A stretch of DNA of 64,000 nucleotides, taken from the NCBI GenBank assembly GCA_028289425.1, contig JANQPL010000018.1, positions 248,001-312,000 on the forward strand, in the 5' to 3' direction. Shown here piece by piece: positions 1 to 64,000 of the stretch. Position 1 is the stretch's first letter, and each line of letters starts with the position of its first letter. The translations under genes and the position numbers were made by a program. Source of the stretch: Alphaproteobacteria bacterium (GTDB taxonomy: Bacteria > Pseudomonadota > Alphaproteobacteria > JANQMY01). Below the pieces are notes generated by a model. It did not search any database, was not told the origin of the DNA, and saw nothing but the letters and a program-made list of their open reading frames with translations.

Positions 1-519
1 AATATAGAGACCAAGCTCGATCGCCGTCTTCGCGAGGGCCGCACTGCTGCTGAAACAATGAAGTACGCCGGAAAACGAGGCCTTGGCCATGTTGGTCGAC
101 AAGATGGCCGCCATGTCGTCATCCGAGTCGCGTGTATGGACAATCAGCGGAAGCCCGGTTTCCTGAGCAGCTTCCACATGGGTTTGAAAGCAGGCCTTCT
201 GCATGTCACGGGGGCTGTTGTCGTAATAATAATCAAGACCGGTTTCACCGATGCCGACTACCTTCGGATGGGCAGCCCTGCTTTTGAGATCGGTGACCGT
301 TGTGTCGGGCTCCTGGGCTGCCTCGTGCGGGTGGACGCCCACCGAACAGAAAACGTTGTCGAACCGGTTGGCCACGCCGAAGACTTTGTCGAAACCGGCA
401 AGGGTTGTTGAAATTGTTAACATATGGGAGACGCGCGCGGACCGAGCACGCACGACCACGTCCGTTAGGTCATCGTCGAACTTGTCGAAGTCTAGGTGGC
501 AATGGCTGTCAACAATCAT
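1..519 (-). CDS. tatD: TatD family metal-dependent hydrolase (3' part cut by window edge)
   Basis: Reverse-strand frame opening with an ATG at 517-519 and running without a stop to base 1, so about 173 N-terminal residues of a family usually near 260. The N-terminus reads MIVDSHCHLDFD and contains the HxH metal ligands (H6, H8). GIGETGLDYYYD and the HTRDSDDD segment are further TatD signatures. TatD proteins are two-metal TIM-barrel nucleases or hydrolases linked to DNA repair and turnover. It follows holB by 25 bp on the same strand and is probably the last visible gene of the dacA-tmk-holB run. The family call is secure; the substrate is not. Confidence 0.93.
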   Translation of the reverse strand, partial: MIVDSHCHLDFDKFDDDLTDVVVRARSARVSHMLTISTTLAGFDKVFGVANRFDNVFCSVGVHPHEAAQEPDTTVTDLKSRAAHPKVVGIGETGLDYYYDNSPRDMQKACFQTHVEAAQETGLPLIVHTRDSDDDMAAILSTNMAKASFSGVLHCFSSSAALAKTAIELGLYI

Positions 520-544
520 TCAGCACACATACAAACTTTAAGCC

Positions 545-1636
545 CTAAAATGCCAGCGGCCGCGCGGCGCCTGCGCTCACACTCCCCAACTGATTAAATG
601 CGGAGAGAATCACCTGGCGCTTGTCGAGCGACACCGCGTCGGCCCGGGCAAACAGGCGGCGAAGGTTCTCCCACACCAACAGCCAATCATCAAGGCTGCC
701 GGTTCCGGCCACGTGGGCATAGGCTGTTTTCTCGGGACCGGTAGAAAACGTTGCACCGCCCCCGGTTGCCGCACCCTTAATGAGGCGCTCGAGCAGGCCG
801 ATCAGAAGTGCGCTCATCAATTGATAGCTTTGCTCGGCCGCCGGCCGGCTCAGCCGATCCCCCAGATCCATGACCCGCAGCGTATCCACCTGCGGCAGTC
901 CGGCCACCATTTCCGTGAGCTCTTGGTAAAGCGGCAGGCCGTCTTCGGCCGCCAGCTGGTAGGCATAGCCGATGCTTCCTTCCGCAAGCGAGGCGATCGT
1001 CTGTTGGCCGTCGGCGCCCAGATCCGGAAAAGCATCGGCCAGCGCTTGGGCAATCACCTCAGGTGCAAGGCGGCCAAGCTTCAGCATCCGGCAGCGCGAG
1101 CGGATGGTCGCCAATGTGCGGCCCGCATTGTGGCATACCATCAGGAAGACGGACCGTTCGGGCGGCTCTTCGAGAATCTTCAAGAGCGCGTTAGCCGCAT
1201 TTCCATTGAACTCGTCGACACAGTCGACGATGCAGACGCGCCAGCCGCCCTCTCCTGCATGGGAACCGAAGAAGCTGTTGGTCCGGCGCACCTCGTCGAC
1301 GGTTATGTCCCGTTTCAACCGGCTGGCCTTGTCGTCCCAGGGCCGGCGCAGGAGCAACAAGTCCGTATGACCCAAGGCCTCAATGCGGCGGGCAACCGGA
1401 TGGTCCGGCCCCACGGTGCCCAGGGTCGTCTGCCCGGCCAGCAGCGTTCGGGCGATTTGATAGGCGAACGTCGCCTTTCCGATTCCCTTGGGGCCGGTGA
1501 TGAGCCATGCATGCGGAAAGCGGTCTTGCGAAAGGGCCTGGTTGAGGGTTGCCACCGCGTCGTCATGGCCAAATAGCCGGTAGACTTCCCGCGGATGGGG
1601 GAAGCTGCCGAGACGGTCACTTTCGAGCGGATCCAT
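545..1636 (-). CDS. holB: DNA polymerase III subunit delta'
   Basis: 363 residues, a normal length for the alphaproteobacterial delta' clamp-loader subunit. The AAA+ core is visible: Walker A-like GPKGIGKAT near residues 48-56 in the context HAWLITGPKGIGK, and the NALLKILEEPPERSVF segment typical of clamp-loader ATPases, followed by the SRCR-type sensor (IRSRCRML). The product works with delta and tau/gamma to load the beta clamp. It sits 38 bp downstream of tmk on the same strand, the classic tmk-holB pairing. Confidence 0.95.
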   Translation of the reverse strand: MDPLESDRLGSFPHPREVYRLFGHDDAVATLNQALSQDRFPHAWLITGPKGIGKATFAYQIARTLLAGQTTLGTVGPDHPVARRIEALGHTDLLLLRRPWDDKASRLKRDITVDEVRRTNSFFGSHAGEGGWRVCIVDCVDEFNGNAANALLKILEEPPERSVFLMVCHNAGRTLATIRSRCRMLKLGRLAPEVIAQALADAFPDLGADGQQTIASLAEGSIGYAYQLAAEDGLPLYQELTEMVAGLPQVDTLRVMDLGDRLSRPAAEQSYQLMSALLIGLLERLIKGAATGGGATFSTGPEKTAYAHVAGTGSLDDWLLVWENLRRLFARADAVSLDKRQVILSAFNQLGSVSAGAARPLAF

Positions 1637-1674
1637 GAAGCGGGACTATTGTGAGCGCAGGCGCGGATTTCAAC

Positions 1675-2310
1675 CTATTTCTCGAGGAATTGGCGCTGGA
1701 CCCGGTCGCGAATAGCTTCCGCGACGGCGTCTTTTGGGGCGCTTGCATCGATCAAACAACAGCGATCCTGATTGTTTTCCGCAAGGGCGCGAAAGGCGCT
1801 CGCCAGTTTTTTGTGCCAGTCCAGGGGAAATTGCTCGAACCGGTTTTCTGCGTGGCCACGTTCCTGGGTTCGCGCAAGCGCCACCGACGGATCAATATCC
1901 ATCACGAAGGTCAGGTCCGGCATGGTCTCGCCAACCACCATTTCGGTCAGTCGATCGAGTTGCTCTTTGGGCATGCCCCGGGCGTCGCCTTGATACACAT
2001 AGGAAGAATCGACAAAGCGGTCGCATAGAACCCATTCGCCGGTCGACAGGGCAGGACGGATCACTGTGTTGAGAAGGTCCTGCCGGGCTGCAAACAGAAG
2101 GAGCGTCTCGCTGACCACGTCCCAACGGCCCGGGGCGCCGGTCACTAAAAGTGTGCGGATCTCTTCGGCTCCTGGAGACCCGCCGGGCTCCCGTGTGACC
2201 ATATGAGGAATACCTTGTTTCTCAAGATATTCCGCTAATAGTTTGATTTGGGTCGATTTTCCGACACCTTCACCGCCTTCGAACGAGATGAAGCGGCCGC
2301 GTTTACCCAT
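1675..2310 (-). CDS. tmk: dTMP kinase
   Basis: 211 residues. The N-terminus carries the P-loop in FEGGEGVGKSTQ (about residues 10-20), the DRF motif in VLCDRFVDSSYVYQG, and the lid region with ARTQERG. The enzyme phosphorylates dTMP to dTDP in thymidine nucleotide synthesis. Its start overlaps the end of dacA by 8 bp, so the two are probably translationally coupled; holB follows 38 bp later. Confidence 0.97.
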   Translation of the reverse strand: MGKRGRFISFEGGEGVGKSTQIKLLAEYLEKQGIPHMVTREPGGSPGAEEIRTLLVTGAPGRWDVVSETLLLFAARQDLLNTVIRPALSTGEWVLCDRFVDSSYVYQGDARGMPKEQLDRLTEMVVGETMPDLTFVMDIDPSVALARTQERGHAENRFEQFPLDWHKKLASAFRALAENNQDRCCLIDASAPKDAVAEAIRDRVQRQFLEK

Positions 2311-3493
2311 CTGCAGGTTCGGTAGCGTCGGAAACCTGTTGGGGTTTCGGCAGCAGGAGGTGCTTTAGGGCTGTCCCCATTTGGCCAAGAACACCCGTCC
2401 GCTTGACGTCGTCTGTGGGATAGACCGGGTACTCCAGTGGGCCCAAGCCGGGTGCTGTTATGGTCAACGTGGCCACTTGTTGGGCTGAGTCGATGGGCGC
2501 CGAAAGCGGTCCGTCATAGGTGACGACGGCTTTGATGTTTTTGCGCGCGCGCCGGTGCATCACCACTGAGATGGGCTCACGCACCTCTAGACCCACGGAA
2601 GGTCTGCGACCGTTCCACACTTTCGCTTTGTCGAGCTTATCGCCGGCAGCGTAGAGATCGTAGTCCTTGAATTCGCGAAAACCGATATCCAGCAAACGCT
2701 TAGACTCCATTTTTCGCTGCTTTTCTGACTCAAGACCGTTCACTACAACGATCAACCGGCGCCCCTTGCGCACCGCCGATCCGACCAGCCCGTAACCGGA
2801 CGCTTCCGTGTGTCCCGTCTTAAGACCGTCTGCAGTGGAATCCACATAAAGCAGTGGATTTCGGTTAGGTTGGCGGATGCCTTCCCAGGTGAACTCCACC
2901 TCTTTGTAGTAGTCGTAAAAGTCCCCGTGGTTCTGAATGATGTAGCGGGCGATCAGCGCCAAATCCCTGGCGGTGGTCATGTGTTCCGGGTCCGGCCATC
3001 CGGTGGAGTTTTTGAACACCGTGTTTTCGAGGCCGATTTCTTGGCCACGTTCTGTCATCATTTCCGCAAAACGAGACTCGGTGCCGGCCAAGGCCTCAGC
3101 CACCACGATACAGGCGTCGTTGCCCGATTGAACGATGATGCCCCGCAGCAGGTCTTCCACCCGGATTTGGGTCCCTTCCTGAACCCACATCTTCGAGCCG
3201 CCCTTCTTCCAGGCATTGACGCTGACAAAAAACTTGTCGTCCAACGACAGCTCGCCAGTCTTCAACCGGTCGAACACCAGCAAGCTGGTCATCAGCTTGG
3301 TCATGGAAGCCGGCGCCATCTGCTCGGTACCGTTCTTCTCGTAAAGAACGTTGCCGGTTCTCGCATCCATGAGAATGGCGAAGTCCGCTTCGGTGGTCAC
3401 CTCTTGAGCGCGCGCCGGCGAAACCGCAGCGATCGCAAAGCAAAGCATGACGAATAAGGGAGCAAATCGATCAATCATGAACCGGCTCATCAT
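2303..3493 (-). CDS. dacA: D-alanyl-D-alanine carboxypeptidase (penicillin-binding protein 5/6 type)
   Basis: 396 residues with a signal peptide ending around SPARAQ (residue 30). The three serine-transferase motifs are in order: SMTK (S63, K66), SGN (123-125) and KTG (225-227). The C-terminal part matches the beta-rich PBP5 C domain. The enzyme trims the terminal D-Ala from periplasmic peptidoglycan stem peptides. Two ATGs stand side by side; the second (3490) has AAGG at better spacing. It is the first gene of the dacA-tmk-holB operon and lies 115 bp after rlpA. Confidence 0.95.
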   Translation of the reverse strand: MMSRFMIDRFAPLFVMLCFAIAAVSPARAQEVTTEADFAILMDARTGNVLYEKNGTEQMAPASMTKLMTSLLVFDRLKTGELSLDDKFFVSVNAWKKGGSKMWVQEGTQIRVEDLLRGIIVQSGNDACIVVAEALAGTESRFAEMMTERGQEIGLENTVFKNSTGWPDPEHMTTARDLALIARYIIQNHGDFYDYYKEVEFTWEGIRQPNRNPLLYVDSTADGLKTGHTEASGYGLVGSAVRKGRRLIVVVNGLESEKQRKMESKRLLDIGFREFKDYDLYAAGDKLDKAKVWNGRRPSVGLEVREPISVVMHRRARKNIKAVVTYDGPLSAPIDSAQQVATLTITAPGLGPLEYPVYPTDDVKRTGVLGQMGTALKHLLLPKPQQVSDATEPADG

Positions 3494-3608
3494 ATCCTTC
3501 TCGGTACTTGTGGGCTTCTGCCCGAAAACTCACCTGTTTGGCCTAGTTGGCTGCTTTCGAAAGATAGTTAGCAATTCCTAACCAGGGGTTACGGCGGCCC
3601 CGCCGTCT

Positions 3609-4529
3609 TTAATCGACAATGATCCGGGCATCATTATGGCCAAGGGCAACTACCTGCTCGAGGGTTTCGTCCGCCTCCGCCAGGGTGGACATGGGGCCCA
3701 GCCGAACTTGGTAAAAGTTGCGGCCGTCCAAATCCTTGCGATTGACCTTCACCGGCCGGCCCACGGACGCCAACTCGCCCGCTAACCGCCTGGCATTGGC
3801 GGGGGCAACAAAGGCGCCGGCCTGTACATAAAGATCCGTCGATTGCGGAATTGGGACAAACTCGACAACGGCCCCCTCTTCTGCCGGGGCGGCTGCCGCC
3901 GGCGTGCTGGGTTCAGGCGCCGGGTCGGGGGCTTCCGCCACTTTGACACCGGGGATCGGCGGTAGTTCGGCCTCGGCTACTTCCTCGACCGGTGCAGCCT
4001 TGGCGGCGCGGCGCTCCTCCCGTGGGGTCCGCGGTTTGGAGACGATTTCCGTTTCCATATCGGCCCGGCCAAGAAACTGCACGCGCACCTTGGCGGTGCC
4101 TTGTTCCTGGAAGCCGAGCAATTGAGAGGCCCGCTTTGACACATCGATGATGCGCCCCTTTCTGAAGGGACCCCGGTCATTCACACGAAGCTCCAGGGAC
4201 CGGCCGTTTTCGAGATTGGTGACGCGCACCCGGGTGGGCATGGGCAAGGTGGGATGAGCCGCCGTGAGGGCGTGCATGTCATATTTCTCGCCATTGGCGG
4301 TTTTTTTGCCGTGAAAGTCCCGGCCATACCAGGAAGCCACACCGGTACGGTCGTAGTCCGGATCTTCCTTGGGGTAATACCAGACGCCATCGATCTTATA
4401 AGGTGTGCCGACCTTGTATCTGCCGCCACCCGAAGGGGGCTGGGGCTGTACGCAAGCCGCAAGGAACAGCGCCGCCAATAAGAACGCAAGATGGCGTTGC
4501 TTCAAAACGTCAAACTGAAAACGGATCAT
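3609..4529 (-). CDS. rlpA: RlpA-type septal ring lytic transglycosylase lipoprotein
   Basis: 306 residues. A lipoprotein signal ends at LAAC (LLAALFLAACVQP). The double-psi beta-barrel follows, with GVASWYGRDFHGKKTANGE and VNDRGPF as its conserved blocks (about residues 60-145). A Pro/Ala/Glu-rich linker leads to a C-terminal SPOR domain (DLYVQAGAF onward, about 230-306) that binds glycan strands lacking stem peptides. RlpA cleaves such glycans at the division septum. It lies between dacA and the lytic transglycosylase gene on the same strand. Confidence 0.95.
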   Translation of the reverse strand: MIRFQFDVLKQRHLAFLLAALFLAACVQPQPPSGGGRYKVGTPYKIDGVWYYPKEDPDYDRTGVASWYGRDFHGKKTANGEKYDMHALTAAHPTLPMPTRVRVTNLENGRSLELRVNDRGPFRKGRIIDVSKRASQLLGFQEQGTAKVRVQFLGRADMETEIVSKPRTPREERRAAKAAPVEEVAEAELPPIPGVKVAEAPDPAPEPSTPAAAAPAEEGAVVEFVPIPQSTDLYVQAGAFVAPANARRLAGELASVGRPVKVNRKDLDGRNFYQVRLGPMSTLAEADETLEQVVALGHNDARIIVD

Positions 4530-4600
4530 TTTGATTTAAAACTCGCTTTGCCGGGGTGAAGCGATCTGGACCTTGGTTCAAACTTGAATCACTTAAGATT

Positions 4601-5641
4601 CTACTGACCGCCGATCCGGTCAGCAAGGTGGCCGACCGCCAAGGCAAAATAGGTGGAACGATTCCACTTCAGAGTCGTACGGTAATTGTCGTAGACGATG
4701 AACACATCGGCGTTTTCTTCACTGGGCCGAACGAGCGATGCTTGGATGTCCACCATCGGCAGATCGGCCCCATTGGGCCGCCGCACACCAAGCGCTTGCC
4801 ATTCGGACAAATCCTTGACCACGTCCAGTGAAATCAAAGAAGCATCGAAACCCGCCGGCAGTGACACAGCCCGGCCCCACGTTTCGTCCCCTTTCCATCC
4901 GGAACTACTCAGATAGTTGGCGGCGGAGGCAAAGACGTCACCCGGTGTGGTCCAAATATCGCGCCGTCCGTCTTTATTGAAATCGACGGCAAACCGCAAA
5001 AAGCTCGACGGCATAAACTGCGTCTGACCCATTGCGCCGGCCCACGACCCTTTCATGCGGTGGGGGGCAATGTGTTTTTCTTCAAGGATTTGTAGAGCGT
5101 TCAAGAGCTCGTCTCTAAAGAACTGGGCCCGCCGGCCGTCATAAGCCAATGTGGCCAACGCCTTGGGCACGGAAAACCCACCTGTGATACGGCCAAAGTC
5201 GGATTCTATTCCCCAAAATGCCACAAGAAAACGGGGCTGAACCTCGTATGCGGCGGATACTTGTTCCAGCAACACCCTGTTTTCATTCAGTAATCGTCGC
5301 CCCGTATCAACCCGGCTCTGAGGAACCGTGCGGTTGAGATATTGGCGGAAAGTCAGCGTGAATTCTGGCTGGTTTCGGTCAAGCTCGATGACCCGTTGTA
5401 TGGGTTGGGTGTCGGCCAGCGCGGCATCGAATGTCGCTTCGCCAATTCCCTTCTTGAGCGCCTCGCTCTTGAGGTCGGCGAGCCATGTATCGAAATCTTG
5501 TTGTGTTTGGACCGGTTCCGGTTGAGGTGGCGGTTCCACCGCTTGAGCGGGTTCGACCGGCTGTTCATTTTGCGCACAGGCGGCCGTCAACCCAACCAGC
5601 ATGACCGCCCCTGCCCCCAGGATACGCAAAACAACATTCAT
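4601..5641 (-). CDS. mltB: Lytic murein transglycosylase (MltB/SLT_2 family)
   Basis: 346 residues with an N-terminal export signal and a lipobox-like TAAC (C22), then a Pro/Glu linker. The SLT_2 domain shows the catalytic Glu in FWGIESDFGRITGG (E146), AMGQTQFMPSSF and FNKDGRRDIW. This combination marks the MltB branch, which cleaves the MurNAc-GlcNAc bond to give 1,6-anhydro ends. GGAG lies about 8 bases before the ATG at 5641. It is upstream of rlpA on the same strand, 71 bp away. The gene symbol is by family, not proven orthology. Confidence 0.9.
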   Translation of the reverse strand: MNVVLRILGAGAVMLVGLTAACAQNEQPVEPAQAVEPPPQPEPVQTQQDFDTWLADLKSEALKKGIGEATFDAALADTQPIQRVIELDRNQPEFTLTFRQYLNRTVPQSRVDTGRRLLNENRVLLEQVSAAYEVQPRFLVAFWGIESDFGRITGGFSVPKALATLAYDGRRAQFFRDELLNALQILEEKHIAPHRMKGSWAGAMGQTQFMPSSFLRFAVDFNKDGRRDIWTTPGDVFASAANYLSSSGWKGDETWGRAVSLPAGFDASLISLDVVKDLSEWQALGVRRPNGADLPMVDIQASLVRPSEENADVFIVYDNYRTTLKWNRSTYFALAVGHLADRIGGQ

Positions 5642-6069
5642 GGCCCAACTCCATCTTCCCGGATGGCATCCCCGCCATCAAACACAGCCCACGCCGCCCG
5701 GCAAAGGATTATGCACGCCCTGAAGCATTTGAGAACCGGCTTCAGAGACCAAACGGGACCAACCGCGCCGGAAGCCCCCATAAAGGTTAACTTAAGAAAA
5801 CCATGCGACGCTTCGCGCCGAACTGGTCAATGTTTTGAACCAATTGGTGCAGGCTTGTATGGTATAAGCTCCCGGACTGCTTAGCGAATCACGCTAAGAT
5901 GAGTTTGGGATCCGCACTGTACACTCCACGATAATAGACCATTCGGTTCAACGCGTTCAGACCATTCGAAATTGCCTATCAGGTCTAAGAAGGCCGGGTA
6001 AGCAATTATTTTTAAAACCCAAATTGAATGTGTCCTGAATTTCTACATGAGGGAAAGGGGGCGCGAAAC
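5642..6069. promoter_or_regulatory. Divergent intergenic region with a 7-bp inverted repeat (5880-5898)
   Basis: This 428-bp gap separates the minus-strand transglycosylase gene from the plus-strand FapF-like gene, so it must carry both promoters. A perfect inverted repeat, CTTAGCG-AATCA-CGCTAAG, lies at 5880-5898 and could be an operator. I see no convincing -35/-10 pair and no gene. The end of the gap contains a strong purine-rich ribosome binding site (GAGGGAAAGGGGG, 6049-6061) that decides the start of the next gene. Confidence 0.4.
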
Positions 6070-7572
6070 GTGTCGATAAGTAGAATAGGTATACGACGAC
6101 CCAAGTGTCTCACACTTAGTCTCGTAGCCGCCGTGGGAATTGGTCTGAGCGCATGTGCAGGCGTTGGGTCCGGCTCTCAAAGCGTTGAAACCGAAACACC
6201 TACCTCCCAGACAAGTTCCACGCGGACGAATGGTTCCGGCGACAGTCTGGCGGTCTTAACGTCCGAACTGAGCGAGCAAAAAGAAGCTCTGAAAGTTCAA
6301 CAAGATCGTATTGCACAATTGGAACAGCGCATTGATGCGCACAGCAGGCTGCAGGCGCAACAAGCCTCGTCGGAGCCCTATGCGGCCCCCGGCCAGGAGA
6401 ATGTGCCGATCTATTCATTGCCTGACCAAAACGGCCTCAAGGCCCGCTACAGCGGAAGCTCGGCTCAGCAAGCAAGCTGGGTGAACCCGGGCTCAGCTGG
6501 CCAATCCGGACCGGCCTATCAGACCGTTGCGGACAATAACGGCAACGGGCAAGGCCGCGAATTTGTAGGTGAACGTCCGCCGGTTGAAGAAGAAGACCGG
6601 CCGCCGGAAATTCTGGCTTTGGCAGACTCAGGGGGTGTTCTTACGCCCAAAGGGGTTCTGACCATCGACCCGGCCATCACCTACTCCAACAGTAACGTCA
6701 GTCAGTTCAGCTTCCGCGGTGTGCAAATCCTGGACGCATTCCTGATTGGTGCGATCGAAGCGAATGAGTCCGATCGTGATTTCGTCTCTGCTTCGCTGGC
6801 GGCACGATACGGTGTGACGGACCGACTTGAAGTATCGGTTCAAGTTCCGGGCGTATACCGTAACGATGACATTGTGGAATCGACGATTTCCGGCGTTACG
6901 GCCTCAACCGCGACGGAAGAGACCACGTTGGAAGCGTTTGGCCTGGGTGATATCGACTTCGGCCTTCAGTATCAGCTGAACAAGCCAAAAGGCGATTGGC
7001 CGTTCTTTGTGGCCAATGTGCGGGCCCGTGCACCGACGGGCGAGGGTCCCTTCGATGTAGAGCGGGACGGCACCTTTGATCCTACCGAGTCGACCACCGG
7101 CTCGGGGTTCTGGACCGTTCAGCCGAGCATCACGGTGATCAAACCGACGGACCCCTTGGTCTATTTCGGCAATGTCAGCTATTTGATAAACATGTCGACC
7201 AGCCCGGCCGCTCCGGTGGCCAATCTTCAAGTGGCTGAAAAGTTTGATCCCGGTAACTCCCTCGGGATTAACTTCGGTGCCGCTCTGGGGATTACGGAGA
7301 AGGTGTCGGCTAGCTTTAGCTACCAGCACTTCTACATCTTCCCGTCCGAGCAGACGTCTACCATTTTCGCTCTGCCGCCCGGACCAGGGCCCTTGCTGGA
7401 ATCGACGGCTGTGAGCCGTACCGGCGACCTGCAAGTGGGGACGCTCAACTTCTCGCTGAACAACCGGTTGAAGCGTGGCTCGGCCAGCCTTCAAGTGGGT
7501 ATCGGCGTGACGGATGACGCCCCGGATGTGGCGATCACGTTTAGACGGCCGTTCAACTTCCGTCTGGACTAA
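6070..7572 (+). CDS. FapF-like outer-membrane beta-barrel transporter with lipobox and coiled coil
   Basis: About 500 residues from a GTG at 6070, chosen because GAGGGAAAGGGGG lies 8 bases upstream. An ATG at 6028 in the same frame has no such site. The N-terminus has a signal ending in a lipobox (LSAC, C29). A Ser/Thr linker is followed by a short coiled coil (about 60-98, ELSEQKEALKVQQDRIAQLEQ), a low-complexity stretch, then a beta-rich domain from about 185 (GVLTPKGVLTIDPAITYS) to the end, like the phenol_MetA_deg-type transporter barrels. Coiled coil plus barrel is the layout of FapF, the exporter of Fap amyloid subunits. It faces the amyloid operon and has its own terminator. An outer-membrane barrel is likely; the Fap role is inferred from neighbours. 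Confidence 0.75.
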   Translation: MSISRIGIRRPKCLTLSLVAAVGIGLSACAGVGSGSQSVETETPTSQTSSTRTNGSGDSLAVLTSELSEQKEALKVQQDRIAQLEQRIDAHSRLQAQQASSEPYAAPGQENVPIYSLPDQNGLKARYSGSSAQQASWVNPGSAGQSGPAYQTVADNNGNGQGREFVGERPPVEEEDRPPEILALADSGGVLTPKGVLTIDPAITYSNSNVSQFSFRGVQILDAFLIGAIEANESDRDFVSASLAARYGVTDRLEVSVQVPGVYRNDDIVESTISGVTASTATEETTLEAFGLGDIDFGLQYQLNKPKGDWPFFVANVRARAPTGEGPFDVERDGTFDPTESTTGSGFWTVQPSITVIKPTDPLVYFGNVSYLINMSTSPAAPVANLQVAEKFDPGNSLGINFGAALGITEKVSASFSYQHFYIFPSEQTSTIFALPPGPGPLLESTAVSRTGDLQVGTLNFSLNNRLKRGSASLQVGIGVTDDAPDVAITFRRPFNFRLD

Positions 7573-7585
7573 TCCACCTAAGTAC

Positions 7586-7605
7586 TTGACAGACCAGTCG
7601 GTCTG
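7586..7605 (+). promoter_or_regulatory. TetR-type operator-like palindrome fused to a -35-like TTGACA
   Basis: TTGACA (7586-7591) runs directly into the 16-bp palindrome CAGACC-AGTC-GGTCTG (7590-7605). Such palindromes overlapping a -35 box are typical of promoters repressed by TetR-family proteins. Here it lies between the stop codon at 7572 and a terminator hairpin beginning at 7611, so it drives nothing obvious. It may be a remnant. Confidence 0.35.
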
Positions 7606-7610
7606 CAGAG

Positions 7611-7642
7611 AGGGCGGCGCAATGATGCCGCCCTTTTCTTTT
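7611..7642 (+). terminator. Rho-independent terminator of the FapF-like gene
   Basis: Stem GGGCGGC (7612-7618) pairs with GCCGCCC (7627-7633) around an 8-base loop, followed by TTTTCTTTT. Confidence 0.9.
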
Positions 7643-7660
7643 GGCTAGAGCGTCGCCGAT

Positions 7661-7690
7661 AAAAAAGGGGCGGCTCGAACAGAGCCGCCC
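7661..7690 (-). terminator. Rho-independent terminator of the minus-strand amyloid operon
   Basis: The perfect 9-bp stem GGGCGGCTC (7668-7676) / GAGCCGCCC (7682-7690) is followed, on the minus strand, by a run of six T (plus-strand A at 7661-7666). It lies 27 bp after the last gene of the operon. Confidence 0.9.
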
Positions 7691-7717
7691 TAGCTACACG
7701 CTCGGAAGCTTTTAAAA

Positions 7718-8485
7718 CTAGAATTGTTGACCCAGCTGGAACAGGACTTGTGAGTGCACCACGCTGGTGATCTTGCTTTCCACCCGTGCCCTGGCAGCCA
7801 TCGCGTCGATCATCGAATAGTTGGCGATGTCCAGGTTGATCACTCGGTTCAACAAAACATTCGAGTTGTTGGTCTCGATGACGGCCATTTGCACGTCAAA
7901 CACACTGCTGCTAGGCGCCGCTGCGGCGGCTGCGCTCGACCCGATTTCCGGGGCGTCCGCTGTTGCCGGGCCGGTACCCGTTGAGAACGACATGGTGTCG
8001 TCCGTCAGGGTTGCCGTTTGATCCATGCCCGTCGAAGCATCCGTCGTCGTTGCCTCGAGTGCCACGCCGTTGTCCGTCACCTGAGAGAGAGAACTCGACG
8101 TGGAAACAGGGGAACCGCCGACCGACGTTTCTATCTTCTGTTCCGTTTGGATCTGCTCACCGGTTTCTTCACGGCGGCGTATGGCGAACTGCGTCTGTAT
8201 CTGGTTTAGACGATCCTGCACGGTCGTTAGGACAGCCGTAGACCGGCGCAAGATCTCTCCATTGACCGATTCGGACACATCCATGCCGATGTTGAATTTC
8301 ACACCATCGACAGTGACAAAACCACCTCGTAGCTCGCCTAGTTCATTGTCGCTCAGCGCTTCTACCGGCTCGCCCATGAGCTCTTCGAGCTCTGTTACTG
8401 CGTGGGCGTTATGGCTCAGTAGGACAGCAGCAGAAAGGGCAACTGCTGCGCCGACCGTCCTTCCCATTTTCAACTCAATACTCAT
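7718..8485 (-). CDS. Secreted accessory protein with double-glycine leader motif (amyloid locus)
   Basis: 255 residues from the ATG at 8483-8485, preceded by GGGGGG at suitable spacing; a GTG at 8494 is a less likely start. A signal peptide ends near SHNAHA. After it comes LSDNELGELRGG (L44 to G55), which looks like the leader of peptides cut by C39 peptidases. The rest is Ser/Thr/Ala-rich with an Ala tract, and ends in a Val/Gln/Phe-rich tail (VVHSQVLFQLGQQF). It lies 32 bp downstream of the C39 peptidase gene and is last in the operon. By position it could stand in for FapA or FapE; I do not recognise a named family. Confidence 0.7.
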   Translation of the reverse strand: MSIELKMGRTVGAAVALSAAVLLSHNAHAVTELEELMGEPVEALSDNELGELRGGFVTVDGVKFNIGMDVSESVNGEILRRSTAVLTTVQDRLNQIQTQFAIRRREETGEQIQTEQKIETSVGGSPVSTSSSLSQVTDNGVALEATTTDASTGMDQTATLTDDTMSFSTGTGPATADAPEIGSSAAAAAAPSSSVFDVQMAVIETNNSNVLLNRVINLDIANYSMIDAMAARARVESKITSVVHSQVLFQLGQQF

Positions 8486-8517
8486 TACCAGCACCCCCCG
8501 AAGTGCCCGCCTGCCCT

Positions 8518-9234
8518 TTAGAACTGGTTCGCCGAAGGCGCCAACACGGTTACGGCTTCCAGGCCGCTCCGATCGATCGCCATTCCCAGATAAGCCTTGC
8601 TTTCAAAAGGCAGGTCGCGTTTCAGGTTAAATTGTGAGCGCGCAAGCCTCGCTTTGTTGTGAATAGCGAAGGCAATGCCACTCCATTCTTTCTCAAACTG
8701 CTCGCGGGTCACCATGCGGGAACCGAGAGCTGGGTCACCCACCACAACATGGGTGTCCGTGATGCCGCGAAGAACCACAAAGTGAGTGTACCCACGCGTC
8801 GTAATCAACGTGATTGTGGGAACGCCAACTTGGCGGAGCTTCTCCAATGGCACACGAAATCCGTCCGAGCGCATGCCAATACCTTGGAGATACCGCTTCA
8901 TGTCTAGAAGCGAGAACCCTTCCCGTCTGATTTTATCTTTATCGCCTGACGCCCACATTTGGTCGAACAGGGCACCTTCAGTGACGGGAGTGTCATAGTG
9001 ATAGGTTAGGAGCGTTGCCAGCGCCGCAGAGCCGCAGCTGAAGTCGTAATTCTGCTTTATGACAGAATCGAACTTCTTTTCCTTCAAGCTCATTACGGTG
9101 ACATTGACAGGAAAAGCGCCGGCAAAGATGCGCGTTTCAACAGCTTGCGCATCCATAGGCTGGGAGAACAGCGCCGCCGCACCGAAAGCGGCCGCAGCAC
9201 AGAAAGAAAGCGTTTTTTTGGAAATCGAAGACAT
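8518..9234 (-). CDS. Periplasmic C39 family peptidase, FapD-like
   Basis: 238 residues. A signal peptide ends near DAQA (residue 31). The C39 papain-fold core follows: nucleophile Cys in QNYDFSCGSAALATLL (C67), His in GYTHFVVLRG (H151) and Asp in VVGDPALG (D167). C39 peptidases normally cut after double-glycine leaders. Unlike the ABC-fused bacteriocin type, this one stands alone and is exported, as FapD is in Pseudomonas amyloid operons. The next gene downstream encodes a protein with an LSxxELxxLRGG motif, an obvious candidate substrate. It is the fourth gene of a five-gene minus-strand operon. Confidence 0.85.
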   Translation of the reverse strand: MSSISKKTLSFCAAAAFGAAALFSQPMDAQAVETRIFAGAFPVNVTVMSLKEKKFDSVIKQNYDFSCGSAALATLLTYHYDTPVTEGALFDQMWASGDKDKIRREGFSLLDMKRYLQGIGMRSDGFRVPLEKLRQVGVPTITLITTRGYTHFVVLRGITDTHVVVGDPALGSRMVTREQFEKEWSGIAFAIHNKARLARSQFNLKRDLPFESKAYLGMAIDRSGLEAVTVLAPSANQF

Positions 9235-9294
9235 TGTGACCTCTAAGAACCGAATCCGTTGTCTCTCTATCTACGCAATCTTTGTGCCTATTCT

Positions 9295-9699
9295 CTAGAA
9301 CAGGTTCACGTTAATCGTCGTGTTCATTTGAACGTTGTTATTGTTCCCCGAAACCACGGCGGCTTGGCCGAATGTGGAATTCGAAAACGCCCCGTCTGTG
9401 ATCAAAGAATGACCGGTATCGCCCACCGACGTATTGCCGGCGTTGTAGGCATCCAGATCACTGTTTTGAACGGTTGTTACAAAATTAAGACCTTCCTTGC
9501 CGCGGGCTTGGTCGTCAGCTTCCGCTGACATTGCCTCGACACCGAATGCGTCCTCCAGCAGATCCCCGTCTTCGTTCAGGAATGCTTGTGGAGCACCCGG
9601 AACATCGTGAGACCGCATGTCGTCCATTGCGAATGCCGAAGCTGCGCCGAACGAAAGAGAAGCACCAAGGGCCAGTCTGCACACAAATCCATACTTCAT
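9295..9699 (-). CDS. Small secreted Asn-rich protein of the amyloid locus
   Basis: 134 residues from the ATG at 9697-9699; a TTG 18 bases upstream is possible but weaker. The signal peptide ends near ASAFA. Residues 57-68 read MSAEADDQARGK and share spacing with the LS...RGG motif of the other accessory protein. The C-terminus (VVSGNNNNVQMNTTINVNLF) alternates Asn/Gln/Thr with Val/Ile, a pattern typical of amyloid strands. It lies between the second subunit gene and the peptidase gene. It may be a minor or nucleating subunit; no family is recognised. Confidence 0.7.
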   Translation of the reverse strand: MKYGFVCRLALGASLSFGAASAFAMDDMRSHDVPGAPQAFLNEDGDLLEDAFGVEAMSAEADDQARGKEGLNFVTTVQNSDLDAYNAGNTSVGDTGHSLITDGAFSNSTFGQAAVVSGNNNNVQMNTTINVNLF

Positions 9700-9762
9700 C
9701 GAACCACTGCCCCCCAAGATACGCTTGGGCCAAAAGGGTTGAACGATTTAATCCAATTAGGT

Positions 9763-9786
9763 CTCGGCGGGCCGAAGCCCGCCGAG
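9763..9786 (-). promoter_or_regulatory. Stable stem-loop with UUCG tetraloop after the second subunit gene
   Basis: A perfect 10-bp stem, CTCGGCGGGC / GCCCGCCGAG, closes a TTCG loop on the minus strand (C-UUCG-G, an extra-stable tetraloop). No T run follows, so it is not a standard terminator. It begins 11 bp after the stop codon of the upstream gene. It probably protects the 3' end of the subunit mRNA or partly stops transcription into the accessory genes. Confidence 0.65.
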
Positions 9787-9797
9787 TGATTGCTAAA

Positions 9798-11168
9798 TTA
9801 GAATGCGCCGTTGCCGATGTTGGCGGTAACGGTTTGGCTTTGCTCGGTGACGCCCTGAGAACCAGAGTTTGCCGAGAACTGGCCAAGCGATACGCCATCA
9901 GCCATGCCCATGACATCAGCCGAAGAACTCATGGTCGCTTCGGAGTCGTCGTCAGCGATCACCAGATTGGCTGCCGCAACGTTCAGAACGTTAGCTGCAG
10001 ACATTTCGGTGTTCGAGGCAACTGCATCGGTGTCGAAGAGGATGACAACATCATCCGCTGCGATCGCCGTGCTTTCGCCGGTAGCGAGGGTCTTCGCACC
10101 GTCAGAGTCAGAGTTGTCGATGACGCCCTCTTCCTCAGCAACGTTGCCGCCAGCGACGTTAACACCGTCAAGGCCTTCGCCCCACTCGCTGTTGCCACCG
10201 TCATTGACGATCACAGCTTCGCCGGATGCGTTGTTCTTGTCGATGCCACCTTCGCCAGTGATGTCGCCACCTGCTACGTCGGTGCCTTCACCAGAAGCTG
10301 CGATGGAGCCGTTGCGAGCAACCGTGTTGCCGTCGCCGCCATTGCCGCCTTTGCCTCTGCTGCTAACGTCGTTCGTGCAGACCTGGACCTTACAGTCGTC
10401 ATGCGGAGGAGGACCACCCCGGCCGCCCTGGCCGCCAGCAACCGCCAGGCTACCATGGTCAGCTTGGGCATTGCCGTTGCTGTCCGTGTTAACTTGGCTG
10501 TTGTCGCCAACGTTGACGTTGCCATCGCTGAACTCAGTGTTAGCTTGCGAGTCTTCGCCAGCCGCTACTGCGTTTTCGTTCGCATCGCCACCGCCATTGG
10601 CCGAATTGTGGCCAGCCATGGCCTGTGAGTCGTCGATCAAGCTGTCATCGTTCAACGCCGTATCGCCAGCAACTGCAGATCCGCCAACATCGTTAGCCGC
10701 GATCGAGCTGTTGTCAGCCGTGTTGTTGTCGATAGAGCTATCTTCGCCATTTGCAACATCGTCGTTCAAAGACAGAGCAGAGCCTTCCGTGTGGACGCTG
10801 TTGTCTTCAATCATGTTGTTGCTGCCGAGATTGCCGCGAACATTGCCCGCACCGGTTTGCGGTGCGTTGTTAGCAACACCACCGTTTTGGAAGGTGTCGT
10901 TCAACTCGCCATTCCCATCGGGGTCGAAAGTTGCCGAAGCGTCAATTTCGTTGCCGCTAAGAACGTCGCCGCTCCAGTTTTCTTCGCCGGTCTGCGGAGA
11001 ATTCTCTGCATAGCCGGTTTCAGAAACGTCGGTTTGGGTGTCGTTGCCGGCACCGTTACCGTTCAGCGTGTCATCGAGATCCACAGTGACCGGATCAGCG
11101 AAAGCAGCTGGAGACATTGCCAGGCCAAGAGCGATGACCGAAATGCCCATCAAGTACTTGCTTTTCAT
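9798..11168 (-). CDS. Candidate amyloid fibre subunit with CX4C insert
   Basis: 456 residues with GGAG before the ATG and a signal peptide ending in SPAAFA. The mature chain is rich in Asn, Asp, Ala, Gly and Ser. Two copies of an N-terminal repeat (NGNGxxNDT...NSPQTG and DGNGxxNDT...NNAPQTG) open the protein. The C-terminus, SANSGSQGVTEQSQTVTANI, closely matches the neighbouring paralogue. A Gly-rich insert holds the only two cysteines (C259, C264, CKVQVC). FapB and FapC of Pseudomonas are similarly secreted, repetitive and Asn/Gln-rich, but the sequence repeats here differ. It lies 90 bp downstream of the paralogue. Confidence 0.75.
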   Translation of the reverse strand: MKSKYLMGISVIALGLAMSPAAFADPVTVDLDDTLNGNGAGNDTQTDVSETGYAENSPQTGEENWSGDVLSGNEIDASATFDPDGNGELNDTFQNGGVANNAPQTGAGNVRGNLGSNNMIEDNSVHTEGSALSLNDDVANGEDSSIDNNTADNSSIAANDVGGSAVAGDTALNDDSLIDDSQAMAGHNSANGGGDANENAVAAGEDSQANTEFSDGNVNVGDNSQVNTDSNGNAQADHGSLAVAGGQGGRGGPPPHDDCKVQVCTNDVSSRGKGGNGGDGNTVARNGSIAASGEGTDVAGGDITGEGGIDKNNASGEAVIVNDGGNSEWGEGLDGVNVAGGNVAEEEGVIDNSDSDGAKTLATGESTAIAADDVVILFDTDAVASNTEMSAANVLNVAAANLVIADDDSEATMSSSADVMGMADGVSLGQFSANSGSQGVTEQSQTVTANIGNGAF

Positions 11169-11258
11169 TTTCCTAACTCCAATACCTTGCCGGTTATTTC
11201 GCTAAGTCGGAGGCGCGGCTGCCAAGCAATAGCTGTCAGCCGCTGCCCCAGTAGCGAA

Positions 11259-12479
11259 TTAGTTAACCGTCAGATTGTCGATGTTTGCCGTAACCGTCTG
11301 GCTCTGCTGCGTGATGGCATTTGCGCCGGAATTTGCAGACATTTGAACCATGACAGAGTCGGTCGCACCGCCTGAGATCGTTGCGTCAGCCGTCAACTCT
11401 GCACTGCTTCCTTCAGAGTAGATGGCGTTGCCGGAACCGATGTTCAGAACGTTGTACGCGTTCAGTTCGGTGTTAGAAGCAACAACGTCCGTTTGGATCT
11501 CCAGGCTTACGTCGTTGATCGACAGAGCGAAACCACCGCTCGTTGCCGTTGCAGCAGCGCCTTCAGACGTGCTGTTGTCGACAATTGCAGCGTCCGTTGC
11601 AATGTCTTCACCTGCAACATTGGTGTCGTTGCTGTCGTTGACGATCACAGCGCTGTCGGTCGCATTGTTCTTGTCGATGCTGCCGCCGGCGATATCGCCA
11701 CCAGCTACGTCTGCACCGTCAGAAGCGGCGATTGACATGTCGTCAGCAACCGTGTGGTCCGATCCAGCGACAGAAACAGAGCCTGCGTCTGCTTGTGCAT
11801 TGCCGTTCGAGCCGGAGTTAGCCATTGCATTTTCGCCAGCGTTTACATTGTAGTCGCTGTCGTTGCTGTTGGCCTGCGAGTCCGTAGCCGTTGCCGTAGC
11901 ATTGCCGCTAGCAGAACTTTCGTTGTTCGCAGCGTTCGTGCCGGAAGCAGCCATCGAATTGTCGATTTCTGACTCGTCCAACGCCAAGTGGCCCGCAACA
12001 GCAGCATCTTCGGAGTCATTGACGCCGATGGAGCTGTTGTTTGCGTAGTTGTTGTCGATCGTGCCGCCGTCATTTGCGACATCGTCCGCACCAGCTGCAG
12101 AGTGGTTAAACTCGTTGCTGTTGTCGGTCAGCGTGTTGTCGCTCAGAGCGTTGCCGCCAACGTTTGCAATGCCCGTTTGCGGAGCATTGTTTGCATCACC
12201 GGTGTTTTGGAAGGTGTCGTTCGCAAGACCGTTGCCATCAGGATCGACTTCTACGTCAATGCTAACGCCATTGTTGCTTGCAACGTCGCCATCGAAGTTG
12301 CCGGAACCCGTTTGCGGTGAATTGATGGCCGTGCCTTCAATATCCGTCTGGGTGTCATTCAGGATACCATTGCCATTTGCGGTATCGTCGGTGCTTACGT
12401 CAATGTCATCAGCAAGAGCCGGCGTCATCGCCAACCCAAGCGCAATAACGGAAGCGCCCACAAGCAAATTGCTTTTCAT
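11259..12479 (-). CDS. Candidate amyloid fibre subunit (Arg-, Cys- and Trp-free)
   Basis: 406 residues from the ATG at 12477-12479, with GGAGAG upstream; a GTG at 12485 is an alternative. The signal peptide ends near TPALA (residue 23). The mature chain is dominated by Asn, Asp, Ala, Ser and Gly, with no Arg, Cys or Trp and almost no Lys, so it is strongly acidic. An imperfect repeat of about 45 residues occurs twice near the N-terminus (PQTG at 55-58 and 100-103). The end, SANSGANAITQQSQTVTANI, is shared with the next gene. It is first in the operon, which fits a major structural subunit. The functional-amyloid role is inferred. Confidence 0.75.
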   Translation of the reverse strand: MKSNLLVGASVIALGLAMTPALADDIDVSTDDTANGNGILNDTQTDIEGTAINSPQTGSGNFDGDVASNNGVSIDVEVDPDGNGLANDTFQNTGDANNAPQTGIANVGGNALSDNTLTDNSNEFNHSAAGADDVANDGGTIDNNYANNSSIGVNDSEDAAVAGHLALDESEIDNSMAASGTNAANNESSASGNATATATDSQANSNDSDYNVNAGENAMANSGSNGNAQADAGSVSVAGSDHTVADDMSIAASDGADVAGGDIAGGSIDKNNATDSAVIVNDSNDTNVAGEDIATDAAIVDNSTSEGAAATATSGGFALSINDVSLEIQTDVVASNTELNAYNVLNIGSGNAIYSEGSSAELTADATISGGATDSVMVQMSANSGANAITQQSQTVTANIDNLTVN

Positions 12480-13020
12480 CGTCACTCTCCAGTTAAGGTT
12501 TTCACTACTGGGGCCCCCCGGTATTTGCCGTTGAGCTACACCAAAGCCTCAGTCATCCGAGTCAGACAATGCTCCCGAAATATGCTTAACGCAAGAAGGT
12601 TTTATGATTAACAAACAAATATTTTGACGGCTTTTTTGTGCCGAATCAGACCGGTTTCTAGACAAAAAAAACAGATTGAGCTTCGTTCTAGTTCTAATAG
12701 CAGAGTTAATATTTAGAGTAGTGACGCGAACACCTAAATGTTTCATCTCGGGTCAGAAGATTCGATAAATCATCTTAACCGGTGAAAATAAAAAAGCAGA
12801 AGTTAACAAATTAAACACCTTGAACTTCATTGATGCGAATCTGTCATTCGCCGGTTTCAGTCCAAGCAGAAATGCAAATATTCCCGGATTATTACTCAAG
12901 GCGCCCACAGATATACTTGGCGCTTAAATATTATGTCACGTGGTCACGCCCACGCTTATGTAGGTGTGTATCAGTGAATGTGAGTGCGGATTGTTCCGAT
13001 GGCGACAGACGGAATCAAAT
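12480..13020. promoter_or_regulatory. AT-rich upstream region of the amyloid operon
   Basis: The gap of about 540 bp between the first fibre-subunit gene and the DUF3237 gene holds no credible coding frame. Much of 12560-12960 is AT-rich with A tracts, unlike the GC-rich genes around it. It should carry the operon promoter on the minus strand and has room for several regulator sites. I could not pick a convincing -10/-35 pair or a sigma-54 site by eye. Confidence 0.4.
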
Positions 13021-13042
13021 GCGGCGCCCCAAGGGGCGCCGC
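13021..13042 (-). terminator. Hairpin after the DUF3237 gene
   Basis: The perfect 10-bp inverted repeat GCGGCGCCCC-AA-GGGGCGCCGC lies 31 bp beyond the stop codon of the minus-strand gene. On the minus strand it is followed by only a weak T-rich tail (ATTTGATT). Confidence 0.6.
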
Positions 13043-13072
13043 AGCCGAATCGATCACCATGTCGGGCCGGTC

Positions 13073-13543
13073 TTACAGGATGTGATAAATCCGGTAGGCG
13101 ACACCGTTTCCGAGCAGCCGGCCCACGCCGACGGCCTGGATGTCGTTCAGCCACGCATATCTGCTGTCGCTGGTTTCGAAATTGGGCGCGACCCTGAAAT
13201 AGTATTCGGAAGGATCGGCGTTGGCCGGATCGGCCGGCTGAATAATTCGCCCAGTATAAGATAAGTAGAGCTTCGCGCCGTCATGGGTTTCCCAGACGGC
13301 CCGCACATCCGGTTTGGTGGCGTTTGGCCGTTCGGGATCCAGGATGAGCCAGTCGCCGCCGCCGGGCATTACTCTGCCCTTCATGCGGGGGCCCTCGAAT
13401 TCGCCCTCACTGATGTAAGCAACAACGCGATTGCCCCAAGGTGTGGGACCAATGGGCCCCGGGGATTCCGGTGCCACATAAATTGCCGCTTCACAGAGCA
13501 ATTCGGATTTGAGATCCAGCCCCTCGAAAATTGACTTGTCCAT
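13073..13543 (-). CDS. DUF3237 domain-containing protein
   Basis: 156 residues, the whole chain matching the DUF3237 pattern: an N-terminal LKSELLCEAAIYV strand, the central GRVMPGGGDWLILDPE block, VRAVWETHDGAKLYLSYTGRI, and a C-terminal YAWLNDIQAVGVGRL ending. The family is a small beta-barrel of unknown biochemical role, often near catabolic genes. It lies alone on the minus strand with a hairpin behind it. I infer no specific substrate. Confidence 0.85.
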   Translation of the reverse strand: MDKSIFEGLDLKSELLCEAAIYVAPESPGPIGPTPWGNRVVAYISEGEFEGPRMKGRVMPGGGDWLILDPERPNATKPDVRAVWETHDGAKLYLSYTGRIIQPADPANADPSEYYFRVAPNFETSDSRYAWLNDIQAVGVGRLLGNGVAYRIYHIL

Positions 13544-13919
13544 CGGTGTGTCTGCCTCCCTGCTCTAAATCATCATGCGATCGGCTGAACTCATATTCTG
13601 CGATCCAGTTGATCGGACAAAGTTGCTCTAAGGTCGAGGAACCCCTCTTCCCATTGTGTCCTAATGCGAGATTTATCATGAGGTCAGGCGCCGGTGAATA
13701 GGCCTATATATAATGACAACAAACACCCCTGTTCGTGAATGAAACGATGACGGCCCAAAATGACACGGAAGCCGTCGCGACAACTGCCTGACTGTCTTGG
13801 ATTGAAACAGGCCGCGCCTTACCGCCTCCTCTAAGACACGGTCAAAAAGGAATGAGATTTGCTGCCCAACCGAACCACACAAACACTTGGACTTCGCCCC
13901 AGGTGATTGATAGCAACAG
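13544..13919. other. Intergenic region between divergent DUF3237 and GT41 genes
   Basis: 376 bp without a supported gene. TATAAT occurs on the plus strand at 13709-13714 next to the palindrome ATAGGCCTAT, but no good -35 box is at the right distance. It presumably contains promoters for both divergent genes. Confidence 0.3.
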
Positions 13920-16397
13920 ATGGTGGGCATAAAGATGGACATTGCGCTCGGCCAGGCACAGGACCGGCTGAAAAGCGGCGCCTTCAAAGAGGCTGAACAG
14001 CTTTTCAAGAATATCTTGGACGATCACCCGCAGGACGCCGAAGCTCTGCACGGGCTGGGGCTTGCCGCCGGCCAGCAAGGCCAAACCGAGCGTGCGGTCG
14101 ACCTCATCAAATCCGCAATCGAAGTAGACCCTGACCAAGCAAAATTCTACGGCAATCTTAGTGTTTTTGCCCGGTCCCTTAACCGGGTGAACGAAGCTTT
14201 GGAGGCGTCCGGCAAGGCGATCGCGCTGGCACCCGATAATGCGGTCTATTGGAACAATCGCGGCAACGCGCTGGCCCAAGCCGGGCGGATCGCCGATGCC
14301 ATTGCATCCTTCGAAAAGGCAACGTCGCTCAACCCCTCATATAGCGAGGCCTACTTCAATCTCGGCAACGCACTGAAAGACAGCGAAAAGCTTGCCGACG
14401 CTGTTACCGCTTATCAATCGGCAGTCACCCACAGTCCCAAGTTTTGGATGGCTTTCAGCCATTTGGGTGAATGTCTCTATTCCTTGAAGCAAGGGGACGA
14501 TGCGCTTGCCGCCTACGAAAAAGCACATCAGCTGAACCCACAGCATCTGCCCACAATGGTCGGTTTGGGTAAATCCTTTCACCGGCTCAACCGCTTTGAT
14601 GAGGCGTTGAGTGTGTTTGAACAGGTGGTCGCCCTGGTGCCTGACCACGATGCCGGTCAACTGTGCCGCGGCCGCTGCCTGATCGACCTCAAACGTTACC
14701 CAGAGGCAAAAGAGGTTTTGACGTTGGCGGTAAAGCTGCTCCCGTCCGATGAGAGCTACGTTCAGCTCGGTATTGCGTGTGCGTTCTTAGGTCACAAACA
14801 GGAAGCCCTGCACGCGTTCAACAAATCTCTGGACCTCAATCCGAAACTACTGCTCGCCTATTTCCACAAATCCAATCTGCTGCGTAAAGCCGGACGGCTG
14901 GACGAAGCTCTAGACGCGGTAATGAAGGCGATCGAGATCAAGCCCGATTTGGCGGAGCTGTGGAACAGCCTTGGCAATGTTGCGAAAGTCAAATGGCAAC
15001 TCCATGCCGCCCGCGATGCTTTCGAGAAAGCGCTTGAGCTCGACCCGAATTTGGATGCGGCGGTCAACAATCTGGCGGGCATCTACAAAGGGCTCGCCGT
15101 GTTCAAGAGGGCCCGCGACCTTTACGACCAGTCATTGCAATTGTCGCCGAAGAACCTGAACTTCACCGGCAATCTTTTGTTCTGTGCCAATTACGATCCT
15201 GATGTGAGTGAAGAAGACCTGGCGGACCTTCATCGTCAAATGGCCGCTCAGCTTCAGGAAGGGATTGTTCCCAAAACCGCCCACACCAACGAAAAGGACC
15301 CGGACAAACGGCTTCGGATCGGCTTGGTGTCGGGCGATTTTGGCCGCCACCCTACAGGCTATTTTCTGGAAGGCGTGCTGCGCTATGCGGACCCGAAAGA
15401 GGTCGCCTATTACTGCTATTCAAACCGGCACAAAGAAGACGAGCTGACGGCGCGCCTCAAGGGCTACGCCGATGCTTGGCGGCCCATTCACGGGCTGTCG
15501 GCGGACGATATGTGCGCGCTGATCGAGAAGGACGAAATCGATATTCTGATCGATTTGTCAGGCTATACGGCGGAGACCCGGCTTGATTGTTTCGCCCAAC
15601 GGCCGGCGCCCATTCAAATGACCTGGCTTGGCTCCTGTCACACCACCGGCATGTCCACCATCGACTACATCATTCTGGATCCTCATTATGTGCGTCCGGG
15701 CGATGAAGATCTGTTTACGGAGGAATTCATTCGCCTGCCCGACATTCGCTGGGTCTATAAGCTGCGTGACAATCTGCCGGACACGGCCCCGCCGCCCGCT
15801 TTGAAAAACGGCCACATCACATTCGGCAGTTTCAACAATTTGACCAAGGTGAACGATGATGTGATCGAGCTGTGGGCGGCCGTTCTCAATGCGGTGCCCG
15901 ACGCCAAGATGATCTTAAGCTGGCGCTCGTTAGCGGAAACCCGCGAGCAGGACCGCATTGCGCGGCGCTTTGCAGACTATGGTGTGCCGGCGGACCGGCT
16001 GATCCTTACCCACGGTCATGTGGATGGCCGCTCGGTATTGGAAGAGTACGACACGGTTGATATTGCGCTCGATACCTTCCCCTTCTCGGGCTGCATCACC
16101 ACTTGCGAGGCCCTGTCCATGGGCGTGCCCATTGTAGCCTTGCCCGGCCGCCGCCCGTCGTCGCGTCAGACCTATGGGTTCCTGAAAGCCATTGGCCGCG
16201 ATGAATGGATCGCATCCTCACGCCAAGAGTTTGTGAACATAGCCGCGAAACTTGCGTCCGATCCTCAGAAGCTCGCCGATATGAGAGCGGCCCAGCGGGA
16301 ACGAGTCGTTGCGTCCCCCATGTGCGACGCCAAGAAATTCTGCGGCCATTTGGAAGCGGCGTTTCGTGACGCCTGGGTCAAGTGGTGCAATTCTTGA
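13920..16397 (+). CDS. TPR-repeat GT41 (O-GlcNAc transferase/SPINDLY-like) glycosyltransferase
   Basis: 825 residues. The first roughly 430 form about a dozen TPR repeats (for example AVYWNNRGNALAQAGRIADA and AEAYFNLGNAL-type blocks). The C-terminal GT41 domain begins near RLRIGLVSGDFGRHPTGYF and includes QMTWLGSCHTTGMSTIDY, FGSFNNLTKV and FPFSGCITTCEALSMGVP, the usual UDP-sugar-binding signature. The family transfers GlcNAc or another hexose to proteins in the cytoplasm. An ATG 15 bases downstream (13935) is an alternative start. The cytidylyltransferase gene follows 38 bp later on the same strand. The target is unknown. Confidence 0.9.
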   Translation: MVGIKMDIALGQAQDRLKSGAFKEAEQLFKNILDDHPQDAEALHGLGLAAGQQGQTERAVDLIKSAIEVDPDQAKFYGNLSVFARSLNRVNEALEASGKAIALAPDNAVYWNNRGNALAQAGRIADAIASFEKATSLNPSYSEAYFNLGNALKDSEKLADAVTAYQSAVTHSPKFWMAFSHLGECLYSLKQGDDALAAYEKAHQLNPQHLPTMVGLGKSFHRLNRFDEALSVFEQVVALVPDHDAGQLCRGRCLIDLKRYPEAKEVLTLAVKLLPSDESYVQLGIACAFLGHKQEALHAFNKSLDLNPKLLLAYFHKSNLLRKAGRLDEALDAVMKAIEIKPDLAELWNSLGNVAKVKWQLHAARDAFEKALELDPNLDAAVNNLAGIYKGLAVFKRARDLYDQSLQLSPKNLNFTGNLLFCANYDPDVSEEDLADLHRQMAAQLQEGIVPKTAHTNEKDPDKRLRIGLVSGDFGRHPTGYFLEGVLRYADPKEVAYYCYSNRHKEDELTARLKGYADAWRPIHGLSADDMCALIEKDEIDILIDLSGYTAETRLDCFAQRPAPIQMTWLGSCHTTGMSTIDYIILDPHYVRPGDEDLFTEEFIRLPDIRWVYKLRDNLPDTAPPPALKNGHITFGSFNNLTKVNDDVIELWAAVLNAVPDAKMILSWRSLAETREQDRIARRFADYGVPADRLILTHGHVDGRSVLEEYDTVDIALDTFPFSGCITTCEALSMGVPIVALPGRRPSSRQTYGFLKAIGRDEWIASSRQEFVNIAAKLASDPQKLADMRAAQRERVVASPMCDAKKFCGHLEAAFRDAWVKWCNS

Positions 16398-16435
16398 ATT
16401 TCCTGAGACGGTAAGGCTGCGAGACGGAGGGCGTC

Positions 16436-17218
16436 ATGAAAGTCGCAATTCTCGCCGGCGGTGCCGGCACCAGATTGGCGGAAGAGACACAAATTCGCCC
16501 CAAGCCCATGGTAGAGATCGGCGGCTATCCGATCCTGTGGCACATCATGCGCCATTATTATCACTACGGCTTCAATGAGTTTGCGATCGCCCTTGGCTAT
16601 AAGGGCGAAGTGATCAAAGACTATATGGCCTCTTACGGTCACCGCAGCGCCAATATGCGCGTTGATTTCGGCAAGGGCTCCGTCGAATACGAAAACAACA
16701 ACGGTCTCGACTGGCAAGTGGATTTGATCGAAACCGGTGCCCAAACCATGACCGGCGGCCGCATCAAGCGGCTGCAGCCATATATCGGCGATGCCACCTT
16801 CTTGCTCACCTGGGGCGACGGCCTGTCGGACGTCAACCTGCACGAGCTTATGAATTTCCACCGCGCTCACGGCAAATTGGCAACCGTGACGGCGGTGCGC
16901 CCACCGGCCCGCTATGGCCACCTTGAATTCGACGGTGACCGGGTCGCCTCTTTCTCAGAAAAACCTCAGACTGCGGAAGGTTGGATCAACGGCGCGTTCT
17001 TCGTGCTTGAACCGCAGGTCTTCGATTACATCGAGGGCGACCATACCCAATGGGAAAAAGAGCCCATGGAAGGCCTTGCGAGCGACGGCCAGCTCATGGC
17101 CTACAAGCATGACGGCTTCTGGCAATGCATGGATACGCTGCGCGAGAAACACATTCTCGAGCAGCTTTGGAATTCAGGCAGCCCGCCCTGGAAAGTATGG
17201 GCTAAGCACGAAGGCTAA
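16436..17218 (+). CDS. rfbF: Glucose-1-phosphate cytidylyltransferase
   Basis: 260 residues, full length for RfbF. The nucleotidyltransferase signature is clear: ILAGGAGTRLAEET followed by RPKPMVEIGGYPILWHIM. LTWGDGLSDVNL carries the metal-binding Asp, and ARYGHLEFDGDRV and WQCMDTLREKHILEQLW are characteristic of the family. It makes CDP-glucose from CTP and glucose-1-phosphate, the first step to CDP-3,6-dideoxyhexoses. GGAGG precedes the ATG. The usual partners (CDP-glucose dehydratase and later genes) are not in this window. Its end overlaps the convergent cupin gene by 4 bp. Confidence 0.95.
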   Translation: MKVAILAGGAGTRLAEETQIRPKPMVEIGGYPILWHIMRHYYHYGFNEFAIALGYKGEVIKDYMASYGHRSANMRVDFGKGSVEYENNNGLDWQVDLIETGAQTMTGGRIKRLQPYIGDATFLLTWGDGLSDVNLHELMNFHRAHGKLATVTAVRPPARYGHLEFDGDRVASFSEKPQTAEGWINGAFFVLEPQVFDYIEGDHTQWEKEPMEGLASDGQLMAYKHDGFWQCMDTLREKHILEQLWNSGSPPWKVWAKHEG

Positions 17219-17580
17219 GCACCTGTTTCGCCGCCATTGGGTCCATACATTACGACCCAAGTGCCGAAGTCGTCGGTGAAGTTTTCAAACCGGTGGATGT
17301 GCCCCGCGGGAACGAACAGGGCATCGCCTGCGCCAAAGCGAAAGCGCTCCAGCGTCTCTTCGCTCTTGCCGGTGGCAAACGTGCCGGCGCCCGACACCAC
17401 CACATAAATCTCATCCTGCACATGAGGTGTCTGATTGTCTTCGCCGCGCGGCGTGTAGAAGTAGAGTTTCATGCTTCCGCGCTCAGCGAGTTGGGCGGCG
17501 GGCAACCCCAGCGGCGCCGTTCCGGTGTCCAGCGCTTGCGTAATGGAGTCTTGTGCGTGTTTTACGGTGAACCGGTCCAT
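17215..17580 (-). CDS. Cupin domain protein
   Basis: 121 residues from the ATG at 17578-17580, supported by AAGGGAG upstream; the open frame extends further but without support. The chain has the two cupin motifs: HVQDEIYVVVSGAGTF and GDALFVPAGHIHRFENF, with the usual His/Glu/His metal ligands. Small cupins of this type are metal-dependent enzymes or binding proteins. No substrate can be read from the sequence. It converges on rfbF with a 4-bp overlap. Confidence 0.85.
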   Translation of the reverse strand: MDRFTVKHAQDSITQALDTGTAPLGLPAAQLAERGSMKLYFYTPRGEDNQTPHVQDEIYVVVSGAGTFATGKSEETLERFRFGAGDALFVPAGHIHRFENFTDDFGTWVVMYGPNGGETGA

Positions 17581-17718
17581 TGGCGTCACTCCCTTTTCTT
17601 GGTCGGCGCCCGGTCGGATGCGGCGCGCGCCTTGTGAGAACGGTGGATCCGAACCTAAGATATGGGGAGGCGTGCCGCACAACCCAAGACCGTGCGACCA
17701 GATAGCCGGGGCGTGCTG

Positions 17719-18411
17719 CTATTGTTGTGACAGTCGCGCCGAGCGTTGCGCCAAGGCACGACAAACTTCTATCTCGCGGGTGTGATAGCGGCTGTTGCGG
17801 AACCGGATGAGGGATACGTTTTCGGGGGAGACGCCTTTCTCAATATAGTCGAGAGGAACGCTGCCGAATTTTGAGTTCTTGCAATCGAAAACCCAGAAGT
17901 TCTTTTTGCCCTCTCCCATCCATCGGCGAAGGTCGTCCAAGTTCTTTCCGGAAAATGGGAATTCGTCCACGCAAGGCACGGATTCGATCATCTGAGCCAT
18001 GCGGCGTTCCCGGCCAAACGTCCGATACGAAAACTCAAGATAGGGATAGGTCCACGAAACGTTTTTGATTGGACCACTCTGCCAAACTCTGACAGGCGTT
18101 ATGGGCGTGGACGCGCGTCCCCAGCCCATCAGCTCTTGCGGCACACGATATCGGCCGGCCGGCCGCTCACAAAACGCGTAGAGCCGAACCGCTACTCTCA
18201 TCCGATAATCGATGACATCTTTGTCGGACACGCTGTGAGAGACGAGCGACACCCGGTTCTTGTCGATGCGTTTCAATGTAGACAAGTCGTAAGTTACTTT
18301 CGCGCCGTGAACCCTGAATTCCAGCGTCTTTCTGTCTTCGGCCGCCGCCTGTCCGGCACACGCCACGAACAACACAGCGGCCAACAAAATAGGTTTCAAC
18401 ACGCTCCACAC
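17719..18411 (-). CDS. Exported protein of unknown function
   Basis: 230 residues with a clear signal peptide (LLAAVLFVACAGQAAAED). The mature part is basic, with four cysteines (CERPAG, VPCVDE, DCKNSK, EVCRAL) that could form disulfides. I recognise no domain. It is monocistronic on the minus strand, upstream of the cupin gene by 138 bp. The signal peptide and uninterrupted frame support a real gene. Confidence 0.65.
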   Translation of the reverse strand: MWSVLKPILLAAVLFVACAGQAAAEDRKTLEFRVHGAKVTYDLSTLKRIDKNRVSLVSHSVSDKDVIDYRMRVAVRLYAFCERPAGRYRVPQELMGWGRASTPITPVRVWQSGPIKNVSWTYPYLEFSYRTFGRERRMAQMIESVPCVDEFPFSGKNLDDLRRWMGEGKKNFWVFDCKNSKFGSVPLDYIEKGVSPENVSLIRFRNSRYHTREIEVCRALAQRSARLSQQ

Positions 18412-18618
18412 CTCATCAGATACAAGGCATCGTGTTTAGCAATCCTGGGTGGAGAAACCGTAAAGTGGTTAGAGGGTGTGGGGCGAACTTGATCCGCCCG
18501 GCGAACATCATTAGAACGGCGTCCAGAATTTCTAAATCATTTGGGTCCAAAAACCCAAGCGTTAGATATTTCGCCGATGGTTTAGCCCTGTTCCGCTAAG
18601 TCATTGAACCTACCAGAC

Positions 18619-18708
18619 GGATGGGTGGCCGAGTGGTTGAAGGCACCGGTCTTGAAAACCGGCAGGCGTGCGAGCGTCTCGTGGGTTCGAATCCCACCCC
18701 ATCCGCCA
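18619..18708 (+). tRNA. tRNA-Ser (anticodon TGA)
   Basis: A 90-nt class II tRNA with an encoded CCA. The acceptor GGATGGG pairs with CCCATCC. The anticodon loop CTTGAAA (TGA) sits on a CCGGT/ACCGG stem, a variable arm follows (GCGTGCGAGCGTC), and the T arm is GTGGGTTCGAATCCCAC. Anticodon TGA reads UCA-type serine codons. Confidence 0.97.
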
Positions 18709-18812
18709 CTTATTCAATTATGCGCAGCATTGATGAGTGGGTTTCGAACCCACCATCTAAGAATCCGCGATGCTAAAGCATCGCGGTGGTTCGAATCCCA
18801 CCCCATCCGCCA
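18684..18812 (+). repeat. Duplicated 3' end of tRNA-Ser (attachment-site-like direct repeat)
   Basis: The last 25 bp of the tRNA (18684-18708, from GGTTCGAA to GCCA) recur exactly at 18788-18812. Between them lie two hairpins: GTGGGTTTCGAACCCAC (18737-18753) and a stem CGCGATGC-TAAA-GCATCGCG just before the second copy. The second copy is not a full tRNA, as it lacks a matching 5' acceptor and D arm. Exact duplication of a tRNA 3' end is the usual footprint of an integrase attachment site. Confidence 0.6.
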
Positions 18813-19077
18813 TCTCCTCAAGGGTCCATTCTTGTCACATGGTTTACACCTTCTCCGGGGTTAACGCGGCTTGCCGTCAATTCTATCGCATTTGAGGACG
18901 TCAGAACCTGGACCGGCCCCTTTCGTGATCCCATAATCCGGCAGGGTGGCATTTCTTACGCTTGTTGAACCGTATGGCGATGGTGATTGCCCGCGGGAGC
19001 CAGACCCGTCCGCCTTGCAGCGTCTGACGAACTTCCCTTGAGTGTCGCAGATTCCTGACTGATATGGAGAATTGAGG
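18709..19077. other. Gap after tRNA-Ser
   Basis: 369 bp with no supported gene. It holds the second tRNA 3'-end copy (to 18812) and then unremarkable sequence. GGAG near its end serves as ribosome binding site for the next gene. Confidence 0.4.
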
Positions 19078-19470
19078 ATGTCGCATACCGAGTTCGCCGC
19101 GCTCGCTGGTTTTGTCGTCGCCGCCATCGCCATGCTGCTCGTCACCCAGACCAAGGAACGGGTTTCCGCCCCGGCTTGGCTCATCCCGTTGGTGGTCGTG
19201 GTGCCCTTTGCGGTGTGGACCGGCGTCGCGATCGTCGAAGAGGGACTTTTGGGCTTGTTTCCAACCCTTTTGGGAACGCATTGGGGGCTTCAGATCTGGT
19301 TCGACCGCCTGATGAGTGTGGCTGCGGCTTTCTTCCTTCTCCAAGACCGCGCGCGGGCAGCCGGCATGAAATCGGAGGTCTGGGTGCTCGCCGTCATCTT
19401 CACCGGCAGCATCGGGCTGTTCCTGATGTTGGCGCGCACGGTCTACCACGAGCGCAAGACGGCGGCCTGA
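19078..19470 (+). CDS. Small integral membrane protein of unknown function
   Basis: 130 residues from the ATG at 19078 (GGAG about 10 bases upstream; a TTG at 19072 is a weaker start). Four hydrophobic segments are visible: FAALAGFVVAAIAMLLV, WLIPLVVVVPFAVWTGV, a moderately hydrophobic RLMSVAAAFFLL, and VWVLAVIFTGSIGLFLML. No known motif. It converges on the HxlR-type regulator gene with a 15-bp gap. A real membrane protein is likely; its function is unknown. Confidence 0.65.
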   Translation: MSHTEFAALAGFVVAAIAMLLVTQTKERVSAPAWLIPLVVVVPFAVWTGVAIVEEGLLGLFPTLLGTHWGLQIWFDRLMSVAAAFFLLQDRARAAGMKSEVWVLAVIFTGSIGLFLMLARTVYHERKTAA

Positions 19471-19485
19471 GACCGGCAAACTTGC

Positions 19486-20022
19486 TTACGCGGTTAGATC
19501 AATCGCCCGGTTGATCTCAATGCCTCTATTCACGGCCAGATAGGTTGGGAAAGGCACCCGTTCCGAGGTGTCAATATCACGCTGAAGCCAATCCCGTTCC
19601 TCCAACTGATGCAACGACGTTGAAAGTGCCCGATCTGTGATAGTGGCCAAATTTGATTTGATCACTGAGAATCGCTGAGGCGTGTCTGTTAGCGCCAGAA
19701 TGGGAACCGTCCAACTCCGCCGCAGCAAGGCAAATCCCCCGTCATCAGGGACGGCCGTCACGATCCGGCTGGCGATTTCGGCGGCTTCGACTCCCTTCAC
19801 CGTCAACCGGAATTCCGGACGCAGAGGATGGCCATGACCCGGATTCCTCTCCAGAAGCCCGAGCTGGACAAGGTGTTCAAGACTTGAAGCGAACGAGGTT
19901 CGGCTCGCGCTTGTTGCCGACAGCAAGGGGGCCTGCCGGCCGGGAACGCCGGCGTGTAGCAAAGCCAGAATTTTCAACGACCATGCTCGGGACGTGAGCT
20001 TGACAAGCATCTGTATGTCCAT
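19486..20022 (-). CDS. HxlR-type transcriptional regulator with two winged-helix units
   Basis: 178 residues, longer than the usual 100-130 for HxlR proteins. Two similar halves are seen: WSLKILALLHAG...SLEHLVQLGLLERN...FRLTVKGVEAAEI (about 14-85) and WTVPILALTDTPQ...STSLHQLEERDWLQRD (about 104-165). It looks like a tandem duplication that supplies a dimer-like DNA-binding unit in one chain. It is divergent from the VOC/GST pair with only 40 bp between the start codons, so it probably controls that pair and itself. Confidence 0.8.
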   Translation of the reverse strand: MDIQMLVKLTSRAWSLKILALLHAGVPGRQAPLLSATSASRTSFASSLEHLVQLGLLERNPGHGHPLRPEFRLTVKGVEAAEIASRIVTAVPDDGGFALLRRSWTVPILALTDTPQRFSVIKSNLATITDRALSTSLHQLEERDWLQRDIDTSERVPFPTYLAVNRGIEINRAIDLTA

Positions 20023-20062
20023 AAAATATAGTTACTTTATTTTCAGATCGAAGGAAACCCCT

Positions 20063-20437
20063 ATGCCGCTTGTCTCTTTGGAAAACACCATCACGCTCGC
20101 GATGTCGGTTCGGGACCGTCATGCCAGCGCAGAGTGGTATCACGCCAAGCTCGGATTTGAGCTGATCCGCCATGTGGACGAAGCCGGCTGGAGCGAGATG
20201 GAGACCAAAACAGACGGCGTGGTTCTGGGGCTCGGCGAACAGTCAGAACCTTCCCCGGGCAATACGGTCCCGGTTTTTGGCGTCGCCGATATCAAGACGG
20301 CGCGCCGGTCTTTGGAGGCGGCGGGCGTGAAGTTCGATGGCGAAACGGAGACCATTGAGGGAATGGTCAGTACAGCCACATTCTACGATCCCGACGGCAA
20401 CGCCTTAATGTTGGCCGAAGACTTGACAGAGCAATGA
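20063..20437 (+). CDS. VOC (glyoxalase/bleomycin-resistance) family protein
   Basis: 124 residues from the ATG at 20063 (AAGGAA upstream). Features of the fold: SVRDRHASAEWYHAKLGFEL at the start, VVLGLGEQ in the middle and TATFYDPDGNALMLAED near the end, where the last Glu is a usual metal ligand. The family includes glyoxalases, dioxygenases and drug-binding proteins. The GST gene starts 7 bp after its stop, so the two form an operon under the divergent HxlR regulator. A detoxification role is plausible. Confidence 0.85.
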   Translation: MPLVSLENTITLAMSVRDRHASAEWYHAKLGFELIRHVDEAGWSEMETKTDGVVLGLGEQSEPSPGNTVPVFGVADIKTARRSLEAAGVKFDGETETIEGMVSTATFYDPDGNALMLAEDLTEQ

Positions 20438-20444
20438 CAGGACA

Positions 20445-21086
20445 ATGACCGAACTGACGCTGACCACTTTCGATTGGGTGCCGGAGGGCCCTCGCGGGTT
20501 TGTTCGGGATCTGCGCCTGCGGTGGGCGCTGGAAGAAGCCCGACTGCCGTATTCTATCCGCACCACGCCGTCCAGAGATCGAACGTTCGAACACTTCGAG
20601 CATCAACCTTTCGGACAGGTGCCTTGGCTGACCGATGGGACGGTCTCAATATTCGAAAGCGGCGCCATGATGCTCTACGTCGCCGAACGCAGTGAGGTAC
20701 TGATGCCGGCCGACCCCAAAGGCCGGGGCGATGTCATCAGCTGGATGTTTGCTGCGCTCAATTCGGTCGAGATGGCCTCACAGCCGGTCTCGTTCTTAGA
20801 GATTTTTTCCGAGGTGAAGGTCCCGCCAGACTACCGCAAGAAGCACGACGCGTTTCTGAATGAGCGGCTAGAACACATGGAGGCCGTGCTGGAAGGCCGT
20901 GAATGGCTGACCGGCAAGTTCTCGGCCGCCGACATACTTATGGCCGATGTCCTGCGCTTTGTAGATGAGTGGAATGGACTTGCCCCTTTCCCACGGTGCC
21001 GCAGCTATGTTGCACGCGCAACCGCGCGCCCGGCCTTCGTAAAAGCTTATGCTGATCAAATGGCCCACTTCGCTGCAGCGGACTGA
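20445..21086 (+). CDS. Glutathione S-transferase family protein
   Basis: 213 residues. The N-terminal thioredoxin-like half includes LRLRWALEEARLPYSIRTT, HQPFGQVPWLTDG with the cis-Pro, and FESGAMMLYVAER (the ES pair binds the glutathione gamma-Glu). The C-terminal helical half includes WLTGKFSAADILMADVLRF, the N-capping box of GSTs. It is cotranscribed with the VOC gene. Confidence 0.9.
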   Translation: MTELTLTTFDWVPEGPRGFVRDLRLRWALEEARLPYSIRTTPSRDRTFEHFEHQPFGQVPWLTDGTVSIFESGAMMLYVAERSEVLMPADPKGRGDVISWMFAALNSVEMASQPVSFLEIFSEVKVPPDYRKKHDAFLNERLEHMEAVLEGREWLTGKFSAADILMADVLRFVDEWNGLAPFPRCRSYVARATARPAFVKAYADQMAHFAAAD

Positions 21087-21168
21087 ACGAGGCCTAAGAT
21101 TTTGAATTCGCGTTTTGTCGCGCACAGCCCGGCCCTCTCCGCAAGTCGGATCTCGCGTTCCGTCCGCA

Positions 21169-21930
21169 TTACTTTAGCTCCCGCGAATTTCCAATTGGGC
21201 CAATCAAAATAGCGGCCAAGACAACCAATATGAGCGCCGTGCTGACGGGATCGTAATGCGACCCCAACACGGGAAACAGCATCCAGCTCACATTGCTCAT
21301 GGTGTGAAACAGCGATGCGGCAAATACACTTTGGCCGCCGACAACGTATAGCCAAGCAATGATCATCCGCCGAGCGATGGAACCAAGCGCCCACCAGGCA
21401 ATCCAATCCCAACTCCGCTCGACTTGCAGAAGGGGGATCACGTGCCACACGGCAGAGACCAAGCCGATTGTCAGACCGGCGGCGATCAGCCCATGCGCCT
21501 TCACCAGCGGACGAGTGGCATATCCGGTCCAGCCGATTTCTTCCGCCAGCGCCGCCACAAAGAAGAGTGTAAAGAGCGCAAGCGCCTGGAACAGACTTAT
21601 TTGCGGTGCCGGCAAGTCCTTGCCCATAAACAGAAGAACAGTACCGGACAGAACCATCACGGCAGGCATTGTCGCGAGCGCGACAATCCAAACCCATGGC
21701 CGGATCTGAAAGCCATCGCCGGTCATGCGCAGAAACGACTTTATGGCGCCGGGTCCGTTTGTGCGCCACACCATCAGAATTGCGGCCAGAGCCGGACAGA
21801 TTGCCATGAAAGCGCTTATGGGCAGGCCGGGCAGAAGGTCGTGGCCTGCAACGGCCCCCAGCACCCAAAACGGCGCGGACAGAAGAAAGAGCAACCCGAA
21901 GAAACGGAGGGGATCAGAGTCTTGTTTCAT
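21169..21930 (-). CDS. CPBP (CAAX/Abi-type) intramembrane metalloprotease
   Basis: 253 residues from the ATG at 21928-21930; the open frame extends upstream into the bciA region but without membrane segments. About eight hydrophobic helices. The family motifs are present: AEEIGWTGYATRPL (motif 1), SAVWHVIPL (motif 2) and SLFHTMSN (motif 3), which supply the Glu and His residues. CPBP proteases are linked to prenyl-protein processing, bacteriocin immunity or stress; the role here is unknown. It follows bciA by 41 bp on the same strand. Confidence 0.88.
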   Translation of the reverse strand: MKQDSDPLRFFGLLFLLSAPFWVLGAVAGHDLLPGLPISAFMAICPALAAILMVWRTNGPGAIKSFLRMTGDGFQIRPWVWIVALATMPAVMVLSGTVLLFMGKDLPAPQISLFQALALFTLFFVAALAEEIGWTGYATRPLVKAHGLIAAGLTIGLVSAVWHVIPLLQVERSWDWIAWWALGSIARRMIIAWLYVVGGQSVFAASLFHTMSNVSWMLFPVLGSHYDPVSTALILVVLAAILIGPIGNSRELK

Positions 21931-21971
21931 CGTCGCCGTTTCATACGCGTCGGTATGGTCCCAGCCTTCTC

Positions 21972-22988
21972 TTAAAACACTTTGTGCGCGCCGCGGTCGA
22001 CGGTGGCCGTGCCGGCCAGAAGCTGTTCGTAGAAGTCGAACAAAGTGTCGCTTCCGGTCGATGGGGTTGCGTCCGCGTCGTAGCGGCCGGTCTCCGGGTC
22101 GAGCACCAGCATGGACTCTGTGGCGTAGTACCGGCCGATGCGGGCAAGCTCCGCCTTCTCTTTGAGGGGCGGTATCACCACACCAAGGGTCGCAAGCATT
22201 GCCACGATCACATCCAGCAGGGCAAGCGGCACTTCGCGAATATGCGGTTCTTGCCCCGCAAGCGCACACAAGCGTTCCCCCTGTTCCCGCGGCGTGATGG
22301 CGGGTCCCGGCCCGCCGATGGGAAGGATGCGGTTTTGCAAGGACGGATCACCTAAGCAATCGGCGATGTAGCCGCCCAAATCCTCATCGCTGATGGGCTT
22401 GCAGGCGGTCTGCCGGCCGTCGCCGAAAACGAGGAACGGCTTGCCGCTTTTCACCCGCTCCAACTGACCGGACAGAGATTTGAAGAACGCCGTGGGCCGG
22501 ACGATGGAATAGATCAAACCTGACTCCGCAAGTGCCTTTTCGAACGCAAGCTTTGCTTGTTGGAACGCGAGTTTTGGATTCTGCACGCAAATGGCAGACA
22601 ACAGAACGAACTGTCGAACCCCTGCCTCTTTTGCGGCGTTCAGAATCTGCACATGGGCTTCGTAATCGACCGCCCAGGCATCCCTCGGCGCGCCGGTACG
22701 CGACGCCAGGCACGAAACCACCGCATCGAACCGCTCACCGGCAAAACCGTCGCGGGCAAGCGATTCCGGATCAGTCACCTCCCCAACTCTGACGGTCGCG
22801 CCGGTAAACGCCTCATCGCGCGGCGCCTCGCTTTCCGACCGTGGACGGACAAAACACACCACCTCATGTCCCCGAGCGATCAGCGCACGAGCCGTTGCAC
22901 GGCCGATCGTGCCGGTTGCGCCGAACAGAAGGGTCCGCCGTGGAGTTGAAGCCGATTCTGATGTTCCAGAGGCGTGCTGGTCGGTCAT
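21972..22988 (-). CDS. bciA: Divinyl (proto)chlorophyllide 8-vinyl-reductase, BciA type
   Basis: 338 residues from the ATG at 22986-22988 (MTDQHASG). It is an atypical SDR: NAD(P)-binding LLFGATGTIGRATARAL near the N-terminus, then VVSCLASRTGAPRDAW, FVLLSAICVQNPKLAFQQAK, IVRPTAFFKSLSGQ and KPFLVFGDGRQTACKPISD, ending in IGRYYATESMLVLD. This string of blocks is characteristic of BciA rather than generic NmrA-like proteins. BciA reduces the C8 vinyl group of chlorophyllide precursors using NADPH. No other bch, puf or crt gene is near. The CPBP gene follows on the same strand. Confidence 0.85.
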   Translation of the reverse strand: MTDQHASGTSESASTPRRTLLFGATGTIGRATARALIARGHEVVCFVRPRSESEAPRDEAFTGATVRVGEVTDPESLARDGFAGERFDAVVSCLASRTGAPRDAWAVDYEAHVQILNAAKEAGVRQFVLLSAICVQNPKLAFQQAKLAFEKALAESGLIYSIVRPTAFFKSLSGQLERVKSGKPFLVFGDGRQTACKPISDEDLGGYIADCLGDPSLQNRILPIGGPGPAITPREQGERLCALAGQEPHIREVPLALLDVIVAMLATLGVVIPPLKEKAELARIGRYYATESMLVLDPETGRYDADATPSTGSDTLFDFYEQLLAGTATVDRGAHKVF

Positions 22989-23125
22989 GTCTCGATTTTG
23001 GTTTGTCTCGATGCGCCCAGGTGAAGGTGTCCGGCTCCAATGTACCAACCAACCACGAAATCTCCTGACTTTTTCGTGATGGCGATTTGGTTTTTTGCAA
23101 TCCGGCAAGACCGTATACTCCAGGG

Positions 23126-23473
23126 ATGATTGCGACGGGGAGCATTGGACGGCTGTTTATGGCCGTGGCGGTTTTGATAGCGGGCCTTGCGCTGATCGCA
23201 CCGGCATCGGCCCAGGCATTAACCATCGGCGATAGCACGCCCAACCTCGCTCTACTTGCGGCGGAAGATGTCGCCGCCGAAATCAGCAATTGCCCCTGTC
23301 CCTCTGAAAATCAAGATTTCGACTGTGGCGACGGATTTTGCGGGACCGGCCTGCTGTCCAGTGTCAGCCCCGATGCACATTCGGCCGTGTATGGACGCCG
23401 TACCATTTCGGCGGAGGACCGCCACGGTCTCACCTTCGGGCCCGATCCCACCCCTCCAAGAGCCTTCGCATAA
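23126..23473 (+). CDS. Small secreted Cys-rich protein
   Basis: 115 residues from the ATG at 23126. The signal peptide (VLIAGLALIAPASAQA) is clear. The mature part has four cysteines (NCPCPSE, FDCGDGFCG), suggesting disulfides or metal binding, and a Pro-rich tail. No family is recognised. It lies 60 bp before the DoxD-like gene on the same strand and diverges from bciA across a 137-bp gap. Confidence 0.6.
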   Translation: MIATGSIGRLFMAVAVLIAGLALIAPASAQALTIGDSTPNLALLAAEDVAAEISNCPCPSENQDFDCGDGFCGTGLLSSVSPDAHSAVYGRRTISAEDRHGLTFGPDPTPPRAFA

Positions 23474-23533
23474 TCTCGCGTGCGGCTCGCGCGCGACCCT
23501 CACATTGCGAAATTCTATTCTTGGAAAAGAGTC

Positions 23534-24466
23534 ATGACATTCAAATTGTTTGACGACGCGCCTGCGCGTGTCTCGTCCGCCCAAGCGGACATGATTGCCC
23601 TTACTTTGCGCATCGGCCTGGGCCTGGTCTTTGTGGCCGGCGGCTGGTGGAAACTGTCCCGCGCCATCGACCCGGCACAAGCCGACGCGCTGGTCGCCAA
23701 ATACATGGCCGACAACGGCTATATCAACGCTTTCTTCGAGCAATATCTATTCGCCGGCGGCGATGCTTTGCTGTCGCCTCTGACGTTTCTGATCTTGCTG
23801 TCGGCCTTCGAGCTCGTCTCAGGTCTTGCGCTGTTGGCGGGTCTTTTTGTCAGGGCGTTGAGCTTTATCTACGCCTTCCTGCTGTGGACTTTCGTCATTG
23901 CCCTGCCCGTTGTGACGGCGCCGGGAGCGGAGATTGACGGAGCCACCCATTTCTCACCGGCCTTGCTGGTGCAGATCCGGGATGTGGGCCTGTCGGGCAT
24001 GTTCTTTGTACTGCTCAATTTAGGGTCCGGCGCCTTTTCCGCAGACCAGATGGTGCTCAAGCGGGGCGCCGCCCCTTCAGAGGTGGACTGGAATGCCTAT
24101 GGCTTGTTGCTGCGGTTGTCTGTGGCGGCGGTCTTTATCGTAGGCGGCTTCTTTGCCGGCTATAGCTACATTAAAATCTTCGTCGATCTGCCGATCCTGA
24201 TGGCGGTGATCGGCCTTGTGCTCGCGAGCGGTCACGGTATGCGCCCCGCCGCCGTGGCGGCCTTTGCCTGTATTGCCTGGTATTGCGTCGCCAAGATTGG
24301 TCTGGATGCCACCTTCTGGAACAACTTCAACGCCATTAAACGGGAACTGGCTTTTCTTGCGGCCTGCGCTGTGTTGTTCGTTTATCAGGGCGGCAAGGCC
24401 TTCCGGCTTGATGGGCTTTACCAGTCCCCGGTGTCGGCCCTGTTAGGGCGTCGTCAAAGCGCATAG
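23534..24466 (+). CDS. DoxX/DoxD (TQO small subunit)-like membrane protein
   Basis: 310 residues from the ATG at 23534 with GGAAAAGAG upstream. The N-terminal half is a DoxX/DoxD unit: LTLRIGLGLVFVAGGWWKL, a loop with ADNGYINAFFEQYLF, then several helices. The second half adds four or five more hydrophobic helices (LLLRLSVAAVFIVGGFFAGY onward), perhaps a degenerate second unit. DoxD is the small subunit of thiosulfate:quinone oxidoreductase, but many DoxX-fold proteins have other roles. It follows the small Cys-rich secreted protein gene. Confidence 0.75.
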   Translation: MTFKLFDDAPARVSSAQADMIALTLRIGLGLVFVAGGWWKLSRAIDPAQADALVAKYMADNGYINAFFEQYLFAGGDALLSPLTFLILLSAFELVSGLALLAGLFVRALSFIYAFLLWTFVIALPVVTAPGAEIDGATHFSPALLVQIRDVGLSGMFFVLLNLGSGAFSADQMVLKRGAAPSEVDWNAYGLLLRLSVAAVFIVGGFFAGYSYIKIFVDLPILMAVIGLVLASGHGMRPAAVAAFACIAWYCVAKIGLDATFWNNFNAIKRELAFLAACAVLFVYQGGKAFRLDGLYQSPVSALLGRRQSA

Positions 24467-24556
24467 ACAAAATAAGGGCGGTCTGTGCCCGCCGGCACCG
24501 GCCGCCCGTCTTGTTGTCACCGAGACGGCAGGAATCCGAGCGGCTTGTATCCTTTG

Positions 24557-24678
24557 TTGTCATTCGCCGGCGAACTTGCGAGGCCGGCGAATCCAACTCT
24601 CCTGCACCTCCGTGACCCAATAACATGGCGGGGCGCTCGCCGATGGTTAGGTTCGCCGGCTAAACCGGCGAACGACAA
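24557..24678. repeat. 122-bp palindromic element with internal hairpins
   Basis: The outer arms TTGTCATTCGCCGG (24557-24570) and CCGGCGAACGACAA (24665-24678) are inverted copies with one mismatch. Inside are a CGCCGGCGAA-type hairpin near 24563-24591 and a perfect 9-bp stem GTTCGCCGG-CTAAA-CCGGCGAAC (24651-24673). There is no coding frame. It fits a REP/MITE-like dispersed repeat that may also end transcription from the convergent flanking genes. Confidence 0.55.
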
Positions 24679-24686
24679 TAGATTGT

Positions 24687-25031
24687 TTATTTCCGGACGA
24701 CGCGGCCGTTTGCCTCTCGGAACAGAGTGCCGCGCGGCGCTGAGGCGCGGATCTGCTGTGCGTAGATCACGGCAACCGCTTCCACAGAAACGCCTTGCTG
24801 TGCCGCCCGCTCTTCATAAAGGTTTATGCGTTGGGCATTGACGCGATCCACCAAGGCCCGTGCGGCGGGCGGTGCATTGGAGGCAGCCTCCACCAGACCG
24901 TCAGCCCGTTCGATAATGTGGCCCGCGCGCCGGTAATCGTCCAATGCGTCTGCAAAAACGGGGCCGGCGAAAATAATCAGTGCAAAGAAGGCTGCGGTTA
25001 CGGCGCGCCATGAAGCTGAAATATGTCGCAT
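24687..25031 (-). CDS. ydbL: YdbL family (DUF1318) periplasmic protein
   Basis: 114 residues from the ATG at 25029-25031, chosen for the AGGATGG site upstream; earlier ATGs overlap ynbE by up to 14 bp. A signal peptide ends near GPVFA. The mature part, DALDDYRRAGHIIERADGLVEA...VNAQRINLYEERAAQQGVSVEAVAVIYA, matches DUF1318. In Escherichia coli YdbL works with YnbE and YdbH in bridging the inner and outer membranes for phospholipid traffic. It is third in the ydbH-ynbE-ydbL operon. Confidence 0.88.
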   Translation of the reverse strand: MRHISASWRAVTAAFFALIIFAGPVFADALDDYRRAGHIIERADGLVEAASNAPPAARALVDRVNAQRINLYEERAAQQGVSVEAVAVIYAQQIRASAPRGTLFREANGRVVRK

Positions 25032-25041
25032 GAAATCCATC

Positions 25042-25278
25042 CTAGAAAATGTCATCGTTGCGATCGATGTCTTCTTGGGCTTGCTCCTCGAGCTTCACCC
25101 GCACATCTGCATCGAGCTTAACGTTGAGATTGATCTCAATCGGTTCATCCGGTGCTTCCACTTTCACCGTGGGCTGGCATGCCGGTAGACTCAGAACAAC
25201 AAGCACCGCCAATGGCAAGCTTCCGAAGGCCGGGTTGGGCGCGCGCGATCGGCGCCATATTGATTGGAATGAGCGCAT
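25042..25278 (-). CDS. ynbE: YnbE-like lipoprotein
   Basis: 78 residues with a lipobox LPAC following a hydrophobic stretch. The short mature part, PTVKVEAPDEPIEINLNVKL then DADVRVKLEEQ, is the whole conserved block of YnbE. YnbE is an outer-membrane lipoprotein that binds the C-terminus of YdbH and helps form a hydrophobic groove across the periplasm. It lies 48 bp after ydbH and 10 bp before ydbL. Confidence 0.9.
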   Translation of the reverse strand: MRSFQSIWRRSRAPNPAFGSLPLAVLVVLSLPACQPTVKVEAPDEPIEINLNVKLDADVRVKLEEQAQEDIDRNDDIF

Positions 25279-25326
25279 GGTCAGAGTCCTAATCCCTTTC
25301 CGGAATTTCCCCTAAAAGACGTCCCT

Positions 25327-27408
25327 TTAGTTAGCATCCTTCATGCGGGCGCGCAAAAGGTCTTGGGTCAAGGCTTGGCCGGTTGCAAGGGCATTCAACA
25401 CTTCCTCAAGATCCCCCGTAATATTGGCATTAATGCGGAACGGATAGCCGTTGAGCACTTTGGGGTTGGCGCCTTCCAGCACCACCTGCAGGCCAAGTTC
25501 ATCATTTGCCGGGCGCCGCACGCCCACTTTCAACACCCGGTACTGGAAGTTATCCAGCGCTTGCACCATCAACGACACTTCTTGGCCTTGAGCTTCAAGC
25601 GATTCCCGTTCCTCCCCCCAATGGACCTTGATGAACCCGTCTTCTTCGGCCACCAACTCGCCCTCGGTGATGATCGGGCCGTCCGGGCCCAATGTCACGG
25701 GAATGGTGCCGGAAAGGGTGCCGGAGCCACTCACCCGGCCGCCACCCCATTCCTCGAACAAGGTTTCGAGAGAGATACCGTCAAACACAAGGGTGATCTT
25801 GTATTCCTCGGCGGCAAGGCGGATGGAGGTGGTTTCGATGCCGATGGTGCCGTCGGCGAACTTTGCCTCCGCCGACTCTATGCGGACAACAGGATCATTT
25901 CCGCTGCGCACCCAATGATAGACGAGTTCGGGGTCCTCCATGGGGATTGGCGCCGTGATGCGGTCAGCGACTAGTTTTTGGCCCGGCGGCGTGCGCGGAT
26001 TGAAAATATCGCGCAGCCTGATGCGCCCCGAAATGCCGTTTGCCGTGAAGACGGAGATGTCCGAATTCAAGTCCGTCACCTTAATGGTTGCGGGGCTTGT
26101 GAGCGGTTCTTCCGGGTCGACCGTGATCTCCCCCTCTACGTCGACAGTGCCGGTGGTGTTCTGTAAGAGCGCAAGGAGCGGGCTTAACTTCTGAGGCTGA
26201 AGGCCACCGGGCGCAAAACGCAGCGTATCCTGGCCGATTTTGAAACGTCCTGTGCCGTCGGCCAAATCGTAATGGCCGGTAAGGGTGAGCAGGACCGGAT
26301 ATCCGACCGGCGCCGCTGACCCGTCAACAAAGAACACATCGCCGTCGCGCATCATCGATGCGCCGATGTTTTGCGGTGTAAACCGCGGCGCTGCAGAAAG
26401 GTCGATGACCCGGCCTGTGATGGCCGCCGTGCCGGAAATCCGATCCCCTTCGAAGGGCACGGCAAGGTCGATCCCCTCCCCTCTTAACTGCCAAGCTCTA
26501 ACTTCGACGGATCCGTCACGAATAACGGCGCCGCCCGCTAGGCCCTGCTTCCAGCTTGCATTGAGCTCGGTCGTGCCGGTGCGCAATTCGATGGAGAGCG
26601 GTTCGGCGTCCGGCGCCCCATTTGCCTCAATAAGCTGGGTCAAAACGATATCGACCGGCGCTTCCAGAACGAACAGCAGACTTTGTTCACTGATTTCGAG
26701 ACGTGCCGCATCTGCATAACTAAGGCGATCAATTCCCCAGACACCTAGCTCGCCATTTTCAAAAGCAACTTCTGTGGGACCGCTGATTTCAATATCGCTG
26801 GGGCTGGCGCTGCCCGACCCGTCGAATGAAAACGTGCGAAGGGACGATCCTCCGGCGCCCGGCCGGGCATTCATCCGTACATTGAACATCGCCGGCGATC
26901 GACTGAAATCCGCTTCTCCGTCAAAATCGAAAACAACATCGCCAATGGGCGTATTGGACAGATTTGTGACACTGTCCCGAATGGTAACAACCGCGCCGGA
27001 ACCGAAAATAGGTTCCACCAGCCAGGGAAAATTGAGCTGCATGGTCGGCCGTTCGTAGGATTGGGTTGCATCCACATAGGTACGAATGCCCTCGACGGTC
27101 ACCGATTGTAGGCGCCCACGCCAGACGTCGCCGATGTCGTAGGTAACCGACGCAGATTGCAGAGAAGGGGCGTTCTGCCCCAAATCCACAGATGTGAGCT
27201 GGATGCGTTGGGTCGAGATTTCATCAATCTGAAAGCGCGCATCCGGGTAGCCGCCCAGCGCCAGGCCTTGTTGAAGCAGAAAACCGACGACGGCAACGGG
27301 ATAGAGATATCCGGCAACCGCGAGGCCAACCACCCCGATCAACAGAATGAAGAGCAATCGGAACATCATGCGGAAGAGCCATAGGACGGCGCGCGACAAT
27401 ACCCTCAT
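25327..27408 (-). CDS. ydbH: YdbH family AsmA-like intermembrane phospholipid transport protein
   Basis: 693 residues from the ATG at 27406-27408, preceded by GGAGGG; the ATG 21 bases upstream has no such site. An N-terminal transmembrane anchor (LLFILLIGVVGLAVAGYLYPVAVV) is followed by a long beta-rich periplasmic chain. The C-terminal region (ATIKVTDLNSDISVFTANGI to the AEEYKITLVFDGISLETLFEEW segment and beyond) fits the YdbH domain (PF11739). YdbH is one of three AsmA-like bridges that carry phospholipid to the outer membrane. It is the first gene of the ydbH-ynbE-ydbL operon. Confidence 0.88.
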   Translation of the reverse strand: MRVLSRAVLWLFRMMFRLLFILLIGVVGLAVAGYLYPVAVVGFLLQQGLALGGYPDARFQIDEISTQRIQLTSVDLGQNAPSLQSASVTYDIGDVWRGRLQSVTVEGIRTYVDATQSYERPTMQLNFPWLVEPIFGSGAVVTIRDSVTNLSNTPIGDVVFDFDGEADFSRSPAMFNVRMNARPGAGGSSLRTFSFDGSGSASPSDIEISGPTEVAFENGELGVWGIDRLSYADAARLEISEQSLLFVLEAPVDIVLTQLIEANGAPDAEPLSIELRTGTTELNASWKQGLAGGAVIRDGSVEVRAWQLRGEGIDLAVPFEGDRISGTAAITGRVIDLSAAPRFTPQNIGASMMRDGDVFFVDGSAAPVGYPVLLTLTGHYDLADGTGRFKIGQDTLRFAPGGLQPQKLSPLLALLQNTTGTVDVEGEITVDPEEPLTSPATIKVTDLNSDISVFTANGISGRIRLRDIFNPRTPPGQKLVADRITAPIPMEDPELVYHWVRSGNDPVVRIESAEAKFADGTIGIETTSIRLAAEEYKITLVFDGISLETLFEEWGGGRVSGSGTLSGTIPVTLGPDGPIITEGELVAEEDGFIKVHWGEERESLEAQGQEVSLMVQALDNFQYRVLKVGVRRPANDELGLQVVLEGANPKVLNGYPFRINANITGDLEEVLNALATGQALTQDLLRARMKDAN

Positions 27409-27686
27409 GAGCGACGGTCCCTCCGGCACGCATCGGTGTGTTTGTCACCGGCACATATTGACTGCGGCATAGATCCCCCTTGGCGAGACACCATCACGCC
27501 AATGCTGGCGCCCCACACCAAGCTTGGCGCTTGACGTGCCAATATTCCCGTGGCGAGACGACCACGTCAACGTCGGAACCTGCCTAACAACCTAGAGACA
27601 TTCATGTGTCTGGGTCAGGTTTGCTCTAGATCCCTGAAAACGGCTAAAACCCTAGCAGGGGTGCCAACACAGGGAGCGGAAGCATC
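27409..27686. promoter_or_regulatory. Divergent intergenic region with several short inverted repeats
   Basis: 278 bp between ydbH and the zinc-peptidase gene. TGGCGAGAC occurs twice (27481-27489, 27551-27559). TTGACGTG (27531-27538) is inverted as CACGTCAA (27563-27570), and small stems such as TTGGC...GCCAA lie between. These could be operator sites for either gene. No coding frame is supported. Confidence 0.35.
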
Positions 27687-28577
27687 ATGGTGAAATGGCG
27701 GGGCCGTCGCCAAAGCGACAATGTGGAAGATCGGCGGGGCATGTCACGATCGGCGGGCATGCCGGCAGCAGGATTGCTTGTTCCCGTGTTGCGGTTTGTG
27801 ATCGGTCGATTTGGTGTTGGTGGCATTGCGCTCCTTGTTGTGGGCTACATCGGTCTTCAAGCCATCGGCGTTAATCCCTTGGCTCTTCTGGCTCCTGCCC
27901 CCCAACAAGCGGCGCAACCTCCATCAGCCAAAAGCAACGAGCAATTTGCCTTCGCGAGCACCATGCTCGCCGAAACGGAAGATGTTTGGGGACGCAAGTT
28001 TGCGGCAGCTGGACAGAGATACGCGCCGCCCAAGATGGTGGTTTTTACAGGTTATGTGCAATCCGCATGCGGACAGCAGAGCTCTGCCGTGGGACCATTT
28101 TATTGCCCCGGCGATAAGAGCGTTTACCTGGATACACAGTTCTTCGACGAACTGGCTACGCGATTTGGGGCGCCCGGAGATTTTGGTTCCGCTTATGTGA
28201 TTGCCCACGAGGTTGGCCACCACATCCAAACGATTACCGGTATCTCGGCACAAGTGCGCCAGCGGCAAGCCGCTATTGGCCAGGTGGAGAGCAATCAGCT
28301 TCAAGTGCGCATGGAACTCCAAGCAGACTGTTATGCGGGCATCTGGGCACATGATGCTGACCGCCAGGCGCGGATCTTAGAGCAAGGAGATATTGACGAA
28401 GGACTGCGCGCGGCCTCAGCGATCGGTGACGATACCTTGCAACGCAATGCGGGGCGCCACGTAACGCCCGAGTCATTCACTCATGGTACGTCCGCTCAGC
28501 GACGGCGCTGGTTCATGAAGGGATATGAGAGCGGCAGTGTTGAGGCTTGCGACACTTTTGTTGCCGCGCAACTCTAG
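27687..28577 (+). CDS. YpfJ-type neutral zinc metallopeptidase
   Basis: 296 residues. It begins MVKWRGRRQSDNVEDRRG, the conserved start of this family (KPN_00809/YpfJ-like), followed by one transmembrane segment (GGIALLVVGYIGL). The outside domain has CGQQSSAVGPFYCPGDKSVYLD and the zinc motif HEVGHHIQ (about residues 173-180). MELQADCYAGIWAHDAD supplies the downstream ligand region. A membrane-anchored peptidase of unknown substrate. Its stop codon is part of the inverted-repeat element at 28575. Confidence 0.92.
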   Translation: MVKWRGRRQSDNVEDRRGMSRSAGMPAAGLLVPVLRFVIGRFGVGGIALLVVGYIGLQAIGVNPLALLAPAPQQAAQPPSAKSNEQFAFASTMLAETEDVWGRKFAAAGQRYAPPKMVVFTGYVQSACGQQSSAVGPFYCPGDKSVYLDTQFFDELATRFGAPGDFGSAYVIAHEVGHHIQTITGISAQVRQRQAAIGQVESNQLQVRMELQADCYAGIWAHDADRQARILEQGDIDEGLRAASAIGDDTLQRNAGRHVTPESFTHGTSAQRRRWFMKGYESGSVEACDTFVAAQL

Positions 28578-28648
28578 TGTCCCGAATCCGAAGTTCGTTA
28601 CATTAAAACGGCTTGCTCCTTACGAACTTTGGATTTTTGAGGACACTA
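28575..28648. repeat. Inverted-repeat element that supplies stop codons for both flanking genes
   Basis: The left arm TAGTGTCC...GAATCCGAAGTTCGT (from 28575) is inverted, imperfectly, by ACGAACTTTGGAT...GGACACTA (to 28648). The left TAG is the stop codon of the plus-strand peptidase gene and the right CTA is the stop of the minus-strand methyltransferase gene. It could be a small insertion element or a bidirectional terminator. Confidence 0.6.
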
Positions 28649-29539
28649 GAGGGGCTTTTGGGCCACGAGACTGTAATGCGTAAAGAGTGACGGCAGCATC
28701 CGTTGCACGGCAGGTCTTTCCGCAGCTTTCTCGAGGCCTAACGTCCATTCAAAACGGGGACCGGCGGGAAAGACTCGATAATACTGTGTACTGACGGTTT
28801 GCAGGCCTGCGCGCTCGAGCAAGCGTGACAGGTTGCCAGGTGTGAGCACACGCTCATTGCCCCACGTTTCTCCTTTGTGCTCGATGATTGTTCTCAACCC
28901 ACGCAACAGGAAGAATTGCCATTGAAGCAGCGGGTTCCAGGCATTGGTCTCGCAAAACACCAGGTAGCCGCCTGGTGCCAGAAGCGATTCCAACTTTCGG
29001 ACGACCTCGTTGCGCGGCTCCATGTGGTGGAAGGAGTGCTCGAGCCAAATTAGATCGAATTCCCCCTCCATCTGAGAAATCGATCTTCTTTCGAACGTAC
29101 ACGACAATGAGCCCCCGCAGAAGCGCTCCAGGTCAAGCAGGCGGCTGGCGGCAACACTCAAAAATCGGTTATCGATGTCGATGGCCGTGACGGATGCGCC
29201 GTTGAGCGCGAACCACAGTGATTCGGTTCCAATGCCACACCCGGCATCAAGAAGACGTGGAGCATCGAGCGTTTGCACCAGCCGATTGATCTCCAGAAGC
29301 TGGAAATCGTACCAAAACCGAAGACGGGGGGACTCAAAATCGGCCCAATTCCGGTAGTACCCGCGAACGGTCTCACATTCGCCATCCGGAAGGGTCGCGC
29401 AAGCTATCGAATAATGTAGAAAGTCGCTCGCGGACGGAAACACAGGCCTTCCGATTTGACCGGTTGTACGCCTTAACACGTCTGTTGTTGTCTTTCTTTT
29501 GTTTGCACGGTTACTGAACCAAGGCGTCGTCCAGCGCAT
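28646..29539 (-). CDS. Class I SAM-dependent methyltransferase
   Basis: 297 residues if the ATG at 29537-29539 is used; this overlaps the upstream GST gene by 29 bp, and a GTG at 29477-29479 is a non-overlapping alternative. Motif I is LLDAGCGIGTESLWFA, motif II region VTAIDIDNRFLSVA, motif IV region FDLIWLEHSFHHMEP and post-motif LAPGGYLVFCETNAWNPL. The N-terminal part (RGYYRNWADFESPRLRFWYDF) may contact the substrate. The target is unknown. It is probably cotranscribed with the GST gene. Confidence 0.85.
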   Translation of the reverse strand: MRWTTPWFSNRANKRKTTTDVLRRTTGQIGRPVFPSASDFLHYSIACATLPDGECETVRGYYRNWADFESPRLRFWYDFQLLEINRLVQTLDAPRLLDAGCGIGTESLWFALNGASVTAIDIDNRFLSVAASRLLDLERFCGGSLSCTFERRSISQMEGEFDLIWLEHSFHHMEPRNEVVRKLESLLAPGGYLVFCETNAWNPLLQWQFFLLRGLRTIIEHKGETWGNERVLTPGNLSRLLERAGLQTVSTQYYRVFPAGPRFEWTLGLEKAAERPAVQRMLPSLFTHYSLVAQKPL

Positions 29540-30125
29540 TCGCTTTTTTGTAGGCCTCCCGTGCCGTAACGCGCTCCGAATAACGCTTGAAGCATTCCCG
29601 TGCTTCGACGGTTCCCTGTTGCAGACCCCAAGTGATCTGGGCACCGACGTAAATATCGGCAGCAGTGAATCGGTCCGACGTTATATATTCGTTGGCGGAC
29701 AATGCGTTTTGCAAGGCGCCCAATACCGATTCCATATTGCCGTACCCTACCATTATCTCGCGGTCTTTGGGCGCCACAAAACCGAGAGCATTGTTGATGA
29801 CGGCCGCCTCAAGGGGTCCGGCGGCAAAAAACAGCCATCGGTAATAGGCTCCACGCTCGGCTAGCGGCGGTGCCAGTCCTTTGTCCGGAAAGGCGTCCGC
29901 CAAAAAAGCGCAAATTGCAGCGCATTCGGTGACCACCTGATTTCCATATTGGATGGCCGGCACCTTGCCCATGGGATTGATGGATAAATAATCGGCCTCC
30001 TTCATGCTGGTGCCATAGTCTAAGACCTTGGTTTCGTAGGCTGCGCCGACTTCTTCCAGCGCCCACCGGGCGATCCGCCCTCTGGATTGAGGATTCGTAT
30101 AAAAAACAATATCTTCTGTCATCAT
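29511..30125 (-). CDS. Glutathione S-transferase family protein
   Basis: 204 residues from the paired ATGs at 30120-30125; the open frame is longer but upstream residues do not fit the fold. The thioredoxin half shows FYTNPQSRGRIARWALEEVGAAYE, NPMGKVPAIQYGN and VVTECAAICAFLAD. The helical half has TSDRFTAADIYVGAQI, the N-cap box. Substrate unknown. Confidence 0.9.
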   Translation of the reverse strand: MMTEDIVFYTNPQSRGRIARWALEEVGAAYETKVLDYGTSMKEADYLSINPMGKVPAIQYGNQVVTECAAICAFLADAFPDKGLAPPLAERGAYYRWLFFAAGPLEAAVINNALGFVAPKDREIMVGYGNMESVLGALQNALSANEYITSDRFTAADIYVGAQITWGLQQGTVEARECFKRYSERVTAREAYKKANALDDALVQ

Positions 30126-30234
30126 CTTCGTCTTTCGTCGAAGTCTCGATGGAGCCGTAGCGCGCGTGCCATGGTTGTCTGCCTGTCGTGGCCAGCGTAC
30201 TCTCCCGCCCTTCGAACGAGAAGTAAGATTAATT

Positions 30235-30645
30235 GTGGGGAATACATCCTTGGAGACCAATCCACCCGAACCACCCAAGCCGACATCGGAAAAAACACCG
30301 GCGACCGCAACGAACCCTCCACCACCCGGGCAGTTCGCGGCACAGAGCAACCAGCCCGCTCATGGCCACCATGACGAAGAGGTGCTGAGCGAGGCGCGCG
30401 CCAAAGAATATTGGGCGGCAAACGTGAAGCTAATGCTTGCCCTTCTGGCCATTTGGTTTGTGGTGTCGTTCGGCGCCGGCATACTCTTCGTTCATCCACT
30501 AAATACGTTCTCCCTGGGCGGTTTCCCGCTTGGCTTCTGGTTTGCTCAACAAGGGTCGATCTTCGTCTTTGTGGCGCTCATTTTTTACTACGCCTACCGG
30601 ATGAAAACGATCGAGCGCGCTTTTGGCGTCGATGATGACGATTAG
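30235..30645 (+). CDS. DUF4212 small subunit of sodium/solute symporter
   Basis: About 136 residues. The start is uncertain: GTG at 30235, TTG at 30250 (GGGGAA upstream), and a GTG at 30166 that overlaps nothing else. A Pro-rich N-terminus is followed by ARAKEYWAANVKLMLALLAIWFVVSFGAGIL, PLGFWFAQQGSIFVFVALIFYYA and YRMKTIERAFGVDDDD, the DUF4212 pattern of two helices. Such proteins pair with VC_2705-type symporters; the symporter gene follows 8 bp later. Confidence 0.85.
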   Translation: MGNTSLETNPPEPPKPTSEKTPATATNPPPPGQFAAQSNQPAHGHHDEEVLSEARAKEYWAANVKLMLALLAIWFVVSFGAGILFVHPLNTFSLGGFPLGFWFAQQGSIFVFVALIFYYAYRMKTIERAFGVDDDD

Positions 30646-30653
30646 GGCGGCAG

Positions 30654-32447
30654 ATGAGCACTGAACATCTGACCTATTTGGTTGTTGGCGCTTCGTTTGC
30701 GCTCTACATCGGGATCGCAATTTGGTCGCGCGCCTCGTCCACCAATGAATTCTACGTGGCCGGCGGCGGTGTACATCCGGTCGCCAACGGCATGGCGACG
30801 GCCGCCGATTGGATGAGCGCCGCGTCGTTTATTTCCATGGCCGGTATCATTGCGTTTGCCGGCTATGACGGATCCACCTTCCTCATGGGATGGACCGGCG
30901 GCTACGTGTTGCTGGCTCTTTTGCTGGCGCCTTACTTGCGCAAGTTCGGCCAGTTCACCGTGCCGGACTTTATCGGCGAGCGGTACTACTCCAAAAGCGC
31001 CCGCGTGGTCGCCGTTGTCTGCCTGGTGGTGATTTCCTTCACCTACATCGCCGGACAGATGAGGGGCGTTGGCGTGGTGTTTTCCCATTTTCTGGACGTG
31101 CCCATCCATATCGGCGTGATGGTCGGCATGGGCGTGGTGTTTTTCTATGCGGTGTTGGGGGGAATGAAGGGCATCACCTACACTCAAGTAGCGCAATATT
31201 GCGTGCTCATCGTCGCCTATATGACGCCCGCCATCTTCATCTCCATTCTGATCACCGGCAATCCGATTCCCCAATTGGGTTTGGGATCGATGGTGGCCGA
31301 CGGCTCCGGACTCACCGTTTTGCAGAAGCTCGATCAGACCTTAGTGGACCTTGGGTTTAATCCGTACACGCTCGGCTCCAAAACGATGGTGGATGTTTTC
31401 GCCATTACCCTTGCCCTGATGGTGGGTACGGCCGGCCTTCCCCATGTGATTGTGCGGTTCTTTACGGTGCCCAAAGTTTCCGATGCGCGCATGTCCGCAG
31501 GTTATGCCCTCGTATTCATCGCACTTCTCTATACGACGGCACCGGCTGTTGGGGCCTTCGCCCGGATCAATTTCATCGAGACGGTCAACGGCTCGACTTA
31601 TGCGGCCGCCGAAGAAGAAGGTGGCACCCCGCAATTCTTCAAGACATTTGAGAGCATCGACCTCATCCGATGGCTCGACAAAAACGGCGATGGCATTGTT
31701 CAGTACTCTGCCGGCAAAGCCTTTGAGGGCAAGCCCCTATTCACTGGAGAAACCGGACCAAGTGGCGAACGCTTGTTGGCCAACACGCCCACGAGCAATT
31801 TGAACGAAGTGGATGTGGACCGGGACATCATGGTGCTCGCCAATCCGGAAATTGCCAAATTGCCCCCCTGGGTGATTGCTTTGGTGGCGGCAGGCGGTAT
31901 CGCTGCGGCCCTGTCAACGGCGGCCGGACTGCTGCTCGTCATTTCCACATCGATTAGCCACGATCTATTGAAAAAGACCTTCCGGCCCGATGTGTCGGAA
32001 CGGGGCGAGTTGCTCGCGGCACGCGGAGCCGCTGTGTTTGCCATATTGATTGCCGGCTATTTGGGCATCAATCCGCCCGGATTTGTGGCCCAAGTGGTGG
32101 CCCTTGCTTTTGGCCTTGCGGCTGCTTCCCTCTTCCCGGCCATCCTCATGGGCATCTTCTATAAGAACATGAACAAAGAAGGGGCGATCGCCGGCATGGT
32201 CGCAGGCCTGACAGTGACGCTCGCCTATATCGCCTATTTCAAATCGCCTTGGTTTGGGGCGGTGAACTCTGCCGAATACTGGCTTTTTGGCATTTCGCCG
32301 GAAGGTATCGGCACGATTGGCATGCTGGTCAATTTCACCGTTGCGCTCATTGTGGCGCGCCTATCGGCCCCCACCCCTGCGAATGTGCGCGATATGGTCG
32401 ACGACATCCGTATTCCCTCAGCCGCCAGTATTGCCCATTCCCATTAG
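30654..32447 (+). CDS. Sodium:solute symporter family protein (VC_2705 subfamily, acetate-type)
   Basis: 597 residues with about 13 hydrophobic helices. The N-terminus TNEFYVAGGGVHPVANGMATAADWMSAASF and GYDGSTFLMGWTGGYVLLALLLAPYLRKFG and FTVPDFIGERY are standard for SSS carboxylate carriers related to ActP. An inserted soluble segment around residues 305-390 (ESIDLIRWLDKNGDG onward) is typical of the VC_2705 group. It likely imports acetate or another short acid with sodium. It is paired with the DUF4212 gene just upstream. Confidence 0.92.
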   Translation: MSTEHLTYLVVGASFALYIGIAIWSRASSTNEFYVAGGGVHPVANGMATAADWMSAASFISMAGIIAFAGYDGSTFLMGWTGGYVLLALLLAPYLRKFGQFTVPDFIGERYYSKSARVVAVVCLVVISFTYIAGQMRGVGVVFSHFLDVPIHIGVMVGMGVVFFYAVLGGMKGITYTQVAQYCVLIVAYMTPAIFISILITGNPIPQLGLGSMVADGSGLTVLQKLDQTLVDLGFNPYTLGSKTMVDVFAITLALMVGTAGLPHVIVRFFTVPKVSDARMSAGYALVFIALLYTTAPAVGAFARINFIETVNGSTYAAAEEEGGTPQFFKTFESIDLIRWLDKNGDGIVQYSAGKAFEGKPLFTGETGPSGERLLANTPTSNLNEVDVDRDIMVLANPEIAKLPPWVIALVAAGGIAAALSTAAGLLLVISTSISHDLLKKTFRPDVSERGELLAARGAAVFAILIAGYLGINPPGFVAQVVALAFGLAAASLFPAILMGIFYKNMNKEGAIAGMVAGLTVTLAYIAYFKSPWFGAVNSAEYWLFGISPEGIGTIGMLVNFTVALIVARLSAPTPANVRDMVDDIRIPSAASIAHSH

Positions 32448-32549
32448 AGTGCTGGCGGGTTTGTGATCGCCGGGACGGCGAAACACCTATGTCTGACCCC
32501 TTGGCAGCGCTATTATAAGGGCCGCCAATGGTTCCTGAGGTGACCGATC

Positions 32550-32966
32550 ATGAAAAAAACAACCGCCCTCCTCGCCGCCGTTTCGGCCTCCTTGATTGGC
32601 TTTTCCGGCAGTGTGCTGTCAGGGGACAAAGAGCTCCCAAGAGAACTGTCCGACTACACGCTGACCGGCGAAACACGCCGGTGCATTCGCACGGTCAATA
32701 TCTCCGATTCAGAACCGCTCGACGATCGACACATTGTCTTCAAGTTGCGTAATGGTGACATGTATTTGAACCGTCTTGGCGGCGGCTGTGTGGGTTTACG
32801 GTCCAACCAAACCTACCAATACCGAAATCGTCTTGCGGAGCTGTGCGCGAACGAGATCATAAGCGTCGTCGACACGTTCACCACCGGGACACTCGGAAGC
32901 TGCGGCCTCAACGAGTTCGAGAAGCTTGAGCCACGCGATCCGGAAGCATCATCTGGCGGCGCCTGA
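32550..32966 (+). CDS. Small secreted protein, DUF6491-like
   Basis: 138 residues with a signal peptide (TTALLAAVSASLIGFSGSVLS). The mature part holds RRCIRTVNISDSEPLDDRHIVF and GCVGLRS, with four or five cysteines, resembling the DUF6491 group of short periplasmic proteins. Function unknown. Its end overlaps the convergent TetR gene by 18 bp. Confidence 0.7.
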   Translation: MKKTTALLAAVSASLIGFSGSVLSGDKELPRELSDYTLTGETRRCIRTVNISDSEPLDDRHIVFKLRNGDMYLNRLGGGCVGLRSNQTYQYRNRLAELCANEIISVVDTFTTGTLGSCGLNEFEKLEPRDPEASSGGA

Positions 32967-33548
32967 GTCGTTTTCAACCGTATTCAAGGCGGCCTGCTTT
33001 AGTTGACGGGCGACGGCATCGAGCGGCGCCGTCGACTTTTCCGCGCGGCACAAGCTCAGCGCGCCTTCTAGGCCGGCGATGATGATCACTGCCATATCGG
33101 CCCCACGCTGCCGCGAGCCCAATTGATCGCTGCAATAAGCGGCGATGGATCTATGCCAGCGCCGATAGCCGGCGCGTAAATGTTCCGCGACCATCTCATT
33201 GGTCGGCGCGATATCGAGCGTGGTATTGGCAAAGAGCGAGCTTGCCTTGAAATCCGAGCGTTCCAGGAGACGTTCATAACTGCTGGCGACCCGATCAATA
33301 AAGTCCGGCAGCCCCTCGGCCTCGGCCGCAATCGTATCCAGAAGGCGCTCGGTATCTTCCGCCGCTGCATCGATCGTAGCGGCGGTCAGTTGATCTTTGC
33401 CGTCCGGAAAGTGGAAGTAGAAAGACCCTTTCGGCGCGCCGCTTTCCTTCAGAATTTCGGACAGGCCGGTGCCGTAATAGCCCTTACGGCGGAATAGGTT
33501 GGACGCCGCTGCGATAATACGCTTCTTAGTTTCACTGGGTTTTTTCAT
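32949..33548 (-). CDS. TetR/AcrR family transcriptional regulator
   Basis: 199 residues from the ATG at 33546-33548. The N-terminal HTH is clear: TKKRIIAAASNLFRRKGYYGTGLSEILKESGAPKGSFYFHFPDGKDQL. The C-terminal ligand/dimer domain resembles the LmrA/YxaF group. It diverges from the thioesterase II gene across 142 bp, so that gene is the natural candidate for control; I saw no strong palindrome there. Confidence 0.92.
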   Translation of the reverse strand: MKKPSETKKRIIAAASNLFRRKGYYGTGLSEILKESGAPKGSFYFHFPDGKDQLTAATIDAAAEDTERLLDTIAAEAEGLPDFIDRVASSYERLLERSDFKASSLFANTTLDIAPTNEMVAEHLRAGYRRWHRSIAAYCSDQLGSRQRGADMAVIIIAGLEGALSLCRAEKSTAPLDAVARQLKQAALNTVENDSGAAR

Positions 33549-33690
33549 GGAGCGCCCATATAGCGTTGCCGACCCGGCGCTTACCATAGGAATCGGCGCG
33601 GCAAATAAGCGCCCATGGTTCCATTTCCCGCCATATCACTCTATACCCGCGCTTTGTTTTTTTGCGTCAGGGAGCAGAGGAAGGGTTTCT

Positions 33691-34557
33691 ATGAGCGGTG
33701 CATTGGCCGGCTTGCTGGATTTGCTCGATTTGGAACAGATTGAAGTGAATCTGTTTCGCGGCGTCAGCCCTGAAGATAGTTGGCAGCGGGTTTATGGCGG
33801 GCAAGTTCTGGGCCAAGCGATGGTCGCCGCGACCCGAACAGTAGATGGACGGCTGGCCCATTCCCTTCACGCCTATTTTCTGCGCGCCGGCGATCCCAAG
33901 GTTCCCATCCTCTACGAAGTCGACCGCAGCCGCGATGGCCGGAGTTTTTCCGTACGGCGTGTCGTTGCCATACAGCATGGCCGTCCGATTTTTAACATGG
34001 CGGTTTCCTTCCAAGTGGAAGAGACAGGGTTCGAACATCAGTTCCCCATGCCGAAGGTACCGCCGCCGGACCAGTTGCCCACGGAACAAGAACGTCGGCA
34101 AGCGATCGCTCATCACTTACCGGAGGAATATCGAAAATGGTTTTCGCGGGAGCATCCGATTGAAACCCGCCTGATCGATCCGCCGGACCTTCTCAACCCC
34201 GAAAAATTAGCCCCCGTACAAAATGTATGGGTGCGCGCAACGGGAAAGCTACCCGACGATCAGAGCCTTCATCAATGTGTGATGGCCTATGCCTCGGACA
34301 TGACGCTCATGGACACTTGCATCTTCCCCCACGGCGTCAGTTGGCTTAACGAAAGGTTACAGACCGCAAGCCTCGACCACGCCATGTGGTTTCATCGGCC
34401 GTTTCGCGCCGATGAATGGCTTCTTTATGCACAGGATAGCCCCTCTTCTTCGGGCGCTCGCGGCCTTAACCGGGGTAGTTTCTTCACACAGGACGGCACC
34501 CTGGTGGCGTCTGTCGCGCAAGAAGGCCTTATTCGTTACCGCGACGACGAAAGTTAA
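33691..34557 (+). CDS. tesB: Acyl-CoA thioesterase II
   Basis: 288 residues from the ATG at 33691, with GAGGAAGG upstream. It is a double hot-dog protein: VYGGQVLGQAMVAA and LHAYFLRAGDPKVPILYEVDR in the first half; LHQCVMAYASDMTLMDT (catalytic Asp) and the GSFFTQDGTLVASVAQEGLIR end (Gln) in the second. It hydrolyses medium- and long-chain acyl-CoAs to free acids and CoA. Divergent from a TetR regulator. Confidence 0.93.
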   Translation: MSGALAGLLDLLDLEQIEVNLFRGVSPEDSWQRVYGGQVLGQAMVAATRTVDGRLAHSLHAYFLRAGDPKVPILYEVDRSRDGRSFSVRRVVAIQHGRPIFNMAVSFQVEETGFEHQFPMPKVPPPDQLPTEQERRQAIAHHLPEEYRKWFSREHPIETRLIDPPDLLNPEKLAPVQNVWVRATGKLPDDQSLHQCVMAYASDMTLMDTCIFPHGVSWLNERLQTASLDHAMWFHRPFRADEWLLYAQDSPSSSGARGLNRGSFFTQDGTLVASVAQEGLIRYRDDES

Positions 34558-34765
34558 TTCCCGTTTACGGGATTGGGGCGATGGTTGCCCCGATCGCACC
34601 GCAACTTAAGCGCAGCTTAACCCTGAGTCCCTAGATTCAGTACGCGAATGATAAGGGTGAAATTCACCCAATTCTTTCATAACGGCAGCGCGATTTTATC
34701 CCGCATCGACCGAACGTGGCTGGAATTTTCTGCGACGGATCCCGGATCCGGACGGAGTGTAATGG

Positions 34766-36217
34766 ATGTTCATAGGACCTAACCGTTCCCAAGGAACGCA
34801 AAAGGCCGAGATGTCGCTGTACACACTCCGTTTCGAGGATAGCGGTCTCGAAGAAAAGTTCATGCTGCAAACGGCCGAACAGACGTTGTACGTCGTTCGG
34901 TATTTCCTCATGTTCGGCCTGGTGCTGTTCGTGTTGTTCGGGGTTGTCGATTATTTCGTCATCGATGACGTCGATACGCTCATGACGATCTGGGCGGTAC
35001 GCTTTCTGATCGTCGGCCCGGGAACACTCATTTTCCTCGGCCTTCCGCTTTACTACAGCAGTCTCAAAAAACACTACGAGAAGTTTCTCGCGGTCTGTCT
35101 GGTTTTGGGCGGTTTGGCGATTGTCGCCATGACGTCATTCCTGTCGTTTCCCGCCAATCACATGTATTACGCCGGCATCTCGCTGGTGACCGGCCATTAC
35201 GTCAGTTTGATCCAGTTACGGCTCATTCTGTATGCGCCCCTACTGATGATCGTCTATGTGGCCTATTTGGTCAGCGCCACTTTGCTCAACCCCATTCCGT
35301 TTTGGGCATTGGTGAACAACAGCGCTTTCCTGCTCGGCTGTTTACTTATGTCGATCTTCTCCAAATACGTGCTTGAGTATTATGTCCGCTCCGAGTTTGT
35401 GCAAAGCCAGGCGCTTGCGGACGAGAAGACCGAGGCCAACCTCCTTCGGTTGGAAGCGGAGGCGGCCAACCATGCCAAGAGTGAGTTCTTGGCGGTCATG
35501 AGCCATGAGCTGCGCACCCCGCTCAATGCCATTATCGGGTTCTCCGACATCATCAAGGACGAGATGTTCGGCAGTGTCGGCCAGGCGCAATACCGGGATT
35601 ATGCAAGCGACATTAACTCCAGCGGTCGACACCTATTGGGCATTATCAACGACATTCTGGACCTATCCAAAGCCGATGTGGGGCACTTGTCGCTGGACGA
35701 GGACGAATTCTACCTGAACGACCTGGTGGAGCAGTCGTTCCGTATGGTGATCGACAAGGCCAACGAGGAAGAAATCCAACTCAACTCACGCGTTCCCGAG
35801 ACGCAAATCCTTGTCAATGCGGACATGCGCCGCCTGAAACAGGCACTTATCAATTTGATTACGAATGCTATCAAATTCACGCCTAAGGGCGGTAAGGTCA
35901 CCGTCAGCGTAGAGATCACCAATGTGGGCACCTGCTGTATTCGGGTGGCCGACACCGGCATTGGTATCCCGAGCGATCAGATTGACGCCGTGCTCGAACC
36001 CTTCGTGCAGGTAGAAAATGCCCAAACGCGGCAGTTTGGCGGTACGGGACTTGGCCTGCCACTGGTCAAGAAACTAACCGAATTGCATGGTGGCAAGCTG
36101 ACGATCGATAGCCAGGTCGATAAGGGCACGGAAGTGTGCATCACGCTGCCGCAATCGAGGATACTCGAATGCAAATCCGGCGACATTGTTGGGAAACAGC
36201 AGGTGAGCGCCGTTTAG
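34766..36217 (+). CDS. Membrane sensor histidine kinase (PdhS/PleC-like core)
   Basis: 483 residues. An N-terminal region of about six transmembrane helices (about 40-205) resembles MASE-type sensors, followed by a short coiled coil. The HisKA box is [23 protein letters not shown] with H247, and the HATPase shows N ([16 protein letters not shown]), G1 (VADTGIGIP, near 393-401) and G2 ([13 protein letters not shown], near 425). No response regulator gene adjoins it, so its partner is elsewhere. The kinase core is most like the alphaproteobacterial PdhS/DivJ/PleC group. Confidence 0.92.
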
Positions 36218-36238
36218 CGCATTTACGATTGGCGGCGG

Positions 36239-37150
36239 CTACTTTGCTTTGAAGACACAGCGGCACAAGCGGATCCTGTCGCGCTTAAACCCGGCCACGG
36301 CGCGCCGCAGATAACGGTCGTAAAAGCGATAGGTATCCACGTCACTTTCGCTGACCACGGCGTTCATCTTGTTTTTCAGCTCCAAGCGCCAGTGGTTTAG
36401 TGTCCTGACATAATCCTCCGTATTGAGAAACGAGTATGTCAGGTCGAAATGGTGTTGGGAGGATTCCGTGACCTCGTCGAAATACGGCAGGTCGGACTCC
36501 GGAAACACGTCGCGCGGCACGATGCGGTCCGCCATCTCGCGGGATGCTGTGCCCCACACACCGAATTGCATCGACAAAAAGCCTTTCGGGCGAAGCCAGG
36601 CATGGCAGCGCTCGAAAAATCCTTTATAGGCGGCCACTTTTTGCTCCCGCGACATGCCGGCCTTGGCAAAGTGCTCGAACGCCTCAACGCAAGTAATGCC
36701 GTCAAATGACCCTTCCGGCACAAAGTTCTCATAGGACTGAAGATGCAGCTCCGTACCCGGAATCCGAAGTTCTGCCACAAACTCCTGCTGTTCCCGGCTG
36801 AGCGTCAATCCCACCAACTCTTTGACACCAAATTCTTGGTGCGCCCGCTGAAGCAAGGTGCCCCAGCCAAATCCGATATCAAGTAGGCGGAAGTCGCTCT
36901 GCGCCCGGACGGCTTTGAGATGATTGTCCACATTGGCAAACTGGGCTGCCTTGTAGTCTTCGTTGGCAACAGTACCTGAAATGGGATCGATGAAGGCCGC
37001 TGCGCTGTAACAGAATGCTTCCCCCAGCCACAGCCGATAAAAGTCCACACCGCGATCATAGTGATAGGAGATCGAATCCTGGGAAGCACCGGCAAAGTCC
37101 CCCTTGCCTGCCTTTTTCGGATCACCGCTGAATTCGGAAAAATGAAGCAT
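36239..37150 (-). CDS. CMAS/cyclopropane-fatty-acid-synthase-like methyltransferase
   Basis: 303 residues. HYDRGVDFYRLWLGEAFCYSAAAF and FRLLDIGFGWGTLLQRAHQEFGV (motif I) are typical of the cyclopropane synthase family, as is ITCVEAFEHF. The family methylates lipids or small acceptors with SAM. The neighbouring gene on the same strand, 64 bp upstream, encodes a PilZ-methyltransferase fusion, so the two may act in one pathway. Whether it forms a cyclopropane ring is not clear. Confidence 0.85.
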   Translation of the reverse strand: MLHFSEFSGDPKKAGKGDFAGASQDSISYHYDRGVDFYRLWLGEAFCYSAAAFIDPISGTVANEDYKAAQFANVDNHLKAVRAQSDFRLLDIGFGWGTLLQRAHQEFGVKELVGLTLSREQQEFVAELRIPGTELHLQSYENFVPEGSFDGITCVEAFEHFAKAGMSREQKVAAYKGFFERCHAWLRPKGFLSMQFGVWGTASREMADRIVPRDVFPESDLPYFDEVTESSQHHFDLTYSFLNTEDYVRTLNHWRLELKNKMNAVVSESDVDTYRFYDRYLRRAVAGFKRDRIRLCRCVFKAK

Positions 37151-37214
37151 ATAATTCGCCAGTTATCTTTGTTGATGCGAGATATGTCGGGTTGTCGTGT
37201 CCATCAGCCTGAAA

Positions 37215-38663
37215 TCAGTTTTTTCTGCGTACGCACAGAAACAAGACCTCCTCAAGTGAATCCTGAAGCAACGACACATCCGCACCGTCCAGACCGTCAG
37301 CCAGTGACCGCATCTCTTTCTGGGTTCGGTAGATCATGCTCCAGTCGGAGGTGAATTCAGACGTCCATTTGGAAATCCCACCCTCTTTTAGGTTTGCGAT
37401 CACCAAAAGCCCACCTGGCGCTACGTGTTGATATAAGTCGCCGACCAGCGATTTCGCTCTTTTCTCCTTCAGATAATCGAACAGCCCAAGTGAGTAAATC
37501 AGGTCCTGGTCAGCCATTTGCCCAAACAAATTGTCCGGCTTCATCAACTGCTTGAAGCTCGTGTTCCAGTATTTGAGCGTGACCAACCCTTTAAGGCGCT
37601 GGACCGCCGGATATGTCCGTTCATAGGCGTAGGCGAGCGTATTCTTTTCTTGATCGATGAGTGTCATGTCGATCGGTTTCGAAAAGGCGTCGGCGGCCAG
37701 CAAGTTTTGTATCTCCTGCGCTGTCCCGCAGGCAAGGTTCGCCATTCTGAAAGGACGCTCGTCCGAGAAGGTCTGCAATTCCGAAAGGATGATGTCTTGC
37801 TGTTTTTCGAGCCGCGTGCGCACGCACCGCATTGGTTCCAATGCCAAACGGTGAACAAGTTGGGCATAAGGTCCCTCACCTTCTCGCCGCCACTCATAAC
37901 AATAGTCCATCACCTTGTAATCGCCCGGGTAGCCCAGCGGCTTTTCATATGCACGCCGTTGCAGGGGCGATACCAGCGTTTCGGTAGTGATAAGTGCTTC
38001 GGTGAATGTCTTGGCCCAGCGAAACTCATCCGTGCTGGACATGGTCTTGGCCAGAGCATTGCCCTCTTCGCAAAAGGCCCGCCACTGAGGTACCGCTTTT
38101 TCTTCGCACGCCTGCAAGAACCCTTCGACCTGATCACTGGTCGGATTGGATTGGCGGACGAAGTCGTCAATCTCGCGCCGGTTTTCCCGGAGCAGATAAG
38201 TCAGATCGCTGATGAAGGTGCGATACTCGGCCGAAACCGATTGCCGAATTTTTTGAATGCAGAGCTTCTCCCGGGACGCGGCGGAGACTTGCAGCATTTT
38301 GGTTTTGATGGCCGGCAGATCGAGGTAACTCTCCGGCAGGCTGACCCCCAACTTTGCGCCCCGGTCAGTTGCTTCAACGCGCGCTATCCGTGCCGTGCCG
38401 CTGAACAGGGTGCTGTCGCGAAAAGCCAAGGTGAGTGGGAACTCTTGGTCCGGTGCGAAATCAGCGGTTCGGTCGGCATTGACCTCTAGGGCGAGGCCGC
38501 TCATGCTTAAATCGATGAGCTGAACCTTCTCCTGGCGTAAGCGCACTTCGGGTAGCCGCTCGCCAAAAAAAGAGCGCGCAGGAAAGCGTTCGGCGCGAAA
38601 AAAAATCTCGCGTCCTTCCGCGCCCGTCAATTCGTGATAGTTCCGCGCCATAAGCGCCGCCAC
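37215..38663 (-). CDS. PilZ domain fused to a SAM-dependent methyltransferase
   Basis: 482 residues from a GTG at 38661-38663; an ATG four codons in is an alternative. Residues about 15-115 look like a PilZ domain (FFGERLPEVRLRQEKVQLIDLSMSG... GTARIARVEATDRGAKLGVSL), the c-di-GMP receptor fold. A helical middle region has YEKPLGYPGDYKVMDYCYEW, and the methyltransferase motif I is ANLACGTAQEIQNLLA (about 307). The C-terminal domain resembles proteins annotated for synthesis of the 3-hydroxypalmitate methyl ester signal (PhcB-like). The specific product here is a guess. Confidence 0.8.
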   Translation of the reverse strand: MAALMARNYHELTGAEGREIFFRAERFPARSFFGERLPEVRLRQEKVQLIDLSMSGLALEVNADRTADFAPDQEFPLTLAFRDSTLFSGTARIARVEATDRGAKLGVSLPESYLDLPAIKTKMLQVSAASREKLCIQKIRQSVSAEYRTFISDLTYLLRENRREIDDFVRQSNPTSDQVEGFLQACEEKAVPQWRAFCEEGNALAKTMSSTDEFRWAKTFTEALITTETLVSPLQRRAYEKPLGYPGDYKVMDYCYEWRREGEGPYAQLVHRLALEPMRCVRTRLEKQQDIILSELQTFSDERPFRMANLACGTAQEIQNLLAADAFSKPIDMTLIDQEKNTLAYAYERTYPAVQRLKGLVTLKYWNTSFKQLMKPDNLFGQMADQDLIYSLGLFDYLKEKRAKSLVGDLYQHVAPGGLLVIANLKEGGISKWTSEFTSDWSMIYRTQKEMRSLADGLDGADVSLLQDSLEEVLFLCVRRKN

Positions 38664-39341
38664 TCACCGTTAACCAAATTTTAAGCTTTCGCCAAAAGAT
38701 AGCTTAATTTTTTGTTAATTATATTCAAATCATGCACGACAAATGTTTCGTTAACACTCAGTCGACAGTGGTCGCGGCTCTACATTTCTCATATTAATCT
38801 TGGTTAATTTCAGTTTTGCAAAGATTACTTTTGAAGCTCGATACGCAACCTGTTTCCACCTTCATTTTATACTTTGAAGAAGAGTATAAGCCTTGTGAAT
38901 TACTTAACAACCAAAGATAGACATCCTCACCCAATATACCCTCACACCTGGAATTCGGTGAAAAATGGCGCTCCGGCCACACTATACCCTGGCCAGCGCT
39001 GGTAACCGCAAAAGTAGTTTCCGTAGTGTAGGGATTATCGATAAGTGTTTAAACGCAGGCAACACCGACATGTGACGGCTGAGCAACCGGTGGACCACAA
39101 GATATGCGACGCGGGAATGCGGTGCGTTGTAAATTGCTGCGTTTAAACTTGGGGCTATTCGACGAATACACAAAAAGCCGCTCAATCACTAGAAGGTGGT
39201 GGATTCAAACGCCAAATCCGCAGAGTTTTTCTCAAAACAACAAAATGAGATCTTTTGGCGGCGCGCGCCTGTCAGGCGTTGAATGGGCACAAGATTCGAA
39301 AATACAATAAGCCCGCCATCAGAAGTTGTGAGGGGACACCC
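38664..39341. other. Long AT-rich intergenic region
   Basis: 678 bp between the divergent PilZ-methyltransferase and RND transporter genes. The first 300 bp are clearly AT-rich, with many short A and T runs. A perfect palindrome CCAGCGCTGG lies at 38990-38999. No frame with family resemblance or a ribosome binding site was found. GAGGGG at its end is the binding site for the transporter GTG start. Confidence 0.4.
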
Positions 39342-41690
39342 GTGGCGCAAGAACAAAATAAGATGCACAGCCAGCATCGCTTCGGGCAACTTTTTGTCGC
39401 GGTGACCTTTCCGCGGCTAACCCTCTTGGTCTGCCTTCTGGCCACATTGGTCATTGCGGCAGGCGCCGGACGGCTGACCATTTCATCGGATACGCGGCGC
39501 TTCGGGTCGGAGAATACGGACCTTATCCGACTGGAAAAATTCGAATCCGTCTTCACACAGAACAATAACGTTTTTATCGCCCTGGCCGCGCCCGATGGCG
39601 ACGTATTTACGATGGACCGCATCCAGACGATCCATCAGTTGACGGAGAATGCATGGAAATTGCCCCATGCAATCCGAGTCGATTCAATCACCAACTATCA
39701 ATTCCTGGACGGCCAGGGCGATCTCGTTGAAATACAGGCACTAAGCCCCTTTGCCTATGACCCGAACCGGGCTGACATGGACCCAGAGGAACGGCTTCGG
39801 CAATTTCGAGACCGTGTCGCTGAAGAAGATCTGTTGCAGAACTGGCTGGTCTCGGCGGACGGAACGACGGCGGCTTTGAACATCAATTTTCAAATCCCCA
39901 CGGATGCAACACTGGAAGTCGCCGAGATTATGGCTGCCGTGCGCGAGCTTGTCGCTGATATGCAAGCTCAGGAGAGCGGCACCCTTGACGCCTATGTCAC
40001 GGGCAATATCGCCTTGATGGCCTTGTTTGCCGAAGCATCGGAACGGGACACCGCCTCGATTGTGCCGCTCTGCTTCATGTTGATCGGCGTCATGGTGATC
40101 ATTTTCTTTTGGTTTTCGCCGGCGACCCTTTTCATTCTCACCTCGGTTCTCATGGCCACGCTTATCGCGGTCGGCTTTGCAGGCTATAGCGGCCGGGTTA
40201 TCGACCCCAACTTTGCGACGGTGCCGGTCATCGTCATGATCCTGGCACTTGCCAGCGGCGTTCACTTTGTCATCGGTACACAGAAATATATCGACAAGGG
40301 GCAAAATGGACCGGACGCGGTTGCTTCGGCGATCGACGAAAATTTTTTCCCGATTTTTCTCACAGCCCTAACAACGTCGATCGGTTTCTTTGTTCTCAAT
40401 TTTGCCGATGCACCGTCGTTTCATGCGTTGGCGAACATCGTGACGGTTGGGGTGGGCGCGGGCTTCGTTTTGTGCTTCACCTGGATTGCGGCCGGACTAG
40501 CCCTCTTTCCGCCGAAGAAATCCAAGAAGCCCGTTGAGGCGCAGGCCTTCTTAGCCGGGCTTGTAGACTTTCTGGAACGGAACGCGCGCCAAGTATTGTT
40601 CGCGTCGGTGATTGTAACTCTGGTCATTTTGATGGGCGTCTCGCGCCTTATTCTGGATGCGGATTTTGTACGCTATTTCGATGAACGCTACGAGTACCGG
40701 CAGGCATCGGACTTTGTTGAAGAACGGCTCACAGGCCTTAACCTGATCGAGTTTGAATTCGACAGCGGCAAAGCCAATGGCATCAATGCACCGGACTATA
40801 TGGCCAATCTCGATCGCTTTACCCAGTGGCTGAAATCGCAGCAGGACGTGGCCCATGTGAGTTCCATGTCCGAAACGTTGAAACTGATCTATCGGAATAT
40901 GGTGGCGGCTGACGATCGATCAGGCCTCCTTCCGGCGGAAAGGGAAGAGATCGCCCAATTCCTCCTGTTGTACGAAATATCGTTGCCCGAAGGTCTCGAC
41001 CTTAAAGACCGCATTAGTTCGGATAAATCCTCCACGCGGGTGACCGCCGTGCTCAGAGGTGCGACGTCCAAAGACATCACTGAACTCGATCAGCAGGCCA
41101 CACAATGGCTCAAGGACAATGCGCCAGAATCCGCCTGGACCTCGGGCGTGTCGATCAATGTGGTCTTCGCCTATTCGGTGATCAAAAATGTCCGTCCCAT
41201 GATCTTTGCCACTTTCCTGGCCCTGTTTATCATTTCATTGATCATTCTGGCCTCGTTGCGCAGCGCGAAGCTGGGCGCCATGGGAATGCTCACCAACATG
41301 CTGCCCATTGCGATCGGCTTTGGCTTTTGGGGATATTTGATCGGCATTGTGGACCTGGTCGCCGCCGCGGTGCCAGCCATAACACTGGGACTGATCGTCG
41401 ATGACACCATCCACTTCCTTGTGAAGTATCAGCGGGCGCGCAGAGAGTTGGGATTGCCCACCATTGATGCCGTCAAATACGCCATGAATCTCGTGGGCAA
41501 GGCAATCATCATCACCACCGTATCCCTGATGATCGGCTTCTTGGTGCTGACCACATCGGGCTTCCAGTTCAACCGTAGTCTGGGGCTGTTCACGTCGATG
41601 GTGATCACCGGGGCATTACTTGTCGATCTGCTCATTCTACCCGCCCTGTTGCTGTGGCTTGACAAGGACAAAGCCGCACGGAGGAGCTGA
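39342..41690 (+). CDS. RND superfamily (MMPL-type) transporter
   Basis: 782 residues from the GTG at 39342 (AGGGG 7 bases upstream); the frame is open further upstream but unsupported. Two repeats of one helix, a large periplasmic loop and five helices are evident. The first cluster begins IVPLCFMLIGVMVIIFFWF and the second NVRPMIFATFLALFIISL, with AITLGLIVDDTIHFLVKYQRARR as the conserved helix. Members move lipids, hopanoids or hydrophobic compounds. A P450 gene converges on it and an outer-membrane protein gene lies beyond, so a lipid or terpenoid substrate is plausible. Confidence 0.9.
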   Translation: MAQEQNKMHSQHRFGQLFVAVTFPRLTLLVCLLATLVIAAGAGRLTISSDTRRFGSENTDLIRLEKFESVFTQNNNVFIALAAPDGDVFTMDRIQTIHQLTENAWKLPHAIRVDSITNYQFLDGQGDLVEIQALSPFAYDPNRADMDPEERLRQFRDRVAEEDLLQNWLVSADGTTAALNINFQIPTDATLEVAEIMAAVRELVADMQAQESGTLDAYVTGNIALMALFAEASERDTASIVPLCFMLIGVMVIIFFWFSPATLFILTSVLMATLIAVGFAGYSGRVIDPNFATVPVIVMILALASGVHFVIGTQKYIDKGQNGPDAVASAIDENFFPIFLTALTTSIGFFVLNFADAPSFHALANIVTVGVGAGFVLCFTWIAAGLALFPPKKSKKPVEAQAFLAGLVDFLERNARQVLFASVIVTLVILMGVSRLILDADFVRYFDERYEYRQASDFVEERLTGLNLIEFEFDSGKANGINAPDYMANLDRFTQWLKSQQDVAHVSSMSETLKLIYRNMVAADDRSGLLPAEREEIAQFLLLYEISLPEGLDLKDRISSDKSSTRVTAVLRGATSKDITELDQQATQWLKDNAPESAWTSGVSINVVFAYSVIKNVRPMIFATFLALFIISLIILASLRSAKLGAMGMLTNMLPIAIGFGFWGYLIGIVDLVAAAVPAITLGLIVDDTIHFLVKYQRARRELGLPTIDAVKYAMNLVGKAIIITTVSLMIGFLVLTTSGFQFNRSLGLFTSMVITGALLVDLLILPALLLWLDKDKAARRS

Positions 41691-41699
41691 GAATGAGCC

Positions 41700-43127
41700 T
41701 TATTCGGCGGCCTTTTGCGCGGCCGCACGCGGCTTAATAACGATCGGCAACGGATTTTTGATCCGCAAGGAAATGCGCAGCTGAAACTCCACCGGATCGT
41801 CATCCACGCGATAAACCTCGAACTCTCGCATCATCATGGCAATCGCCAAGGTGGTTTCCATCATGGCGAAGGACGAGCCGATGCAGCCTCGCGGCCCGAT
41901 GGAAAACGGCATGTAAGCGAAACGGTGCCGGTCCTTTTTGTTTTCGGGCGAGAAACGATAGGGATCGAAAACATCCGGATTGTCCCAAAGCTTTTCATGC
42001 CGATGCAGTACATATTGAGAGACAGCGATGGTCGTGCCCTTTTTGATCTTCTGTCCACAGATCACATCATCCTTCGCCGCCACGCGAATAACGATGGATG
42101 ACGGCGGATAGAGCCGCATGGATTCTTCGAGAACCATGCGGGTGAACTTCAGATTCTTGATGTCGCCGGCAACGGGGGTTCTGTCGCCCAGAACCTCCCT
42201 CGCCTCTTCGCGGATCTTTTCCGCCGCCCAGGGATATTCACACAACAAATACATGGTCATGGTCATCGCATTGGCGGTGGTCTCGAACCCAGCCGACAAC
42301 AAGGTCGCGATGGTGTCCTTGAGCTGTTCCTCCGTATAGCCTTTGCCGGTTTGCTCATCCCGCGCGTGAATGAGGCTGGTCAGCAAATCGCTGGGCATGG
42401 GTGATTGGGCCCGGCGCGCTTTTGAAATGCGGTCCGTTTCGCCTTTGAGATAATCGATGGACCACTTTATTTGCCGGAACTTCGGCGCCGGGATCCAGGT
42501 GGGCAGGTTGAGGAAATCAAAAATATCCACCTGCCCGATCCGGTCCACATAGGCGGACACAGCCTGTCCAAGCGCCTTACGATCAACTTTGATGCCCGAA
42601 AAGAGCGCCTGACAGAGGATCTCGATGATGAGCTCCATCATTTCCGAGCGGGCCTCATAGGTCACGTTGCCATTGTCCGCCCGCCAGACGGCAAACCTGT
42701 CCTCGATGCCTGCGATCATGGCCGGCACCAGCTCGGTGAGCTGTTCCGCCCGGAAGGACGGATTGGCCGCATGCCGCTGCATGCGCCAGGATTCCCCTTC
42801 CGAGGTGAGCATGCCCTCCCCCAAGGCAGGCTTCAGGAAACGCTGCTGCAAGGGCGATTTGGGATAGTCTTCCACATGGTCCATCAACACGTGGCGCAGA
42901 CCGTCCGGATCGAACAAAAACAGGATGTTCGCGATCGGGGTTTCCTTGAGCACCATGGGCTCGCGAAAGCCCTCAATCGGCATGATGGACAGCAATGAGT
43001 CCTGAATGCCCCGAAAAAGTTTTATCGGGGACCGCCAGTTGTCTTCAGGTTCATACCGCGCCGGGATCTTCTGACGCTGCTTTTCTTCTTCGGTTCGATC
43101 GTCGACTAACACATCCGCTATGCTCAT
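41700..43127 (-). CDS. Cytochrome P450
   Basis: 475 residues from the ATG at 43125-43127 with GGAGCA upstream. The I-helix motif is SAGFETTANAM, the K-helix ExxR is LEESMRLYPPSS, and the heme loop is FSIGPRGCIGSSFAM with the ligand Cys. The length and the YPPSS pattern fit the CYP4/CYP102-like fatty-acid hydroxylase side of the family. Its 3' end lies 9 bp from the end of the transporter gene (convergent). Redox partners are not adjacent. Confidence 0.93.
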   Translation of the reverse strand: MSIADVLVDDRTEEEKQRQKIPARYEPEDNWRSPIKLFRGIQDSLLSIMPIEGFREPMVLKETPIANILFLFDPDGLRHVLMDHVEDYPKSPLQQRFLKPALGEGMLTSEGESWRMQRHAANPSFRAEQLTELVPAMIAGIEDRFAVWRADNGNVTYEARSEMMELIIEILCQALFSGIKVDRKALGQAVSAYVDRIGQVDIFDFLNLPTWIPAPKFRQIKWSIDYLKGETDRISKARRAQSPMPSDLLTSLIHARDEQTGKGYTEEQLKDTIATLLSAGFETTANAMTMTMYLLCEYPWAAEKIREEAREVLGDRTPVAGDIKNLKFTRMVLEESMRLYPPSSIVIRVAAKDDVICGQKIKKGTTIAVSQYVLHRHEKLWDNPDVFDPYRFSPENKKDRHRFAYMPFSIGPRGCIGSSFAMMETTLAIAMMMREFEVYRVDDDPVEFQLRISLRIKNPLPIVIKPRAAAQKAAE

Positions 43128-43283
43128 TGGATTGCTCCATGAAACCAATAAACAAGTTCACAGCCCATTCTATCGCCTGAGATGGGCGTTAGGGGCCCGT
43201 GCGACAACTCGGCGCTGCGCAAATTCGTCCCGATACGCACGAGCGCGATCAGGTTAAGTGGAGTCCGGTTAACCGTCCGATCG

Positions 43284-43325
43284 CCTACCTTCGCCGAAGC
43301 GGAGCTTTGGCTTCGCGCAGGCAGG
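43284..43325. repeat. Short GC-rich imperfect inverted repeat
   Basis: The left arm CCTACCTTCGCCGAAGC is imperfectly inverted by GCTTCGCGCAGGCAGG around a GGAGCTTTG centre. It looks like a dispersed hairpin repeat; other copies are not in this window. Confidence 0.4.
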
Positions 43326-43347
43326 CGCGACCAACAAAGAATCTTGT

Positions 43348-43380
43348 GCATGATCTTTTTGTGTAAGAAAATGATCATGC
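43348..43380. terminator. AT-rich hairpin after the outer-membrane protein gene
   Basis: GCATGATC (43348-43355) and GATCATGC (43373-43380) form a perfect stem, lengthened by T/A pairing inside. It lies directly next to the stop codon of the minus-strand gene at 43382. It lacks a T tail, so terminator or mRNA-end stabiliser is a guess. Confidence 0.4.
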
Positions 43381-43381
43381 C

Positions 43382-44605
43382 CTAGATGTATTTCGTTAGG
43401 CGCAGGGTCACGAAATCATCTTCGGCAAGTGCCGTTTCGAACTCTCTGGGGTCGAAATTCACAAAAAACCGGGCCTCCAGCTCGACTTTCCAGTCATCAC
43501 CGATCCTCCGTTCCGCTTCGGCCGAAACGAAGGTAGATCCGTCTTCGGCATCCACAATAGCACCCACCAGAACCGCCGTGTCCTGAGCATCGTTTAGCGT
43601 CAGCCGCGCGCCGGCAAAAACGTCATTGTTCTGAAAGATCGGCGGTGCACGCGCCTCGTCCCGTCCGTCATAAAGATATTCCGCCAACAGACCCACATCC
43701 GCGGCCGTTCCGAAGACCTGGTACAGCGTGTGCTCCAGGCCCGCCACCACGGCCGCAAAGCGCTTTCCTTGGCCTGCTCGAGTGAGCGCTTCCACCTTCC
43801 AGAGCGTTGCATCCTGGGTGAACTGGAGATCCGCGCTGGACTGATCGATTTGATCGTAAACCGGCAGCAACACCACATTTGTGGCGCTCACAAAGACCGG
43901 CGTGAAACGTGGCTCCCGGCTGGTTCCATGGAAATGGGCTAGGCCGATGTCAAAGGCCCCGACACTTGCCGACCAGCGGCCCGCAAAACTTTGGGTCCAT
44001 TGCTCGGCCGGCGATTCAAACACCGATTGGTCAGCGATGATCGGCACCGGGCCCCGAAGGCGTGCCGGACCATCGGGAAACGTGCGCTCACGGAAATAGG
44101 GCAGATAGAACAAGTCGAGCGTCCCCACCCCAATCGACAAGCCGATATTCACCATGGGTTGGCCAAGCTTGTCCTCGCCATCAATGTCTTCGACAAAATC
44201 GTCCTGGTTGATGATGTCGACCAGGTGCCTCGACTCGGTGACGCCCCAAAACACTTTGCTGATGCCCGCCACGATGGACCAGCTGCCGCCATCATGCAGG
44301 ATGCTTGCTTCGCGAATGTCTATGTGGGTGCGCTCATCGTCATCCAGATCGGCCCGGGCAAACACTTCGACGGCGAGCGTGGTTCGGCTGTCTTCCCACT
44401 CGTAGAGGAATTCAGGTTTCAAAAAAGCCGAAGGCGAGAATGTGGTGTCGTCTTGGTCGCTGAAGGCCGGATCATTGGGAAAGGTTCTAAGTTCGGCGCC
44501 CACCTCAACCGAATAGTCGAGCCGCGCATGTGCCGCCCCGAGCCCACCCGCCAGAACCGCGAGGAGCGTGAAGACCGCCCAAAACCGCTTCCCAAATCCG
44601 GTCAT
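43382..44605 (-). CDS. Predicted outer-membrane beta-barrel protein
   Basis: 407 residues from the ATG at 44603-44605; a GTG at 44620 is possible. The signal peptide ends near GAAHA. The mature chain alternates polar and hydrophobic residues throughout, with GGSWSIVAGISKVFWGVTESRHLVDIINQ as a notable block, and ends EDDFVTLRLTKYI. The pattern resembles DUF1302-like channel proteins that pair with RND/MMPL transporters. It lies beyond the P450 gene on the same strand. Confidence 0.7.
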   Translation of the reverse strand: MTGFGKRFWAVFTLLAVLAGGLGAAHARLDYSVEVGAELRTFPNDPAFSDQDDTTFSPSAFLKPEFLYEWEDSRTTLAVEVFARADLDDDERTHIDIREASILHDGGSWSIVAGISKVFWGVTESRHLVDIINQDDFVEDIDGEDKLGQPMVNIGLSIGVGTLDLFYLPYFRERTFPDGPARLRGPVPIIADQSVFESPAEQWTQSFAGRWSASVGAFDIGLAHFHGTSREPRFTPVFVSATNVVLLPVYDQIDQSSADLQFTQDATLWKVEALTRAGQGKRFAAVVAGLEHTLYQVFGTAADVGLLAEYLYDGRDEARAPPIFQNNDVFAGARLTLNDAQDTAVLVGAIVDAEDGSTFVSAEAERRIGDDWKVELEARFFVNFDPREFETALAEDDFVTLRLTKYI

Positions 44606-44838
44606 CCCTGAACCGTGCACCCTTCGTCAGCGTGTCAATTAGATCCGTCATGCTACGCAATTGAATATCAGGGGCCGGGAAAAGGCGCAATCGGACAGAC
44701 ATCTTCGTGCCCGCAATAGGGGTGCCACCATTTTCATATAACATCATCAAAATGTTTGTTAGAAGCCTATAAAAAATATAAAAATGGCAGGTAATTAAAG
44801 CGACTTATGAAGTTGTTGTTTGATACGAGGGACCTACG

Positions 44839-45777
44839 CTAAACCGTTTGTACAACTTGTAATTTAGCCTTACTTGAGTCTTGGTGTGAGAAATCGCTGG
44901 AGAAGCGATCCAATCGCAAGGTCAAACAAAACGCAGCCCCACCGCTCTTCCAAAACTCGCCCAGGGGCACCTGGTGCACACAATAGCCCCGGTCCTCCAA
45001 CTGACCGCGCAAACGGTCCGAACATGGCGCCATGACGATGTCCTTTTCGATGTTCACCGCATTAACGCAAAGCTGCGAAGCGTCCTCCAGCGAAGCCTCG
45101 ATCAGGTCTTGCTCTGCCACGTGCTCACGAATCTGGGCCACACTGGCCGCCGAAAACGCGCCCGGAAAGTACACCAGCTCACCACCGGTGAGTGGCGCCA
45201 TGCTCACATCCAAATGATAGAACTGAGCAGTCTGGAGCTTCAGCGGCACCACCTTCTTGCCGAAGAACTCGCTTACAAAACTGGCAGCCCCCATGTCTGA
45301 GCGCGGTCCGTAGCCAGCCCAGAACATTTGCCGCGCCGGATCCCACACGCAATCGCCGGCTCCTTCCTGATGAATGCTGGGCGGCAGGTCAGCGATTTCT
45401 TCGATCAAGCCTCGGGTTTTCAGCATTTGAAAGAACGCCTTGAAGAAGGGTTCTTCAGCCTGACGCTCCGGATGCTTGAACCGGGCCATCAGGACCTTCT
45501 TGTTCAGCACGATTGCGGCATTCGCCGTAAACACGAGATCGGGGACCCCCGGATGCGGCTGCAACAGCTCGACCTTAACTCCCAGGCGCGCCAGCACATC
45601 GGCGAGCTGGTTCCACTGATGGGTTGCCTCGGTTTGATAGGCCAGAGGATCCTGTTCCCACCGGGTGGGCTCCATGAACGGATTAATGCTGTAGGAAACC
45701 TCGAAGAAATGAGGCGGGCACATGGCGATATGCGCGCGATGCTTCAACAAGTCTGCAGGCTTGGTGTGAACCGACAT
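44839..45777 (-). CDS. Arginine dihydrolase/DDAH-like amidinotransferase-fold enzyme
   Basis: 312 residues. Recognisable blocks are MCPPHFFEVSYSINPFM, PDLVFTANAAIVL, the EGAGDCVWD segment, FYHLDVSMAPL (His) and GGAAFCLTLRLDR (nucleophile Cys). Asn in TANAA, where DDAH has Asp, is the mark of arginine dihydrolases (ArgZ/AgrE type), which turn arginine into ornithine, CO2 and two ammonia. The ornithine aminotransferase gene ends in TAATG shared with this start, so the two are translationally coupled. That supports ornithine as its product. DDAH or arginine deiminase activity cannot be excluded. Confidence 0.78.
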   Translation of the reverse strand: MSVHTKPADLLKHRAHIAMCPPHFFEVSYSINPFMEPTRWEQDPLAYQTEATHQWNQLADVLARLGVKVELLQPHPGVPDLVFTANAAIVLNKKVLMARFKHPERQAEEPFFKAFFQMLKTRGLIEEIADLPPSIHQEGAGDCVWDPARQMFWAGYGPRSDMGAASFVSEFFGKKVVPLKLQTAQFYHLDVSMAPLTGGELVYFPGAFSAASVAQIREHVAEQDLIEASLEDASQLCVNAVNIEKDIVMAPCSDRLRGQLEDRGYCVHQVPLGEFWKSGGAAFCLTLRLDRFSSDFSHQDSSKAKLQVVQTV

Positions 45778-47024
45778 TACGCCAACTCCAATTCCGGTGA
45801 TGTGGGTGCAGCAGTGCCCGAATGCACTTCGCGGACACTCGCAAGAACAGATGAGATTTTCTCTAACGCCCAGTCGATTTCCTCCTGCCGAATAATTAGG
45901 GGCGGGGCAAAGCGAATGGTGCGGTCATGGGTTTCCTTGGTCAGGATGCCAAGATGCATGAGGGCGTGGCACAATGCGCTGGCGGACATGAATTTTGGGT
46001 CGAGATCGACGCCTACCCAAAGGCCGCGCCCGCGCACATCCGTAAAAATGTCCCGGCCAATTTCCTTGAGGCCGTCCATTAGGTAAGCCCCCAGTTCCGC
46101 TGAACGTTCCGGCAGGCGCCCTTCTTCCAACAACCACAACGATTCATGGGCGACCGCCGCCGCCAGGGGATTGCCGCCAAAGGTGGAGCCATGACTGCCG
46201 GCGTTAAACACATCCATCACCTCGTTCCGGGCAAGGAATGCCGACACCGGCAACAGTCCGCCGCCCAGCGCCTTGCCGAGGGTGATGGCATCGGGCTTGA
46301 TCGCTTCATGTTGAAACGCAAACATGCGTCCGGTGCGCCCGAGGCCCGACTGAATCTCATCCAGAATGAGCAGCACATTGTGGCGGTCGCAAATGTCTCT
46401 TACGCGCCGCAGCCAACCCTGGGGCGGCACCCGGATGCCCGCTTCACCCTGGATGGGTTCCATGAGCACAGCACAGGTATGGGGCGTGATGGCCGCCTCC
46501 AGCGCATCCGAATCACCAAACGGCACGGTGGTAAAGCCGCGCGTCAGCGGGCCGAAATCTGCCTTGTAATCGGCTTCTGATGAGAAGCTGATGATCGTGG
46601 TGGTACGTCCGTGGAAGTTCTGATCGGCAACGATGATTTCCGCCTGACCTGCCGGTATACCTTTCACCCGATAGCCCCAACGGCGCGCCGCTTTTATGGC
46701 CGTTTCCACCGCCTCGGCACCGGTGTTCATGGGGAGTGCCTTGTCGAACCCGGACACTTTGCACAGCTTTTCGAGAAACCTGCCCAGTTGATCGTTGTGA
46801 AAGGCGCGTGACGTGATCGCCAGCCGGGATGCCTGACGGGTCAGCACCTCAACCAATTTCGGATTGCTGTGCCCGTGGCTGACCGCCGAATAGGCGCTCA
46901 TCATGTCGAGATACTTGTTGCCCTTGTCATCCCAAAGCCAAACCCCTTCGCCGCGTGTCAACACGACCGGAAGCGGCTTGTAGTTTTGGGCGCAGTACTG
47001 ATTTTCCGTCTTCAGATGGTCCAT
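45777..47024 (-). CDS. rocD: Ornithine--oxo-acid transaminase
   Basis: 415 residues, a full class III aminotransferase. YLDMMSAYSAVSHGHSNP, MNTGAEAVETAIKAARRWGY, FHGRTTTIISFSS, LILDEIQSGLGRTGRMFA (PLP-ring Asp) and DAITLGKALGGGLLPVSA (Schiff-base Lys) are the expected motifs and match RocD/OAT. It moves the delta-amino group of ornithine to 2-oxoglutarate, giving glutamate semialdehyde. The Lrp-type regulator lies 158 bp upstream on the same strand. Confidence 0.95.
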   Translation of the reverse strand: MDHLKTENQYCAQNYKPLPVVLTRGEGVWLWDDKGNKYLDMMSAYSAVSHGHSNPKLVEVLTRQASRLAITSRAFHNDQLGRFLEKLCKVSGFDKALPMNTGAEAVETAIKAARRWGYRVKGIPAGQAEIIVADQNFHGRTTTIISFSSEADYKADFGPLTRGFTTVPFGDSDALEAAITPHTCAVLMEPIQGEAGIRVPPQGWLRRVRDICDRHNVLLILDEIQSGLGRTGRMFAFQHEAIKPDAITLGKALGGGLLPVSAFLARNEVMDVFNAGSHGSTFGGNPLAAAVAHESLWLLEEGRLPERSAELGAYLMDGLKEIGRDIFTDVRGRGLWVGVDLDPKFMSASALCHALMHLGILTKETHDRTIRFAPPLIIRQEEIDWALEKISSVLASVREVHSGTAAPTSPELELA

Positions 47025-47182
47025 TTTGGGTCAATCCTGCTCATAATGAGACATGCCGGGAGATCAGCACTAAATATGTAGATTTTTTGCAGGATTTGGG
47101 CCGGTACTTAGCCGATCGGACCGCAGATACCGCAAGGATTAACGATGTTAGACCGCAGAATCTTCGGTAACTAATTTACCAA

Positions 47183-47671
47183 TCAGGACTTGGTCAGCGT
47201 CGCGCGCCCATAGCCTTCAAAAGCACGAACGGGGCGCAAGGTGATCCGGCTTTTGATGTTCGACACACCGTACTTTGGGTCATCCAGAATGTCGGCGGTC
47301 AGGTCGCGATATTCTTCAATGTCTCGGCACAGAACTTTCATCACATAGTCGCATTGACCGCTCACCTCATAGCATTCAATCACCGCACTGACCTTTTTGA
47401 GGTGCTGCTCAAAACTACACTGTTGCTGGGCGCCCTGCTTCTCAAGTGTCACTTCCGCAAAGACAATCACTTGGGGTCGCAGTTTTTGGAGATCGATATC
47501 GGCGCGGTATCCGGAAATGACCTTTGCCTTTTCGAGCGCCTTCACCCGCTCCAGGCAGGCGCTGGCCGATAAACCGATATGTTCGGACAAACGCTGATTG
47601 GTGATCCGGCCATCCTTTTGCAGGATCTCCAGGATCTTCACATCGATATCGTCGATCTGTCCGTTCTTCAT
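47183..47671 (-). CDS. Lrp/AsnC family transcriptional regulator
   Basis: 162 residues. The N-terminal HTH is IDDIDVKILEILQKDGRITNQRLSEHIGLSASACLERVKALEKAKVI. The RAM ligand domain follows (VIVFAEVTLEK...VIECYEVSGQCDYVMKVLCRD). Regulators of this type next to rocD and an arginine-degrading enzyme commonly answer to arginine or ornithine; here that is inferred from position. Confidence 0.93.
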   Translation of the reverse strand: MKNGQIDDIDVKILEILQKDGRITNQRLSEHIGLSASACLERVKALEKAKVISGYRADIDLQKLRPQVIVFAEVTLEKQGAQQQCSFEQHLKKVSAVIECYEVSGQCDYVMKVLCRDIEEYRDLTADILDDPKYGVSNIKSRITLRPVRAFEGYGRATLTKS

Positions 47672-47797
47672 GGGGACGCGCCGAAACCTTAAGCCGGTGG
47701 TGGCCCTTTCTCTACAACGCCTAGCGCGATTCTGTGGGCGATTTCAAAGGCATCACGCCCCCCCGTTGGCGCTGCCCGACTGCCACTTCTCCAAGTC

Positions 47798-47822
47798 AAA
47801 AAAGGGCCGCGCTTGGCGGCCC
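47798..47822 (-). terminator. Rho-independent terminator of the downstream-facing membrane protein gene
   Basis: Stem GGGCCGC (47804-47810) / GCGGCCC (47816-47822) with a 5-base loop, followed on the minus strand by six T. It lies 18 bp beyond the stop codon at 47841. Confidence 0.85.
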
Positions 47823-47840
47823 TTCCTGATTTGTTTCCCG

Positions 47841-48632
47841 CTAAAAGTCGGGAGACTCCATTGTTCGCTGGAGCCAGATCGGCACGGCAGACGGCCGCAG
47901 CCTCACATTGAGCTCGACCGTTTCGCCAAGCCGCCGCACTTCCTGTTTCGCTTTGCCGATCCCGTAGCCGGGCACTTCAACGCGCACATATAGATACGCG
48001 TAGGCGCCATTTACGCGCTCATTGGCATCCACATAAAAGCGATAAACAAATGACACGTCTCCGTCGGCCGAACGGCGGGTTGCCGCATTTTGATGAAGCT
48101 CCCATGTGCGTCCGGAGATTTTCTCATGAAGTTTGCCGGTCAACACCGCATCCGGGTCCCAGGCATCCGCAGGACCGCTGATGGTGACAACCACGGGAAT
48201 ACGGCCATCCTGTTGGACCTTTTCTACCGGATACACCGGTTTCCGTATGCCGTGTGGATAGGTCTGGAAGGCTGCGGGTTGTTCCATGCCGCCTCCTGAC
48301 AGATCCTCGATCACATCGATCGGTGGCGGACGATCGTAAGGGACGCCGGTCATCACCACGGTGATGATGCTGGCGCCGGTATAGAAGCCCGCAAGCCGAT
48401 TGCGTGGCTGAAGGACAAAGTTCATGCCTACCGCCAAGACGACAAGCAACAGGCCCACACCGCCGACGGGCACTGCAAATCCTTCCGAGAATTGATTGAT
48501 GACAGTTGTAAGCTGGACAATCGCCGACGCTTGTTCTTTCTGGACCAAATCCGCCAGAACCGCAATCAAACCACCGATTGCGGAGGACAACGCGACAGCG
48601 GCAGCCGGCCGATCTTCGATCGGTTCAGACAT
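47841..48632 (-). CDS. Membrane-anchored protein of unknown function
   Basis: 263 residues from the ATG at 48630-48632 with GGAG upstream. Hydrophobic segments are near the N-terminus (AAVALSSAIGGLIAVLADLV, VPVGGVGLLLVVLAVGMNFVL, FYTGASIITVVMTGV). The remaining part from about residue 125 is a soluble, beta-rich domain (VVVTISGPADAWDP, FVYRFYVDANERVNGAYAYLYVRVEVPGYG), perhaps an Ig-like fold. It resembles prokaryotic YEATS-associated membrane modules only loosely; I assign no family. Confidence 0.6.
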   Translation of the reverse strand: MSEPIEDRPAAAVALSSAIGGLIAVLADLVQKEQASAIVQLTTVINQFSEGFAVPVGGVGLLLVVLAVGMNFVLQPRNRLAGFYTGASIITVVMTGVPYDRPPPIDVIEDLSGGGMEQPAAFQTYPHGIRKPVYPVEKVQQDGRIPVVVTISGPADAWDPDAVLTGKLHEKISGRTWELHQNAATRRSADGDVSFVYRFYVDANERVNGAYAYLYVRVEVPGYGIGKAKQEVRRLGETVELNVRLRPSAVPIWLQRTMESPDF

Positions 48633-48811
48633 GACGCTCTCCATTCACTTCGGGCTATGCGCCCGCACCTAAACTGGGGAAAACTGACCCCCCAACGAGC
48701 AGGATACCCGTCTGCCGGTACAGTTCAATGACGCTTGCCACACTCGGGGCTTGAACTTGTTCACACAAGCGCGCAAATCTGTGAGGACAGACAGCCCAAA
48801 AGGAAGGGAAT

Positions 48812-49444
48812 ATGGCCAAAGTCTCGACAGGCGGCGAACATACGATCGATTCCATAGATGCATTGGAAGCGCTCTACGGGCCCGTGAACCCCAACGCGTT
48901 GATCAAAGAGATCGACCACATTTCCGATCATTATCGGGCGTTTATTGAGAAATCACCCTTTGCGTTGGTAGCGACGGTTGCGGAGGAAGGTCTGGATTGT
49001 TCGCCCCGCGGTGATCCGCCGGGCTTTGTGCGCGTGGTGGACGAGAAGACGGTCGTGCTGCCGGACCGGCGCGGCAATAATCGGCTAGACACGCTCAAGA
49101 ACATCGTCCGCGATCCGCGCATCTCTTTGCTATTCCTGGTCCCGGGCGTAGGCGAGACCCTGCGGATCAACGGCACCGCAACACTATCAACCGACCCAGA
49201 ACTTTGTGCATCCTTCGAAATGCAAGGCAAGCTGCCCCGTTGCGTGATCGTCATCTCTGTGGGCAGCGTCTATTTCCAATGCCAAAAGGCACTGGTGCGC
49301 TCTAAGCTTTGGGACCCCGATGTTCAGATCGAACGCAAAGAACTTCCCAGCACGGGAACCATGTTGCAGGCGATGGCGGAGGGCTTCGATGGTAAAGCCT
49401 ATGATGACGAGTATCCTGAACGTTTGAAGAAGACGATGTATTAA
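48812..49444 (+). CDS. Pyridoxamine 5'-phosphate oxidase-like FMN-binding protein (MSMEG_1061 type)
   Basis: 210 residues with AAGGGAA before the ATG. The split-barrel flavin fold is shown by FIEKSPFALVATVAEEGLDCSPRGDPPGFVRVVDEKTVVLPDRRGNNRLDTLKNIV and GVGETLRINGTATLS. ISVGSVYFQCQKALVRSKLWD is typical of this subgroup. Probably an FMN or F420-type reductase; the substrate is unknown. The enoyl-CoA hydratase-like gene follows 2 bp later. Confidence 0.88.
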   Translation: MAKVSTGGEHTIDSIDALEALYGPVNPNALIKEIDHISDHYRAFIEKSPFALVATVAEEGLDCSPRGDPPGFVRVVDEKTVVLPDRRGNNRLDTLKNIVRDPRISLLFLVPGVGETLRINGTATLSTDPELCASFEMQGKLPRCVIVISVGSVYFQCQKALVRSKLWDPDVQIERKELPSTGTMLQAMAEGFDGKAYDDEYPERLKKTMY

Positions 49445-49446
49445 AA

Positions 49447-50112
49447 ATGGACAAAACTGTCGCCTTTGAGCTTTCGCCGCCTTTCGCGCACATTAAGCTG
49501 GATGACGGCAGCCTTAATGTTCTGACCCCGTCCATTGTCGATGCGCTCAACGCCTGCCTCACCCAGTGCGTTGACGATACATCCATCTCTGTACTGATTA
49601 TAGAAGGCAATGAGAAGGCGCTTTCCGTTGGCCTTGATACGGAAGCGGTGCTCAATCAGGACGACACCGCAAAGGCGTTGCTGGCCGGTATGGGCGCCGT
49701 TCTGCAGACACTTTACCTTTCCAGATTGCGGAGCATTGTTGTCGCGCAAGGCCACGCAACGGCTGCCGGTGCCATGTTGCTGTTGACTGCCGACCGCCGT
49801 CTCGGCGTTGACGGCAAGGGCAAGATCGGTCTGTCGGAAGTGCGCGTGGGGTTGCCGGTGCCGCCGCTCACCCAACAATTGGTGCGCGACCGGATCGTGA
49901 ATTCGGCCCAACTGGCGACGACCGCGCTTGCAAGTTTGTGCACTTATCCTGAAGCACAGGCGATTGGTTTTTTGGACAGCCTCCACAACAGCAGAGAAGA
50001 AGCCCTGAGCCAAGCACAAGAAGAAGCGGAACGCCTCGCGGCCCTCAACGAAGCCGCCTATCTAGAGACCAAGCGCGGTATGCGCACTCAATTCCGCGAG
50101 CTATTGGGCTAA
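49447..50112 (+). CDS. Enoyl-CoA hydratase/isomerase family protein
   Basis: 221 residues, slightly short for the family. The crotonase fold is visible: FAHIKLDDGSLNVLTPSIVDAL, SVGLDTEAVL, IVVAQGHATAAGAMLLLTADRRLG (oxyanion-hole region) and GLSEVRVGLPVPPLTQQLV. The two usual catalytic Glu are not clearly conserved, so it may be an isomerase or a variant. It is cotranscribed with the preceding flavin protein. Confidence 0.85.
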   Translation: MDKTVAFELSPPFAHIKLDDGSLNVLTPSIVDALNACLTQCVDDTSISVLIIEGNEKALSVGLDTEAVLNQDDTAKALLAGMGAVLQTLYLSRLRSIVVAQGHATAAGAMLLLTADRRLGVDGKGKIGLSEVRVGLPVPPLTQQLVRDRIVNSAQLATTALASLCTYPEAQAIGFLDSLHNSREEALSQAQEEAERLAALNEAAYLETKRGMRTQFRELLG

Positions 50113-50115
50113 CCG

Positions 50116-50511
50116 TCACGGCTCTTTCGGCTCGAGCAGATCCCATTTGTTTCCGTAAAGGTCTTCGAAAACGGCAACCGTGCCGTAAACCTCGAGTCGG
50201 GGGTCTTCGAGAAACGTCACACCCGCCCCCACCATGGCGGCATGGTCTCGTGCAAAGTCATCCGTAAACAGAAGGAACATCACCCGCCCCCCGGTTTGGT
50301 GGCCGATCGCCGCTTCTTGGTCCGGTCCGTCCGCCTTGGCCAGCAGCAAGCGTGTCTCGGTTGACCCGCGCGGCGCAACCAGCACCCAGCGCTTGCCGCC
50401 GCCTAGATCCGTATTTTCGATCAAATAAAATCGCAGCTTTTTCGTATAAAACGCTATCGCTTCGTCATAATCACGAACGACGACTGTCATACTGGCAATG
50501 TGTTGATTCAT
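50116..50511 (-). CDS. VOC family protein
   Basis: 131 residues from the ATG at 50509-50511; a GTG two codons upstream is possible. MTVVVRDYDEAIAFYTKKLRFYL, GKRWVLVAPRG and VAVFEDLYGNKWDLLEP are the fold markers, with the last Glu a possible metal ligand. Its function is not predictable. It converges with the crotonase-like gene at a 3-bp distance. Confidence 0.85.
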   Translation of the reverse strand: MNQHIASMTVVVRDYDEAIAFYTKKLRFYLIENTDLGGGKRWVLVAPRGSTETRLLLAKADGPDQEAAIGHQTGGRVMFLLFTDDFARDHAAMVGAGVTFLEDPRLEVYGTVAVFEDLYGNKWDLLEPKEP

Positions 50512-50530
50512 AATCACTTTGTTCCGGCGA

Positions 50531-51544
50531 TCAAAACTCGCTCACGATAAAATCGAACAGAAAGGGCAATGCACGGGAACTGAGCGCCTCTTCATTCGCA
50601 ATGTGCACATGTTGGGCGTAAACCGACCCCACATCATACGCCATCCCCATCCCAGCGATGTCTATCTCATCGTCCTGTTCCAAGGCGTCGACCACCCTCA
50701 CCAGATGATTCCATAGATAGCTATTGTGGTTTTCCAGCATTGTTGAATCATCAACGGGCGCACCGTCGGAAACGACGACGAGCTTTCGCCTTCGTTCCGG
50801 CCGCTCCAGCAGGCGCTTGGCGGCCCATTCGACCGCCTCTCCATCTATATTTTCTTTGAGAAGAGCGTCCCGCAACAAATACTGCAAAGACCAAGGCACC
50901 CTGTGGGACATATCATCCGCTGACCGGTAGATGATGTGGAGAACATCATTGAGCCGGCCCGGATCTGCCGGACGGCCGTCTTCAATCCACATTCTTCGGG
51001 AACGGCCCCCTTTCCAGGCGGTGGTGGTAAATCCAAGGATTTCGTATGATAGACCGATGTCGTTGCACGCCGCCGACATGCCTTCCGCAAGCATGAGCAT
51101 CGTTTCGGCAATGCGCCCCCGGGTCGATCCGGAATGATCGATCAACAAGGTCAGCACGGTATTTCTTACCTGGTGAGGCGACAGTTCTTCATAGAGGAGC
51201 CGCATCTGCCGGATGGCATCGAGCCGAAAAGCCTCTCCCATTTCTCTTTGCAACCGAGGCCGCGCCTGCAGCATGCTCCTCATTTCCGTCAGGCTGCGGC
51301 CGGTTTCGGACTTAAGAAATTTATGCAGCCGTTCGCCGCGCACTTCTAAGTCGAACCGTTTCGTATAGACCCAGTAATCCTCGTGGACGGAACGGTTTTT
51401 TCCGCGATCCGCGCCAAGGTTTTCGGGAAAATCCAGAAACTCCCCCGGCGCAAAGTCGAACTCTTCCTCCTCGTCGTACGGCTCTGCCCGAGCCATACCC
51501 AAGAGGCGCTGCTGATAGGATCGAACGGTATCGAACAAGCTCAT
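50531..51544 (-). CDS. Short CobT-like VWA domain protein
   Basis: 337 residues, about half the length of cobaltochelatase CobT (which is near 600). The C-terminal three quarters match CobT closely in pattern: TLLIDHSGSTRGRIAET (MIDAS), EILGFTTTAWKGGRSRRMWI, PGRLNDVLHIIYRSAD, LLKENIDGEAVEWAAKRLLERP and VVSDGAPVDDSTM. The acidic N-terminal region of CobT is missing, replaced by a short acidic stretch (YDEEEEFDFAPGEF). No cob genes adjoin it. It may partner an AAA+ ATPase elsewhere; its role is unknown. Confidence 0.85.
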   Translation of the reverse strand: MSLFDTVRSYQQRLLGMARAEPYDEEEEFDFAPGEFLDFPENLGADRGKNRSVHEDYWVYTKRFDLEVRGERLHKFLKSETGRSLTEMRSMLQARPRLQREMGEAFRLDAIRQMRLLYEELSPHQVRNTVLTLLIDHSGSTRGRIAETMLMLAEGMSAACNDIGLSYEILGFTTTAWKGGRSRRMWIEDGRPADPGRLNDVLHIIYRSADDMSHRVPWSLQYLLRDALLKENIDGEAVEWAAKRLLERPERRRKLVVVSDGAPVDDSTMLENHNSYLWNHLVRVVDALEQDDEIDIAGMGMAYDVGSVYAQHVHIANEEALSSRALPFLFDFIVSEF

Positions 51545-51559
51545 TGTCTGTGTTGCCAG

Positions 51560-52543
51560 TTACTCATCTAATTCGGGGCGTTCTAAGCTCCGCAAAAACA
51601 TCGAAATTCCATCAGCAACCAGATCCGGCGCTTCCAGTTGAGGGAAATGCCCGACACCGCCCATCATCACAAGCCGGTAAGGACTGTCAAACCCGATCTC
51701 CGCATCGTAAAACCGGCGGTAATCGATGGTCCCGTCGTCACTCCCCGCGATCACCAAGGAAGGCACACTAATCTTTATGGTGGGATCGATTGCCGGTGCA
51801 CCGAAGAACGACCAGTAGTATCCCAGCGCACCGTCAATCGCGCCCGGCACCCGCAGTGTCGCCTTAATGTCCTCCAATTCCTCTTGTGGCGGATCATAGG
51901 TGGGGGACCACTGCCGGTAGATCCAGTCGATATGTGCGAAATCGTAGCTCCAAATCAATCGGCGCGCGACGGGAAGCTGATAGTAAAGAAAGTGATTGGC
52001 CCCGATGAGCACCGACGGATCACCTGAAATCGCCACCGGATGCGGGATTGAGAGCGCAACCATGACCGAGACTTTATCCGGCCGTTGCATCGCGGTCCTG
52101 TAGACGGCCGAGGCGCCCCAATCATGCCCGACGATGATCGCCTTCTCCTCGCCAAAGGCCTCAATCAGGCTCACCACATCTTGGCTCAAGGCGGCCACGG
52201 AATAATTGCCGTCCTCCGCAAAGCTCGTCGGAGGATAGCCACGCAAAAACGGCGCAATGACGCGATAGCCGTCGGCCGCCAAGCGGTCTTGCACGGCTTT
52301 CCAGGAGCGCGCGGTTTCCGGATAGCCGTGAAACAACAGGATCAAGGGGCCACTGCCCTTTTCCAGATAGCCAAATCGGATGCCATTGGCTTCGATAAAT
52401 CGCACGTCTTGGCGATCTGGCAGCGGTTGCACGGAGCTCTCAGGCCGTGGGCCAAACTCTAGGGTAAGCCACGCCAAAGTCGCTGTGCTTAGAGCCGCCA
52501 CGACAAGGACAAAAAGCAGTAACCTTCCCAACACTCTGAACAT
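51560..52543 (-). CDS. Alpha/beta hydrolase (epoxide-hydrolase-like)
   Basis: 327 residues with an N-terminal membrane anchor (LLLFVLVVAALSTATLAWL). LLFHGYPETARSWKAV carries the oxyanion HG, GHDWGASAVYR the nucleophile Asp, and GVGHFPQLEAPDLV the catalytic His. This pattern (HGxP, GHDWG) is that of epoxide hydrolases and haloalkane dehalogenases. It lies 15 bp upstream of the CobT-like gene on the same strand. Substrate unknown. Confidence 0.9.
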   Translation of the reverse strand: MFRVLGRLLLFVLVVAALSTATLAWLTLEFGPRPESSVQPLPDRQDVRFIEANGIRFGYLEKGSGPLILLFHGYPETARSWKAVQDRLAADGYRVIAPFLRGYPPTSFAEDGNYSVAALSQDVVSLIEAFGEEKAIIVGHDWGASAVYRTAMQRPDKVSVMVALSIPHPVAISGDPSVLIGANHFLYYQLPVARRLIWSYDFAHIDWIYRQWSPTYDPPQEELEDIKATLRVPGAIDGALGYYWSFFGAPAIDPTIKISVPSLVIAGSDDGTIDYRRFYDAEIGFDSPYRLVMMGGVGHFPQLEAPDLVADGISMFLRSLERPELDE

Positions 52544-52916
52544 GCGGCGCCCCCCTAAAAGACGAAGTTCCCTTTAAATTTTGGCGATCAATCTTACATC
52601 TGGATTGTTGGCGCGAACTGTGCGAAGGTCCGCGCCGTTATTTTGTCAACCGTTTGTATGGCGACAATGAGCATCTTACACATCAATCCACACAGCGGCC
52701 GCTATCGTTAACACGATCGGCATGCGCCGCGCCGACCTCACGCGTTCCGGCACTACTGGTGCGGGCAGCGCGCAAATTTGCGTGCGCGCTGCCCGCCAGC
52801 ATGTGTGGCGCCGGCTCAGCGACTTTCAACAGTCTGGCTGAGTTCACGGCGCCCCCCGCAGCGCATCGCAGGCGGTCGGGGATGATGTTTCCTCACTCAT
52901 TTTGACTAGGAGAACC
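52544..52916. promoter_or_regulatory. Upstream region of the ABC exporter, see structured element inside
   Basis: 373 bp between divergent genes. It holds the two strong hairpins listed separately, and AGGAGA (52908-52913) as ribosome binding site. The part from 52544 to 52740 shows no clear feature. Confidence 0.4.
52761..52853 (+). ncRNA. Two adjacent strong hairpins, possible RNA leader or small RNA
   Basis: The first hairpin has a perfect 13-bp stem, GCGGGCAGCGCGC (52761-52773) with GCGCGCTGCCCGC (52784-52796). The second, at 52807-52853, is nested: GGCGCCG/CGGCGCC outside, CTCAGC/GCTGAG in the middle, GACT/AGTC inside, with small bulges. They end 63 bp before the GTG of the ABC exporter gene. 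Neither is followed by a T run. They could be an mRNA leader, a small RNA or a dispersed palindrome. Confidence 0.45.
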
Positions 52917-54713
52917 GTGGTCACCGGTGACCATGGTTTCACACAAATGGATATGACAACTCTGCCCCAAGTGTTGGGGTTTGCTTGGTCCCATTGGCGC
53001 CGATACCCTCTGGCCCTGTGCGGATTGGGCGCCGTTCTCACTGTAACGTTGGCCACCCAAGTGCTTCAGCCTGTCTTCGCAGGCCGCATTATCGACGCCA
53101 TTGCATTGCAGATGGACGGGCAAGATGCGCTGCGCGCGGCAATCTATGCCTTCGCCGTATTTGTTGGTCTTGCGGTCTTGGGCCGCATTGCTTTTCACAT
53201 TGGCTTGCGGATTTGGATTCGACTGGCCACGTCCATCATGGAACGGCTTGCCCGAGACGCCTTCGTCCGGGTGCAACGTTTTAGCACCGATTGGCATGCG
53301 AATAATTTTGCCGGATCGACCGTTCGAAAAATTTCGCGCGGCATGTGGGCCTTCGACGATTTGGGGGATTCCATCTATCTGGGATTGATTCCCGCGCTCT
53401 TAATCGTTTCGGGGCTGACAATCATGTTAGCCTATCACTGGCCGTTGATCGGGCTCACCCTTGCGTTGACATTGGTGCTGTATGTGTCAGCCAGTGCGGC
53501 ACTGGCAACATACTTCGTTGCCCCCGCCAACAGGCGAGCAGTGCAGCAGGACTCGGAATTGGGGGCCATTCTGGCGGATGCGGTCGCGTGTAACGCCGTG
53601 GTCAAAGCCTTCGCCGCGGAAAAACGCGAAGAGGCACGATTTTCCCACGCAACAGATAAATGGCTCCACCTCACCCGGAGAAGCTGGCGGCGCCATGAAA
53701 ACATGGACGCGGTACAGACCTTCCTGTCCCTTGCCATGCAAGCAAGCCTGATCGGCCTGGTCCTATGGTTTTGGTCACGGGGCGATGCGACACCGGGTCA
53801 GGTGACGTTGGTAATTACGAGCTTCTTTCTCATCGAGGGCTACATAAAGGATTTGGGCTATCATGTGCGAACCTTGCAGCAAGCCGTCAACGATATCGAA
53901 GATATCGTGGCTTTCGAATCGGCCCCCCTCGAGGTGGAAGATCAGCCGGGTGCGGTCGAGCTGAAGCCGGATCGCGGCGAGATTCTTTTCGACCGCGTCG
54001 GTTTTACGTACGCCAATCAGACAAACGCTCTGTATAAAGACTTCTGCTTGCGGATTGCGCCTGGGGAGCGGATTGCCCTGGTCGGCGAATCCGGCAGCGG
54101 CAAAAGCACGTTCGTTAAGCTCATGCAGCGGCTATATGACCTTGAGGCGGGCCGCATCTTGATCGATGGCCAGGACGTTTTGGCCGTGACTCAATCGAGC
54201 TTGCGTCAAACTATCTCGATTGTGCCGCAGGAGCCCATACTGTTCCACCGGTCTTTGTCGGAAAACATTGCCTATTGCCGCCCAGGGGCTTCCAAAGAAG
54301 AAGTGGTGCGGGCCGCCAAACAGGCCCATGCCCACGCGTTCATTTCCAGCCTGCCGCAAGGCTATGACACGTTGGTGGGCGAGCGCGGCGTGAAACTGTC
54401 CGGCGGTGAACGCCAACGGGTGGCCATTGCGCGTGCGTTTATCGCCGATGCCCCGATCCTGGTGTTGGACGAAGCAACGTCCAGCTTGGACTCCGTGACC
54501 GAAGCCGAAATCCAATCGGCGATTGGGGCCTTGATGGAAGGCCGAACCACCATTCTCATTGCGCACCGGCTGTCCACCATCCGCAAGGTCGACCGCATTC
54601 TTGTTTTTTCAAAGGGAAGCATTGTGGAACAAGGAACCCACGAGTCTCTTGCGACCAAACCAGACGGCGTCTACCGGCGCCTTCTCGAAACGCAACGCGA
54701 TCAGATGATCTAG
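52917..54713 (+). CDS. ABC exporter, fused membrane and ATPase domains
   Basis: 598 residues from the GTG at 52917, with AGGAGA just upstream. Six helices occupy the first 310 or so residues, with the usual type I exporter coupling segments. The ATPase shows Walker A (VGESGSGKSTFVKL), signature (KLSGGERQRVAIARAF), Walker B (ILVLDEATSSLD) and H-loop (LIAHRLSTI). Such half-transporters dimerise to export lipids, peptides or drugs. The partner gene ExoD lies convergent downstream. Substrate unknown. Confidence 0.94.
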   Translation: MVTGDHGFTQMDMTTLPQVLGFAWSHWRRYPLALCGLGAVLTVTLATQVLQPVFAGRIIDAIALQMDGQDALRAAIYAFAVFVGLAVLGRIAFHIGLRIWIRLATSIMERLARDAFVRVQRFSTDWHANNFAGSTVRKISRGMWAFDDLGDSIYLGLIPALLIVSGLTIMLAYHWPLIGLTLALTLVLYVSASAALATYFVAPANRRAVQQDSELGAILADAVACNAVVKAFAAEKREEARFSHATDKWLHLTRRSWRRHENMDAVQTFLSLAMQASLIGLVLWFWSRGDATPGQVTLVITSFFLIEGYIKDLGYHVRTLQQAVNDIEDIVAFESAPLEVEDQPGAVELKPDRGEILFDRVGFTYANQTNALYKDFCLRIAPGERIALVGESGSGKSTFVKLMQRLYDLEAGRILIDGQDVLAVTQSSLRQTISIVPQEPILFHRSLSENIAYCRPGASKEEVVRAAKQAHAHAFISSLPQGYDTLVGERGVKLSGGERQRVAIARAFIADAPILVLDEATSSLDSVTEAEIQSAIGALMEGRTTILIAHRLSTIRKVDRILVFSKGSIVEQGTHESLATKPDGVYRRLLETQRDQMI

Positions 54714-54727
54714 TTAGCCACAAAACA

Positions 54728-54767
54728 AAAGCATCGGCGCCTTCGGCAGATCGCTGGGGCGCCGATG
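54728..54767 (-). terminator. Terminator between the convergent ABC exporter and exoD genes
   Basis: The perfect 10-bp stem CATCGGCGCC (54732-54741) / GGCGCCGATG (54758-54767) is followed on the minus strand by a T-rich tail (CTTTTGTTTTG). It directly adjoins the stop codon at 54768 and may also stop the ABC transcript. Confidence 0.75.
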
Positions 54768-55370
54768 TCATAGCCATTCCAGGGACATGATGGCCCTGAG
54801 CGCCAAAAGGGCTGTCCCACCGCTGACCGCAAACGCGACAGCGGCCGTAATGTACCCCAAGAGCAACAAGACGCCGTCCCGCTGGATGAGCGCGAGGGCA
54901 ATGACGGCCACCGCAATTCCCGGCGGAAAGTTCCCCAACACCGGTATGGGAAGAAACAGCAATATGCCCATGGTGAGAGTCACAAGACCCAGCAAGAACT
55001 TCCCCGCATCGCCTGTTAGAAACAAAAGGCGCGAACGGCTCAGCCGTTCAATCCAGGTGATCCACTTTTCAACCCGAGCGATGGCCGCCAATAGCCTTTC
55101 CCGGCCGATTTCGCGGCGCCCCAGCCAACGGGGCAGCTTGAGGGCCCGATGACCAAGCATCATTTGAATGGAAAAGAAGCCGATGATGACACCGCCTATG
55201 GCCGGTATGGGCGGCGGCATGGGCAAGCAGGCCAGCAATGACGCCATAAACAAACCAAGCCCGAAGGCCCGGTTATGCATCATGCCGACCAAATCATGAA
55301 TCGAGAATCTGTCGGCATCCGATCCGCCGATCGCATCACGTAGAAGCTCTGCGGTGGAAACTCTTGGCAA
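54768..55370 (-). CDS. exoD: ExoD family membrane protein
   Basis: 200 residues. The core is FGLGLFMASLLACLPMPPPIPAIGGVIIGFFSIQMMLGHRALKLPRWLGRREI, then WIERLSRSRLLFLTG and GILLFLPIPVLGNFPPGIAVAVIALALIQRDGV, all hallmark ExoD blocks. In Sinorhizobium ExoD affects exopolysaccharide synthesis and alkaline tolerance; the biochemical role is unclear. It is 20 bp after the phosphatase-family gene on the same strand. Confidence 0.9.
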   Translation of the reverse strand: MPRVSTAELLRDAIGGSDADRFSIHDLVGMMHNRAFGLGLFMASLLACLPMPPPIPAIGGVIIGFFSIQMMLGHRALKLPRWLGRREIGRERLLAAIARVEKWITWIERLSRSRLLFLTGDAGKFLLGLVTLTMGILLFLPIPVLGNFPPGIAVAVIALALIQRDGVLLLLGYITAAVAFAVSGGTALLALRAIMSLEWL

Positions 55371-55390
55371 CGAACTCCGCCTTTGCCCAG

Positions 55391-56131
55391 TTATTCGTGT
55401 ACGCCAAATATATGTTCCAGGGTGGTCTGATGCATCCCTGCTTTAATGTAGTTGTATGGGGTAACATTGACGGCACGTAATCGCGCATGATCGATCGGCC
55501 CGTCGGCCTGGACATCCGAATGAACCAAATCAAGGTCCAGCACATTGATACACGCAAGGTCCTGTTCAAATGCCGCAACGGCGCTTAGCCCCGAACCGAT
55601 CAGCCAACTGAGCAACAATCGATTGATTCCTTCATGGGCCACCACTAGCGCCTGGGTCCAATCCGGTTCCTGCAACAATTCTTCGATCGCTTCACTCGCG
55701 CGGGCTTGCGCCTCGGCGAATGGCTCTCCTCCATCACCGATGCGGGCCCCTTCAACGGATGCATTATCGAACGCCCCTTGCATCAAGGCGGCTGCCTCCT
55801 TTCGACTTTCAGGAAAGGTGCCGCGGCCACTGCCGTGGATCTCTTCGAGGCGTGCGTCTTCGCGAAGCGTCACCGGGATATTGGTCTTCCTCTGTTCCTT
55901 GAGAACCCATTCGGCCGTGCCGCGCGTCCGGGGAAGACCCGAACACACCGCCCGGTCGAGCGGGATCGCCGCCAGTGCCTCACCGGCGGCCATGGCCTGT
56001 TCCCGGCCAAGGTCCGTCAGCGGCACCAGGCGCGGGTGCCCCACTTTCGGGATATCCCGAAAATAGTCCACATGGCCGTGCCGCATCAGGTAGATGCGGC
56101 GCCGGTCATGGGCCGTGGGAGAAAGACTCAT
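55391..56131 (-). CDS. Histidine phosphatase superfamily protein
   Basis: 246 residues. The catalytic [10 protein letters not shown] near the N-terminus, [29 protein letters not shown] and [19 protein letters not shown] with its second His mark the phosphoglycerate-mutase-like fold. The start overlaps the end of the CoA-transferase gene by 4 bp (ATGA), which implies coupled translation. The substrate is unknown. Confidence 0.9.
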
Positions 56132-57252
56132 ATGGCTTCCGCAGTTCTCAAGGCCGCCAAATCATCGTCCGTCAGCCCCCATTCCTTGAGGGCTTCTTCC
56201 GTGTGCTCCCCGGCTTGGGCGGGTGGCCGTTGAATGGTCGCTTCCGTCCGGCTGAAACGCGGGGCGGGTGCCGGTTGCGGAACGCCCTCGACCTCCACAT
56301 AGGTCTTGCGCGCCACATTGTGCGGATGGGCGACGGCTTCCGGCACGTTCAACACGGGCGCAAAGCAGACATCGGTGCCTTCCATGATTTGGCTCCACTC
56401 GTCACGGGTTTTGGTCTTGATCACCGTTGCGATCTTTTCTTTCAGCGACGCCCATTTGGTCTTGTCCATCTGGTGCTCGAATTCCGGATCGTTGATGCCC
56501 GTTTTTTCCAGCAGTAGCGCGTAGAATTGCGGCTCAATGGAGCCGATGGAGACATACCTGCCGTCGGCGCATTCATAACAGTCGTAGAAATGCGCACCGC
56601 CATCGAGCAAGTTCGAATATCGCTCATTGCTCCACATGCCTGAGGCGTTAAAGCCATACATCATGGCGCCCAAAACGGATGCCCCATCGGTCATGGCCGC
56701 ATCCACGACTTGGCCTTTGCCGGACTTTTGGGCTTCCAGAACTGCACAGACGACCCCAAAGGCGAGCATCATGCCGCCGCCGCCAAAATCGCCCACCAAG
56801 TTTAAGGGAGGCGTCGGCGGCTGGTCCGCCCGTCCCATGGAATGCAGCATGCCGGTCAAGGCGATGTAGTTAAGATCGTGACCGGCGGCATGGGCCATGG
56901 GGCCGTCTTGCCCCCACCCGGTCATGCGGCCAAAGATGAGCTTCGGATTGCGCTGCAACGCCACGTCCGGCCCCAGGCCCAAGCGCTCCATCACGCCGGG
57001 CCGGAATCCTTCGATCAAGGCATCCGCCTGTTCAATCAGCTTAAGGACGGTTTCGACGCCCTCGGGCTTTTTAAGATCTACGGCGATCGATTTTCGCCCG
57101 CGACTCAGAATGTCATATTTGGTACCGCCCCGAGCCCCTTTGCGGTCGACGCGGATGACGTCGGCGCCCATATCGGACAACATCATTGCGCAGAACGGAC
57201 CCGGTCCTATTCCCGCAATCTCGATCACCTTTACTCCGGCTAATGGCCCCAT
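56128..57252 (-). CDS. CaiB/BaiF CoA-transferase family protein (alpha-methylacyl-CoA racemase-like)
   Basis: 374 residues. [31 protein letters not shown] at the N-terminus, [46 protein letters not shown], and [25 protein letters not shown] are characteristic, and close to the AMACR subgroup. The enzyme either moves CoA between acids or epimerises 2-methylacyl-CoA in degradation of branched acids. It is followed by a coupled phosphatase-family gene and preceded by an SDR gene. Confidence 0.9.
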
Positions 57253-57297
57253 CGCATTTTCTCCTTTTTGGATATGATTTAGATTGTTGGTTATTGC

Positions 57298-58068
57298 TCA
57301 GATATATTGGCCGTCATCAACGGTCAGAACCGATCCGGTCGTGAAGCGTCCGGCGGGGGATGCCAAAAACAGCATCATGCCGTCCAAGCTTTCGATCTCC
57401 ATCAGCCGGCGGCGTGGCCAGGATTTAATCTGCTTATGGCCGCCCTCGCTGTTGAACCAGTCCGAATTGAGTTCCGTTTCGATATAGCCCGGGCATACCG
57501 CGTTCACGTTGACCTTGGACCGTGCCCATTCGCGCGCCAGCACGCGCGACATCATGGCGACGGCGGATTTCGACATGCAATAAAGCGCCAGACCCGGCAA
57601 CACATTGGTCGCCCCGACCGAGGCGATGTTGATGATCATACCGCTTTCGCGGGCCACCATGCGCTTGCCGAAGGCTTGTGCCACAAAAAAAGCGCCCTTT
57701 TGGTTGGTCGCCATGATGCTGTCATAGGTTTCTTCCGTCACCTCCAGCGCAAACCCTTCTACATTCATGCCGGAATTGTTGATCAAAACATCTGTGGGAC
57801 CACATTCATTTTCCGCAGCCGTAACGACTTTCTCAAGTTGGGTAAGATCGGTCACATCGAGCGCATAAGGAACGGCCTGCCCGCCCGCTTCGGTGATCTC
57901 CTGGCACACCTCCTCAAGTCGGGCTATGCGCCGCCCCGTAACGATGACACGTCCGCCGGCTGCCGACATGATCTTGGCAAAATGACGCCCCAGACCGCTT
58001 GTGGCGCCTGTGATGAAGATGTTTCTGCCTTCCAGGCTAAATGTCTCTTCAAGCTGCCGATTGGACAT
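57298..58068 (-). CDS. SDR family oxidoreductase
   Basis: 256 residues. The NAD(P) motif is ITGATSGLGRHFAKI, NNSGMNVEG follows, the catalytic Ser is in IINIASVGA, and YCMSK is the YxxxK motif. VNAVCPGYIETELN completes the classical SDR set. It lies 45 bp upstream of the CoA-transferase gene on the same strand, and both may act on one acyl-CoA pathway. Confidence 0.93.
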   Translation of the reverse strand: MSNRQLEETFSLEGRNIFITGATSGLGRHFAKIMSAAGGRVIVTGRRIARLEEVCQEITEAGGQAVPYALDVTDLTQLEKVVTAAENECGPTDVLINNSGMNVEGFALEVTEETYDSIMATNQKGAFFVAQAFGKRMVARESGMIINIASVGATNVLPGLALYCMSKSAVAMMSRVLAREWARSKVNVNAVCPGYIETELNSDWFNSEGGHKQIKSWPRRRLMEIESLDGMMLFLASPAGRFTTGSVLTVDDGQYI

Positions 58069-58184
58069 TCACGCGCCTCACCCATAAGTTTCCCATTCAG
58101 ACGGCACCGCCGGAATCCCCTGCGGCTCGCGTGCCCCTAAAATCCCCATGTATCAGGGATTTGCAACGTCTTTTTGGAGATACT

Positions 58185-58832
58185 ATGCAACTCGATGTGG
58201 TTTCCGATACTATTTGCCCCTGGTGTTACATCGGTAAGAGACGTCTGGATAAGGCCCGGCAGGCGCGCCGTGACTTTACCGTCGACATACGCTGGCGGCC
58301 GTTCCAATTGGACCCTGAGATTCCGGCAGACGGCCTCGACCGAAAAATCTATCTTCAGCGCAAATTCGGCGACAGCGGGCGCTCAAAAGCGATCTATGAG
58401 GCGCTTGTGGAAGCCGGCGTTGAGGAAGGAATCGAATTCCAATTCGATCGCATCGAAAAAACGCCCAACACCCTTGATTCCCATCGCCTGATCCGCTGGT
58501 CGGAAAGCGCGGGATGTCAGGACAGCGTCGTCTCCCTGCTGTTCGAGGCCTATTTCGAGTTGGGGCAGGACATTGGCGATAAGGACGTTCTGGAGAGCAT
58601 CGCGCGGGAGGCGGGCATGGACACCGCCATCGTCCACGACTTGCTGGCGTCCGAATCCGATTTAGATTTAGTGCGGCGAGAAGACAAGCTGGCCCGGACC
58701 ATGGGCATTTCCGGCGTCCCTACCTTTCTTTTCAATCAAAAATACGTGCTTGTAGGCGCTCAAGATCCAGAAGCCCTCATCCATATGTATGACCGTGTTA
58801 CCGCCTTAGCCCAAGAAGACGCCGCATCGTAA
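58185..58832 (+). CDS. DsbA family oxidoreductase (FrnE-like)
   Basis: 215 residues from the ATG at 58185 (GGAGA upstream). The thioredoxin-fold start VVSDTICPWCYIGKRRLDKA has the CPWC redox pair, then IRWRPFQLDPEIPADG and, near the end, MGISGVPTFLFNQKYVLVGAQ with the cis-Pro. No signal peptide, so it acts in the cytoplasm, as FrnE proteins do. Diverges from the SDR gene. Confidence 0.93.
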   Translation: MQLDVVSDTICPWCYIGKRRLDKARQARRDFTVDIRWRPFQLDPEIPADGLDRKIYLQRKFGDSGRSKAIYEALVEAGVEEGIEFQFDRIEKTPNTLDSHRLIRWSESAGCQDSVVSLLFEAYFELGQDIGDKDVLESIAREAGMDTAIVHDLLASESDLDLVRREDKLARTMGISGVPTFLFNQKYVLVGAQDPEALIHMYDRVTALAQEDAAS

Positions 58833-58864
58833 GAGCCGGTACCAACACGGTTAAAGGAGAACAT

Positions 58865-59893
58865 ATGGAAGAAAAAATTGGGCGTTCCATCGCGGTCGCC
58901 ATATTCCTCATCGTCGTGTTCATTTCCATCATCACCATCACGTCAAATCTGCAGAAGTTCGGACTTATGGGCGGGCCCGATCCGCTGACAGAGGGATTGA
59001 AAGAAGGCAGCGTCCAACTCAACGGCGCAAAGCAGCCTTATTATCTCTACACAAATGATCTTGATACAGATGAAAAGCGCCCGGCCATTCTGGTGCTGCA
59101 AGGCAGCGGCGTCAAAGCGCTTGCCATGAGAAATGTGGGATTTGAGACGGTTGCCGACCGCGAGAATCTTGTCGTGATCTATCTGCCGTTGCGTACGCCG
59201 AGCTGGCTGTTGGACGCGGCTCTGAAAGGCGAAGAGACCGATACCGCGTTTGATGTTGACACCGTCAACTTCGTTCATCAGCTTTTCGAAGAACTTATCG
59301 TGAACGAAGGTCTTGATCCGTCGCGCATCTATCTCACGGGCTTTTCCGACGGCGGAGTTGCGACCTTTTATTTCATGTGTGAGCTGTCGCACCTTGTTTC
59401 GGCCGTGGCGACGATTTCGGCCGCCATGCCCAGGACTCTGATCGAAGACTGCGCACCGGAACGCCCCATTCCTTTGATGATGCTCAACGGAACGGCCGAC
59501 AGCAGCGTTCGGTTTTCCGGGGGCCATTTTGGCGATCCGAACCGGCCCCAAGGACTCGAAATGGCTTCGGCCTTCGATACTGCCACCTTTTGGCGACAGG
59601 CCAATAGCTGTGGCGAAGTGGACGAAAAGGACGCGTTGGAAGACGTGGATCCGGAAGACCAAGTGCGGGTTTGGACACAGATTTGGAAAGACTGCGAGGA
59701 CAGCGCGACCATTCACTTCGTCACACTGGTCGGCGGAACGCACGGTTGGCCGGGAGCCGATTTGCCTATGCCCACGGCGAGCGATCCGGACTCGATATTG
59801 AAAAGCGCCACGGGCGATTTTTCGGGCGCGGACTATGTCTGGCAGTTCTTCGCTGACAAAGCGCTGCCGCCGTCTGATGCGGCCGGCCCCTAA
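58865..59893 (+). CDS. Membrane-anchored alpha/beta hydrolase (PHB depolymerase/LpqC-like esterase)
   Basis: 342 residues with a single N-terminal helix (SIAVAIFLIVVFISIITI). RIYLTGFSDGGVATFYF has the nucleophile Ser; MLNGTADSSVRFSGG and LVGGTHGWPGADLP supply the Asp and His regions. The layout matches secreted or anchored esterases of the polyhydroxybutyrate depolymerase family. It is 32 bp after the DsbA-like gene on the same strand. Substrate unknown. Confidence 0.85.
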   Translation: MEEKIGRSIAVAIFLIVVFISIITITSNLQKFGLMGGPDPLTEGLKEGSVQLNGAKQPYYLYTNDLDTDEKRPAILVLQGSGVKALAMRNVGFETVADRENLVVIYLPLRTPSWLLDAALKGEETDTAFDVDTVNFVHQLFEELIVNEGLDPSRIYLTGFSDGGVATFYFMCELSHLVSAVATISAAMPRTLIEDCAPERPIPLMMLNGTADSSVRFSGGHFGDPNRPQGLEMASAFDTATFWRQANSCGEVDEKDALEDVDPEDQVRVWTQIWKDCEDSATIHFVTLVGGTHGWPGADLPMPTASDPDSILKSATGDFSGADYVWQFFADKALPPSDAAGP

Positions 59894-60061
59894 GAGCCAA
59901 CCGACCGGTTTTTTCTACAACTAAGATCGCCGTGCGAAAATTGCATTGGCAAGGCGCGAAAGGCGCTCAAAAGCAGGCGTTTCGGCGCCTCTTTGATTGA
60001 ATGCATCTGCTGCCGCCTCTAGGGTTATCGTCAAACGAGACAAAACGCGAAAGAGGGCGCG

Positions 60062-61408
60062 ATGGCGCAATCCAAAACCCCAAACCACTCGCTTGGTCCC
60101 ATGAAGTGCCCCGTCACGCTTCAAGATGTGGACCTGTTCTCTGAGGGCGCGCAAGAGCATTGGTACGAAGCCTATGAGATTTTGCATACGGAGGCACCCG
60201 TACATCGCATCCCCGGTGAAGGAACAAGTCCGGACACGGACGGCTTTATCTTAAGCAAGCATGAAGACATCTCACGCGTGGTGCGCGATCCTGCCCGCTT
60301 CCCACCCGTCCGGTTTGACAAACCGATGATGGCTCCGTCCGAAGTGCCTGAAGGTTCGGAAAGAAAGGCTGCGCCGGAATTCACGCCTGCGATGAATGCC
60401 ATGATGATCTCCATGCAGTCGCTGCGGCCCAATATGGAGCTGTGGCGTGCGCACCGTCAGCAACTCACCGATCCTTGGGTGGGGCCCGGCGCCGGCCGCC
60501 ACGAAGAAATGGTGACGAAGGCCGTGGATGACCTGATCGATAACTGGATCGATCGCGGCACTGTGGAATTCGTGAACGAGTTTGCAGCCCCCCTCCCCCA
60601 GATTGTCATGAACAATGTGTTGGGCTTCCCAATGGAAGACATGGAGCGCCTGCGCGCCTGGGGTGTGGCCCAGGTGCGGCGCTACGTCTATGGACGCGGT
60701 CACCGGAACCTTCTGACGCCGGAAGAAGAAGCCGAGCAGATGGAGGTGTTGTCCGAGTTCAGCGATTACGTGCAGCAACAAGTCGCCGACAAACGGCGCG
60801 AACCCAAAGACGACATGATCTCTTGGCTCACCCAGGTGACTTACGAAGCGCTCGACCGCAAGCTCACCGATCTTGAGATCATTGGCATTGTCTACGCCAT
60901 GCATCTGGGCGGGCTCGAAACCACTCAATATGCCATTGCCGAACAAGCCCAGCTTTTGTGTGACGATCCGGCTCTGTTCGCCGAACTTAAAAACGATCGG
61001 AGCAAGATCCGCTTTTTTGTGGAGGAGGGTCTGCGGGTCCGTGCCCCAACACAAGGGCTTTCCACGCGCATGACCTCGCAAGATGAGGAGTTCCAAGGGG
61101 TGAAGGTGCCCAAAGGATCGATCCTTCATATGAGATGGGCCGCCGGCAATATCGATCCTAGTGAGTATGAGTGCCCGCGTCAGATCAAGCTCGACCGCAA
61201 GGGCCTCACCCGGCACCTGACTTTTTCGCAAGGGCCACGCAGTTGCCCCGGTTCAGGTATTTCCCGGCTTGAGCAGAATATCGCTTGGAACCGGCTGTTC
61301 GACAGGCTGTCGACCCTGGAATACGCACCGAACAATACGTTCGCGCACCAACCGGGCATCATGTTGGGCACGCTGGAACTTAATCTCAAATTCGAGCGCG
61401 CGGCTTAG
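60062..61408 (+). CDS. Cytochrome P450 (soluble bacterial type)
   Basis: 448 residues. The I-helix area reads MHLGGLETTQYAIAEQ, the K-helix VEEGLRVRAPTQGL holds the ExxR motif, and FSQGPRSCPGSGISRLEQ is the heme loop with the ligand Cys. Length and pattern fit soluble class I P450s that need ferredoxin partners; none is adjacent. It may take part in steroid, terpene or aromatic degradation, which cannot be settled here. Confidence 0.93.
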   Translation: MAQSKTPNHSLGPMKCPVTLQDVDLFSEGAQEHWYEAYEILHTEAPVHRIPGEGTSPDTDGFILSKHEDISRVVRDPARFPPVRFDKPMMAPSEVPEGSERKAAPEFTPAMNAMMISMQSLRPNMELWRAHRQQLTDPWVGPGAGRHEEMVTKAVDDLIDNWIDRGTVEFVNEFAAPLPQIVMNNVLGFPMEDMERLRAWGVAQVRRYVYGRGHRNLLTPEEEAEQMEVLSEFSDYVQQQVADKRREPKDDMISWLTQVTYEALDRKLTDLEIIGIVYAMHLGGLETTQYAIAEQAQLLCDDPALFAELKNDRSKIRFFVEEGLRVRAPTQGLSTRMTSQDEEFQGVKVPKGSILHMRWAAGNIDPSEYECPRQIKLDRKGLTRHLTFSQGPRSCPGSGISRLEQNIAWNRLFDRLSTLEYAPNNTFAHQPGIMLGTLELNLKFERAA

Positions 61409-61427
61409 GCGTCAATCCGGCCTTAAG

Positions 61428-62201
61428 TCAGTCGGCAGTTTGATCCGCAGCTTCGTCCGCCGGGATACGTTCGTAAATTTGGTTTGTGGGAACAGCCGGA
61501 TCTGAGAGCACATCGAATAAGGTGTCGTCCACCAGTTCTTGATAGGCGTGTACGGAAGGTACGATCTTCCGGTTGCCGCTCAAGAACTCAGCTTCCTCGA
61601 CACGCCGCTGAACCAGACCGACTGGTGTGTCCGGCAGATTGGGGGTCGCATCCACCCCAGCGCCGGCGGAAGAAAAGGCCCGGCGCAGATTGTCGATGGA
61701 AGCCCTGAAGTTTTGAATACTCGCTTCAAGATTGCCGCGGGGAATGCCGTAATCGGCGATTTCATACCGCCGCACGAAAAAAGCATCGTCGTTTTCAAGG
61801 CCGATATAAGAGAACACATTGTCGTTATTGTAACGCCACACCAGGCCAGGGCTTAACCGTTGACCGTCGAAATAGGCCACCAGCTGCAAACCGAGACAGC
61901 CGGAATTGTTACCGTTTGAGCATGCACTTGGCAGCAGCACCATTTTGATACTGCGCACATTCGCCGCGATAAATTGTTTGCCCGACTGTGTCGTGTGCGT
62001 TTCCCAGCTGTAGCCCATTTCGGTGACAATCGGGCCGATGCTGGAGACATCGAGATTTGACAGCAGAGTGGTTGGATTTCTAACCGATTGGGCGTGAGAC
62101 CCCGCGCCGGTCTGGCCCGCGCCATCGTCAGGGACGCTAAGGGCCCATGCGCTACATATGCCCAAGAACACCGCAACGGAAACGGATACTAACAACTTCA
62201 T
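61428..62201 (-). CDS. Secreted YbjN-like protein
   Basis: 257 residues from the ATG at 62199-62201, with GGTGAAGG upstream. The signal peptide is VSVSVAVFLGICSAWA. Residues about 45-165 (LSNLDVSSIGPIVTEMGYSWE... LQLVAYFDGQRLSPGLVWRYNNDN... YGIPRGNLEASIQNF) follow the YbjN sensor-like fold. The C-terminal 80 residues are unassigned. It converges with the P450 gene (19-bp gap). The role is unknown. Confidence 0.7.
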   Translation of the reverse strand: MKLLVSVSVAVFLGICSAWALSVPDDGAGQTGAGSHAQSVRNPTTLLSNLDVSSIGPIVTEMGYSWETHTTQSGKQFIAANVRSIKMVLLPSACSNGNNSGCLGLQLVAYFDGQRLSPGLVWRYNNDNVFSYIGLENDDAFFVRRYEIADYGIPRGNLEASIQNFRASIDNLRRAFSSAGAGVDATPNLPDTPVGLVQRRVEEAEFLSGNRKIVPSVHAYQELVDDTLFDVLSDPAVPTNQIYERIPADEAADQTAD

Positions 62202-62532
62202 TTGGCCTTCACCCCTGTTATGCTTCCCATGACGCACGGACGACCGCGAGCCTTCGTCCAAAACGCATCCGGCTGATCGGGACCTCCGACAATAGCATTC
62301 AACCAAAATCGGCTTCTCTGCAATTTTGCATCAAGAGAGCGTGCCGCTCTCACCCCCGAAGGCCAATCAGGCTGGATTTACGCAGCAAAACATAGTTTGC
62401 CACCGCGCGAAAGCTTAGAATTGTCGTCGCAAAGCCCGTTTCGGATTTCGAAGCGGTTTCAAAGCCCTAAGATGCAGTTTTGAGCGCAATTGAACCGAAA
62501 TCAACCGCCTTTGGCACCAGTGGAGGAGAGAT
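62202..62532. other. Intergenic gap
   Basis: 331 bp between divergent genes with no supported frame or clear promoter. GGAGAG near 62522-62530 is the ribosome binding site of the plus-strand gene. Confidence 0.35.
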
Positions 62533-63123
62533 ATGAGCCGGTTAGAACAGATTGCCCCGAAGGATTGGGATCCGCGATTGAAATCCGCCATCAAGCCCGA
62601 AAATCTGACCGATCTGGAGCAGGGCCTGACGCGCTTTTTTGCCCATTGTCCGGACCAAGCGCTGGGGATGATGTCCTTCGCCGGCGCGCTCAAAGTCAAT
62701 CGCACGCTTCCGGAGCGGCTTGTTGAATTGGTGCGTTTGCGGGTTGCTTTCTTCAATCAATGCCGAAGTTGCATGGCCATTCGCTACACCGATGCGGTTG
62801 AAGATGGCGTAACCGAAGGGTTGGTATGCTCTTTAGAGAAACCGCAAGAAGCTGACGACCTCACACCCGCGGAGAAAGCCGCCATCCGTTACGGAGAATT
62901 GATGGCCACAGACCATTTAGCCATTGACGACAACATGTATGAAGAGCTGCGCAAACACTTCAATGAAAGCCAGATCGTCGAACTCGGCATGACGGTCGCT
63001 TTCTTTGTGGGCTTTGGACGCCTCGCGGCAACCTACCACATGGTTGAAGAGCTGCCGGAAAGTTTCAAAACCGAACCCGGCACTATTAGTCCGTGGGGAA
63101 ACGAAGCGATCCAGGTGCGGTGA
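62533..63123 (+). CDS. Carboxymuconolactone decarboxylase family (AhpD-like) protein
   Basis: 196 residues. The family block is LPERLVELVRLRVAFFNQCRSCMAIRYTDAVEDG, with the CxxC pair in CRSC. AhpD has CxxCxxxH; here the His position is Arg, so proton transfer may differ. TPAEKAAIRYGELMATDHLAI and VELGMTVAFFVGFGRLA complete the fold. Probably a peroxidase or disulfide-linked enzyme. The next VOC gene begins 6 bp or less after its stop. Confidence 0.88.
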   Translation: MSRLEQIAPKDWDPRLKSAIKPENLTDLEQGLTRFFAHCPDQALGMMSFAGALKVNRTLPERLVELVRLRVAFFNQCRSCMAIRYTDAVEDGVTEGLVCSLEKPQEADDLTPAEKAAIRYGELMATDHLAIDDNMYEELRKHFNESQIVELGMTVAFFVGFGRLAATYHMVEELPESFKTEPGTISPWGNEAIQVR

Positions 63124-63128
63124 CCGCT

Positions 63129-63650
63129 ATGTTGATGGGCAAATACCCGATCTTTCAATACGCATTCTTCGTCAACAATCTGGACGACGGCATCGAAAAA
63201 TGGAGCAAGTTTCTGGGTGCCGGCCCCTTCTTTGTGGCACGTCACCACAAGACCGATGAATTCTCCTACCGCGGACAGAATATCGAGGCGGATGTATCTT
63301 ATGCATTCGCCTATTGCGGCGAAACGCAAGTGCAGCTCATCGAGCAGCATGACGACTCACCGTCCATCTACCGCGACATGTACGGTCCCGGCGAAGAAGG
63401 GTTCCACCACATCGGTGTGCTGGTGTCTGACTTCCAAGCGGAACAGCAGCGCTTGCTGGACCTTGGCTTTGAGATCGGGACCGCCCTTTACGCCGACGGT
63501 GTCAACGCCACCTATTTCGATACGCGCGCTTGGAACGGCTGTTTTACGGAGATTCACGGCGACCCGCCGCACATCCTTGAGACCTTTGCCGGCTGGAAAA
63601 AGGCGCACGAAAAATGGCAGCCGGGCGATCAGGTCATCGCCAATCCCTGA
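63129..63650 (+). CDS. VOC family protein
   Basis: 173 residues from the ATG at 63129; a GTG at 63120 overlapping the previous stop is also possible. FQYAFFVNNLDDGIEKWSKFLGAGPFF at the start, GEEGFHHIGVLVSDFQAE in the middle (His ligand region) and FTEIHGDPPHILETF at the end (Glu) fit the glyoxalase fold. Close spacing to the CMD gene suggests an operon. Function unknown. Confidence 0.87.
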   Translation: MLMGKYPIFQYAFFVNNLDDGIEKWSKFLGAGPFFVARHHKTDEFSYRGQNIEADVSYAFAYCGETQVQLIEQHDDSPSIYRDMYGPGEEGFHHIGVLVSDFQAEQQRLLDLGFEIGTALYADGVNATYFDTRAWNGCFTEIHGDPPHILETFAGWKKAHEKWQPGDQVIANP

Positions 63651-63743
63651 GAGAGGCCCGCGCCGTTAACCAATCTCCGCGCCTTGCGGGGTGATTGCAC
63701 GCCTTCTATAGTCCCGCTGAATCGACGAGGACCTATTGGAGTC

Positions 63744-64000
63744 ATGCCACAATCGAGTCTTCAGAAGCGGCGGGATCGGCCCTGTCATCTGGCCATTGTT
63801 GTTCCCTGCTTTAACGAAGAAGACGTGCTGCCGCTCAGCATTGCTACTTTGCTCCAACAGCTCCGGGAAATGATCGATGCTGATCAGTGTACGAAGGACA
63901 GCTATGTGGTCCTGGTGGATGATGGATCATCCGACAGCACATGGGACGTTATCGAAGAAGCCGTGAACGACCATGTGGGGTCTTTCCGCGGTTTGCGTCT
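63744..64000 (+). CDS. Glycosyltransferase family 2 (start only, cut by window end)
   Basis: The first 85 residues of a GT2 protein from the ATG at 63744 (TTGGAG upstream). CHLAIVVPCFNEEDVLPLSIATLLQQL and VVLVDDGSSDSTWDVIEEA (DxD-like metal region) are typical of dolichyl-phosphate or undecaprenyl-phosphate sugar transferases (DPM1/ArnC side of the family). The rest is outside the window. Confidence 0.88.
   Translation, partial: MPQSSLQKRRDRPCHLAIVVPCFNEEDVLPLSIATLLQQLREMIDADQCTKDSYVVLVDDGSSDSTWDVIEEAVNDHVGSFRGLR

Follow-up and report, generated by a model that had tools for sequence, protein, structure and literature searches.

The fapABCDEF system of Pseudomonas is the closest described relative of the locus studied here. 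Secretion requires the cysteine of Pseudomonas FapD, and the target of FapD was reported to be unclear (PMC5557850). The same study found no peptides from the first ~70 residues of FapE in vivo, described the Fap proteins as being without canonical C39 sequences, and proposed cleavage of FapF as an alternative. The FapD cut site was left unresolved there and in the accessible part of a 2018 update (PMC6173800), and a 2025 review describes FapE and FapF only as "thought" to be processed (PMC12822426). A survey in 2013 found Fap confined to beta-, gamma- and deltaproteobacteria, with fapA often missing and separation of fapF from the other fap genes as a known variation (PMC3792158). The accessible part of the 2018 update reports fapD/fapF pairs in five further phyla (PMC6173800). 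Two other systems share parts with the locus: the putative Fil pilus system of Acinetobacter, with the C39 peptidase FilB and the barrel FilC, and the peptides whose double-glycine leaders are processed by C39 ABC transporters such as PCAT1 and LahT.

The window analysed here is a 64,000-nucleotide stretch of an alphaproteobacterial genome of 5.42 Mb, and all positions refer to it. A preliminary description had read six genes at 6070-12479 as a set of the secreted-fibre type, including two smaller exported proteins (7718-8485 and 9295-9702). All six are real genes for exported proteins, and their coordinates were right. The features of the locus are as follows.

6070-7572, plus strand: FapF-like outer-membrane exporter (NCBIfam FapF, 3.1e-41; PDB FapF 5o67, 2.1e-31 over 188-497)
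7608-7637, plus strand: intrinsic-terminator-like hairpin 3' of fapF (12 pairs, T-rich tail; consensus scan only)
7668-7690, minus strand: intrinsic-terminator-like hairpin closing the subunit-to-fapE transcription unit (9 pairs, CTTTTTT tail; consensus scan only)
7718-8485, minus strand: FapE-like exported protein, proposed FapD substrate (immediately follows fapD in 113 of 123 loci; 94% in a profile comparison with canonical FapE)
8321-8356, minus strand: double-glycine leader LSDNELGELRGG of the FapE-like protein, predicted cut after the second Gly (C39-substrate consensus, invariant R-G-G, AlphaFold helix)
8518-9234, minus strand: FapD-like periplasmic C39 cysteine peptidase (NCBIfam FapD, 1.2e-49; Pfam Peptidase_C39, 4e-23; invariant Q61, C67, H151 and D167)
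9295-9702, minus strand: small exported protein with a leader-like motif and a C-terminal GNNNNVQ strand motif (HMM counterpart upstream of fapD in 75 of 98 sister-branch loci)
9798-11168, minus strand: SubA, large Asn/Asp/Ala-rich subunit with a CKVQVC insert that SubB does not have (55% identity to SubB; no family match)
9804-9953, minus strand: SubA C-terminal module ANSGSQGVTEQSQTVTANIG (20.8 bits with an HMM built from C-termini of relatives; none of 2000 shuffles reached this score)
11259-12479, minus strand: SubB, large Asn/Asp/Ala-rich subunit, first gene of the unit (ortholog in a second species, G001, 78% identical)
11274-11438, minus strand: SubB C-terminal module ANSGANAITQQSQTVTANID (34.4 bits with the same HMM; none of 2000 shuffles reached this score)
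13920-16397, plus strand: TPR and GT41 (O-GlcNAc-transferase type) glycosyltransferase, possible subunit modifier (Pfam PF13844, 2.4e-47)

On the minus strand, transcription runs from SubB (12479-11259) through SubA (11168-9798), the small protein (9702-9295) and the C39 peptidase (9234-8518) to the 255-residue FapE-like protein (8485-7718), giving the order subunit, subunit, small protein, fapD, fapE-like, with fapF convergent to it. The consensus scan places one terminator-like hairpin per direction, facing each other, in the gap between fapF and the fapE-like gene. A single co-directional fapABCDEF operon is therefore not present, and neither the list of open reading frames nor NCBIfam contains a FapA-like gene at the locus. 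The same genes are found in G001, the second species of the genus, where the cluster is spread over two contigs and the gene order is inferred across the break. Substitutions between the two species fall mostly at codon position 3 (divergence at positions 1/2/3 of 0.11/0.08/0.42 for FapD and 0.16/0.12/0.45 for SubB), so the frames listed are coding and the long antisense open reading frames are not. The start of fapF may lie at an ATG at 6028 instead of 6070. A scan for sigma-70 promoters found fewer sites than in shuffled sequence, and we therefore claim no promoter.

The peptidase, described before as a stand-alone exported C39 enzyme of the FapD type, is a relative of FapD by sequence, and its catalytic residues are invariant across 16 relatives; its 168 bits lie below the NCBIfam equivalog cut-off of 330 bits, so it is not a certified orthologue. 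Likewise, the exporter is related to FapF but scores 141 bits against an equivalog cut-off of 700 bits and is not certified either. It consists of a signal with the lipobox LSAC, a heptad coiled coil, a linker and a barrel domain of the 12-stranded type, which agrees with the FapF-like barrel and N-terminal coiled coil noted earlier; the heptads are read directly in the segment SLAVLTSELSEQKEALKVQQDRIAQLEQRI, N-terminal to the barrel. Homology thus points to a FapF-type barrel, and a trimer would be expected from it. The lipobox is found in the FapF-like proteins of both species of the genus, and its pattern occurs in only five others among 117 FapF-like proteins, several of these at the very start of the frame. 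The coiled coil is probably lipid-anchored.

In a maximum-likelihood tree of 112 FapD proteins, canonical Fap (15) and the branch of this locus (97) form separate clades with support of 100/100, although intermediates between the two clades may have been missed because the rows were mostly gathered by similarity to the type found here. Within the same class, about 20 of 385 genomes encode a FapD-like protein that stands alone, in most cases beside a FapF-like gene. In GTDB contigs there are at least 592 FapD relatives of this type, and the best 80 of them span alpha-, beta-, gamma- and deltaproteobacteria. In 72 of these best 80 loci a FapF gene is located no more than 6 kb from FapD (33 convergent, 33 on the same strand and 6 divergent), and the co-occurrence that the preliminary description had proposed to look for is thus found. 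The convergent layout is ordinary for the sister branch, since 33 of the best 80 loci have it, and we reject the earlier view of the reversed exporter gene as a mark of something unusual. The idea that this type of locus is peculiar to alphaproteobacteria is rejected as well, by the relatives in three other classes. The locus is a divergent Fap-type system that is neither rare nor restricted to alphaproteobacteria.

Compared with Pseudomonas fapABCDEF, the locus shares homologues of FapF and FapD, a FapE-like protein after fapD, predicted Sec export of all its products, and two subunit genes before fapD in the positions of fapB and fapC. It differs in that fapF is convergent on the other strand and has a lipobox, fapA is absent, an extra small protein precedes fapD, the subunits are without Fap-repeat HMM matches, FapD belongs to a sister clade, and the FapE leader ends in Gly-Gly and not in Gly-Arg/Lys. 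The Fil models also match (FilB, 1.8e-34; FilC, 4.7e-16), but neither score comes near its curated cut-off, the Fap models match better, and we identified no counterparts of FilA, FilD, FilE or FilF.

The FapE-like protein provides a candidate for the target of FapD. In 113 of 123 loci, chosen by FapD and not by the FapE-like protein, its gene immediately follows fapD in the same orientation, and the protein has a common 50-residue N-terminal segment; the ten loci without it are those with distant FapD-like proteins. In canonical loci, the protein at this position is FapE (NCBIfam, 8e-104 in L094). The leader LSDNELGELRGG sits after the Sec signal and fits letter for letter the substrate consensus of C39 transporters, L(-12)xxxE(-8)L(-7)xxxxG(-2)G(-1) (PMC6959990). 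Over the 113 rows, position -12 is aliphatic, -8 is mostly Glu, -7 is Leu or Met in all 113, -3 is Arg in 111 and -2 is Gly in 109. At P1, 96 of 98 sister-branch rows have Gly, whereas all 15 canonical rows have Arg or Lys. The motif HMM was seeded with about 60% of the rows by a pattern that accepted G, K or R at this position, which raises the absolute frequencies somewhat but does not affect the split between the branches. Among 20 FapE-like proteins with a mean column identity of 17%, the only invariant columns are R52, G53, G54 and G60. AlphaFold predicts, with moderate local confidence, a helix at residues 45-51, corresponding to leader positions -10 to -4, and PCAT1 leaders show a helix at the same positions (PMC6959990). 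From the conservation of the motif, we infer that FapD would cut the FapE-like protein after LSDNELGELRGG. The site also explains why a canonical C39 motif had seemed to be missing from Pseudomonas FapE, whose P1 residue is Arg or Lys and not Gly. Among the accessible papers, a literature search found none that names this leader motif.

The profiles of canonical and sister-branch FapE match each other (94%, E 2e-7) over 52 columns, which comprise the leader and the first mature residues. We note that homology between the branches rests on about 50 residues: with the leader removed, the mature parts give no significant profile match. The FapE-like protein does not match the NCBIfam FapE model NF058559, and a Foldseek search with its predicted structure gave no significant match. 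Neither the FapE-like protein nor its C39-type leader had been recognised in the preliminary description. The leader resembles those of PCAT1 and LahT substrates in its identical consensus and its predicted helix from -10 to -4, and the peptidases are homologous. Here, however, a Sec signal peptide comes before the leader and the peptidase is free in the periplasm, so that the cut would not be coupled to ATP-driven export.

The small exported protein has an HMM counterpart directly upstream of fapD in 75 of 98 sister-branch loci, and 7 to 8 further loci have one that was predicted as part of a longer reading frame or one farther away. Its leader-like motif is AMSAEADDQARGK here, a degenerate form with Asp at -7, and SVEGELGDTRGR in G001. 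At a score of at least 9 the motif is found in 79% of the family versus 2% of shuffles, a descriptive figure, as the threshold was picked after seeing the family. Motif conservation suggests that FapD probably cuts the small protein at this site as well. Neither this protein nor the FapE-like one belongs to a usable family in Pfam, NCBIfam or PHROGs. A comparison of the small-protein module with the last FapB repeat was not significant, and 28 of 2000 shuffles scored as high as its C-terminus against the HMM of subunit C-termini.

SubA and SubB have no usable match in Pfam, NCBIfam (including its FapB and FapC models), PHROGs or PDB sequences. An HMM of 52 canonical Fap repeats finds none in either protein (the imperfect repeats GX4NX3GX6N are absent), in line with the earlier statement that the subunits carry no such repeats. 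They had also been called long and repetitive, rich in Asn, Asp and Ala; the composition holds, but internal repetition barely exceeds that of composition-matched shuffles (8 of 200 shuffles as high for SubA, 3 of 200 for SubB). The AlphaFold model of SubB has a pLDDT of 34 and no confident structure. Database searches gave no match to S-layer proteins or RTX adhesins, an outcome named in advance as one that would speak against a Fap-like locus, nor to curli. There is no CsgG pore and there are no curlin repeats at the locus in Pfam or NCBIfam, and the cluster contains no ABC exporter gene of the kind that would go with RTX, S-layer or type I adhesins.

Most relatives encode large low-complexity exported proteins in the same position, which are extremely low in complexity (Gly/Ala-rich or Asn/Asp/Ser-rich) and have a single C-terminal module. 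An HMM of this module, built from 71 of these proteins with the genus of this locus excluded, recognises the very end of SubB and of SubA with the scores listed above. The module resembles the last FapB repeat (ungapped, 27 columns only, P 3e-5, 72%) and the multi-copy units of L049, L050 and L056 (P 5e-5, 68%); these three relatives are made of 11, 38 and 4 copies, respectively, of a similar unit. Its homology to the Fap amyloid repeat is probable. The preliminary description had not mentioned the module common to the subunits and their relatives. SubA and SubB may be amyloid and form fibres.

The Fap-type machinery could instead export large proteins that are not amyloid, such as disordered, possibly glycosylated low-complexity adhesins or a slime layer passing through FapF. 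The extreme low complexity of the relatives' subunits around a single module would suit such proteins, as would the SubB model and the silence of the canonical repeat HMM. The resemblance of the C-terminal module to the FapB repeat argues against them, and so do the relatives in which a similar unit is repeated 38, 11 and 4 times, a pattern to be expected in a fibre core; we consider non-amyloid products rather unlikely. FapD, for its part, might cut the FapF linker and not the FapE-like protein, whose leader would then serve as a docking motif only. Two relatives carry a leader-type motif in their FapF linkers with a P1 residue like that of their own FapE (RGR in the linker and RGK in FapE of L048; RGG in both proteins of L050), and FapF cleavage is the alternative proposed in PMC5557850. 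These two are, however, the only ones among 117 FapFs to pass the motif test, which 113 of 113 FapE-like proteins pass, and a substrate role for the linker in place of FapE appears improbable.

Double-glycine peptides that leave the cell through C39 ABC transporters have the same leader consensus (PMC6959990), and the C39 enzyme and leader could come from a bacteriocin or microcin-type system with a FapF-like porin nearby by chance. But the cluster lacks an ABC transporter, a Sec signal precedes the leader, the products are large and Asn/Asp-rich, and the pairing of FapD with FapF is kept in 72 of the best 80 loci. Such a chance neighbourhood is disfavoured by synteny, and we give it very little credence.

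The locus has a sister-clade FapD, a FapE-like protein with an RGG leader directly downstream, FapF nearby, and the small protein and low-complexity subunits with the C-terminal module upstream, which are the features that define the sister branch. The genes, their homologies, their synteny and the conservation of the motif are direct observations. We consider it likely that this is a Fap-type fibre secretion locus of a branch sister to canonical Pseudomonas Fap, working as follows. Judging from their signal peptides, SubA, SubB, the small protein and the FapE-like protein would cross the inner membrane by Sec. In the periplasm, FapD would remove the leader of the FapE-like protein and probably that of the small protein, and this processing may license export of unfolded subunits through a trimeric FapF-like barrel, whose N-terminal coiled coil would stand in the periplasm. 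Outside the cell, the C-terminal module would drive or anchor the assembly of strand-stacked fibres, with the variable Asn/Asp-rich part of the subunits as the exposed fibre surface. Before their export, the subunits may be glycosylated by the GT41 enzyme encoded nearby, a suggestion from gene association.

The same genome has a canonical fap locus on another contig (C3, locus L015), with FapB, FapC, FapD, FapE, a protein with a peptidoglycan-binding domain and FapF; each Fap protein there hits its own NCBIfam model, with a score under the curated cut-off. This locus lies outside the window and was absent from the preliminary description. Only two GT41 genes are present in the genome, and each adjoins one fap locus: one is at 13920-16397 and the other directly upstream of fapB in L015. 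G001, whose assembly is 97% complete with 10% contamination, has one FapD and one GT41, the latter adjoining SubA and SubB in the same neighbourhood. GT41 genes are also found near stand-alone C39 genes in L064, L065 and L066 and near canonical fap in L100, and overall they adjoin only 6 of the 123 loci.

The unnamed fapD/fapF pairs of five further phyla probably belong to the same broad group of fapD-fapF neighbours, and the accessible part of that report names no fibre subunits, FapE counterpart or leader motif (PMC6173800). What is new here, at the level of sequence, is a widespread sister branch whose subunits have been exchanged and whose leader motif marks the putative FapD cut site. Tentatively, and with more doubt than confidence in the whole, we propose a second, widespread Fap branch in which large low-complexity proteins, each retaining one FapB-like module, have taken the place of the fibre subunits. 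In both branches FapE would lose a bacteriocin-type leader to FapD, whose preference at P1 (Gly versus Arg/Lys) would have diverged together with the substrate, and in this genus the fibres would be glycosylated by a dedicated GT41.

FapD-FapF pairs occur in many Proteobacteria that have no recognisable FapB or FapC, such as Halomonas, Cupriavidus, Massilia and Burkholderia, and our comparison suggests that these may be complete fibre systems whose subunits have gone unrecognised. Comparison of the leaders yields a precise, mutable 12-residue site, which makes the FapD cut site testable. The association with GT41 points to possible glycosylation of a functional amyloid.

The genome that holds the window (G000) carries a canonical fap locus besides the Fap-like locus of the window. 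The assignment is based on matches to Fap models, which lie below the curated NCBIfam cut-offs. This locus (contig C3:734000-750000, compared as L015; 2964-9008) encodes FapB, FapC, FapD, FapE, a peptidoglycan-binding-domain protein, and FapF, and canonical Fap repeats are also found at loci L047 and L048, in two further genomes of the same class. G000 has only two GT41 genes, one beside each of its Fap loci, and the sole Fap-like locus of the sister species G001 (L206) is likewise adjoined by one.

TPR-GT41 glycosyltransferase genes beside Fap loci
window 13920-16397, Fap-like locus
L015 9246-11783, canonical fap locus of G000
L206 3680-6154, Fap-like locus of G001

SubA of the window (9798-11168) contains a two-cysteine insert, DDCKVQVCTND, which is absent from SubB and recalls the CxxC of Pseudomonas FapC. 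At L107 (6924-11370), in one genome from another class of the same phylum, the subunit-small protein-fapD-fapE unit is duplicated in tandem.

In several genomes, genes for sigma-54 activators carrying a Fis-type HTH lie next to Fap-like loci; none was seen adjoining the window locus.

Sigma-54 activators
L049 12294-13493, Pfam-checked
L051 13873-15129, Pfam-checked
L100 3645-5048, read by eye

Canonical as well as sister-branch Fap loci repeatedly have, close by, a gene for a secreted protein whose C-terminus carries a peptidoglycan-binding domain; this protein may tether the Fap system to the cell wall.

Peptidoglycan-binding secreted proteins
L015 4599-5225, domain checked by Pfam
L047 7205-7801
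L049 4168-5112, domain checked by Pfam

Stand-alone C39 peptidases of a more distant family (L064 6567-7466 and L065 6900-7820) lie near GT41 genes and near proteins bearing the motif LTAxQLDEVxxG. Together with these motif proteins, such peptidases may make up a free C39/leader system of a third kind.

Follow-up and report, generated by a model that had tools for sequence, protein, structure and literature searches.

A leader-like motif conserved in the FapE-like neighbours of FapD-related periplasmic C39 peptidases, and its predicted processing

In the Fap amyloid system of Pseudomonas, the C39 peptidase FapD has to be proteolytically active in the periplasm, and its Cys38Ala substitution abolishes secretion of FapC, as reported by Rouse and colleagues in 2017 (PMC5557850). 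These authors suggested FapE or FapF as the FapD target on the basis of GG/GA motifs and found Fap proteins to be without canonical C39 sequences; FapE is the only protein from which N-terminal peptides are missing (PMC5557850). Later papers give the substrate as undetermined or think it to be FapE and FapF (PMC6173800, PMC12822426). In the open-access subset of the newer literature we found no mapped FapD cut site; reports elsewhere are possible. Leader recognition has been dissected in the LahT protease, where mutagenesis singled out positions -4, -7 and -12 as key contacts and -3 and -8 as tolerant, and where L-7D strongly impairs cleavage by LahT150 (PMC6363468). PCAT1, with A55 and I59 in the groove, offers an equivalent picture (PMC6959990). 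The idea that FapE is a FapD substrate is not ours; what we add is a specific motif of leader type, which recurs in several related systems.

The window analysed here is a stretch of 64,000 nucleotides of alphaproteobacterial DNA. It contains a locus which, judging from its sequence, belongs to the Fap/FapD type: a FapD-related C39 peptidase is accompanied by a FapF-like barrel and by a pair of repeat proteins (Table 1). The FapF-like gene is convergent with the peptidase operon, and its product is clearly homologous to FapF while scoring below the NCBIfam cut-off (3.6e-41; 141.3 bits against 700). This protein has a lipobox-like LSAC-AG behind a hydrophobic stretch, odd for a beta-barrel and present also in a sister genome (L005). 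The repeat proteins have no match in Pfam or NCBIfam, whose models do not recognise them as FapB/FapC repeats. A second FapD-like locus in the same genome (L021) is more Fap-like, and the protein in its FapE position carries VSDDALADMRGRY.

Table 1. Features of the locus, with positions in the window
Feature	Position	Strand	Basis
FapF-like outer-membrane protein	6028..7572	+	NCBIfam FapF below cut-off
255-aa Sec-exported FapE-like protein, predicted main C39 substrate	7718..8485	-	family hhalign vs FapE
Leader motif LSDNELGELRGG, residues 44-55 of the 255-aa protein	8321..8356	-	FapE-trained matrix
C39 peptidase, FapD-like, with Sec signal peptide, 238 aa	8518..9234	-	Pfam C39, NCBIfam FapD, PDB 6MPZ
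Catalytic codons Cys67, His151, Asp167	9034-9036, 8782-8784, 8734-8736	-	LahT alignment
Groove segment GFSLLDMKRY, residues 106-115	8890..8919	-	aligned to PCAT1 leader-binding groove helix (A55/I59)
Small Sec-exported protein (134 aa), predicted to be a second substrate	9298..9699	-	family alignment
Motif MSAEADDQARGK, residues 57-68 of the 134-aa protein	9496..9531	-	family matrix
Repeat-rich exported protein, probable fibre subunit	9798..11168	-	position and composition (role inferred)
Further exported protein rich in repeats, probable fibre subunit	11259..12485	-	without family match

The peptidase is assigned to the C39 family by Pfam (4.3e-23; 82 bits against a cut-off of 22) and by its Cys-His-Asp triad. 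It matches NCBIfam FapD with 1.2e-49, yet with 168.6 bits remains below the curated cut-off of 330. Among solved structures the closest in sequence is PDB 6MPZ (5.3e-11), a crystal structure of the LahT protease together with a leader peptide, and the peptidase residues listed in a preliminary description of this DNA (C67, H151 and D167) align with C27, H101 and D117 of that protein. They are invariant in all 46 aligned peptidases. The GFSLLDMKRY segment is near-invariant across Fap, window-type and FilB-like peptidases (F107, S108, L110 and D111 in 46/46, K/R113 in 45/46), with L109 and K113 of the window protein as alignment counterparts of PCAT1 A55 and I59. In both groove signature and catalytic residues, the window peptidase and true FapD are alike, and the signature sets the window peptidase apart from the C39 domains of PCAT/AMS transporters. 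AlphaFold runs on two-row alignments (window plus L005) gave pLDDT values of 32 for the peptidase and 42 for the 255-aa protein and were not used.

Both genes flanking the peptidase gene on the same strand encode proteins matching [LM]S-x7-RG[GK], at equal spacing and at the positions given in the preliminary description. These are the only two matches among the 355 open reading frames of at least 60 residues in the window, where 0.31 would be expected from shuffles. Shuffling the proteins singly produced 18 hits (255-aa protein) and 15 hits (134-aa protein) per 20,000, and never both together. As a motif, the pattern proved too narrow, the Ser at -11 being unconserved; what is conserved reads [LIVM]-x-D-x-E-[LM]-x3-R-G-[RKG], with F/Y as the next residue in the downstream protein. 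Of the leader ends proposed at the outset (GG or GA/GK-like), GG and GA are known, as is GS, whereas GK is not established.

About 58 FapD-like peptidases were compared, obtained by running the FapD model against genomes of the class (337) and of the phylum (398); their surroundings span mostly 10-18 kb (shorter at contig ends), and N-termini are approximate since gene starts followed simple ORF rules. The loci fall into three types: Fap proper (n=22), the window type (n=23 intact) and FilB-like (n=12). One decayed window-type locus (L095), in which the peptidase is truncated and the FapE-like partner survives only as a C-terminal remnant, was excluded. Directly downstream of the peptidase gene lies a gene for a Sec-exported FapE-like protein with [LIV]xDxE[LM]xxxRG[RKG][FY], and this motif is present in 22/22 Fap loci, canonical Pseudomonas FapE included, and in 23/23 window-type loci. 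NCBIfam confirms two of the Pseudomonas-type downstream proteins as FapE (8.3e-104 and 2.1e-105); its FapE model has no match to the 255-aa protein of the window or of the sister, and sequence searches with the window protein found no plasmid match and no useful PDB match. The relationship emerges from family comparison: hhalign aligns FapE with the window downstream family at E 2.5e-8, in a stretch of 38 columns that has the motif at its centre, and a profile of the latter matches a canonical FapE locus (E 6.9e-7).

The predictive value of the motif can be gauged from a matrix trained on the 19 distinct motifs of the 22 Fap loci. Applied to the unseen window-type neighbours, it picked out the RG[GT]F site in 20 of 23 loci when residues 1-160 were scanned (with p 0.053 in L028); in the others (L024, L031 and L087) the site lies beyond residue 160. 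With this Fap-only matrix LSDNELGELRGG scores 21.3, a value reached by 0/300 shuffles. RG is invariant in the 23 window-type downstream homologues, and the 255-aa proteins of window and sister, 66% identical overall, share 28 consecutive identical residues from E32 to V59. Profiles of the two FapE-like families detected the window type in 9 of the 337 class genomes and gave 17 and 21 genomes of the 398 from the phylum. All strong hits adjoin an independently found FapD-like gene, and no family member away from a peptidase was found in the 337 + 398 sampled genomes; as the profiles were built from the same loci, this co-occurrence indicates that there are no orphans and is not an independent discovery. 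Conservation of the motif in homologues, which the preliminary description had put forward as its check, extends far beyond the genus, and in every case a FapD-like C39 peptidase of the periplasm is encoded next to it.

The register of the motif is that of a double-glycine leader, with L-12, E-8, L-7, a hydrophobic residue at -4, G-2 and G-1, plus R-3. Among 63 pooled motifs, distinct or aligned, G-2 occurs in 63, L/M-7 in 62 and R-3 in 56. The window system has in common with LahT, PCAT1 and ComA the C39 family (by sequence), the catalytic triad and the register L-12/E-8/L-7/hydrophobic-4/G-2. Unlike the PCAT/AMS transporters, its peptidase comes without an ABC transporter and is predicted to be periplasmic after Sec export; unlike PCAT/AMS leaders, the motif has the extra R-3 and often R/K at -1. 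With the FapD-FapE pair of Pseudomonas it shares a periplasmic C39 gene directly upstream of a FapE-type gene, the same leader-like motif and a FapF channel, and it differs in having G rather than R/K at -1, an extra small substrate-like gene upstream and FapF on the opposite strand; some relatives also have a large unrelated pro-segment. LSDNELGELRGG has all six leader positions (L-12, E-8, L-7, hydrophobic -4, G-2 and a small residue at -1). The 255-aa protein is a strong candidate substrate, predicted to be cut before F56; the true scissile bond could sit one residue off this site.

The conserved motif, the FapD-like C39 neighbour and the double-glycine register together point to processing after Sec export, and processing in the periplasm is the best reading of these sequence data. 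We think it likely that this is a Fap-type amyloid secretion system whose Sec-exported partner proteins have a leader of double-glycine type cut off by the periplasmic C39 peptidase. After export by Sec and trimming by signal peptidase, as the signal peptides suggest, the 255-aa FapE-like protein would still carry a pro-segment of about 26 residues in the periplasm. Positions -12 to -4 (LSDNELGEL) are predicted to dock as a short helix in a groove that includes GFSLLDMKRY, and Cys67 would cut after RGG, or after RG[RK] in canonical FapE; one may speculate that K113/R114 of the peptidase pair with D-10/E-8 of the leader. The FapF-like channel would then receive the freed domain, now competent for export, as a subunit associated with the fibre; the FapF linker of some relatives carries the motif as well. 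A periplasmic amyloid peptidase would thus appear to use the type of leader tag known from bacteriocin exporters, the logic of bacteriocin export being transferred to the periplasm. A conserved motif in every FapE-like partner turns the question of what FapD cuts into one with a testable answer at one exact site.

The common R/K at -1 in the FapE-like family differs from known C39 substrates with their narrow site and counts against cleavage. One could envision that the peptidase binds the motif as a docking site and leaves it uncut, much as in RTX transporters, where C39-like domains act as chaperones; a chaperone role of such domains is documented (PMC5557850). We regard this as unlikely, given the invariance of the catalytic residues in 46/46 peptidases and the loss of secretion with FapD Cys38Ala in Pseudomonas (PMC5557850). 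The most suggestive evidence for cutting over mere binding comes from the segment before the motif. It ranges freely in length, from about 15 to 330 residues, and also in content, with a SPOR domain (Pfam 3.8e-8) in the L031 protein and a lipobox-like SLSGC in that of L027, a freedom that makes sense if the segment is cut off. Cleavage in these proteins would free the conserved domain from cell wall or membrane. A point against the predicted site is that the published FapE data miss about the first 70 residues, somewhat past the motif at about residue 40 (PMC5557850); a long tryptic peptide could be the reason why the gap reaches beyond the motif.

The motif recurs in the small protein encoded upstream of the peptidase in all intact window-type loci except L027 (22/23). 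In the family alignment G-2 is found in 22/22 sequences, R-3 in 17/22 and L/M-7 in 21/22, and the sole exception at -7 is the window itself: MSAEADDQARGK has Asp at -7 and Lys at -1 and so lacks the combination of Leu -7 and a small -1. In its C-terminal part this family is similar to both the downstream and the FapE family, so that upstream and downstream proteins, being distantly related there, are not fully independent cases. We consider the 134-aa protein to be probably a smaller FapE-like protein and a second substrate, poorer in this genome and a weaker candidate than the 255-aa protein. There is a considerable chance, somewhat short of even, that the 255-aa protein is the only substrate and that the 134-aa motif is here a decayed remnant: Asp at -7 is the very replacement that cripples LahT150 cleavage (PMC6363468), and MSAEADDQARGK reaches only p 0.31 with the FapE matrix. 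However, RG is kept in both window and sister, the sister's copy SVEGELGDTRGR retains L-7, and with an own-family matrix built without the window and sister sequences MSAEADDQARGK has p 0.003. Either outcome is compatible with the explanation preferred for the 255-aa protein. In L083 the genes for the small protein, the peptidase and the FapE-like protein are duplicated in tandem.

FapF is the other target proposed in the literature. The linker between its coiled coil and barrel contains the motif in L022, L023 and L026 (scores 12.0, 21.0 and 18.5; 0/100 shuffles reach these values). That FapF might be the main target and the FapE-like motif secondary nevertheless seems very unlikely: the motif was not found in the window FapF (scan p 0.38) or in the Pseudomonas FapF linkers examined, whereas the FapE-like motif is universal. 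These absences rule FapF out as a universal target and make it at most a lineage-specific extra one. A weaker leader-type motif was seen in the FapF linkers of L029, L030 and L086-L088. Fibre subunits were scanned as well, and no comparable motif was found in FapC (best p 0.04 of 22) or in the first and second repeat proteins of the window (p 0.52 and p 0.12).

A related arrangement is found in the FilB-FilA (DUF6160) pair of a putative pilus system, where FilB is a related periplasmic C39 peptidase that also matches FapD. In both systems the peptidase has exported proteins beside it in which the signal peptide is followed by a leader-like motif. FilB-like loci differ from the window in having Q/G at -1, the motif protein upstream only and a FapF-like gene directly after the peptidase. 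Their upstream protein, DUF6160/FilA-like in L098, L099 and L103, displays [LM][STD]DxxLxxVxG[QG] without R-3 (e.g. MDDAALSGVTGQ), a form recognised by inspection and a loose pattern, with only part of the sites significant under the FapE matrix.

These recurrences bear on the possibility that the motif is the edge of a conserved FapE domain, serving folding or FapF binding independently of the peptidase. Conservation does run on past the motif ([FY]...FG, within the hhalign region), so the motif borders a conserved domain and part of its conservation may be structural. As a full account this seems quite unlikely, for the register recurs in the upstream small proteins and in several FapF linkers (21.0 in L023 and 18.5 in L026) and, minus R-3, in FilA/DUF6160 proteins beside FilB-type peptidases, and the sequences that follow the recurring motifs differ. 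Returning to processing, it is tempting to speculate, and we lean slightly towards this wider view, that the periplasmic C39 peptidases (FapD, window type and FilB) serve one maturation pathway, in which leader-bearing, Sec-exported surface-fibre proteins, often anchored by SPOR or lipid, would be released to license secretion, the linker of the FapF gate being also trimmed in some lineages. Near the FilB-type peptidase of L103 there are three FilA/DUF6160-like open reading frames, each with a leader-like motif ending in GQ.

Follow-up and report, generated by a model that had tools for sequence, protein, structure and literature searches.

The 64-kb window analysed here (positions 248,001-312,000 of the forward strand of contig JANQPL010000018.1, Alphaproteobacteria bacterium, GCA_028289425.1) contains a gene encoding a PilZ domain fused to a methyltransferase (MT), together with the neighboring genes and the protein features listed below, in positions of the window.

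37215..38663 (-): PilZ-methyltransferase fusion, 482 aa; an alternative start is possible at the ATG of codon 5
38280..38639 (-): PilZ domain region, residues 9-128, barrel about 39-108 (Pfam PF07238, model, fold matches)
38586..38597 (-): RxxR motif (R23, R26), replacing the canonical RxxxR (alignment of 81)
38496..38513 (-): [D/N]xSxxG motif (D51, S53, G56) (alignment of 81)
37944..38318 (-): helical linker, residues 116-240 (predicted secondary structure)
37215..37943 (-): class I SAM-dependent methyltransferase domain, residues 241-482, with KPLGYPGD at its start
34766..36217 (+): sensor histidine kinase, candidate receptor, convergent, 483 aa (HisKA, HATPase_c)
34766..35491 (+): unnamed membrane sensor domain of the kinase, residues 1-242
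36239..37150 (-): CMAS-like methyltransferase, 303 aa, downstream of the fusion (PF02353)
39255..41690 (+): MMPL/HAE3-type RND transporter, divergent from the fusion; its TTG start is uncertain

The fusion itself, first proposed in a sequence-only reading of this DNA, is real. Its PilZ domain is recognized by Pfam (23.7 bits, cut-off 22.5) and is followed by an MT domain, and the arrangement is not a product of chance, as 8 of 59 relatives (own genome included) have a match, full-length in 7 of these 8, and the AlphaFold2 model of the protein has a pLDDT of 88.7. Among 385 sampled genomes, 35 match the fusion, 32 of them over its full length, and records carrying it include Parvibaculum sedimenti, Tepidicaulis marinus and Sneathiella species. 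The PilZ-MT fusion is an alphaproteobacterial family.

The MT domain falls under the Pfam cut-off for Methyltransf_12 (21.7 bits, cut-off 30). The sequence-only reading had likened this C-terminal half to PhcB, and the likeness holds as homology: the fusion aligns with seven MTs assigned to the PhcB type by operon order, R22 and, for one member, the genus Paraburkholderia, a set that includes no named Ralstonia or Cupriavidus PhcB (hhalign E 6.7e-39, 394 columns). At 23% identity over that alignment the substrate can differ. The motif KPLGYPGD, near-invariant among 81 aligned proteins of which most were fetched with the pattern KP[LD]GYPGD, corresponds to KP[LM]GYAGD in the PhcB type. The gene order MT-histidine kinase-(receiver+kinase)-receiver is found in six of six other genomes of the PhcB-type set; the published phcBSRQ operon has the same order, and PhcR is described with a C-terminal kinase. 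Of the published landmark residues, PhcB R22 equals R22 of the Paraburkholderia graminis MT, and PhcS L161 and PhcQ R154 are not matched by number in that species (F at position 161 of the kinase, V at position 154 of the second regulator). The product of PhcB is a methyl ester, and in Cupriavidus metallidurans CH34 the signal may itself be a 3-OH PAME variant (PMC2864759).

Phylogeny of the MTs (41 rows) recovered the PhcB type as one clade with support of 100/99, and left the deep order unsettled, with PilZ-MTs not recovered as a single clade; the program's output carries a warning about long branches that meet, and no order of PilZ gain or loss is claimed from this tree. In terms of structure, the solved fold closest to the fusion model is 3ocj, a protein without stated function, which counts against a Phc-like role, and the better fold matches include many small-molecule MTs. 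Sequence searches of solved structures gave best E values of 0.021 for the fusion profile and 0.18 for the PhcB-type profile, a single-sequence search with one PilZ-less relative (L016) matched the MT 3bus (E 2.6e-4), and the BFVD matches listed are mostly generic MTs.

The kinase gene, whose product contains HisKA and HATPase_c domains by Pfam, ends 21 bp from the pair formed by the fusion and the CMAS-like gene. It had been noticed from the sequence as converging on that pair, and it is the true conserved partner of the fusion, as a kinase of this family lies adjacent and convergent at 76 of 80 loci. At two loci in Parvibaculum the kinase is missing although about 10 kb is available for it, which again counts against a Phc-like role. 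Among the 59 relatives, the sensor domain occurs in all 8 genomes that carry the MT and in 2 of the 51 that do not, and it has a single match in the own genome; searches of Pfam with 28 members gave nothing better than E 0.011. This domain is homologous to the sensor of kinases in the PhcS position (E 1.5e-10; the reversed profile gave 0.3, and none of eight unrelated profiles did better than 0.14), and judged by this homology a PhcS-type sensor kinase stands beside the MT. The locus shares with the phcBSRQ quorum-sensing operon of Ralstonia and Cupriavidus both a homologous MT and a homologous sensor domain on the neighboring kinase, but differs in its alphaproteobacterial host, in a PilZ domain that retains ligand residues, in a kinase gene that is convergent rather than co-operonic and in having no adjoining receiver gene. 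A search of the 64-kb window for receiver genes corresponding to phcR and phcQ found no match at E 1e-5, a receiver gene lies in the flanks of 6 of 80 other fusion loci, and the C-terminal part of PhcQ had no match in the own genome, in a search without a positive control; these results, too, count against a Phc-like role.

The CMAS-like gene, which the sequence-only reading had paired with the fusion, does not hold that position. Its product carries a CMAS domain (PF02353, 155 bits, cut-off 27) and scores 108.5 bits against a curated equivalog cut-off of 400 (NCBIfam PRK11705); as compared with the CMAS/cyclopropane fatty acid synthase family, its N-terminus is shorter than that of the 444-aa frame that scores best for CMAS in the genome. 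A relative with 47.9% identity is found at the corresponding position in the sister species, and no match was found in 79 fetched loci outside the genus, so that the gene is genus-specific among fetched loci and was rejected as a defining partner. Loss of a catalytic cysteine was likewise dropped as a feature of this protein, since in the CFA synthase of the same genome the corresponding position is occupied by serine. A CFA-family gene upstream of the P. graminis MT had no match beside the other six PhcB-type MTs, and we therefore claim no link. On the other side of the fusion, the MMPL transporter, which has sub-cut-off similarity to HpnN and whose family is found upstream of the fusion at 33 of 80 loci, may be a signal exporter. 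An acyl-CoA thioesterase is also encoded nearby in the window.

Taken as a group, the CMAS-like gene, the HpnN-like transporter and the thioesterase would fit an enzyme that methylates phospholipid, hopanoid or another lipid of the envelope under c-di-GMP control, with the kinase monitoring the state of the membrane and no signal secreted, and sequence does not reveal MT specificity. We nevertheless regard this explanation as rather unlikely, since the signal synthase PhcB is the nearest relative of studied function with comparable gene surroundings, and since it is the sensor kinase, and not the CMAS-like gene or the transporter, that is conserved beside the fusion.

The PilZ part was folded separately, as searches of the PDB with the whole fusion model gave MT matches. 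Its model (pLDDT 89.6) has PilZ domains, many of them with c-di-GMP, as its nearest solved folds, among them VCA0042 (1yln; Z 10.9, 106 aligned, rmsd 6.6) and YcgR (5y6f; Z 9.3, 82 aligned, rmsd 2.6), as compared with Z 7.1 at the first clearly unrelated row. By sequence, the PilZ profile reached a best E of 0.35 against solved structures, and the Pfam match is weak across the family (E 0.01 or better in 57 of 81 members), which counts against the Phc-like reading. Barrel fold and Pfam profile together place the domain in the PilZ family. Of the ligand motifs expected for c-di-GMP binding, [D/N]xSxxG stands intact in the alignment (D or N in 81 of 81 proteins, S53 in 80, G56 in 81), and the canonical RxxxR does not: all 81 proteins have instead an invariant RxxR (R23 and R26), one residue shorter, which could mean that binding of c-di-GMP is altered or gone. 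The window protein also contains R26-xxx-R30, with arginine at position 30 in just 22 of the 81. As far as the alignment can tell, the ligand-site residues are conserved and the loss that would have spoken against c-di-GMP control is not seen, with the caveat of RxxR in place of RxxxR.

The shortened motif would also suit a PilZ domain that has become a structural or docking module and no longer binds c-di-GMP, as apparently in PhcB, where the N-terminus of the PhcB type aligns with the second half of PilZ and lacks the ligand motifs; the locus would then encode an ordinary Phc-like synthase and kinase. This appears unlikely to us, given that the near-complete conservation of the five ligand positions is not obviously needed for docking and that the solved structures nearest to the model are those of PilZ domains, many of which contain c-di-GMP.

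A PilZ protein is known to act on a methyltransferase in Pseudomonas, where MapZ acts on CheR1. The fusion would resemble this system in having PilZ act on an MT, and the fold matches of the PilZ model include MapZ with c-di-GMP bound, but MapZ and CheR1 are two separate proteins and CheR1 is a chemotaxis methyltransferase. It is very improbable that the fusion modifies a protein partner, such as the kinase or a chemotaxis-like receptor, instead of a small molecule: the CheR profile matches 14 of 81 members at E 0.01 or better (best 4.1e-5) and one Deinococcus relative is annotated as CheR, but for the window protein that profile gives no match at E 0.1, small-molecule MTs are numerous among its better fold matches, and PhcB forms a methyl ester.

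GGDEF domains were found in all 8 of the MT-bearing genomes among the 59 relatives. Related MTs without PilZ are paired with GGDEF-EAL proteins in one family, probably rhizobial, where all 10 genomes that carry the MT encode opposite it a GGDEF-EAL protein bearing a related sensor. The sensor of the GGDEF-EAL type matches that of the fusion kinase with E 6.7e-7 (reversed control 0.035), and its match to the PhcS type is weak (23.6%, E 8.6e-4). The pair on plasmid pRle248e of Rhizobium leguminosarum bv. viciae 248 shares the MT family, a related sensor domain and the pairing of the genes with the fusion locus, but its output is c-di-GMP turnover rather than a kinase, its MT has no PilZ domain and its genes are divergent. 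No function for such a pair was found among the entries listed by a search, and 7 of 27 sampled relatives have neither the sensor nor a GGDEF-EAL partner, which counts against a Phc-like interpretation.

A PhcB-type enzyme with a PilZ domain, usually adjoining one membrane sensor, suggests a quorum-sensing pair tuned by c-di-GMP. We see an even chance that the fusion and the kinase form a Phc-like synthase/receptor pair, in which the synthase probably makes a methyl ester and is acted on by c-di-GMP, and the facing kinase is the receptor. The fusion would transfer a methyl group from S-adenosylmethionine to a hydrophobic acid; the likeliest acceptor is the carboxyl group of a fatty acid, with or without a 3-hydroxy group, and, by homology with PhcB, the product would be a diffusible methyl ester. 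The kinase would sense this ester through the unnamed membrane sensor domain and phosphorylate an unlinked response regulator, which might be of the DivK/PleD type. Binding of c-di-GMP to PilZ via RxxR and [D/N]xSxxG would alter MT activity, so that the lifestyle state of the cell would set the amount of signal. The transporter may carry the product out, and in the genus of the window the CMAS-like enzyme may modify the acyl chain further.

It is possible, though we hold it doubtful, that the PhcB family arose from c-di-GMP-gated PilZ-MTs. The alphaproteobacterial synthase would still be a c-di-GMP receptor itself, its rhizobial relatives would work with a receptor that makes or breaks down c-di-GMP as its output, and decay of the PilZ domain would have cost Ralstonia and Cupriavidus the link, all within a widespread superfamily of fatty-acid-ester quorum sensing wired to c-di-GMP at both making and sensing of the signal. 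If the proposed pair is correct, Phc-type fatty-acid-ester signalling would reach beyond Betaproteobacteria, a signal synthase would be directly controlled by a second messenger, and kinases and c-di-GMP enzymes would have in common an undescribed membrane sensor domain. The named alphaproteobacteria that carry these genes, Parvibaculum sedimenti, Tepidicaulis marinus and Sneathiella, and Rhizobium for the GGDEF-EAL form, would allow this to be tested.

The PilZ-methyltransferase (MT) fusion, the CMAS-like gene and the converging kinase are open reading frames located exactly where the sequence-only reading had placed them. The genes of the window that concern us are:

33499-34557 (+), TesB-type acyl-CoA thioesterase II, directly upstream of the kinase gene
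34766-36217 (+), HisKA/HATPase_c kinase, its end 21 bp from the fusion/CMAS-like pair
36239-37150 (-), CMAS-family protein (155 bits)
37215-38663 (-), PilZ-MT fusion: Pfam PilZ at 23.7 bits (cut-off 22.5), then MT matches, all under their cut-offs
39255-41690 (+), MMPL transporter, divergent from the fusion
41700-43148 (-), cytochrome P450, beside the MMPL transporter gene
43382-44620 (-), 412-aa protein with zero Pfam and NCBIfam matches at E 0.1

The fusion matches 8 of 59 relatives (own genome counted), seven of them with full-length fusions and one, G058, with an MT lacking PilZ. An even sample of the class gives matches in 35 of 385 genomes, of which 32 are full-length; the remaining three are G058 and two genomes with the match in pieces (G740, G688). 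Named genomes were scanned with the pattern KP[LD]GYPGD and the best 80 of 178 relatives were taken; these best 80 records carry alphaproteobacterial or plain Proteobacteria/Pseudomonadota labels, except for one Deltaproteobacteria. In this last locus (L097, 1758-4412, minus strand) the kinase next to the fusion spans 884 aa in one frame and includes a receiver of its own. In G058 (L153, 6379-9217), a kinase of the fusion-type family adjoins an MT that clusters with other PilZ-less MTs and is 26% identical to the window MT, as though the receptor had been retained and the synthase exchanged.

We aligned 81 proteins: the window fusion, 77 of the 80 loci (L078, L091 and L092, truncated or split, were left out) and L013-L015. 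The PilZ motifs that the sequence-only reading had proposed to look for are RxxxR and DxSxxG. The second is retained as [D/N]xSxxG, with D or N at position 51 in 81/81 proteins and S53 in 80/81; in the first, RxxR stands in place of RxxxR in all 81. Residues Y9, G14, R23, R26, G56 and R95 are identical throughout, as are D440, W441 and R446 close to the C-terminus. KPLGYPGD is near-invariant, but carries little weight, as 77 rows were retrieved by that very pattern. The Pfam PilZ model recognises 57 of the 81 at E 0.01 or better.

An AlphaFold2 model built on this alignment (pLDDT 88.7) consists of a barrel (39-108), helices up to about residue 240 and an MT fold thereafter. The MT part resembles many MTs, the top row being 3ocj (Z 19.8, 250 aligned, rmsd 3.2), which carries no stated function. 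When the PilZ part is modelled by itself (pLDDT 89.6), 29 of the best 30 VIA-align rows are either PilZ proteins or cellulose-synthase chains that contain a PilZ domain, many with c-di-GMP, and the 30th is an uncharacterized Legionella protein (4q63). Z scores fall from 10.9 to 7.5 within these 30 rows, and unrelated rows begin at 7.1. VCA0042 (1yln; Z 10.9, 106 aligned, rmsd 6.6) and YcgR (5y6f; Z 9.3, 82 aligned, rmsd 2.6) are among the matches; in Foldseek the top match, and the sole one at 0.001, is 4xrn, a PilZ domain with c-di-GMP (E 5.1e-4). Within the 5.4 Mb own genome this is the one PilZ domain (Pfam PilZ model, E 0.001), alongside 7 GGDEF and 5 EAL domains; the seven relatives with an MT have 1 to 7 PilZ and 3 to 15 GGDEF matches each.

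The conserved partner of the fusion is the kinase, rather than the CMAS-like gene with which the fusion had been paired. The CMAS-like gene turned up solely in the window and a sister species (47.9% identical), with zero matches in the other 79 loci (flanks up to 10 kb). The kinase, whose convergence on the pair had been pointed out, adjoins the fusion convergently in 76 of 80 loci (74 of these within 150 bp; cut by a contig end in 5 of the 76), and its sensor, the N-terminal membrane domain, occurs at E 1e-10 or better in 8/8 of the 59 relatives' genomes with an MT versus 2/51 without; the sampled loci are related, and these linkage and co-occurrence counts are not independent. Elsewhere, the kinase overlaps the fusion by about 142 bp (L035), the locus stops 1,082 bp past the MT (L025), or no kinase is present despite about 10 kb of flank (L059, L061). 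The own genome has a single copy of the sensor, and a draft of the same genus (G001) has kinase and MT on separate contigs. Fusion-side kinases form one family (mean column identity 48%, seven members), and Pfam gives nothing better than E 0.011 for the sensor in 28 members. An MMPL transporter lies upstream of the fusion in 33 of 80 loci (31 on the same strand, 2 divergent); 40 have none although 1.5 kb is available, 5 have less flank and 2 have it farther away. The 30 gene clusters most widely shared among the loci include just three genes of the window: the fusion, the kinase and MMPL.

In Ralstonia, passages of three papers describe phcBSRQ as encoding PhcB (a methyltransferase whose product is methyl 3-hydroxymyristate or -palmitate), PhcS (a sensor kinase), PhcR and PhcQ (PMC11960443, PMC6989110, PMC10653808). 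Searching plasmids with the fusion recovered an MT of Paraburkholderia graminis that has a kinase and then two response regulators behind it. By the numbering in those passages, this MT shares arginine 22 with PhcB and its kinase has the phospho-histidine at 233 versus 230 in PhcS, and the landmarks PhcQ R154 and PhcS L161 do not match by number. The MT profile matches 28 of 398 Pseudomonadota genomes (even sample, own genome counted), and we examined the surroundings of all 27 others: six show the published Phc order, MT-kinase-(receiver+kinase)-receiver, and seven have neither that order nor a GGDEF-EAL neighbour. P. graminis and the six operon-order cases form our PhcB-type set (n=7), which includes no named Ralstonia sequence. 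The likeness of the MT half to PhcB held up against this set (394 columns, 23% identity, E 6.7e-39, profile-profile), and the kinase sensor likewise matches the PhcS-type sensor (155 columns, probability 96.9%, E 1.5e-10). As a control, reversing the PhcS-type profile gave E 0.3 with the kinase sensor. Eight unrelated profiles taken from these loci, five of them resembling membrane proteins by eye, gave E 0.14 to 0.89 with the kinase sensor and 0.12 to 0.84 with the PhcS-type sensor. In one genome (G417; L137, 2784-6203) a PhcB-type MT lies within a single open frame of 1,139 aa, a candidate fusion whose roughly 670 additional N-terminal residues have no Pfam hit at E 0.1.

The alignment of fusion and PhcB-type proteins begins within the PilZ barrel (window 77, PhcB-type 53). 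Extended backward by eye and ungapped, it places PhcB-type N27-L-Q-x-x-S32 over window D51-L-S-x-x-G56 and leaves PhcB-type proteins no space for RxxR. The N-termini alone also match (51%, E 1.5e-4, 45 columns; reversed control E 0.86). These comparisons are suggestive of a PilZ remnant in PhcB.

Related MTs also occur beside GGDEF-EAL proteins. In 10/10 genomes of one alphaproteobacterial family (f62) among the 27, a PilZ-less MT is divergent from a GGDEF-EAL protein, with at most 180 bp between the two stop-to-stop frames. The kinase sensor profile recognises the N-terminus of this GGDEF-EAL protein (E 1.1e-3 to 1.9e-10, filters off). The remaining f62 genomes of the 398 have no MT match. 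This family is probably rhizobial, because named Rhizobium plasmids carry the same pair. The partner lies beside the MT in Rhizobium leguminosarum bv. viciae 248, R. etli CFN 42 and Roseateles sp. XES5 (record unverified), and is absent at the MT of Aureimonas sp. AU20, Deinococcus actinosclerus and Pantoea dispersa. Across these probable and named rhizobia and Roseateles, the arrangement is seen at L143, L145, L147, L148, L198-L203, L193, L194 and L196. In G195 the adjacent GGDEF-EAL protein has no sensor match, and in G111, G115 and G198 it lies 344-1,512 bp from the MT, with PAS in both that were Pfam-searched. The sensors of the GGDEF-EAL proteins and of the kinase match over 174 columns (92%, E 6.7e-7, profile-profile; reversed control 0.035). 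Of 2,317 ORFs in the MT-relative loci, searches with the sensor picked up no others at E 1 or better, and the best of 58 ORFs near GGDEF and EAL genes of the own genome reached E 0.21.

A plasmid of the cyanobacterium Pseudanabaena sp. PCC 7367 (L106, 1270-7764) carries an MT, a convergent kinase with the same sensor and a response regulator. The MT clusters with one alphaproteobacterial PilZ-MT in the tree (96/88), the genes adjoin a Tn3 transposase and a recombinase, and the plasmid is typed conjugative; the set may have been transferred horizontally. Two Enterobacter ludwigii plasmids (H13, H14) hold a related MT stretch within a gene annotated as type I polyketide synthase.

The architecture, the motif conservation, the homology of both halves to the phcBSRQ-type pair, and the linkage and co-occurrence of fusion and kinase are direct observations. 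Mechanistically, the fusion's MT would yield a methyl-ester product that the kinase would sense and the MMPL protein would export, and c-di-GMP would bind the PilZ domain and alter MT activity. The TesB-type thioesterase (33499-34557) could be a source of free fatty acids. The receiver profile has no match within the 64 kb window and matches in the flanks of 6 of 80 loci, L097 with its receiver-bearing kinase being one of the six. Because the kinase's phospho-acceptor region presumably resembles PleC/DivJ, our guess for its response regulator is DivK/PleD; NCBIfam scores several kinase families about equally for this kinase. By eye, a GGDEF protein encoded in the own genome (L002) reads as receiver-receiver-GGDEF, an order like that of PleD.

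Unlike in the Phc system, phcR and phcQ are not beside the window fusion, and for this reason we do not class the pair as a member of that system, although it likely works like it. In the portions of open-licence full text searched, we noticed no paper joining a PilZ domain, PhcB and a methyltransferase and no description of the fusion; in the two Ralstonia papers that name both PhcB and PilZ, the passages use PilZ as a pilus gene name or mention it in general terms. Within that literature, the PilZ-MT form is not described. The window pair is real and conserved, and is best read as a variant of Phc-type signalling in which the synthase carries a domain of the c-di-GMP-receptor type.
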